From positions 1-28,798 of the forward strand of contig NYZA01000097.1 of NCBI GenBank assembly GCA_002686955.1: a stretch of 28,798 nt of DNA. The letters are read 5' to 3'. The stretch's first letter is position 1, and each line of letters begins with the position of its first letter. Shown piece by piece: positions 1 to 28,798 of the stretch. This stretch comes from Gemmatimonadota bacterium. GTDB lineage: Bacteria; GCA-2686955. Both the position numbers and the translations under genes were made by a program. Below the pieces are notes generated by a model that saw only the letters and a program-made list of their open reading frames with translations, made no database searches and was not told the DNA's origin.

Positions 1-1263
1 CTCTCATCAGTCGGTCGTGCCGCGTTCGTCGCTGTCCTTGTAAGTCTCGGCACGGCCCGAGCGAGTGCATCGGAGAGCCTGGCGGATCTCGTGGCGTACA
101 CCCTTGAACAGAACGTCGACATCGAAGCGCTGAGGGCACAAGTCGACGCCCTGGAGCACGAGGAGGTCCGCGCGGGAGCCTGGAAAGACCCTCTGATGAC
201 GATCGGCTATCAAAACGTTCCCGCGACATCTCTCTCGCTTGGCGACGATCCGATGAGCATGCTCGCCGCGCGCATCGGCCAGGAGATCCCCTTCTTCGGC
301 AAGACGCGTAGAAGGAAACGCGTCGCACGATTCGCGACCGAAGCAGCGCGATGGAAGACCGAGGAAAAGGCACTGCAAATCGGAGCATTGGTCAAGCGTC
401 TCTACTACGAGCTCGGATTGACCCGGCAGTTGCGCGCGATCACCGCTGAGCATGTCGGACTCATCGAGCGACTCCTCGATGCTGTTCGGATCAAATACGA
501 GGTCGGTCAAGCGGACCAGCACGACGTGCTTCGACTCGAAGTGCTTCGCGATCGACTCAAAGACGACCTCAACGACTACATCGCGGAAGACCGGCAACTC
601 ACTGCCCTAATGAATCAGACTTTGCACCGAGAAGCGATGACCTCCATCGCCACGCCGGAGGAATTCGAAATCCCTGACCTCTCGCACTCCGTCGACTCAT
701 TGCGCCGGATCGCAATTGAATCCCGTCCCGCCCTCAGCCAACTCGATGCAGTAGTTGGCCAGCACGAAGCAGCCGCTGATCTGGCCCGATACGAAACGAT
801 TCCCGACCCGACGGTGTTCGTACAGTACGGTGCACGCAGCCGGCTCGACAATCGGTTGGCTGGCGATGATCTAATCACCGTGGGCCTGAGTTGGCGGCTC
901 CCGGTCTTCTATCGCGCTAGGAATCGAGCGTCCGCCGAATCCGCCGCTGCAAAAGCCCTATCCGCGAAGGCTCGCAAGGCCGCCCTGCTGGACGAGATCG
1001 GGAGCGGCTTGGAACATGCTTTGGCGGGCTGGGAGCGCGCCGCGCAGAAGATCGAGACCTATCGGGACCACCTTGTTCCTAACGCCCACCGGGTACTGGA
1101 CGCGACATTTACGAGCTATCAAGTGGACCGCGCCGACTTTCTTTCCCTCTTCGAGGCCGAGCTGGATCTGTTGAATTTCGAGAAGGCCCTTCGCATTACC
1201 GCCGTCGATCTGCTCGTCGCGCAAGCCAGGGTCGAGTCGATTATCGGGAAGGACTCCCCATGA
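1..1263 (+). CDS. TolC-family outer-membrane efflux factor (CusC-like), 5' partial
   Basis: Outer-membrane channel subunit of a tripartite efflux system. The frame is open to the first base of the window and the residues before the GTG at 91 look like the end of a signal peptide (hydrophobic AAFVAVLVSL followed by ARASA), so the real start lies upstream and GTG 91 is not the start. About 420 residues are visible. The protein has long amphipathic helical stretches rich in Glu, Arg, Leu and Ala, typical of the TolC/OEP fold, and a 'GQEIPFFGKTRRR' segment near residue 100 that resembles the conserved 'q.iP.fGK' of CusC/CzcC-like proteins. The stop overlaps the next start as ATGA (1260-1263), so it is translationally coupled to the adaptor. 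The function in metal efflux is inferred from the two following genes; the family assignment itself is firm. Confidence 0.88.
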   Translation, partial: LSSVGRAAFVAVLVSLGTARASASESLADLVAYTLEQNVDIEALRAQVDALEHEEVRAGAWKDPLMTIGYQNVPATSLSLGDDPMSMLAARIGQEIPFFGKTRRRKRVARFATEAARWKTEEKALQIGALVKRLYYELGLTRQLRAITAEHVGLIERLLDAVRIKYEVGQADQHDVLRLEVLRDRLKDDLNDYIAEDRQLTALMNQTLHREAMTSIATPEEFEIPDLSHSVDSLRRIAIESRPALSQLDAVVGQHEAAADLARYETIPDPTVFVQYGARSRLDNRLAGDDLITVGLSWRLPVFYRARNRASAESAAAKALSAKARKAALLDEIGSGLEHALAGWERAAQKIETYRDHLVPNAHRVLDATFTSYQVDRADFLSLFEAELDLLNFEKALRITAVDLLVAQARVESIIGKDSP

Positions 1264-2780
1264 GGATTGCCGCGACCATATGCATGACGACAGGCCTCGC
1301 CTTTTCGCCGCTCGGCCAGGTGACCGTCCACGCTCAAACACAAGACCACGGCGCGCACGAAGCCACGGAGCGGACTGTCTACAGCTGCCCAATGCATCCG
1401 CAGATCGCGCAGAATGAGCCGGGAGAGTGCCCAATCTGCGGCATGACGCTGGCACACCGGTCCGTTGCCGAAAAGACCCCAAGCTATTCGGTTGGAGCGC
1501 CCAAGCCGAAATATGACGAGGCGCGCGATATCAAACACTGGGCAGCACCAATGGATCCCACGTACATCTCCGATCAACCCGGAAGATCGCCGATGGGGAT
1601 GGACCTCGTGCCGGTGTACGAAGATGGCACCGGAACTTCGTTCGTGACGATCGACCCGACAGTAGTCCAGAACATGGGAATCCGTATCAAGCGAGTGGAA
1701 CAGGGAACAGTCTTTCGCCACGTTCGCACGATCGGCACAGTAGAGGTCGCGGAAAACTTGCTCTCGGTTGTCAATCTGCGCTACTCAGGCTGGATCGAGC
1801 GCCTATACGTCGACGAGACCGGTGCACTGGTCGGGAAAGGGCAGAAGCTCTTCGACATATACTCACCGGAGCTCGTGAGCGCACAGGAGGAGTATCTGTT
1901 GTCGCTACGTAGCGCAGGACTCAACTCGCCTTTGGCGAAAAGCGCGCGGAGGCGCCTCGAATACTGGCTGGTCTCCGGCGACACCATCGAGCGGATCGAG
2001 AGGGAGAAAGAAACGTCGCCCACGGTGACGGTTGTCGCGCCCCAGTCCGGATACGTTCTTCACAAAGACGTCGTCCAGGGTGCCCGCGTCACAGCCGGAG
2101 TGGATCTCTATCGAATCGGAAGCCTCGACAAGGTGTGGGTCAACGCTGAGGTTTACGAGTTCGACGCCCCATGGATCGAATTGAGACAGCGCGCAACTAT
2201 GGAGCTGTCTTATGTTGGAGGCGATCCGATCGAGGGCAGCGTCTCATTCGTCCATCCCACTCTTAATCCGCAATCCCGTACGCTCACGGTGCGCTTGGAG
2301 TTCGACAACCCTCGGCTTCTCTTGAAGCCGGGGATGTTCGCCACCGTCGAGATCGAAACACGCCCTCGCGAAGATGTGGTAGTCGTGCCCGCCGAAGCGA
2401 TCATCCATTCGGGCAAGCGACAGCTCGTCTTTGTCGCTCTGGCACTCGGCCGTTATGAGATGCGGGAGGTGAGGACCGGTGTGGTTGGCGATCGCCAGAG
2501 AACGGAGATTCTATCCGGATTGCAAGCCGGCGAGCGTGTTGTGACCTCCGGTCAGTTCTTGCTCGACTCCGAGAGCCAGCTCAACGAAGCCGTGCAGAAG
2601 CTCCTCGCCTCGCGCCTCCACGCGGCCGACCAGGGAGCCTCGGCACCCGATGATAACGAGGACAGCCCCGGCCAAGGTTCGTACTGGACCTGCGGCATGC
2701 ATCCTCAGGTCGTCGAAGATGGTCCGGGCGCTTGTCCTCTCTGCGGAATGGACCTGATCGAGAGGTCGAGGCAGCCATGA
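1260..2780 (+). CDS. CusB-like RND efflux periplasmic adaptor with N- and C-terminal heavy-metal-binding domains
   Basis: Periplasmic membrane-fusion subunit linking the RND pump to the outer-membrane factor, 506 aa. A signal peptide (about residues 1-25, ending HAQ) is followed by a heavy-metal-binding domain (HMBD/YHS-like) with C43-P-M-H, then C57-P-I-C60-G-M. A second, Cys-poor HMBD-like copy lies at 93-120 (APMDP, then SPMGMDLVPVY). The adaptor core (about 125-450) has the usual CusB pieces: 'SGWIERLYVDETGALVGKGQ' barrel-sandwich half, 'YSPELVSAQEEYL' hairpin and beta-barrel. A third HMBD closes the protein: C478-G-M-H and C492-P-L-C495-G-M. Methionine/cysteine-rich HMBDs are known from Cu/Ag adaptors and P1B ATPases. 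The start is set by the ATGA overlap with the TolC-like gene, and the stop overlaps the pump start in the same way. HMBDs at both ends are unusual; most homologues known to me carry them at one end. Substrate Cu(I)/Ag(I) is inferred. Confidence 0.93.
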   Translation: MRIAATICMTTGLAFSPLGQVTVHAQTQDHGAHEATERTVYSCPMHPQIAQNEPGECPICGMTLAHRSVAEKTPSYSVGAPKPKYDEARDIKHWAAPMDPTYISDQPGRSPMGMDLVPVYEDGTGTSFVTIDPTVVQNMGIRIKRVEQGTVFRHVRTIGTVEVAENLLSVVNLRYSGWIERLYVDETGALVGKGQKLFDIYSPELVSAQEEYLLSLRSAGLNSPLAKSARRRLEYWLVSGDTIERIEREKETSPTVTVVAPQSGYVLHKDVVQGARVTAGVDLYRIGSLDKVWVNAEVYEFDAPWIELRQRATMELSYVGGDPIEGSVSFVHPTLNPQSRTLTVRLEFDNPRLLLKPGMFATVEIETRPREDVVVVPAEAIIHSGKRQLVFVALALGRYEMREVRTGVVGDRQRTEILSGLQAGERVVTSGQFLLDSESQLNEAVQKLLASRLHAADQGASAPDDNEDSPGQGSYWTCGMHPQVVEDGPGACPLCGMDLIERSRQP

Positions 2781-5700
2781 TCGAGTGGGTCATCGCCGCA
2801 AGCGTACGCAATCGCTTCTTCGTCATCATCGTCACGTGCATTGTCATCGCGCTCGGCATCTGGGCCATGCTTGATACAGCAGTGGACGCTATTCCAGATC
2901 TCAGTGACGTCCAGGTCATTATCTACACCGACTACGCCGGCCAATCTCCACAGGTCGTGGAAGACCAGGTCACCTATCCCTTGACAACGGCGATGCTCGC
3001 GGTGCCCTACGCGAAGGACGTGCGAGGCTACTCGTTCTTCGGATTCTCCATGGTGTACGTCATCTTCGAAGACGGCACCGATCTATATTGGGCGAGATCA
3101 CGCGTACTGGAGTACTTGAACTTCGCCAGTAGTCGACTTCCGTCCGCGGTCAGTCCTCAGCTCGGCCCGGACGCCACGGGCGTCGGTTGGGTTTTCGAAT
3201 ACACGCTCACCGATTTCGGCCCGCGCGCCTCTATTCTTCGGCGGAAACTGGACACGGACGGATCCGGCATTGTTGAGGACCACGAGCTTCCCCCCCCCCT
3301 CGATTCCAGCAACGTCGGTGGTGAGAACAGAGCTGTCTACTCGCCCGATCGTCTCGCGTCGCTTTTTGAGACCAGCGATCCACCCGGATCGGCTCCACCG
3401 GACCGATTCGTTGAAGAATCTACACATTATCTTGTTGAGACATTCGATCGTGATCGCGACGGTAAAATCTCACGTTCGGAGCTGGCATTGGCCGCGAACT
3501 TCGAGGGCATCGATCTCTCGGAGCTACGATCCGTGCAAGATTGGTATCTTCGCTATGAGCTGATGAGTGTGCCAGGCGTCTCCGAGGTAGCATCTGTTGG
3601 CGGGTTTGTTCGACAGTACCAGGTCGAAGTAGATCCTGAAAAACTCCGCGCTTATGGAGTTCCGCTAGCCAAGGTAAAGCGGGCCATTCAACGCAGCAAC
3701 ATGGATGTCGGAGGTCGGCTTCTCGAGATGGGTGAGACCGAGTTCATGGTTAGAGGGAAAGGGTATTTGGGCTCGTTGGAAGACCTCCGGAGTGTTCCGA
3801 TCGGCGGCGATATGATCTCGCATACGCCGATTCTGCTAGCCCAAGTAGCCAATGTGCACATGGGTCCGGAGCTTCGCCGCGGCATCGTCGAAATGAATGG
3901 CGAAGGTGAGGTCGTTACAGGGATCGTCATCATCCGATTCGGCGAGAACGCCCTCGACGTTATCGAGCGGGTGAAGACCCGATTGGAGGAGCTCAAGCTC
4001 GGACTGCCGATGGGACTCGAAGTTCACGTCTCTTACGACCGATCCAGTCTGATCCGTCGAGCGATCGATACGCTCAAGACCAAGCTCATCGAAGAGCTTC
4101 TCGTAGTGGCTCTGATTTGCGTTCTATTCTTGTTCCATTTTCGCTCGGCACTCGTAGCGGTATTCACGCTTCCAGTAGGGATCTTGATGGCGTTCATCAT
4201 CATGCGACTCATTGGAATCAACGCGAACATAATGAGTCTCGGTGGAATCGCGATCGCCATCGGAGTAATGGTCGATGCATCCGTGGTGCTGGTCGAGAAC
4301 ATGCACAAGCATAAGGAAAGGGATCATGGTCTAGCTCAGGCCGAACTGGTCATCACGGCATCACGAGAGGTGGGCCCGGCCCTCTTCTTCTCCTTGCTCA
4401 TCATCACGGTTAGCTTCCTACCTGTCTTCAGTCTGGAACAGCAAGAAGGGCGGCTCTTCTCCCCCCTTGCCTACACAAAGACCTTCGCGATGGGATCGGC
4501 GGCAGTCCTGGCGGTGACGATTATCCCAGTATTGATGTACTACTTCGTTCGCGGCCCCGTGCGCCCCGAATCGAAAAACCCGATCAGCCGCTTCTTCATC
4601 TTTCTCTACCGCCCCCTCATCGATGCGGTTCTGCGCTGCCCGAAGACCACGATCGCTTTGGCAGCGCTGCTGACGCTAGTCACGTGGCTTCCCTTTCGAT
4701 CTCTCGGTAGCGAGTTCATGCCTCCCTTGAACGAGGGAGATCTCCTGTATATGCCTACCACTCCGCCGGGGATTTCAATAACCAAGGCGCGCGAGCTGCT
4801 GCAACAGACCGACAAAATTATCGCTTCACACCCGCAAGTCAAGCACGTGCTAGGCAAAGTAGGACGCGCTGAAACCGCTACTGATCCCGCTCCTCTCTCG
4901 ATGATCGAAACAACGATCCTTCTCACGTCACCCGAGACGTGGCCAGATGGAGTATCTATCGAAGACATCATCACGGAACTCAACGCAATGATCCAGTTCC
5001 CGGGGCTCACGAACGCCTGGACGATGCCTATCAAGACACGCATCGACATGTTGGCGACAGGCATCAAGACCCCCGTCGGCATCAAGCTCCTCGGGGACGA
5101 CCTGGGTGAGCTCAGCGCGGTGGGCGAGCAGATCGAAGCGGTGGTTAGAGAGCTCCCCAACACTCAAAGCGTCTACTCCGAACGGGTGGTCGGAGGAAAC
5201 TACATCGACATCGACATCCGCCGACAAGACGCTGCTCGCTTCGGCCTCACGATCGCCGATGTGCAAGAGATCATCATGAGCGCCATCGGGGGGATGAACG
5301 TGACCTGGACCGTGGAGGGACTCGAGCGCTATCCGGTCAACCTTCGATACCCACGAGAGCTTCGCAATGACATCGACAAGCTGCGGCGCGTCGCGGTGCC
5401 GACGCCTATGGGTCATACCGTACCGTTGGGATCGATCGCGGATCTCAGCATTGCCAAAGGCCCGCCGGCGATCAAGAGCGAGAACGCCCGGCTCACTGCC
5501 TGGATCTACGTGGATCTAAAGACCTCGGATGTAGGTGGATACGTCGAGGGCGCGCGCAAAGCTGTCGCCTCACAGGTCGCCCTACCCGAGGGCGTATCGA
5601 TCGTCTGGTCCGGCCAGTACGAATACATGGAACGTGCGAACGAGCGTCTGTCGGTCCTCATTCCTCTGACCCTGGCGATCATCTTCCTGTTGCTCTACGT

Positions 5701-6181
5701 ACACTTTCGCAACATCACTGAATCGCTCATCGTCTTGCTATCACTTCCCTTCGCCTTGGTCGGCGGCATTTGGCTGATGTGGATCTTCGATTTCAATCTG
5801 TCGGTCGCGGTCGCTGTCGGCTTCATCGCGCTGGCGGGCCTGGCGGCCGAGACCGGAGTGGTGATGCTGGTGTACCTGGACGAGACATATGAACGGTGGC
5901 GCCGAGAGGGGCGCTTGAGATCGCTCGCCGACATCCGGTTGATCATTGTCGAGGGAGCGGTCGATCGCGTACGACCCAAGTTGATGACAGTCTCGACGAC
6001 TACCATAGGCCTGCTCCCCATCATGTTTGGAACCGAGACCGGAACCAGGATCATGAAGCGGATCGCTGCTCCGATGGTTGGCGGTCTGATCTCATCTACC
6101 GTTTTGACTCTAATCATCATCCCGGCCGTCTATCTCTTATGGATGCGCTTCGTACACCGCAACGATCTTCCACGCACGTAG
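2777..6181 (+). CDS. CusA/CzcA-family heavy-metal RND pump with an inserted EF-hand pair
   Basis: Inner-membrane proton-driven RND transporter, 1134 aa from the ATG at 2777, chosen because it overlaps the adaptor stop as ATGA; the frame is open slightly further upstream but those residues are not family-like. N-terminal TM1 (MIEWVIAASVRNRFF), the TM4 proton-relay segment 'GVMVDASVVLVEN' with its Asp and Glu, and the C-terminal TM block are all present. Three methionines lie where CusA has its Cu/Ag relay residues: PLSMIETT, RIDMLATGIK and SAIGGMNVTW, which favours Cu(I)/Ag(I) over Zn/Co; this mapping is from memory of CusA, not from an alignment. Odd: after 'GVGWVFEYTL' about 100 residues (148-248) are inserted before 'LRSVQDWYLRYEL', carrying two full 12-residue EF-hand loops (D159-E170 and D224-E235). 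The remainder matches ordinary CusA closely. A ten-C tract lies inside the insert. Confidence 0.95.
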   Translation: MIEWVIAASVRNRFFVIIVTCIVIALGIWAMLDTAVDAIPDLSDVQVIIYTDYAGQSPQVVEDQVTYPLTTAMLAVPYAKDVRGYSFFGFSMVYVIFEDGTDLYWARSRVLEYLNFASSRLPSAVSPQLGPDATGVGWVFEYTLTDFGPRASILRRKLDTDGSGIVEDHELPPPLDSSNVGGENRAVYSPDRLASLFETSDPPGSAPPDRFVEESTHYLVETFDRDRDGKISRSELALAANFEGIDLSELRSVQDWYLRYELMSVPGVSEVASVGGFVRQYQVEVDPEKLRAYGVPLAKVKRAIQRSNMDVGGRLLEMGETEFMVRGKGYLGSLEDLRSVPIGGDMISHTPILLAQVANVHMGPELRRGIVEMNGEGEVVTGIVIIRFGENALDVIERVKTRLEELKLGLPMGLEVHVSYDRSSLIRRAIDTLKTKLIEELLVVALICVLFLFHFRSALVAVFTLPVGILMAFIIMRLIGINANIMSLGGIAIAIGVMVDASVVLVENMHKHKERDHGLAQAELVITASREVGPALFFSLLIITVSFLPVFSLEQQEGRLFSPLAYTKTFAMGSAAVLAVTIIPVLMYYFVRGPVRPESKNPISRFFIFLYRPLIDAVLRCPKTTIALAALLTLVTWLPFRSLGSEFMPPLNEGDLLYMPTTPPGISITKARELLQQTDKIIASHPQVKHVLGKVGRAETATDPAPLSMIETTILLTSPETWPDGVSIEDIITELNAMIQFPGLTNAWTMPIKTRIDMLATGIKTPVGIKLLGDDLGELSAVGEQIEAVVRELPNTQSVYSERVVGGNYIDIDIRRQDAARFGLTIADVQEIIMSAIGGMNVTWTVEGLERYPVNLRYPRELRNDIDKLRRVAVPTPMGHTVPLGSIADLSIAKGPPAIKSENARLTAWIYVDLKTSDVGGYVEGARKAVASQVALPEGVSIVWSGQYEYMERANERLSVLIPLTLAIIFLLLYVHFRNITESLIVLLSLPFALVGGIWLMWIFDFNLSVAVAVGFIALAGLAAETGVVMLVYLDETYERWRREGRLRSLADIRLIIVEGAVDRVRPKLMTVSTTTIGLLPIMFGTETGTRIMKRIAAPMVGGLISSTVLTLIIIPAVYLLWMRFVHRNDLPRT
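3218..3520 (+). other. EF-hand pair inserted in the periplasmic domain of the RND pump
   Basis: Codons for residues 148-248 of the CusA-like protein. Loop 1 is DTDGSGIVEDHE (3251-3286) and loop 2 DRDRDGKISRSE (3446-3481). Both have acidic or Ser ligands at positions 1, 3, 5, Gly at 6, Ile or Val at 8, and Glu at 12, the canonical calcium-binding pattern. The segment between them is Pro/Asp/Ser-rich. Ordinary CusA proteins run directly from 'WVYEYAL' to 'LRSLQDW' with only a short turn here, so the segment is a domain insertion at a loop of the porter region. Calcium binding is inferred from the motif. Confidence 0.8.
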
Positions 6182-6208
6182 GAATCTTGAACCTCGGAGA
6201 AACAACAG

Positions 6209-6736
6209 ATGTGCAGTCACGCGATCATAGCGAGTTCCCTCTCTCTTCTCTTCGCGATTTCTCAGGCGTACGCATCTGAGTCGGCGAACGCCTTCGATAA
6301 GGCCATGGCACCGCTACTGACTCACTACCTGAGTGCGCACGAAGCACTATCCGACGACTCCCAAGCCGGGGTGAAAAACGCGGCGAAGGCGATCAAGAAA
6401 CTAGCTACACAGCTTCCAGCGGTCTCGACCGTCGTGCAACATTCGGAACACCACCGTGGCTTGCCCGCGCGGATAGCGGGAGCGGCCGATGCCCTCGGCA
6501 AAGCCGCGACGCTCAAGGAAGCCCGCGCGGCTTTCAAGGATCTCTCGAGGCCCTTGGCCATGTGGGGCACGATGGCAAGACCTTCGAGCACCGACGTGGC
6601 CTTCTGCTCTATGGCCAAAGGCAGTTGGTTACAGAAGGAAGGCCCGATCCGCAACCCGTACTACGGCAAGAGCATGTTGCGCTGCGGCGTGGTTGTCGGG
6701 GGCGTGAACCATAGACCTGAGGCCGCGGCACGGTAG
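6209..6736 (+). CDS. Periplasmic DUF3347-domain protein of the metal-efflux operon
   Basis: 175 aa, signal peptide at about 1-22 (LSLLFAISQAYAS). The N-terminal half is an alpha-helical bundle of the DUF3347 type (LLTHYLSAHEALSDD). The C-terminal half has the family signature FC133SM135AKGSWLQ, then NPYYGKSM156LRC159G. DUF3347 is commonly found fused to, or beside, CusB-like adaptors and copper proteins, where the Cys/Met pairs are thought to bind Cu(I); here it is a separate protein 27 bp behind the pump gene. Its ribosome site is GGAGA about 8 nt before the ATG. The usual C-P-M-A motif reads C-S-M-A here. It is most likely a periplasmic metal-delivery or scavenging accessory; the exact role is inferred. 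Confidence 0.85.
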   Translation: MCSHAIIASSLSLLFAISQAYASESANAFDKAMAPLLTHYLSAHEALSDDSQAGVKNAAKAIKKLATQLPAVSTVVQHSEHHRGLPARIAGAADALGKAATLKEARAAFKDLSRPLAMWGTMARPSSTDVAFCSMAKGSWLQKEGPIRNPYYGKSMLRCGVVVGGVNHRPEAAAR

Positions 6737-6779
6737 GGGCCTGTATTGGGGGCGCTTGCAGCTGGCAAACTCCGAAGGC

Positions 6780-6971
6780 GCGCCCAGAGTCGACCGCCGA
6801 AGGGCTCGCCTAGCAAAGGAGCCCCAGCGAATCACGGTGCGCGCCCAGAGGCGATTCACCCGCGAGCGCCGAAGGCCTTCGCCCAGCAATAGAGCCCAAT
6901 CGGAATACGGTGCGCGCCCAGAGGCGATTCAGCTGCGAGCGCCGAAGGCGCTCGCCAGCTGCAATCGCCTC
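6780..6971. repeat. Cluster of three degenerate GC-rich repeat units with a long terminal hairpin
   Basis: The core GCGCCCAGAG starts at 6780, 6841 and 6914 (spacings 61 and 73). The last two units share 'ACGGTGCGCGCCCAGAGGCG' (from 6834 and 6907) followed by GATTCA, then GCGAGCGCCGAAGGC. The last unit folds into a hairpin with about 23 paired bases: GAGGCGATT, CAGCTG and CGAGCGCC (6921-6943) pair with GGCGCTCG, CAGCTG and AATCGCCTC (6947-6971) around a GAA loop, with two single-C bulges. The earlier units are decayed versions of the same hairpin. No coding frame here is convincing. The arrangement resembles REP/BIME-like extragenic palindromes. Confidence 0.7.
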
Positions 6972-6999
6972 GGTTATTGCGGCTCCGCCCGCAATAACC
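6972..6999 (-). terminator. Perfect 11-bp stem-loop at the stop codon of the M6 protease gene
   Basis: GGTTATTGCGG (6972-6982) is the exact reverse complement of CCGCAATAACC (6989-6999), with a 6-nt loop. The stem starts at the last base of the minus-strand stop codon (6999-7001), so it lies immediately at the 3' end of that mRNA. There is no clear U-tract, so it may act as an RNA-stabilising 3' hairpin or part of the adjoining repeat cluster rather than as an intrinsic terminator. Confidence 0.5.
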
Positions 7000-9761
7000 T
7001 ATTTGAGAAGTACCATGCGCCGCGTCACGATCTCTTCCGGCGTCTCCAATCGGTAGATATACACACCGCTCGCCAGGGCCAGCCCCCCCTCGCTCTTGCC
7101 GTCCCAACGAACTGAATGCCGTCCCGCCGGCAGCACTCCCTGGTGGAGAGTGCGTACGAGGGCCCCGCGAAGATCGTACACACCAAGCGACGCATTCATC
7201 TCCTCGGAAAGTTCGAACGCGATTAGCGTGCTCGGATTGAAGGGATTCGGGACGTTGTCGGCGAGGGTCACCCGCGACGGCGGAGGCGGAGTATCGCCGC
7301 CTTCGATTCCCGTGGTGATCGATTCCCAAGCCACGACCGACCCGATGATATCGGCCACCAGAACAGCGTCTTGGCCTAGACTCAGATCGAAGCCGAAGGT
7401 GGTGGCCTTGTGGGTCTTCGACCCGGGCAGTCCATCGTAGGTCACGACCGCCGTCTCGTCGGTGGGTGTGTAGAACATCGCGGCCTCGGCGCCGGTCAGC
7501 GGCGTGAACGAAGACGGAGAGTCTTGCACCATCAATAGGGGGCGATCGAAGAACGGTCCAAGGATTTCATGACCATCGACGCCGGATGCGACGGGGGCGT
7601 TGGTGTCGGTGCTCATGCTGGACAGATGCAACACGTCGGTGAAGAAATCGCTTCCGGCGAGGTCCTCGTCGAAGTTCTGCCCGATCAAGATGAAATTGAC
7701 GCCACCCGCGATGATCGGTGTCAGTGAGGCCTGATCGGAAGCGGTCAGCGTCTCGCTGTTCTCCTCTCCTGTCGCCCAAATAATCGTTGCGTTCCCCGTG
7801 GCGAAGGGGTCTTGAACCGTTCCGGAAGCGGTCTCGACCGACCATTCATCCACTACCACATGTCCCGCGTCGACCAGGGCCTGGCGGAGCACATCTTCAG
7901 ATTCCTCGCCGCCGTCATCGTCGACAAGGAGGACCGCGGGCCAGTCGACCACAAGCGTGAAGCTCGTATGCGACACATATTCATGACCCAGTGGGAAGGT
8001 GGTGATCTCCAGATCGAACTGTACGACATCAGCCTCGTCGAGTGACCCGACCTGCAGCGTGAACGGGTCGGCCGCGTTGTCGCCCTCATCTCCACCGGCC
8101 AGGGTTCCGAACGACCCGGTGTCGTCCAAGATGGTCACGTTGGTGTTTTCGGTCGTTATCACGGCGGTGATGTTCGGCGCGTTCCCCCAAACGCTCGCCA
8201 AAGTGAGAATCAAGTCGAAGGTCTCTCCGGATTCCCCTCTACCATCCCCGTCTCCGCCTACACTGTCGTCGCTCAGGCTAGATACCATGTCGAGTACCGG
8301 TATCGAGCGGCTCACATCGAACACCGCGCTCATCGTGTCGCCGGAATCGGATATCTCGAGGACCGCGCATTCCGAGTCGGCGTCTCCACCGGTGTAGGTC
8401 CGTGAGTTTGGCCAAGTGCTGTAGTGGAAATTGCGAACGTTGTAGTAGCCGGGGAAAGGATCTCCCCAATCGCCGCTCACGCCGTCGCGGAGCTCGAGAT
8501 CGAAGCTGCCCGGAACACTGTCCGACTCCATATAGGCCCACTCATTCCAATAACAATCCGCCTCTTCGACCGTGGTGAGGTAGTGAGGACCCGAGTTGAT
8601 CGGGTTCTTGCCTTCGTTTTTGTTGGTCGTCCGCGCCTCGTCGACATGCCAGATGAGCAGACCGTCGCCCGGGATATGTTCGTCGAAAAGGACCTTCTGG
8701 CGGTTCTCGACCAGGAAGAACTCGTGTGCGGGAGCAGTGGCCGTAGTCAGCTTGTAGATCACGTCGTGATCTTCGACGCGAGGTACATCGAAGGGGTTGT
8801 TCAGAATGTCGGTTTGTTCGATCACGATCGGATCGACCCATCCAAGCCACACTTTCGACCATGGGTCGAAGTGAACGGGGCGGGTTCCGCTGCCGGTCCA
8901 GCTCCCGGAGGCCATGACGGTCCAATCGCCGTTCCCGGAAGAGCTGTAGTCGGTATCGTACAGATCGGGAAGTCCCAAGACATGCCCGAACTCGTGCACG
9001 AAGACACCGATGGCGTTCGCCTCCGGTTCTGTCGTGTAGTCGCGGATGGTGACGCCGTCGGCCGTCGATACGTTCACGATTGACCGGTGAGACCAGATGT
9101 GGTCCGGATTGCCCGTGCTCTCGGCTCCCGGACCGGCGTGCACCAGGAAGAACGACTCGACCTTGCCGTCGGAGTCGGTGTCGTAGATCGAGAAATCGAT
9201 GTCGTCATCGGATATCGCGACCATATCGGCGATCAGGCCCGCCACCGACTTCGGTCCGCCGCCCATGCCGTAGTCGTCGTTTGTGTTCGGAATGCCGTCG
9301 GCGTTGCAGTAGTAGCCCGCCATGTTGTTGGGGGCCATGTACCAGACCACGGTGATACCACCGTCGAAGGTGAAGTTGCCGTAAGAGCACTCTGTGAAGT
9401 AGTCGTAAGCGCTCCCGGTTGGATGGGTCCCTCGCGAAAAGAGAAGGTCCTCGTAATGAGAAGGCGGATGCGCAGCTTGGTTGGCGGGTTCGTCGGGGAA
9501 CTCGACCAGGAAGACGAGAGAGTGGGACGAATCGCCGATCGCGGCGGTCAGACCTTGCCTGAAAGGCGAAGGGGCCCACTCGTTCGCTTCGAGATGTTGG
9601 GCGCTCATTTCGAGGAAATGCTCGAATCGGCCCTCGGCGCGCATCTTCTCGATCGCTTCGGGCCGGGCCTGGGGCATCGCGGTGGCTGGATTGGAGGCGG
9701 TGAGGGTGGCCAGCGCCGCGCAGGCGAACGCGAGACGGGTGGCGGCTTGCACTCGAGACAT
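6999..9761 (-). CDS. Secreted M6-family (immune-inhibitor-A-like) metalloprotease with FlgD/T9SS-like C-terminal domain
   Basis: Extracellular zinc endopeptidase, 920 aa from the ATG at 9761, which has CGGAG about 8 nt upstream; an ATG 36 bp earlier would put extra residues ahead of the signal peptide. Signal peptide at about 1-28 (FACAALATLTASNPATA). The M6 catalytic domain is at about 80-480, with zinc motif H256EFGHVLGLPD266 and 'TVMASGSW' after it, the Met-turn-like segment of these metzincin-like enzymes. Residues from about 485 to 600 look like an all-beta module, then a ThuA/GATase-like segment begins with 'LLVDDDGGEESEDVL'. The C-terminal 85 residues (NVPNPFNPSTLIAFEL…, DLRGALVRTL, RWDGKSEGGLALASGVYIYRL) are the FlgD-Ig/type-A sorting-like fold typical of secreted proteins in FCB bacteria, and probably direct export or surface attachment. 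It lies 94 bp downstream of the next gene on the same strand. Confidence 0.92.
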   Translation of the reverse strand: MSRVQAATRLAFACAALATLTASNPATAMPQARPEAIEKMRAEGRFEHFLEMSAQHLEANEWAPSPFRQGLTAAIGDSSHSLVFLVEFPDEPANQAAHPPSHYEDLLFSRGTHPTGSAYDYFTECSYGNFTFDGGITVVWYMAPNNMAGYYCNADGIPNTNDDYGMGGGPKSVAGLIADMVAISDDDIDFSIYDTDSDGKVESFFLVHAGPGAESTGNPDHIWSHRSIVNVSTADGVTIRDYTTEPEANAIGVFVHEFGHVLGLPDLYDTDYSSSGNGDWTVMASGSWTGSGTRPVHFDPWSKVWLGWVDPIVIEQTDILNNPFDVPRVEDHDVIYKLTTATAPAHEFFLVENRQKVLFDEHIPGDGLLIWHVDEARTTNKNEGKNPINSGPHYLTTVEEADCYWNEWAYMESDSVPGSFDLELRDGVSGDWGDPFPGYYNVRNFHYSTWPNSRTYTGGDADSECAVLEISDSGDTMSAVFDVSRSIPVLDMVSSLSDDSVGGDGDGRGESGETFDLILTLASVWGNAPNITAVITTENTNVTILDDTGSFGTLAGGDEGDNAADPFTLQVGSLDEADVVQFDLEITTFPLGHEYVSHTSFTLVVDWPAVLLVDDDGGEESEDVLRQALVDAGHVVVDEWSVETASGTVQDPFATGNATIIWATGEENSETLTASDQASLTPIIAGGVNFILIGQNFDEDLAGSDFFTDVLHLSSMSTDTNAPVASGVDGHEILGPFFDRPLLMVQDSPSSFTPLTGAEAAMFYTPTDETAVVTYDGLPGSKTHKATTFGFDLSLGQDAVLVADIIGSVVAWESITTGIEGGDTPPPPSRVTLADNVPNPFNPSTLIAFELSEEMNASLGVYDLRGALVRTLHQGVLPAGRHSVRWDGKSEGGLALASGVYIYRLETPEEIVTRRMVLLK

Positions 9762-9804
9762 GGGTAGTACTCCGGGTAGCTCAGGGGAGAAAGACAAGCA
9801 CGTG

Positions 9805-9833
9805 ACTATAGCGCGCTTTCGAGGCAGCTGCCT
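9805..9833 (-). promoter_or_regulatory. Candidate promoter with palindromic operator upstream of the M6 protease
   Basis: On the minus strand a TATAGT -10-like hexamer (9810-9805) lies about 44 bp before the M6 start codon. A perfect 12-bp palindrome, AGGCAGCTGCCT (9822-9833), covers the place where a -35 box would sit. This would give the protease its own regulated promoter behind the two upstream genes. No good -35 is visible, so the call is tentative. Confidence 0.3.
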
Positions 9834-9855
9834 GGCGAGCTAAAATCCCCCGCCC

Positions 9856-10623
9856 TCACCTGCTCTTCAGGCGCCTACGCTCGGCGACCGGGACGCCATC
9901 TAAACGCGTCGGCCTGCCGTCGACCAGAACCACGACCGCCGAGCAAGCCGCCGCCTCCTGGTCACGGGGAAAGAAGCGCAAGATGCGGTCTTCGAAGCGG
10001 TGCTCCCGGTGGGTCGAGGCCGCTCCGGCAAAGACCACGGCCCGGCCACCGGGGAGCTCCACCGCGGCAGCGTCGAGCTTCTCGAGGAGCGCGGAGTCGG
10101 CGCTGTCCCCAGCGGCCTGGAACTCGCGCAGAAGCCACCGATGGAAACCAGCGCAGAGATCGGCCCCGAGCTTGGCTGGATCCGCCGCCGGCAGCCTGGC
10201 ATCGCCGCCGGCGCCACGACGCGCCCGTCGAGCGGCCTTCGGATGCTCGGATAACCATTCGGCGCGCGCGCTCTGGGCCACCTTCTCCAGGCTCTCCGGC
10301 GCACCCAGCGGCCTCCAATCCGGGACCGCCTCTCGCAGAGCGATCTGAGCGGCTGCGCTCCACGGCGTGTAAGCGTTCGCACCATCTTCGAAGAAGGCGT
10401 CGAGGGCGGCGACCAGCTCTTCGACGGTCGGCCATTCCGCCGGCTCCTCTTCGAGGATTTCGATGCCCTGCACAACACCCAACAGATAGGTCTGCTTCGC
10501 CTCGGGCCCCAACCTGCGCCACGCCGCCCGCGGCTCTCCCCCCCGCTCGTCGATCCGCTTCTCCGCTCGGGCGATCGCCACCGCCGCGAGAACGAGCGAG
10601 AGCACCGCCAAGTATCGCCTCAT
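9856..10623 (-). CDS. Secreted protein of unknown function, coupled to the M28 peptidase gene
   Basis: 255 aa from the ATG at 10623, which overlaps the stop of the upstream peptidase gene as ATGA; the frame is open further upstream but only in the overlap. A clear signal peptide (MRRYLAVLSLVLAAVAIARA) is followed by a soluble Ala/Arg/Glu-rich chain. Features seen: a helical segment 'TYLLGVVQGIEILEEEPAEW', a central Arg/Ala-rich stretch, and a C-terminal half with 'GRAVVFAGAAS' and 'AVVVLVDGRPTRLDGVPV'. I do not recognise a family. Translational coupling to a secreted peptidase suggests a shared process such as a chaperone, inhibitor or accessory of that enzyme, but nothing in the sequence shows which. 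Confidence 0.75.
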   Translation of the reverse strand: MRRYLAVLSLVLAAVAIARAEKRIDERGGEPRAAWRRLGPEAKQTYLLGVVQGIEILEEEPAEWPTVEELVAALDAFFEDGANAYTPWSAAAQIALREAVPDWRPLGAPESLEKVAQSARAEWLSEHPKAARRARRGAGGDARLPAADPAKLGADLCAGFHRWLLREFQAAGDSADSALLEKLDAAAVELPGGRAVVFAGAASTHREHRFEDRILRFFPRDQEAAACSAVVVLVDGRPTRLDGVPVAERRRLKSR

Positions 10624-13607
10624 TGCTTTGAAGCCCCCGGAGCGTCGACCCAGTCGGCCAGAAAGAGATTGGTTTCCCCGCGGAGCTCGTTGTTGCGATT
10701 CGAACCCCAAATCAGCGAGCGGCCGTCGGGACTGAACATCGGGAAACCGTCGAAGCCCGCCGCGAAGGTGATTCGCTCCGGCTCTCCACCCTCGAGCGCC
10801 ACCATGTAGAGGTCGAACTCCCGTCCGCCTTCGGAGCCCCGATTCGAGCTGTAGATCACCTCGTCGCCGCTGGGGTGGAAGTAAGGGCCGAAACTGGCGG
10901 CGCCGTCGTCGGTCAGGGTGGTGGGATTGCCGCCATCGGCGTCCATCACGTAGATCTCGAGATGACTCGGGCGAACAAGATCCGATGAAAGCAGTCGGCG
11001 GTAGTCATGGAGCGCGGCGCCGGTTGGCCGAGAGGCCCGAAACACGATCTTCGTGCAGTCGGTGTTGAAGAACGCACCGCCGTCGTAGCCCGGCTCGAAG
11101 GTGAGTCGCCGCAACTCGCTTCCATCTTCCGCCATGCTATAGAGCTCGATATCTCCGTCGCGGGTCGATGTGAAGACGATCCTCCCTCCCTGGTGACACC
11201 AAGTGGCTTCCGCATCGTAGCCGGGCGCCGCCGCCAGCGGAGCCGGGTCGTCGCTTCCGTCGGTGTTCCGCGAATAAAGATCGTAGGAGGGATAGAGGGG
11301 CCAGACATAGCCCTGGGAATGGTCCGGAACCGGCGGGCACTCGCTCCCCCCCGACCGCGTCGAGGCGTAGATCACGCGCTTCCCCTCGGGCCAGTCGAAG
11401 TAGCCGCAGGTCGTGCGTCCCAACCCCTCGGAAATCGCGCGCCGCCGGCCGGTCGCGATATCGTAGATGTAGATTCGGTCGCAGCCGCCCGCCTCCTTTT
11501 CGGCGCGAGTGGTGGTCTGGTAGATGAGAGATTCGCCATCCGGCGAGAAATAGGCCTCGGCGTTCTCTCCCCCGAAAGTGAGCTGCCGGATGTTCCTGAG
11601 GTGGACCTCTTTTGCGTGGTAGACGGGCGCGGAGGTGTGGGGAGCGTACTGGTGGCGGCGAGCATGCGCTCGGGACCCAGATCCTCCGCTCAACGAAGCT
11701 CCGTCCTCGGGATGACCGGCGGTTCGGCCCTCATGGCTCGATCCGCCCCGGTCTTGCGTGTGCCCTCGCTCGGAACGGCTCCCGAGTGTCAGAGGGAGTG
11801 CGCGGCGTTCGCCTTCTCGGACAACGACGATCGGAACGTTGTCGCCCGGAGATCGTCTGCGTAGCTCGTAGGCGTAGTCGCCAATGTCGCCGATCTCGAT
11901 CCCTTCGATCTCGACGATCCGGTCGCCGCCTCGCAGGCCGGCCTTCTCGGCGGGAGAGCCTTCGCGCACGCCCGAGATCTTGACACCCCTTTCGGCGCCC
12001 GTGAACGCGGAGTAGTCCGGGATGGTGCCGATCGACGCGCCGCCGCTCCGCCAATCGCCGGCGATGCGCTTCGGCATGAAAATCGCGGCGATGCGAGGCC
12101 GGGTGGGCGCGGTCGCCGCTCGCACGGTCAGGGCGGCCGCCAGCTCTGCCACGAGTGCGCCTCCGGCCGCGTTGATGAGATCCGGATCGTCAGCGGGGCT
12201 GTGATACTCCGAGTGCGCTCCGCTGAAGAGCTGCACGCCGGGAATGCCGCGCTTCAAGAAGGAGGCCTGATCGCTAGGACCATAGGCGTCGCCGCCCCGT
12301 ACCAAGTGCAGACGGGACGATCCTTTCACCTCGTCCAGCCAGCGCCCCCAAGCCGGGGAGGAGCCGGCATCCAACACGACCAGCCGGTCCTCGCTCAGCC
12401 GACCGACCATGTCCAGGTTGATGACCGCCACCGTCTTCTCGATCGGGTGGGGAGGATGCTTCACATAGTGGGCCGATCCACGCAGTCCGATCTCTTCGGC
12501 GCTGAAGGAGACCAGGGCGACGCCGCGCCGCGAGTCCGCCGATGCCAGGAGGTGCTCGAGCTCGCCGGCGGCGAGGAGAAGCGCCGCGACCCCGGAGGCG
12601 TTGTCATCCGCTCCGTTGTGGATCGCTCTGGCACCCGGCGTCATCGATCTTGCCCCCCCCCAGCCGAGGTGGTCATGGTGCGCGCTCAACACGACCCATT
12701 CCGACGCGAGTGCTCCGGTGCCCGGAAGAGCGAAGACGATGTTGCGACACTGGGTCATCGATCGTCCGAGACGCAGGTCGCCGCGCACTCGGAGCCCCGG
12801 CAATGCTCGCGTCGCGGGCTTCATCTCGGAATCGATCCCTGCTTGCTCGGCCGCCAAATCGAAGCCCTGAGGGCGGAGCCAACGATCGGCCGCTTCGCGG
12901 CTGAGGGCGATGATCGGAAGCGCGGCGGCGGGGCCCGTGGGAGTCAGTCTCGGCAGGCGATCGGCCGATTTGGCGAGGGGGCCGTCGACGAGGATGAGGG
13001 CGACGGCACCGCGATCGGCGAGGGCGTCGGCCTTGAAGGCGATCGCCGACTCCGGAATCGGGCGTGTGCCGTCCAGGGGTGAAGCGGCATCGTTCTCGCG
13101 CGGCTCGTAGCGGAAGGCAAGCACGACGCGGCCTTCGAGATCGGCGTTTTCGAGGTCGTCGTAGCCTCGCTCCGGGGCGTGGAGAGCGTAGCCGCCAAAG
13201 AGGAGCGGGCCGTCGAAGCGCCCCGAGCCGGCGATCGGGAAGGGTGCCCAATCGTGTCCGAGCTCGAGCGATCTCTCACCGTCCGGGGAAACGAGCCGGA
13301 GAGCCGCGCTCCTTTCGTCGAGCTCGATTGCCGTGGCCACCGCGAATTTCTGGAAGGGAGAACCGCCATCGCCGATCGCTTCGAAGCCGGCTTGCGCCAA
13401 CCGGTCGGCGATGTAGCGTTCGGCGAGCCGGATTCCGCGAGTGCCGAGGCCGCGGCCCTCGAGAGCGTCGGTTGCGAGGGTATCGACGTGAATCTGGAAG
13501 GTGGCGGCGGCGTCGCTTGAATAGGGTGAAGAGATCGCGGGAGGGACGGTGAAGGATGTCCCCGCGATGAAGAGGAAGAGGAGGTGTGCCGCGTTGGCCC
13601 GGCTCAT
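10620..13607 (-). CDS. Secreted M28 aminopeptidase with PA, PDZ and TolB-like propeller domains
   Basis: 995 aa, signal peptide at about 1-27. A PA-like insert spans about 110-260. The M28 zinc-peptidase core follows: H310-H-D312-H, then HNGADDNASG (D334/D335), SAEE372, NLDMVG (D399) and EYH469SPADD, so all metal ligands and the catalytic Asp/Glu appear intact. A PDZ domain (about 540-608; SPAEKAGLRGGDRI) follows, as in bacterial PDZ-containing M28 aminopeptidases. After a low-complexity linker (609-660, rich in Gly, Ser, His, Arg) comes a PD40/TolB-type beta-propeller from about 668 (HLRNIRQLTFGGENAEAYFS) to the end. M28-PDZ enzymes and such propeller proteins usually appear as separate genes, so this may be a fusion. 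A GGGA element about 9 nt upstream supports the ATG at 13607. It probably trims peptides N-terminally in the periplasm or outside the cell. Confidence 0.9.
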   Translation of the reverse strand: MSRANAAHLLFLFIAGTSFTVPPAISSPYSSDAAATFQIHVDTLATDALEGRGLGTRGIRLAERYIADRLAQAGFEAIGDGGSPFQKFAVATAIELDERSAALRLVSPDGERSLELGHDWAPFPIAGSGRFDGPLLFGGYALHAPERGYDDLENADLEGRVVLAFRYEPRENDAASPLDGTRPIPESAIAFKADALADRGAVALILVDGPLAKSADRLPRLTPTGPAAALPIIALSREAADRWLRPQGFDLAAEQAGIDSEMKPATRALPGLRVRGDLRLGRSMTQCRNIVFALPGTGALASEWVVLSAHHDHLGWGGARSMTPGARAIHNGADDNASGVAALLLAAGELEHLLASADSRRGVALVSFSAEEIGLRGSAHYVKHPPHPIEKTVAVINLDMVGRLSEDRLVVLDAGSSPAWGRWLDEVKGSSRLHLVRGGDAYGPSDQASFLKRGIPGVQLFSGAHSEYHSPADDPDLINAAGGALVAELAAALTVRAATAPTRPRIAAIFMPKRIAGDWRSGGASIGTIPDYSAFTGAERGVKISGVREGSPAEKAGLRGGDRIVEIEGIEIGDIGDYAYELRRRSPGDNVPIVVVREGERRALPLTLGSRSERGHTQDRGGSSHEGRTAGHPEDGASLSGGSGSRAHARRHQYAPHTSAPVYHAKEVHLRNIRQLTFGGENAEAYFSPDGESLIYQTTTRAEKEAGGCDRIYIYDIATGRRRAISEGLGRTTCGYFDWPEGKRVIYASTRSGGSECPPVPDHSQGYVWPLYPSYDLYSRNTDGSDDPAPLAAAPGYDAEATWCHQGGRIVFTSTRDGDIELYSMAEDGSELRRLTFEPGYDGGAFFNTDCTKIVFRASRPTGAALHDYRRLLSSDLVRPSHLEIYVMDADGGNPTTLTDDGAASFGPYFHPSGDEVIYSSNRGSEGGREFDLYMVALEGGEPERITFAAGFDGFPMFSPDGRSLIWGSNRNNELRGETNLFLADWVDAPGASKQ

Positions 13608-13688
13608 GAGATTTCCCGATAGAATGATGCGAACTGGTGTGGGAAGAGCGCAGTGTAGCGCTACGGCTCAACCCGATTCCGGAACGGC
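13608..13688. promoter_or_regulatory. Divergent promoter region with palindrome between the M28 and COG0523 genes
   Basis: An 81-bp spacer between divergently read genes. On the plus strand TAGAAT (13620-13625) is a good -10 hexamer, though no clear -35 is seen at the right distance. A perfect 10-bp palindrome GTAGCGCTAC (13655-13664) lies downstream of it and could be an operator. The 14-mer GATAGAATGATGCG recurs at 22335-22348 around the -10 box of the DUF4956 operon; a shared 14-mer is not rare in a window of this size. Confidence 0.35.
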
Positions 13689-14684
13689 ATGAAAAAAGGC
13701 TCGCCCGCCCCCTCTCTGCACGATCGAATCCCACTCAACATCGTGACCGGCTCTCTCGGCAGTGGAAAGACGACGCTCCTGACCCATCTGCTGCGGGAGG
13801 GGATCGAGGGGAAGCGTCCCGCCGTGCTGATCAACGAGCTGGGTGATGTCTCCATCGACGGTGCGATCCTCTCGGGACTGGGGAGCGAGATCACGGAGCT
13901 TCCATCGGGCTGCCTGTGCTGCATGTACTCCGATGATCTGCGCGCGGTGGTCCGAGACGCCCTGGCGGCGGGTCCGGATCTGCTCATCATCGAAACATCG
14001 GGGGCGGCTTACCCGGATCCTCTCCTGTACTCGCTCCTCGAGCTCGGCTTGACCATCGACGCCGTGATCACACTGGCCGACGCGCTGAACCTCGAGCGTT
14101 TCCTGGATCAATCGGAGACCTGCATCGCGCAGCTGAGCGCGGCGGACGTCGTGCTGATCAACAAGGCGGATCTCGCCGAAGAGCGGCGGCTCGACGAAGT
14201 GGAGGAGCGGATTCGCCGAGTCGCGAACCCTTCGCTCTTTCTGCGCACGGTGCAGGCGAGGGTGGACCCCTCGCTGCTCTTCGGCACCTCCTACCCGAGG
14301 ACCCTACGGGAGCTGCGCGACTATCGGGCGCGAATCGAGGCCGGGATCGGCGTGGCGCATATCGAGGAGGAAGGGATCGAAACCCTGGTGCTCTCCTCCC
14401 CCCACGAGGTGGATCGGCAGGCGATCCGCGGCTTCATCCGCGCCCTGCCGAGCCAGGTGTTTCGCGTCAAGGGGATCGTGCGGGTCGCGGATACCGGAGG
14501 GGCGGAGCTCCTGAGTGTAGTCTGCGGTCGCGGGCGCCTCTTTTCCGGGCTTCGGCCGGAGGTGGTGGCGGCGGCGGGCGAGGAGGCCGGCGAGATCGTC
14601 GTGATCGGCAAGGGGATCGGTGCGATGCGCGAGGTGATCGCGGCGGGGCTCGAGGCTTGCCGGGGGCGAACGGAGCTGCGCTAG
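13689..14684 (+). CDS. COG0523 (CobW/YjiA/ZNG1-type) GTP-dependent metal chaperone
   Basis: 331 aa cytoplasmic G3E GTPase. Walker A GSLGSGKTT (21-29), 'LINELGDVSID' with the switch Glu, the metal-binding GC75LC77C78 motif that defines COG0523, 'IIETSGAAYP' as Walker B/switch II region and the base-recognition NKAD (158-161) are all present. The C-terminal CobW_C-like domain starts near 235 (IETLVLSSPHEVDRQAIRGF) and ends 'GRTELR'. Members deliver Zn, Co or Ni to target enzymes, often under Zur control. The His-rich C-terminal tail of some members is absent. It is divergent from a zinc-dependent M28 peptidase gene, which hints at, but does not prove, a zinc link. Only a weak ribosome site (CGGAAC) precedes the ATG. 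The metal cannot be told from sequence. Confidence 0.9.
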   Translation: MKKGSPAPSLHDRIPLNIVTGSLGSGKTTLLTHLLREGIEGKRPAVLINELGDVSIDGAILSGLGSEITELPSGCLCCMYSDDLRAVVRDALAAGPDLLIIETSGAAYPDPLLYSLLELGLTIDAVITLADALNLERFLDQSETCIAQLSAADVVLINKADLAEERRLDEVEERIRRVANPSLFLRTVQARVDPSLLFGTSYPRTLRELRDYRARIEAGIGVAHIEEEGIETLVLSSPHEVDRQAIRGFIRALPSQVFRVKGIVRVADTGGAELLSVVCGRGRLFSGLRPEVVAAAGEEAGEIVVIGKGIGAMREVIAAGLEACRGRTELR

Positions 14685-14697
14685 GAGCCTGTTGCGC
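14682..14697 (+). repeat. Solo copy of the end of the palindromic element found at 21669-21831
   Basis: TAGGAGCCTGTTGC here, whose TAG is the stop codon of the COG0523 gene, is identical to the reverse complement of the right end of the element at 21669-21831; GAGCCTGTTGCGC also matches its left end. No partner arm is seen in the following 110 bp. It may be a remnant or solo end of that repeat family. Confidence 0.45.
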
Positions 14698-14710
14698 CCC
14701 TCAAAGCCGA

Positions 14711-14755
14711 GCAAGGCCCGGACACTCGTTCGCCCGACTCTGTCCGCGGCCTTGC
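14711..14755 (+). terminator. GC-rich stem-loop downstream of the COG0523 gene
   Basis: GCAAGGCC-C-GGACA (14711-14724) pairs with TGTCC-GC-GGCCTTGC (14741-14755): 13 bp interrupted by one small internal loop, with a 16-nt loop between. It lies 27 bp after the stop and 56 bp before the next start. No U-run follows. It could terminate or protect the COG0523 transcript. Confidence 0.4.
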
Positions 14756-14810
14756 CACCCAGCGGGTCCCGCGGCTCCGTGCCGGCTCCGGTGATGTAAC
14801 CTCCCCACCC

Positions 14811-17087
14811 ATGCGAATACTGTCTTCCCTTCCTCTCGGGGTCCTCCTCGCCTCGATCCTGCTCTGCGGCTGCGCAGGCCGCCCGCGACCGTACGAGCGC
14901 TTTCTCGAGCCTGAAACCGCTCCCGATCCGGACGCCCTCCGCGGTCGGGTCGTGGTGCTGGATGCCGGACACGGGGGGCGATACCCCGGCGCCATCGCGA
15001 GCGACGGAACGAAAGAGGCCGACGTCAACCTGCGCGTCGCGTTGGAGCTGCGGCGGCTCTTGCGAGAGGCGGGCGCCACGGTCATCTTGACCCGCGAAGG
15101 GGACCACGACCTGCTGGCCGGTACTGAGGAAGCCACCCTGAGGAACGATCTGATGGCCCGCGTCGGGCTCTCGAATCGCGCCGAACCGGATCTCTTCCTC
15201 TCGCTCCATCACAACTCCCGGCCGGGGAAGATCGGGCGCTTCAATCGGGTCGAGACCTACCACCGAATGGCGGACGATGGGCCCTCGCGCGACGCGGCCG
15301 CCCGCATTCACCAGCATCTGGCCGCCAATCTGGGATTGGGGGACGAGCCGGCCCTTCTGGCGGGAAACTACCTCGTGCTCAGGAAGAGCAGGGCGCCGGC
15401 CGTGTTGGGAGAAGCCTCCTACCTCACCAGCCGCGGCATGGGGAGAATCCTATCGAGCCCCCGGGCTCAGGCGCTGGAGGCCCGCGCCTACTTCGCGGGG
15501 ATCCTCGACTACCTGAGCCGCGGAGTTCCGGAGCTGCGGCCACGCGATTACGCCCGCGGAGGAGGGCAGGATGGCACCGTGGTTCTCGCCCCGGGCGACC
15601 CACTACCCGCCATCGAGCTCGTGGACATATTCGGCCCTGGACTCGATCCCCAGAGCGTTTCGGTCGAATGGGACGGCCTTCCCCTGGCGCACTCGGTCGA
15701 TGGGGACGTGATCCATCCCCTTGCGCCAACCCCGCTCTCGGCTGGCGAACACCGATTGGCTCTGCGCGCGCGCAACCTCGGGGGGAACGCGGCTCCGCTG
15801 CTGAATCTGGACGTCCAGGTCATCGCCGAGCCGGCGCGGCTCGTGCTCGGGCTCCCCTTCCCGATCGTTCGCGGTGGCCCGCCGGTGCCGCTGGAGATCG
15901 CCGCTCAGACCGCATCGGGGCACTCGGTCGCTGATGGCACGGTGCTTTTGCTCGAGATCGAGGGTGGCAAGATCACAGCCGGCCCCGCGCCCTTCGGCGG
16001 GGGCGTTTATCGAGCCTGGATCGAGCCCCTGCGCGGAGCGGAGCTCGTGTCGGTCACCGCGTCGTCCGGGCCTGGCAGAGGGAAGCTCGAGGCCGCGGTA
16101 TTCGAGCCCTCGGAGGACGAGGCTCCACCGCTGATGGTGCGAGCAAGGGACGGCGATCGTCCGCTGCCCGGAGTCTGGGTGCGTGCCGGCTCGCGGGCGG
16201 TGCGAACCGACCTCTTCGGCAGGGCTCTACTCGATGCGCCGCGAGAGGGCACCGGGCTTTCGATCGAGAGAGCCGGCTACCGTCCGATGCGGCTTTCGTG
16301 TCCGGTTGATCGGAACGAGCTCGACCTGCCGATGACGGCGCTCGTGCCGAATCTGACCGGGGCCGAAATCGTGCTCGATCCCGCGGCGGGCGGCGACGAC
16401 CCCGGAAGCATCGGCCGCGCCGGGGCCCGCGAAGCGGACGTCAATCTCGCCGTCGCGCGATACCTCGCGGACTACCTGAAGCGCGCCGGGGCAGCGGTGC
16501 GTCTAACGCGCGATGAATGGTCGGCCGCATCAGGAGTCGATCGAGTGCGCACCGAAAGCCCGGGAGGAGCGCGTCTCTTCTTGACGATCCGGCACGGTGG
16601 CCCCGGAGTGATCGTTCGTCACTACCCCGGCAGCCGCAACGGCAAGAGAGCGGCCGGGCTGATCGCCGAGGAAGCATCGGCTTTTTCCGGCTCCCCGGCG
16701 GCTCTCCAGGATGGTGCGGATTTCACTCTGCTGATGACCGCGGCCCCCGCACTGGTCGTCAACCTGCCCGGTTTCGCGGCCGCCCGGGAAGGCGAATCGG
16801 GCCTGCTCGAGCCCTGGTTCCAACGGCAGGAGGCGTGGGCGCTCTTCCGGGGGATTGTGCGATATGTGGAGAGCGAGGAATGTGAAGGGATTGCTTCCGC
16901 TCCAGCCGAGAGCGGGGACCGAGTCTTTCGCGACGGCGAAGGCGCGCCCTTGGCGAACGCCCTCGTCACCCTCGACGACAGTCTTCCGCTCCAGACGTCT
17001 CCGCGAGGGGTCCACTTCCGCCCCGAGATTCCAGGGCGTGCGGGGGTTTGGGATCCTGAGCCCGATCCCGTCGAGCTCCCGCGATAG
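14811..17087 (+). CDS. Lipoprotein N-acetylmuramoyl-L-alanine amidase with a second, degenerate amidase domain
   Basis: 758 aa. A lipoprotein signal peptide ends in ILLCG-C21, so it is probably anchored in the periplasm. The first Amidase_3 domain (about 46-240) keeps zinc ligands H54 (DAGHGG), E69 (KEADVN) and H133 (SLHHNS) and the catalytic E201 (GEASYLT), so it should cleave the amide bond between MurNAc and L-Ala. The middle (about 255-510) is beta-rich with Ig-like and carboxypeptidase-regulatory-like features. A second amidase-like domain (about 517-690) repeats the order: DPAAGG, READVN, FLTIRHGG, but His54 is replaced by Ala526 and the catalytic GEASY segment is replaced by 'VVNLPGF', so it is very likely inactive and may bind peptidoglycan. 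A short tail follows. The start ATG at 14811 is the first that gives a lipobox; no strong ribosome site is seen. Confidence 0.88.
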   Translation: MRILSSLPLGVLLASILLCGCAGRPRPYERFLEPETAPDPDALRGRVVVLDAGHGGRYPGAIASDGTKEADVNLRVALELRRLLREAGATVILTREGDHDLLAGTEEATLRNDLMARVGLSNRAEPDLFLSLHHNSRPGKIGRFNRVETYHRMADDGPSRDAAARIHQHLAANLGLGDEPALLAGNYLVLRKSRAPAVLGEASYLTSRGMGRILSSPRAQALEARAYFAGILDYLSRGVPELRPRDYARGGGQDGTVVLAPGDPLPAIELVDIFGPGLDPQSVSVEWDGLPLAHSVDGDVIHPLAPTPLSAGEHRLALRARNLGGNAAPLLNLDVQVIAEPARLVLGLPFPIVRGGPPVPLEIAAQTASGHSVADGTVLLLEIEGGKITAGPAPFGGGVYRAWIEPLRGAELVSVTASSGPGRGKLEAAVFEPSEDEAPPLMVRARDGDRPLPGVWVRAGSRAVRTDLFGRALLDAPREGTGLSIERAGYRPMRLSCPVDRNELDLPMTALVPNLTGAEIVLDPAAGGDDPGSIGRAGAREADVNLAVARYLADYLKRAGAAVRLTRDEWSAASGVDRVRTESPGGARLFLTIRHGGPGVIVRHYPGSRNGKRAAGLIAEEASAFSGSPAALQDGADFTLLMTAAPALVVNLPGFAAAREGESGLLEPWFQRQEAWALFRGIVRYVESEECEGIASAPAESGDRVFRDGEGAPLANALVTLDDSLPLQTSPRGVHFRPEIPGRAGVWDPEPDPVELPR

Positions 17088-17093
17088 AGGAAG

Positions 17094-17121
17094 GGGCGCC
17101 CCCGGCACCGCGGGGACGCCC
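17094..17121. terminator. Stem-loop between convergent genes (possible bidirectional terminator)
   Basis: GGGCG-C-CCCC (17094-17103) pairs with GGGG-A-CGCCC (17112-17121), a 9-bp GC stem with one mismatch, in the 61 bp between the amidase stop and the stop of the minus-strand propeller gene. There is no long T run on either side. Confidence 0.4.
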
Positions 17122-17148
17122 ATCCGTTGTCCTTTCTCGGACTCCTAC

Positions 17149-18549
17149 TCAGTCGGTAGGGGGCGGGAGCAGGTAGACCCCCCCGTCGGAGTCGTCACCC
17201 AGCGGATTCCCGTCCCACGAAACGGTGGCGGCGGCCCGATTGCCCTGGCGGCTGATCTCGACGAAGATCGCCGAAGCCTCGGTATGCCCTTGCGTCGGCG
17301 ACGTGTCGAGACCGGTGTCGGTCCAGCTCATCATCCAGGGGTCGCCGGCGGTGGTCGTGGCCCAGATTTTCGTCGAGCCCGGCATCGCGCTCTCCGACTC
17401 GAACACGCCCGTCAGGAGGGTGTACGGGTCGTTCGGGTGTACGCCGACCGGGCTGGCGTTGATCGCATCGATGTTCTCGGCGTCGTTGACGACCGGAAGC
17501 CCATTGTTCCGCTCGATCCAGGTCGTCGAGCCCGGCGCCAATGCCCACACGCCCTTCGAGCGGTTGAAGCTGGTGTCGTCGTCGAGGAAAATCTCGCCCG
17601 AATAGGCCAGTGTCGCCAGGAAGAGCACCTGGCTCGGCCCGATATTCGTCACCGTCAGAATGCCTCCGGCCGCGGCGTATCTCAGAAGCGAGCCGAATCC
17701 ACCATCGTCCTGGACGATCTCCGGCAGGCCGTCGGAGAGGCCGCTCCAGCTCCCGGTGCCGCTCGAGCTGTTCTTGAAGACCAGCACGCGCGCCTTGGCC
17801 TTCTTCCCGAAAAGCACCTTGCCGTTTGCATCCACTTTCAGAATGCCGGCGTAGATCGTGCTCGGCTCGCTCGCGGGGATCACCAGCGAGGAGGCGACAC
17901 CGGTATTCGAAGACAGATCGACGAAGCTGTCGGAAGTCGGTGGAAGTCCGCTGTTGTTCTTGGTCCAGCTCGCCCCGCCATCATGGCTGTAGAAAAAACC
18001 GGGGTGATCGGGCGAGGGAGAGAGGATGTCGAGACCGGCCAGCTGCCCAACCGAGGCGTATACCTTGTCGGCATCGGTCGGGTCGACGACGATTGCCGCG
18101 GCGCCCCAATCGCCATTCGGGAAACTGTCGCCGCCGTTGCTGATGCCGCTGTTCACCGCCGCCCAGGTGGCACCGCCGTCGGTCGTCTTGAACACACCTT
18201 CCACTAGCGTGCCCGCGTACACGACGTCGGTATTCGAGGGGGCGATGGCGAAATCGAGGACGTGGTAGTCGGTGAGGAAGGTGCCTGAATTCACCTGCGT
18301 CCAGTTCGAACCGCCATCTTCGGTCTTCCAAAGGCCGTTAGCGGCGGGCATCGGCGCCGTCTCGAAGGGATCGGGAACCTCGGTCGTCGCCGCCCAGATG
18401 ACGTTGGCGTTGGTGGGATCGAAATGCACGCGGCCCCAGGGCGTGCTCCCGCCGGTCTCCGCGTTCGTAAGCGAAGGCCCCCAGGGATAAGCGGCCATGG
18501 CGGCGGTAGATAGGCCACCGATGGCGAGGATCAAAGAGAATTTGCGCAT
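17149..18549 (-). CDS. Secreted Asp-box (BNR) beta-propeller protein, paralogue A
   Basis: 466 aa from the ATG at 18549, which has GGAG and AAAGG upstream; the frame is open 48 bp further but those residues precede a good signal peptide (MRKFSLILAIGGLSTAAMA). The chain has Asp-box repeats: KTEDGGSNWTQV, KTTDGGATWAAV, YSHDGGASWTKN and a weaker TTTAGDPWMMSW, the pattern of BNR/sialidase/Vps10-like propellers. It starts 'YPWGPSLTNAETGGSTPWGR' and ends 'SDGGVYLLPPPTD'. Asp boxes are structural, so they give a fold and not an activity; sialidase catalytic Arg residues and 'RIP' motifs are not apparent. It is most likely an extracellular binding or glycan-active protein. The next gene upstream encodes a clear paralogue. 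Confidence 0.82.
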   Translation of the reverse strand: MRKFSLILAIGGLSTAAMAAYPWGPSLTNAETGGSTPWGRVHFDPTNANVIWAATTEVPDPFETAPMPAANGLWKTEDGGSNWTQVNSGTFLTDYHVLDFAIAPSNTDVVYAGTLVEGVFKTTDGGATWAAVNSGISNGGDSFPNGDWGAAAIVVDPTDADKVYASVGQLAGLDILSPSPDHPGFFYSHDGGASWTKNNSGLPPTSDSFVDLSSNTGVASSLVIPASEPSTIYAGILKVDANGKVLFGKKAKARVLVFKNSSSGTGSWSGLSDGLPEIVQDDGGFGSLLRYAAAGGILTVTNIGPSQVLFLATLAYSGEIFLDDDTSFNRSKGVWALAPGSTTWIERNNGLPVVNDAENIDAINASPVGVHPNDPYTLLTGVFESESAMPGSTKIWATTTAGDPWMMSWTDTGLDTSPTQGHTEASAIFVEISRQGNRAAATVSWDGNPLGDDSDGGVYLLPPPTD

Positions 18550-18677
18550 GAGCCTTTGACTCCAAGGATATGGCTGCACGAGTGTTCGCGAGCCCAAAGT
18601 CTAACCCGGTTTTCGCGGACGGAGTGGAGTCCGCCCGCGAATTGGAGGTAGCGGCGATTCGAGGACGAATCGAGAGT

Positions 18678-20090
18678 CTAGGGAGCGGGAACCATGTAGA
18701 TCCCGTCGTCGTCGTCGAGCAGATTCAGAAGCGAATCCGGATCGGTCCAGGCGATCGCCGCGACCGCTCGGCTGCCGTTCGGCGCGATCTCGATGAAGAG
18801 GGAATTGCAGTAGTCCTGTCCCAGGGTTGGGGATTGGTTCAGCCCCGAATCGCCCCAGCTCTGCAGCCAGGGATCGCCCGCGTCCGTGGTCGCCCAGATC
18901 TTGCTCGCGTTTGGCAGCGCGACGTCCGATTCCACCACTCCGGTCAGACCGATGTACGGGTCGTTGGGGTGGATCGCCACTGGACTGGTATTGATCGCGT
19001 TCTGGTTCAGATTGTCGTTGACCACCGGCAGATCGTTGTTCCGGGCGAGCCATGTGCTCGATCCCGGCGCGAGAGCGAAGATGCCCCGGGACTTCGACTT
19101 CAGCGTCTCGGCGAGGAGGGAGACCTCGATCCCGAAGCCGAGCGAGGAGAGGTACACAACGTGGTTGCCGCCCGCCGGGCCCACGGTGATCAGCGCGGCG
19201 CCGACCGCGATCCGGGCGAGCGAAGTGCCGAGGGTCGAGGCCTGCTCGATCTGGGGCAGCCCCGAGGAGAGATCGGACCAAGTGCCGGTACCGGCGGCCG
19301 TGTTCCGGAAGACCTGGGTCTGCGCTCTCGCCTTCGTTCCGAAGAGCAGCTTGATATTCGCCTCCGCCGTGAGCAGACCCGCGTAGACCGTATTGGGAGA
19401 GTCTTCGGGGACGGCGAGACTCAGGGGGGCGGAGGTATTGGAAACGAGATCGCCGATCCCGTCCTGGCGGGGCGGAAGACCGTTGTTGTTCGCCGTCCAG
19501 GTCTGGCCGGCGTCGTGGGAGTAGAAAAAGCCAGGGTGATCGGGCGATAGATTGAAGATGTCGAGGCCCGAGAGTTGGCCGACCGAGCAGTAAACTTTCA
19601 TTGGATCGGTCGGATCCACGACGATCGCGCCGACACCCCACGCTGCGTTGGGGAAGGTCTCGGTGTCGTGCGTGATCCCATTGTTGGCCGCGGTCCAGGA
19701 GCTGCCCCCGTTGGTGCTCCGGAAAACACCGTAGATGTTCGTTCCGACGTACATCACATCCGGATTCGCCTTGCAGATCGTGAAATCGAGGATGTTGTGC
19801 TCTGGATCGAGCGCGCCCGAGGCCATCTGCGACCAGGTGGAGCCCCCGTTCGTCGAACGCCAAATGCCGTTCGCCGGCTCCGGTGGATCGCTCGAGAAGA
19901 CGTCGGGAAGATCGCCGGTCGACGCCCATACAGTATTGGAGTTGGTCGGATCGAAATGGACGCGGGACCAGTTGGCGGGGTGGCCCGTGTCTCCGGAGGT
20001 GAGAGCGGGTCCCCAGCTGTACTGAGCCGAAGCCAGGGGGGCGACGAGCAGGGCCGCCATTCCTGCGAGCAGGTGCGCGCGAGATCTCAT
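18678..20090 (-). CDS. Secreted Asp-box (BNR) beta-propeller protein, paralogue B
   Basis: 470 aa from the ATG at 20090; CGGAG lies 10 nt upstream, the same GGAGT spacing and GGCTCATG start context as in paralogue A. Signal peptide MRSRAHLLAGMAALLVAPLASA. Mature start 'QYSWGPALTSGDTG'. Asp boxes: RSTNGGSTWSQM, RSTNGGSSWTAA, YSHDAGQTWTAN and ATTDAGDPWLQSW. Many blocks match paralogue A in order (RVHFDPTN, DHPGFFYSHD, YAGLLT, LFGTKARAQ, SSGLPQI, FALAPGSSTW, NNDLPVVND), so the pair comes from a tandem duplication followed by strong divergence. The protein ends 'DDGIYMVPAP', like its neighbour. Paralogue A begins 128 bp downstream, so the two are probably co-transcribed. No enzyme motif is recognised. 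Confidence 0.82.
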   Translation of the reverse strand: MRSRAHLLAGMAALLVAPLASAQYSWGPALTSGDTGHPANWSRVHFDPTNSNTVWASTGDLPDVFSSDPPEPANGIWRSTNGGSTWSQMASGALDPEHNILDFTICKANPDVMYVGTNIYGVFRSTNGGSSWTAANNGITHDTETFPNAAWGVGAIVVDPTDPMKVYCSVGQLSGLDIFNLSPDHPGFFYSHDAGQTWTANNNGLPPRQDGIGDLVSNTSAPLSLAVPEDSPNTVYAGLLTAEANIKLLFGTKARAQTQVFRNTAAGTGTWSDLSSGLPQIEQASTLGTSLARIAVGAALITVGPAGGNHVVYLSSLGFGIEVSLLAETLKSKSRGIFALAPGSSTWLARNNDLPVVNDNLNQNAINTSPVAIHPNDPYIGLTGVVESDVALPNASKIWATTDAGDPWLQSWGDSGLNQSPTLGQDYCNSLFIEIAPNGSRAVAAIAWTDPDSLLNLLDDDDGIYMVPAP

Positions 20091-20422
20091 GAGCCAGTAA
20101 CTCCGTGTGGGATGTGGATGTCGACCGGAGGGGATCCGGTCATCTCTTGGCCTCTCGGTCACGCCAGACTAACCCTTCCTTTCGGGCTTCGCGCGGGCTT
20201 CTGAGCACCATCCTCCCGGCGGGTCAACGACCCCAAGCTTGCCCCGATCCGGGGTTTTTCCCCCGTACTTCCCCGCATGGGAAGCGGTTGCCGGCCGCCT
20301 ATCACGGTGTCAGACAGCACTTTGCCTCTTTCGCGGCCCATGGCCTGGATCTTGCCTTGAGTCGGTCTTCGTGGCCACGACCACAACCTCCACTATTCCC
20401 GTTCCAGCATTCAGGAGACCTC
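20091..20422. promoter_or_regulatory. Divergent intergenic region between BNR paralogue B and the subtilase
   Basis: 332 bp without a convincing gene. It must hold the promoters for both outward genes, but no hexamer pair stands out on either strand. CCCCG-ATC-CGGGG (20242-20254) followed by TTTTT is a small intrinsic-terminator-like hairpin on the plus strand and could attenuate the subtilase transcript. AGGAG (20413-20417) is the subtilase ribosome site. Confidence 0.35.
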
Positions 20423-21649
20423 ATGCATTTCCGCCTTGCTCTCAGTGCCACCCTGCTGACCGGTACCGTCGTCGCGCCGGCGTCGGCCGCCCGAGTAGAG
20501 CTCGCCGACGACGAGCTCCGCATCAACATCGGAGCGACATCGCTCGAACAGACTCGGCAGATCCGCCGCGTTCTGGAGGGTGAGTTCGGCGCCCGAATCG
20601 TACATCGCCTAGATCGCCTCAACGCAACCACGGTGATCATCCATCGAGACGATCTGGATCGCCTTCGCGACCATGTCGACATCGATCGCTTGGCCGCCTA
20701 TGTCGAGCGCGACGGGCTCGCCTCGATCCCCGACGACCTGGTCGTGCACCAAGCCGTCGAAGGATCGGACCGACCCGGGGCTCTCGCGACGCCGAACGAT
20801 CCCGGCTACGGTAGCCAGTGGGCGATGCCGTGCATCGATATCGAGCGCGGCTGGGGACGCTTCGGATTCGCTGAGCGCAATGTCACGGTCGCGATCATCG
20901 ACACGGGCACCGATCTGGACCACCCGGATCTCGCCTCGCACATCAACACCGCGGACGACTACGACTTCGTGAACAACGACTCGAGCGCCGACGATGACAA
21001 CGGCCATGGAACACATACTGCCGGCATCGCGGCGGCGGTGACCAACAACGGTGTCGGCGTCGCCGGCGTGCTCAACGCGCAGATCCTGCCGATCAAGGTG
21101 CTCGACTACTGGGGCACCGGCTGGTGGTCCGACGTCGCCGCCGGGATCGACCACGCGGTCCAGAAGGGCGCAGATGTAATCAGCATGTCGATCGGTGGGG
21201 GCTACGACTCGACGGTAAAGACCGCTTGCCAGAACGCCTACAACGCCGGCCTCTTGGTGTTTGGCTCTTCGGGCAACCACGGCGGCACCACCAAGAACTA
21301 CCCGGCCGCCTTCACCTCGGTCATCGGCGTTGGCTCGCTCCGTTCCTGCACGCAGATCTCGGGATTCTCGGGTCGGGGCTTCGGTGACGACACCCAGGAA
21401 GGGAACGTCGAGATCGTCGGTGGCGGGGAGAGTATCTACTCCACCTACCGGGGGGGCGGCTACGCGTGGCTCTCGGGTACGTCGATGTCTTGCCCGCAGG
21501 CGGCCGGTGTCGGACTCGGCTACATGGCCTTCGCTCCCGGGAAGTCGAACGTCCAGATGCGCCACCATATTCAGGACAATGCGGACAACCTGGGCAGCAA
21601 CAGCACCTTCGGCTACGGCCGGGTGGACGCCTACCCCTTCGCCGACTGA
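20423..21649 (+). CDS. Secreted subtilisin-like serine protease (S8 family)
   Basis: 408 aa; the ATG at 20423 is preceded by AGGAG at an ideal 5-nt spacing and begins a signal peptide (MHFRLALSATLLTGTVVAPASA), although the frame stays open further upstream. A propeptide of the inhibitor-I9 type lies at about 23-115. The catalytic triad is complete: D160 (AIIDTGTDLDHPDL), H195 (DNGHGTHTAG) and S354 (SGTSMSCPQAAG), with oxyanion-hole N285 (GSSGNHG). The protein ends soon after the catalytic domain (FGYGRVDAYPFAD), so it lacks the C-terminal sorting domain of the M6 protease in this window and is probably released or periplasmic. Its 3' flank is a palindromic element and then a terminator-like hairpin. 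Confidence 0.95.
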   Translation: MHFRLALSATLLTGTVVAPASAARVELADDELRINIGATSLEQTRQIRRVLEGEFGARIVHRLDRLNATTVIIHRDDLDRLRDHVDIDRLAAYVERDGLASIPDDLVVHQAVEGSDRPGALATPNDPGYGSQWAMPCIDIERGWGRFGFAERNVTVAIIDTGTDLDHPDLASHINTADDYDFVNNDSSADDDNGHGTHTAGIAAAVTNNGVGVAGVLNAQILPIKVLDYWGTGWWSDVAAGIDHAVQKGADVISMSIGGGYDSTVKTACQNAYNAGLLVFGSSGNHGGTTKNYPAAFTSVIGVGSLRSCTQISGFSGRGFGDDTQEGNVEIVGGGESIYSTYRGGGYAWLSGTSMSCPQAAGVGLGYMAFAPGKSNVQMRHHIQDNADNLGSNSTFGYGRVDAYPFAD

Positions 21650-21668
21650 CCCCATCCCTCTCCGACTT

Positions 21669-21831
21669 GGAGCCTGTTGCGCATAGACTTTCGAGCCCGG
21701 TATTCGAGCTCGTTTCGAGATCAAGGAGCCGAGCTCGCGGGAAGGCTGGTTGCCTTTCAAGGACTTGGCGACGCAGAGATCGGAACGAAGACGGATGCCG
21801 GGCGAAGCGAAGGCTATGTGCAACAGGCTCC
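21669..21831. repeat. 163-bp palindromic (MITE-like) repeat element
   Basis: The left end GGAGCCTGTTGCGCATAG (21669-21686) matches the reverse complement of the right end, GGAGCCTGTTGCACATAG (21831-21814), at 17 of 18 positions. Similarity between the arms continues imperfectly inward for about 55 bp, so the whole can fold into a long hairpin. It encodes no protein. A 14-bp piece of its end recurs at 14682-14695. No clear target-site duplication is seen. Confidence 0.65.
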
Positions 21832-21837
21832 TAAGGG

Positions 21838-21868
21838 ACGGGCGCCCGAGCACCTCGAGGGCGCCCGT
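21838..21868 (+). terminator. Terminator-like hairpin, probably of the subtilase gene
   Basis: ACGGGCGCCC (21838-21847) pairs perfectly with GGGCGCCCGT (21859-21868); a further GAG/CTC pair lies in the loop. It is followed by TTCTACTTCATT, a modest T-rich tail. It lies 7 nt beyond the palindromic element and 189 bp after the subtilase stop. Confidence 0.55.
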
Positions 21869-22313
21869 TCTACTTCATTCCGCCGGCGACCACTGGTACG
21901 CCCGCGTCCGCCGCTGCGCCACCGCCCTCCCCACCGTGGACCCCGCGCGCTGGTTCGTTGGCGATCCGCACGATCACACCGTCTACACCGACAACCCCTC
22001 CGGCCCACCGGTACCGCGTAGGGGGGCGCCTCCGGTCCGATCACCGCCTCCACGACCACGGGCCGTCCCCGCGCCCCTGGACCCACCCCCGGATCCCTGC
22101 CCTGAATGTACTTCCGTAAGCGCGTGGATCAGATCAACGACTTCCCCACCCGGCGGCGAGGCAGGCTCACTTCGTCGTAATCATCGAGACCGCTGATAGG
22201 AATCCACGCTCTGGCCTGGCTGGCTTGCAGCGCCGGCTCTAGGGTGGAAACCGCTTGATCGGAGCGATTGGACGGTCGCTCCACGACCCGCAGTGGCTTC
22301 TACTCCAGCGATA

Positions 22314-22341
22314 TTGACAGTACACGAAGCCGAGATAGAAT
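22314..22341 (+). promoter_or_regulatory. Sigma-70-type promoter of the DUF4956-CotH-VTC operon
   Basis: TTGACA (22314-22319) is a consensus -35; after a 16-bp spacer comes TAGAAT (22336-22341), one base off the consensus -10. Transcription would start near 22348-22350, about 62 nt before the DUF4956 ATG. It is the strongest promoter match seen in the window. Confidence 0.65.
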
Positions 22342-22411
22342 GATGCGCCTTGGCCCGCCTTTCCCATGAGAGCCCGTCGCGAGGCGGCTTGAATCTGTTC
22401 TCGAGGTACCC

Positions 22412-23086
22412 ATGCAGACCCTTAGACATGTACTCGCAGACCAGGCCGGCTTCATCGAGCTCGGCGCGCTCGTGGTCGACCTCATCCTTGCAGCTTTTTG
22501 CGCGGTCATTCTGAGTAAAACCTATACCAGGTGGGGGGACTCTTTTTCGAACAGAAGGAGATTTGCCGACAACTTTTTGATGGTAACGGTCGCGACCACG
22601 TTCATAATCGCTGTTGTAAAGTCCTCCTTGGCGCTGTCTTTGGGGCTGGTCGGCGCACTCTCCATCATCCGCTTCAGAACCGCCATCAAAGAGCCCGAGG
22701 AGCTCGCTTACCTCTTCATGGCGATCGGCCTGGGCGTTGGCTTCGGCGCCGACCAACCCATTATTTCACTCTTGGTTGCGGCGTTCATCGTCTCACTCAT
22801 CTGGCTGCGAAGGACTTTTCGCAGCGACGAGCGCAACGTTAATTTCCACTTGACCGTTGGTAGCCGTAGCGACAGAACTTTCAGCCTAGAACAGATCGTC
22901 GACATACTGAGGCCAAATTGCTCCCAGCTCGAGCTGGCTCGCTTCGACGACAACGCCGAGCAGTTCGAAGCGTCATTTTTGCTCGAGTTCAAGTCCTTCC
23001 CCAGCCTGAACAAGGCAAGAGCCTCTTTGCAACAGTTATCCGATTCAATCGAGATCACTTTTTTGAGCAATAGAGGGATCGGATAG
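22412..23086 (+). CDS. DUF4956 integral membrane protein
   Basis: 224 aa. Membrane segments are at about 17-37 (GALVVDLILAAFCAVIL), 52-70 (ADNFLMVTVATTFIIAVV), 72-86, and 99-130 (YLFMAIGLGVGFG, then IISLLVAAFIVSLIWL). The DUF4956 signature is complete: SLALSLGLVGALSIIRFRTAIKEPEELAYLF. A soluble C-terminal domain of about 90 residues follows, presumably cytoplasmic. DUF4956 genes are repeatedly found next to VTC-type polyphosphate polymerases and CotH-like kinases in bacteria, as here; a function as membrane partner is inferred from that association. GAGG about 7 nt upstream supports the start. It is first in a tight operon: the next ATG begins one base after its stop. Confidence 0.9.
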   Translation: MQTLRHVLADQAGFIELGALVVDLILAAFCAVILSKTYTRWGDSFSNRRRFADNFLMVTVATTFIIAVVKSSLALSLGLVGALSIIRFRTAIKEPEELAYLFMAIGLGVGFGADQPIISLLVAAFIVSLIWLRRTFRSDERNVNFHLTVGSRSDRTFSLEQIVDILRPNCSQLELARFDDNAEQFEASFLLEFKSFPSLNKARASLQQLSDSIEITFLSNRGIG

Positions 23087-23087
23087 C

Positions 23088-25733
23088 ATGCGCCTGCTGC
23101 AAGAAGAGCCACCAGGACGCTGGGCGGCGCCGCGACGTGCCACATTGGGCAGACGCACCTCCTTCCTCTTTGTCTCGGTCTTCTTCGTTCTGATGTTCTT
23201 CTTGGGCGCGTTGCTCTTATCAAAAACCGAACCGGGAATCCGTCATCGGATTAAGGCGCATGGACTACGCGGCGCCATCAAGCTCGACACCGCGCACCTT
23301 TCTCAGGTCCTCAAGGGTCAAACGCCACATGTTGATATTCCGCATATGGAGATCAGCATGAAGAAGGATGCGTATCGAAAGATCGTGACAAAGCGAGAGG
23401 AATCTCTCGGGAAGCCGATTTTTCTCACCAGTGCAGACGACTACGTGCGCGCCTTCGTAAGAGTTGGGGAGGATCTATCAGAAGTGAAAATGCGACTGAA
23501 GGGGGATTGGATCTTCCAACTCCAAGACAGCCAAAAATGGTCCTTCCGTATAGAGGTAAAGGGCGACGACAGTATTCTAGCGATGAAACGCTTTTCTATT
23601 CATCATCCCAGGAGCCGAAACTACATAGGGGAGTGGCTCCTGCACCGTGCCTTGAAGAGATCCGACGTCATCGCGCTGAGGTACGAGTTTGTGGATGTGA
23701 CTCTAAACAACCGAGATTTGGGAATCTACGCTATCGAAGAGCACTTCGAAAAGCGCTTGGTAGAGAACAATCGGCGCCGTGAGGGTCCCATTGTGAGGTT
23801 CAATGAGGACCTCTGGTGGAAGGATGCGCTGCAGTTCCACAATGCGCCGCCGGAAAGCAAAGGGACAGGCAGCAGAGATTTCATGGCCGCCAGCGTGGAT
23901 GCGTTCAAGACCACCGAGACACTCAACGATCCCGTCTTGGGTGAGCAGTTCATAACGGCCGCCAATCTGCTCGAGGCAACGCGCCTTGGACAGTTGACAG
24001 CGAGTGAGGCTTTTGATGTGGACCGAATGGCAACCTATGTTGCAATGCTGGATCTTTTTGGCGGCTGGCACGCGATCACGTTTTTGAATGTACGTTTCTA
24101 CTATAATCCCGTGACATCGCTGCTTGAGCCCATCGCTTTCGATGCCAACGCCGGCAAGAGAATCTCCTGGCTGATAGGCGAGGGCAGGCAGATCAACGAT
24201 CGAGAGGACGCCGGTTACAAAACGTTCAGAACCGTCTTGTTCAGCGATCCCGTCTTCTACAAGGCCTATGTTCGTGAGTTGCTACGCATATCCGACCCGA
24301 CCTGGCTAGACATATTCTTTGCTGAGATTGGAGATGAGCTGGACCAGAACCTCGCTATTCTGCGATCAGAGTTTACAGGATTCCCGTTTTCGCAAGCCAT
24401 CTACTATCAAAACGCGGAATACATACGAAGCATGTTGATCCCGTCGGCTCCAGCTGTGCATGCCTATGTCGAAGACCAGGAAGCAACCGCGCCGGGCAGA
24501 CTGCTGGTGCGGGCTGGCAACATTCAAAAGCTCCCGGTTGAGGTTTTGGGTTTGGGCTCGAAGAATAAAGACCATCTTTACGATCTCTCCGATCGAGAAG
24601 TCGTGCTTCAACCACGGTTGAGCAACGTTCATTACATTCCCATCGATATTGCCTTGACAGAGGATGCCGCCGTCACCGCTCTCGAGCCGCAGGATCTCTA
24701 CATGGAGTATCGGATTCTTGGGACTGGCTCCGAAGGACTACGGCAAATCGATCTATACCCGTGGCCATTCCTTGCGGAAGATTTTGCGGCGGACTATCTG
24801 GCGAAACGAACCCCCAACGTTGCGGACTTCGACTTCCTGGTCACGGACGAAAAGGAGCGCGAGATCCGAATCCAACCGGGTGAATGGACGCTCTATGAGA
24901 GCCTGGTGATCCCTAGTGGGTACCTGGTCCGTTGCGGAGAGGGCACGCAGATCAAGCTCACAAACGGGTCGAGCGTGATTAGCTACTCGCCGCTGCAGGT
25001 CATCGGAAGCGATGACGCGCCGGTGGTTTTCAGCGGGGAGGATGACGGGGGCGGCGTTATCTGTTTGAACGCCGAAGGCCTGACGACATTGGATCACGTG
25101 TTCTTCGAGGGGCTCGCAGCCCCTATTCGCGCCGCCGGCCAGCTCACAGGCGCGGTCACTTTTTACGAATCGAATGTGAACATCAGTCGCAGCCGTTTCG
25201 TTGGTGCCAGGTGTGAGGATGCGCTGAACATCGTGAGGTCGAATTTTCAGCTTCAGCAGTGCCTGATCGCCGACGCATTGTCAGACGGCTTGGACGTCGA
25301 TTTCGGAAGCGGCTCGATCCGCAACTGCTCCTTCATCGGTACGGGCAATGATGCGATCGATCTTGCAAATAGCAAGGCGATTGTCGAGGACTGCAACGTT
25401 GTGCGCGCCGGTGATAAGGGTCTGACGGTTGGCGAGGACAGCGAAGCGACGGTTCACAATCTCCGCGTTGCAGATAGCTTCATCGCTATTGGCAGCAAAG
25501 ACGCCTCGAAAGTAACCATAGACAGTCTGTCGGTAACACGCTGCGACTACGGACTTACCGCGTATCAGAAAAAGCCGGAGTTCGGCCCTGCAGAGCTGTC
25601 GGTCGAGGCGCTCTTGATTGAAGATGCGATGGTGGATGAGTTGCTCATAGAAGAGGGGTCTACGATTACCGTGGCCGGTGAGCTGCATACGGGTGCCGTG
25701 ACCGATGTCGTTGGCATTCTTTATCCGGAATAG
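23088..25733 (+). CDS. Membrane-anchored CotH-kinase-like protein with C-terminal parallel beta-helix
   Basis: 881 aa. A single N-terminal membrane anchor lies at about 25-46 (SFLFVSVFFVLMFFLGALLL) after a basic, Arg-rich cytoplasmic tail, so the bulk is outside the inner membrane. Residues about 95-460 resemble the CotH kinase family: 'MRLKGDW', 'KWSFRIEVKG', 'MKRFSIHHPRSRNYIGEW', 'LGIYAIEEHFEKRLVEN' and a DxN segment (EPIAFD352ANAG). CotH is an atypical protein kinase of spore coats. A linker domain follows, then about 600-875 forms a right-handed parallel beta-helix, with repeats such as 'SRSRFVGARCEDALNI', 'QQCLIADALSDGLDV', 'IRNCSFIGTGNDAIDL'. In VTC/DUF4956 loci such proteins are recurrent, but the substrate is not known to me. 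Its position between DUF4956 and VTC, with one-base spacing before it, implies joint action. Confidence 0.85.
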   Translation: MRLLQEEPPGRWAAPRRATLGRRTSFLFVSVFFVLMFFLGALLLSKTEPGIRHRIKAHGLRGAIKLDTAHLSQVLKGQTPHVDIPHMEISMKKDAYRKIVTKREESLGKPIFLTSADDYVRAFVRVGEDLSEVKMRLKGDWIFQLQDSQKWSFRIEVKGDDSILAMKRFSIHHPRSRNYIGEWLLHRALKRSDVIALRYEFVDVTLNNRDLGIYAIEEHFEKRLVENNRRREGPIVRFNEDLWWKDALQFHNAPPESKGTGSRDFMAASVDAFKTTETLNDPVLGEQFITAANLLEATRLGQLTASEAFDVDRMATYVAMLDLFGGWHAITFLNVRFYYNPVTSLLEPIAFDANAGKRISWLIGEGRQINDREDAGYKTFRTVLFSDPVFYKAYVRELLRISDPTWLDIFFAEIGDELDQNLAILRSEFTGFPFSQAIYYQNAEYIRSMLIPSAPAVHAYVEDQEATAPGRLLVRAGNIQKLPVEVLGLGSKNKDHLYDLSDREVVLQPRLSNVHYIPIDIALTEDAAVTALEPQDLYMEYRILGTGSEGLRQIDLYPWPFLAEDFAADYLAKRTPNVADFDFLVTDEKEREIRIQPGEWTLYESLVIPSGYLVRCGEGTQIKLTNGSSVISYSPLQVIGSDDAPVVFSGEDDGGGVICLNAEGLTTLDHVFFEGLAAPIRAAGQLTGAVTFYESNVNISRSRFVGARCEDALNIVRSNFQLQQCLIADALSDGLDVDFGSGSIRNCSFIGTGNDAIDLANSKAIVEDCNVVRAGDKGLTVGEDSEATVHNLRVADSFIAIGSKDASKVTIDSLSVTRCDYGLTAYQKKPEFGPAELSVEALLIEDAMVDELLIEEGSTITVAGELHTGAVTDVVGILYPE

Positions 25734-25796
25734 GGAGTGATTTGAATGCGCTCGCATCGAGGCTTTTCTGCGCTTTGCCGCCCTGGAGCGCTCTAG

Positions 25797-26486
25797 ATGC
25801 AAGACATTGTGGACCAAGGATTTCGCTACGAGCGCAAGTTCCTCGTTGAAGGACTCGACCGGCATCAAGTAGTCTGTTCGATCAAGATGCATCCTGGGAT
25901 GTTCTCCGAGATCTACCACCCACGATTCGTGAATAGCCTCTATTTGGATTCGGTGGGATTCGACAGCTATTCCGCAAACGTCACTGGCGTAGCGAAAAGA
26001 GAAAAGGCCCGCATCAGGTGGTATGGGGAGCGGACGGAGAGGATTTCGAAACCTGTGCTGGAGTTCAAGATCAAGCGGGGCTTCCTGGGGCGCAAAGACC
26101 GCTTTCCACTCGAACCTATTGTGCTCGGCGACGGCTTCTCGCCCAGCTACTTCAGGCGCTTCATCAGAGCACAAAAGCTACCGCCCGAGGTGAAGGCGTT
26201 TCTGGCGCAACTCAGTGTGGTGTTGTTGAACCGCTACCACCGCTCCTACTACCTGTCCGCGGACAAGAGATTCAGAATCACCATCGATACCCACTTCGAG
26301 TACTTCAGAATCTCCGGCTTGCACAACAAATTTTTAGCGCGACAAGCAGACCATAATAGTGTTGTTGTCGAGCTGAAATACGGTCCACAAGACGACTCTC
26401 GGGCCGAGAAGATCACCAGCGCGTTTCCATTCAGGGTGACGAAGAACTCGAAATATGTGGAAGGTGTGGAGCGCTTATGGGTTTGA
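25797..26486 (+). CDS. VTC-domain polyphosphate polymerase-like protein
   Basis: 229 aa, the whole being a VTC catalytic domain of the triphosphate-tunnel (CYTH-like) fold. Tunnel residues are readable in order: FRYE12RK14F, NSLYLD51, K70-A-R72-I-R74-WYGE, LE89FK91, LNR146YHR149SYY, ITID164T, VE192LK194Y, NS218K219Y220. In yeast Vtc4 this fold makes polyphosphate from ATP at the membrane. There is no SPX domain or membrane segment, so membrane attachment would come from the DUF4956 partner. GGAG about 9 nt before the ATG supports the start. The 63-bp gap after the CotH gene holds no promoter that I can recognise, so it is probably the third gene of the operon. Confidence 0.92.
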   Translation: MQDIVDQGFRYERKFLVEGLDRHQVVCSIKMHPGMFSEIYHPRFVNSLYLDSVGFDSYSANVTGVAKREKARIRWYGERTERISKPVLEFKIKRGFLGRKDRFPLEPIVLGDGFSPSYFRRFIRAQKLPPEVKAFLAQLSVVLLNRYHRSYYLSADKRFRITIDTHFEYFRISGLHNKFLARQADHNSVVVELKYGPQDDSRAEKITSAFPFRVTKNSKYVEGVERLWV

Positions 26487-26500
26487 GATCCGCGCCAAGA

Positions 26501-26520
26501 CGGCAAGATACTCTTGCGCC
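26501..26520. terminator. Small stem-loop between convergent VTC and metallophosphoesterase genes
   Basis: GCAAGA-TAC-TCTTGC (26503-26517) is a perfect 6-bp stem, extended by a GG/CC pair with one bulge. It lies in the 61-bp gap between two converging stop codons. No U-run follows, so a role as terminator is only possible. Confidence 0.3.
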
Positions 26521-26547
26521 GGCCCTCAGAATCGCCCGTCGAAACTG

Positions 26548-27630
26548 CTACATGGGATTATCGTCACGGAATCGGTCGACCTTCGCGGCACGATCCGGAT
26601 GCTCGCGGTAGAAACGTTCCCAATACTCAACTCCGTAGTCCGTGAGTGGGCTTTCCACGCCCGTGACCAAGTTAGTGTTCTTCATCGTGACGACTCCATC
26701 TTTCACTGTGAAAGTCACGAACGAGTCACGATCGGTATTGCCCATTCCCGTAGCGATGTAGGTGAAGTGTTCATCCTTCATGTAGAACGTCTGCAAGTAG
26801 TTTCGACTCCCACCTATGTCACCCGCCAGCAAGAACACCCGCTTCTTTCTTGCAAGTGGCAGCAACAGGGGCCGTATTTCGTCGAGAAAGAAGCTCGATT
26901 CTCCGCGTGGTCCTTTCGGGTGCCGGTAGCGAAATACAGGCTCCATGATGGGGTTGTTGTAACTCCATATCACCATGTGGTTTAGAATAAACACATTTAT
27001 GATGACAGGATCCGACAATGCCCGTTGAATCTGACTCCGCAGGTAACGCAACTGCTCTGCTGAGACGGCAGATCCGAGTCCAATATGGAGAAAGACGAAG
27101 AGCTCGCTGCCGACCGTGAAATCGAAGTAAAGAGGGCCGAGCTTGCTTGCATACTTGGCAACGCCGCCTCGTCGGCCAATGAGGACGAGACCGCCTATCC
27201 CCAGAGCACTTGCCTTGATGTCGTGATTCCCCACCGCATTGAAGAAGGGCACCGGAATATAGGCGTTCACCCAGGTAGACATCTCCTTCAAGCTTCGATC
27301 GTTGATGTAAGCGTAGAGATCTCCCAGGGAGAGCACGAAGCGGGGATCATCAGTAAACAGACGTTGCACATTGTTGCGCAACAGCTGATTGGGGGAGATC
27401 CTCTCCCTGGGTCCGGAGCGGATGTGCCCGAGCGCGACGAAGCTGTAATCGCTCCAATCATCCGCGGGATTCAACGCCAAGCGATTGAAGCAGGAGGTGC
27501 CGGGTTGATGCTCGCACTCCGGCAGATCCGGGCCGATCGAGAGAGGCGTGTCGAAGATCATGGCTGCCGCCAAGAGGCTAACGATCACTATGCCCGCCAT
27601 CGTGACGCCTGCGCTCTTCTTCATGCCCAA
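26548..27630 (-). CDS. Membrane-anchored or secreted metallophosphoesterase-like protein with altered metal motifs
   Basis: 360 aa from a TTG at 27630, which has GGAG 7 nt upstream; the ATG at 27624, two codons later, is the alternative. An N-terminal hydrophobic segment (about 9-26) acts as anchor or signal. Calcineurin-like motifs are in order: the first motif reads VALGH69IR where most members have an Asp (GD-R or D-x-H); SLGD104LYAY; VGNH136D137; LNH218MV; and LLAGD271IGG where most have G-H-x-H. The two altered motifs make normal di-metal activity uncertain. It faces the VTC operon convergently and could act on phosphate polymers or phosphorylated surface material, but only the location suggests that. 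Confidence 0.8.
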   Translation of the reverse strand: MGMKKSAGVTMAGIVIVSLLAAAMIFDTPLSIGPDLPECEHQPGTSCFNRLALNPADDWSDYSFVALGHIRSGPRERISPNQLLRNNVQRLFTDDPRFVLSLGDLYAYINDRSLKEMSTWVNAYIPVPFFNAVGNHDIKASALGIGGLVLIGRRGGVAKYASKLGPLYFDFTVGSELFVFLHIGLGSAVSAEQLRYLRSQIQRALSDPVIINVFILNHMVIWSYNNPIMEPVFRYRHPKGPRGESSFFLDEIRPLLLPLARKKRVFLLAGDIGGSRNYLQTFYMKDEHFTYIATGMGNTDRDSFVTFTVKDGVVTMKNTNLVTGVESPLTDYGVEYWERFYREHPDRAAKVDRFRDDNPM

Positions 27631-27806
27631 ATCTTGTCTCCAGGTGGAGAAATGGCGCTACTTTCGGATTCTCGGCAAGGTCGTCAATTGGCGGTTGCTG
27701 CCGGCGTGGCGGAGTTCTTCTGCGCGGCTATCAGCGGATACTCGGTGAGAGAGCGAGAGCGCAGTATACATGCAGAATCGCCAGTCTTTCCATTTCGTTC
27801 CGTGCC

Positions 27807-28798
27807 CTATCTATCGTTGAATCCGAACTCACGGTTCTCCAGCTTGATGTCGGGCAGATCCTTGACCCGAAGGACCAGGAAGTAGCTCCAGACACCGGAG
27901 GACTCGCGCCAACTGAAGTTGCCGGTCCAGCAGTGGAGGTCCCGCGCAATCGACAGGAACTGACTCTCCTGCTCGCCGGTCGTCGCGTTGAACGACGTAC
28001 GATAGTCGAGCCGCCACTTCGGCGTCGGGTTGAAGCCGATCCCTCCGTTCAGGCGCAAGGTCGAAGGTGAATCTCTGGGCAGGGTCCAGGTGCCGTGGGC
28101 CGAGACCGACCAGGGGGAGCTCTCGGGCGACGCGTAGGGGTCGCCGGCGTACAGCTTCTCCCGTTCGGTCAGTTCGACGACCGCGTCCTCCTCGAGCGGC
28201 CCGGGCTCTTTATCGGGCGCCTCGATCGGCTCCGCACTTTGCCGGGCATCGAGCGTGATTGTCATCGTTCCCCGCTCCCTTTCGTATGGATCGTACGGCA
28301 TCGATGCTCGGATTCCGAGGCTCTTCGAGGGGGTCAATCGGACGGAAAGCGCCAGATTCGAAAAGCGCTGCGTGCCGGGCAGATCGCCCCGGACATCTCT
28401 TGTTCGATCGTAGCTTCCGGAGAGCTGCAATGAGAGCAGATCGATCCGCTCCTCCGCACCCTCCTCATCGGCCCACTTGACCTGCAGACTGTTAGAGAGC
28501 GAGTAGGAGAGGGATCGTCGAGCGCTCGGCGTCGCGGAGCTCCCGAGCCCGCTGTATCTGTCCCGCCGTGACCCATGCACTAACTGGAAGTACTGCTCGA
28601 AGTCAGGCGTATAAAACGCTGATATTCGCGGTGATACGGTGTGTAGTACCGCGCGTAGACGGCCGATGGAAGGTCGATAGAGCCCCTGGACGGCGGTGGA
28701 CATGCTGGCGTTGGCCTGCCAGGTGTGCCGGGCGGTCCAACCCACCTCGGTCTCACCTTTGGAGTGATCGGTGCGCCGATCGAACCAGCTCTCCTGAA
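27807..28798 (-). CDS. LptD-like LPS-assembly outer-membrane protein, 3' part only
   Basis: About 330 C-terminal residues; the frame is open to the window edge (upstream of the GTG at 28745 it reads QESWFDRRTDHSKGETE), so the start lies outside. The sequence is an alternating beta-barrel pattern with LptD-like pieces: 'IGRLRAVLHTVSPRISAFYTPDF', strands such as 'SLSYSLSNSLQVKW', 'KWRLDYRTSFN', and the C-terminal 'LHCWTGNFSW…LRVKDLPDIKLE', which matches the end of LptD in several FCB-type lineages. It would insert lipopolysaccharide in the outer leaflet with LptE. Whether the annotation LptD extends to a complete protein cannot be checked here. It is 176 bp from the metallophosphoesterase gene on the same strand. 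Confidence 0.82.
   Translation of the reverse strand, partial: QESWFDRRTDHSKGETEVGWTARHTWQANASMSTAVQGLYRPSIGRLRAVLHTVSPRISAFYTPDFEQYFQLVHGSRRDRYSGLGSSATPSARRSLSYSLSNSLQVKWADEEGAEERIDLLSLQLSGSYDRTRDVRGDLPGTQRFSNLALSVRLTPSKSLGIRASMPYDPYERERGTMTITLDARQSAEPIEAPDKEPGPLEEDAVVELTEREKLYAGDPYASPESSPWSVSAHGTWTLPRDSPSTLRLNGGIGFNPTPKWRLDYRTSFNATTGEQESQFLSIARDLHCWTGNFSWRESSGVWSYFLVLRVKDLPDIKLENREFGFNDR

Follow-up and report, generated by a model that had tools for sequence, protein, structure and literature searches.

The periplasmic subdomain PN2 of CusA takes part in binding one CusB molecule, and D155 and R147 are named as its interface residues (PMC3637150). The length of the PN2 loop varies among HME pumps (PMC3637150). 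For one of the two CusB copies in CusBA, the membrane-proximal domain rests mostly against PC1 and its PN2 contacts are apparently lost (PMC6975555), so the two copies may not touch PN2 alike. Caulobacter CzrA with its 'Large Loop' is an HME-RND protein in which a longer PN2 loop is proposed to affect adaptor contact (PMC3637150). The pump described here resembles CzrA in this respect, although the two loops may differ in their exact point within PN2. However, the CzrA loop motif, GXPGXQXDGX3TX2GX2L, is not EF-hand-like, and CzrA, which lacks the CusA methionines, is a pump for divalent cations, while the present pump keeps the methionine triad. An EF-hand-type domain here takes the place of the short PN2 loop of E. 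coli CusA.

The window is a stretch of 28,798 nucleotides from a Gemmatimonadota bacterium (contig NYZA01000097.1, forward strand). Its cusA-type HME-RND pump gene occupies 2777..6181 (+) and encodes 1134 residues. The protein scores 1174 bits against TIGR00914 (cut-off 701), and the full-length model matches CusBA (4dop) with Z 48.6 and rmsd 5.2 over 988 residues at 51% identity; fold and operon context are shared with E. coli CusA. The order of the operon is OEP, CusB-like, CusA: a cusC-type outer-membrane channel with an OEP match (91..1263, +), whose 5' end is uncertain because the gene sits at the contig start, is followed by a cusB-type periplasmic adaptor with three HMBD matches (1260..2780, +). 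Neighboring genes overlap by 4 bp, and the start of cusA shares ATGA with the end of cusB. Directly 3' of cusA, a gene for a small DUF3347 / LIC13259-like protein (6209..6736, +) is perhaps a fourth member of the cus operon. Elsewhere in the window are an M6-type metalloprotease with a FlgD_ig / T9SS-like C-terminal tail (6999-9797, -) and adjoining genes for DUF4956, CotH-kinase with β-helix and VTC-domain proteins (22412-26486, +). Six other RND permeases encoded in this genome show about 22–31% identity to the pump, and none of the six is a second CusA-type copy.

The copper site and the proton relay are both intact. M573, M623 and M672 (E. coli CusA numbering) are all Met in the window protein, and the M672 column is Met in 8/8 insert carriers long enough to cover the position. 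The proton relay D405/E939/K984 is likewise D, E and K. The methionine relay of E. coli CusA, which includes the pairs M271-M755 and M410-M501, is not fully kept: at M271, M755 and M410 the window protein has L, N and L. The first two are not Met in nearly all insert-free homologs compared; M410 is Met in 71 of 72 non-carriers, versus Leu in 8 of 28 carriers and in the window protein. With these three positions changed, the protein is a CusA-type pump that does not match E. coli CusA in every detail. Judging by its sequence, it is a putative Cu(I)/Ag(I) exporter of the CusA (HME4) type.

The sequence-only reading had claimed about 100 extra residues in the periplasmic porter region, and this holds. 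The inserted EF-hand-type domain spans 3218..3511 (+), approximately 98 residues in the β1-α1 loop of PN2. The ACR_tran profile is split exactly here: the match to profile positions 3-143 ends at 3214 and that to 146-1019 restarts at 3503, leaving 288 bases between profile positions 143 and 146. The alignment with E. coli CusA proposed earlier gives the same picture, as phmmer matches the flanks on both sides and breaks where query residues 162 to 261 correspond to only a few CusA residues. Within the insert, EF loop 1 (DTDGSGIVEDHE; 3251..3286, +) has an entering helix just upstream and no full exit helix, and EF loop 2 (DRDRDGKISRSE; 3446..3481, +) is flanked by helices on both sides. A PROSITE-like EF-hand pattern matches twice in the window protein, compared with 0.006 matches expected per shuffle; none of 20,000 shuffles has two. 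When the insert is searched with its flanks, Pfam EF-hand_5 (31.6 bits, cut-off 25.9), EF-hand_1 (29.3 bits) and EF-hand_6 (28.6 bits) each match two stretches above their cut-offs, and on the whole protein all three fall just under them. Shortly after loop 1, ten consecutive C at 3290-3299 encode Pro-Pro-Pro; slippage may occur at this run, within a gene whose frame has to be kept.

Predicted structures bear on how far the EF-hand description can be taken. AlphaFold2 folds the insert alone with pLDDT 86.1 and pTM 0.75. In the full-length 1134-residue model, ten-residue blocks of the insert reach about 78–95, compared with an overall mean of 77. The predicted order is helix 7-17, loop 1, a 3-residue turn, a β-hairpin, helix 49-56, helix 67-82, loop 2 and helix 92-99. 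Among the 50 matches listed, Foldseek finds EF-hand proteins nearly throughout, though at weak scores (best E 0.038, TM 0.32), and the top VIA matches are also EF-hand proteins, with a best Z of 6.0, which is middling by VIA's own note. DSSP assigns a strand at loop 2 and none at loop 1. The insert resembles the EF-hand superfamily (PF13202, PF00036, PF13405) in having two 12-residue loops with all ligands and a helix-loop-helix at loop 2. In a superfamily pair, however, the two EF-hands pack through a β-bridge between their loops, which lie about 36 residues apart, whereas here the distance is 65 residues in the window protein and 49–85 across the family, and the exit helix of loop 1 is truncated by a near-invariant Pro almost directly after the loop. 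A further difference is that the domain is embedded in a membrane pump. Thus, of the two complete EF-hands read from the sequence, both 12-residue loops and the helices of loop 2 stand, but loop 1 exits only into the 3-residue turn before the Pro, and the idea of a canonical pair finds no support. The confident fold and the EF-hand proteins among the best matches support an EF-hand-like fold for the model; they are not proof of a canonical pair.

At least 31 CusA genes carry the insert, that of the window and 30 others, and the insertion point is identical in all 31 aligned. A scan of species genomes adds seven insert-bearing genes among 80 close relatives. For the wider search, a profile was built from eight inserts and applied to a genome sample of even draws, at most 400 per phylum. 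It matches in 2/2 genomes sampled from the phylum of the window, in at least 3 of 195 in the phylum of G002 (source of locus L010) and in at least 24 of 377 in the phylum of G003 (source of L011), to which the sources of L012, L013, L015 and L016 also belong; such carrier counts are lower bounds because the genome sample is partial and the scored candidates per genome were limited in large searches. Carriers therefore span three phyla, the small phylum of the window and two others, including genomes named Myxococcota. Their loci are labeled Myxococcota, Deltaproteobacteria, Proteobacteria and Gemmatimonadetes, and these labels may follow an older taxonomy. The profile has no match in 190 other relatives from other groups. 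The 297 genomes of the phylum of G009 give two weak matches, in frames of 144 and 235 residues that are not RND pumps. No free-standing donor domain is found in the window's own genome at E < 1. Spread of the insert on plasmids is without support, as the profile has no match among 72,556 plasmid records.

This distribution also bears on whether the insert is real. The window genome is a draft in 270 contigs, which leaves room for an assembly or annotation artifact, or for a chance motif match. Against this, the reading frame is open through the insert, its GC content (57.4%) is close to that of the remaining cusA gene (56.9%), and the same domain occurs at the same site in 30 genes of other genomes; we give an artifact a negligible chance. 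Assembly error is excluded because at least 30 other genes have the identical insert position and domain, and a chance motif is ruled out by conservation in these genes. Recent foreign insertion was considered as well and is ruled out by the overall GC, which is like that of the gene (GC3 is lower, 56% versus 70%), and by the position of an old event in the tree.

Within the insert, the ligand residues of the two loops are kept better than the remainder. In the alignment of 31 inserts, loop positions 1 and 12 are invariant (D and E) in both loops. Position 3 is D or N in every insert. At position 5, loop 1 has D, S or N, and loop 2 has D in 28/31. Of the 31 inserts, 30 have an acceptable residue at each of the eight positions that supply a side-chain Ca2+ ligand. 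The ligand columns (1, 3, 5 and 12 in each loop) have a mean conservation of 0.78, compared with 0.51 over the full insert and 0.43 in other polar columns. Drawing eight columns at random 20,000 times never reaches the ligand value, a ranking and not an exact probability because columns are not independent and the sequences are related. At position 6 of loop 2, 13 inserts have Gly and 18 have another residue. In seven carriers the stretch between the loops is longer by about 20 residues, which include an invariant C-x7-C-L and a GG; this addition may hold a disulphide or a metal site. From the ligand pattern we infer that the EF sites of the insert bind Ca2+. Divergent genes from three phyla retain the ligands, the framework residues and the insertion site, which indicates some selected role, and the conservation pattern implies that the insert is maintained by selection.

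Trees built from CusA sequences without the insert place 28 carriers and seven non-carriers in one clade with full support; in a second tree the clade holds 26 carriers and the same seven non-carriers. The minimum number of changes on the free tree is two. A tree constrained to keep all carriers together survives the AU test (p-AU 0.29), so a single gain is possible, not proven. Because the inserts themselves are homologous, a single gain with at least one later loss explains the pattern most simply. Comparison with homologs, which the sequence-only reading had proposed as a check, thus yields at least 30 further genes with the insert at the same site and seven close homologs without it. These seven make the insert non-essential for a CusA-type pump. 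They also favor an alternative in which the ions only hold the fold of a local decoration and leave assembly and transport unaffected, and the variable PN2 loop length of HME pumps (PMC3637150) agrees with it. Retention of ligands, framework and site across the three phyla argues against such neutrality, and we regard it as an unlikely explanation.

The position of the insert suggests a link to the adaptor. By alignment it lies between R147 and D155 of E. coli CusA, with the R147 column ambiguous in the multiple alignment. A CusB-type adaptor gene adjoins the pump gene or lies shortly upstream in 26/26 carrier genes checked, the window included. An adaptor special to carriers was sought and rejected: HMBDs occur in the adaptors of pumps with and without the insert, and no EF-hand motif is present in the 94 adaptors scanned. 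With HMBDs present beside insert-free pumps too, the specific contact with adaptor HMBDs that had been suggested earlier finds no support, while a link to the adaptor as such remains plausible from the location between R147 and D155. E. coli CusB, by sequence reading, is without Cys-type HMBDs, whereas the window CusB has three HMBD matches. A per-column comparison of adaptors from carriers and near non-carriers, which is confounded by relatedness, gives no clear interface signature. Residue 230 of the window CusB is Arg in 26/26 carrier adaptors and in one of seven near non-carriers, which may reflect relatedness only.

Our preferred explanation, at a probability of roughly 45%, is that a Ca2+-stabilized insert domain shapes or stiffens the pump-adaptor contact. 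The periplasmic EF sites would usually be occupied by Ca2+, which would play a structural part. On the outer side of PN2 the Ca2+-loaded domain would then present a rigid, acidic surface, and this pad would pack on or beside the CusB adaptor and so stabilize or tune CusA-CusB docking. Counting against this explanation are the weak structural matches, the frequent replacement of the loop 2 Gly, the absence of a clear interface signature in the adaptors compared, the apparently lost PN2 contacts of one CusB copy in CusBA (PMC6975555) and the seven close homologs that do without the insert. The path of copper would be unchanged, along the usual methionine route, and the inserted domain would not be a copper carrier. 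Across the family the insert has a net charge of -2 to -12, contains 0–2 Met and mostly no Cys, and is poor in His as well. Because it is acidic and nearly without Met and Cys, it is unlikely to handle Cu(I).

The same composition bears on metal capture, in which the EF sites would bind a divalent or trivalent ion, either transported or toxic (Cu2+, Cd2+, Zn2+ or a lanthanide), and feed the ion to the pump or sense it. The protein is itself a metal pump, and EF-hands are able to take up hard cations besides Ca2+. The methionine triad for Cu(I) is intact in the pump, however, all-oxygen ligands are poor for Cu(I), and neither loop has the Pro at position 2 found in lanmodulin loops. We consider metal capture quite improbable.

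Sensing or gating by Ca2+ is a different proposal, in which the sites would fill and empty as external Ca2+ changes and so turn the pump, or its assembly, on and off. The two sites are both conserved and have the Glu at position 12 that Ca2+-binding EF-hands have, and the insert adjoins the adaptor interface. But the two loops apparently do not form a canonical EF pair, the usual basis of cooperative switching, and periplasmic Ca2+ tracks the medium, where it is often high. Gating is possible, though improbable on this analysis. A bolder version, in which Ca2+ loading of the PN2 domain would control CusB docking and thereby couple copper export to external Ca2+, seems from the sequence decidedly doubtful. 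We know of no Ca2+-type allosteric control of an RND pump. The mitochondrial SCaMC and aralar/citrin carriers are EF-hand-regulated transporters and, like the window pump, have an EF-hand part fused to a transporter; they belong to an unrelated family and their EF-hands are terminal, whereas the present domain is inserted within a periplasmic subdomain.

Whether its ions stiffen the adaptor contact, as we prefer, or act otherwise, an EF-hand-type domain in a CusA-type pump is apparently undescribed so far. A literature search, mostly of papers outside subscription, found no published description of an EF-hand domain in CusA, RND or CzcA pumps, in agreement with the earlier statement that no such system was known. 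The usual picture of an RND pump shows a constant complement of periplasmic subdomains, and the PN2 graft departs from it. Lying beside adaptor-binding residues, the graft provides a natural way to ask whether the contact between pump and adaptor may be regulated or stabilized by an ion that is unrelated to the substrate, and the close relatives without the insert make comparisons with and without it possible within one family.
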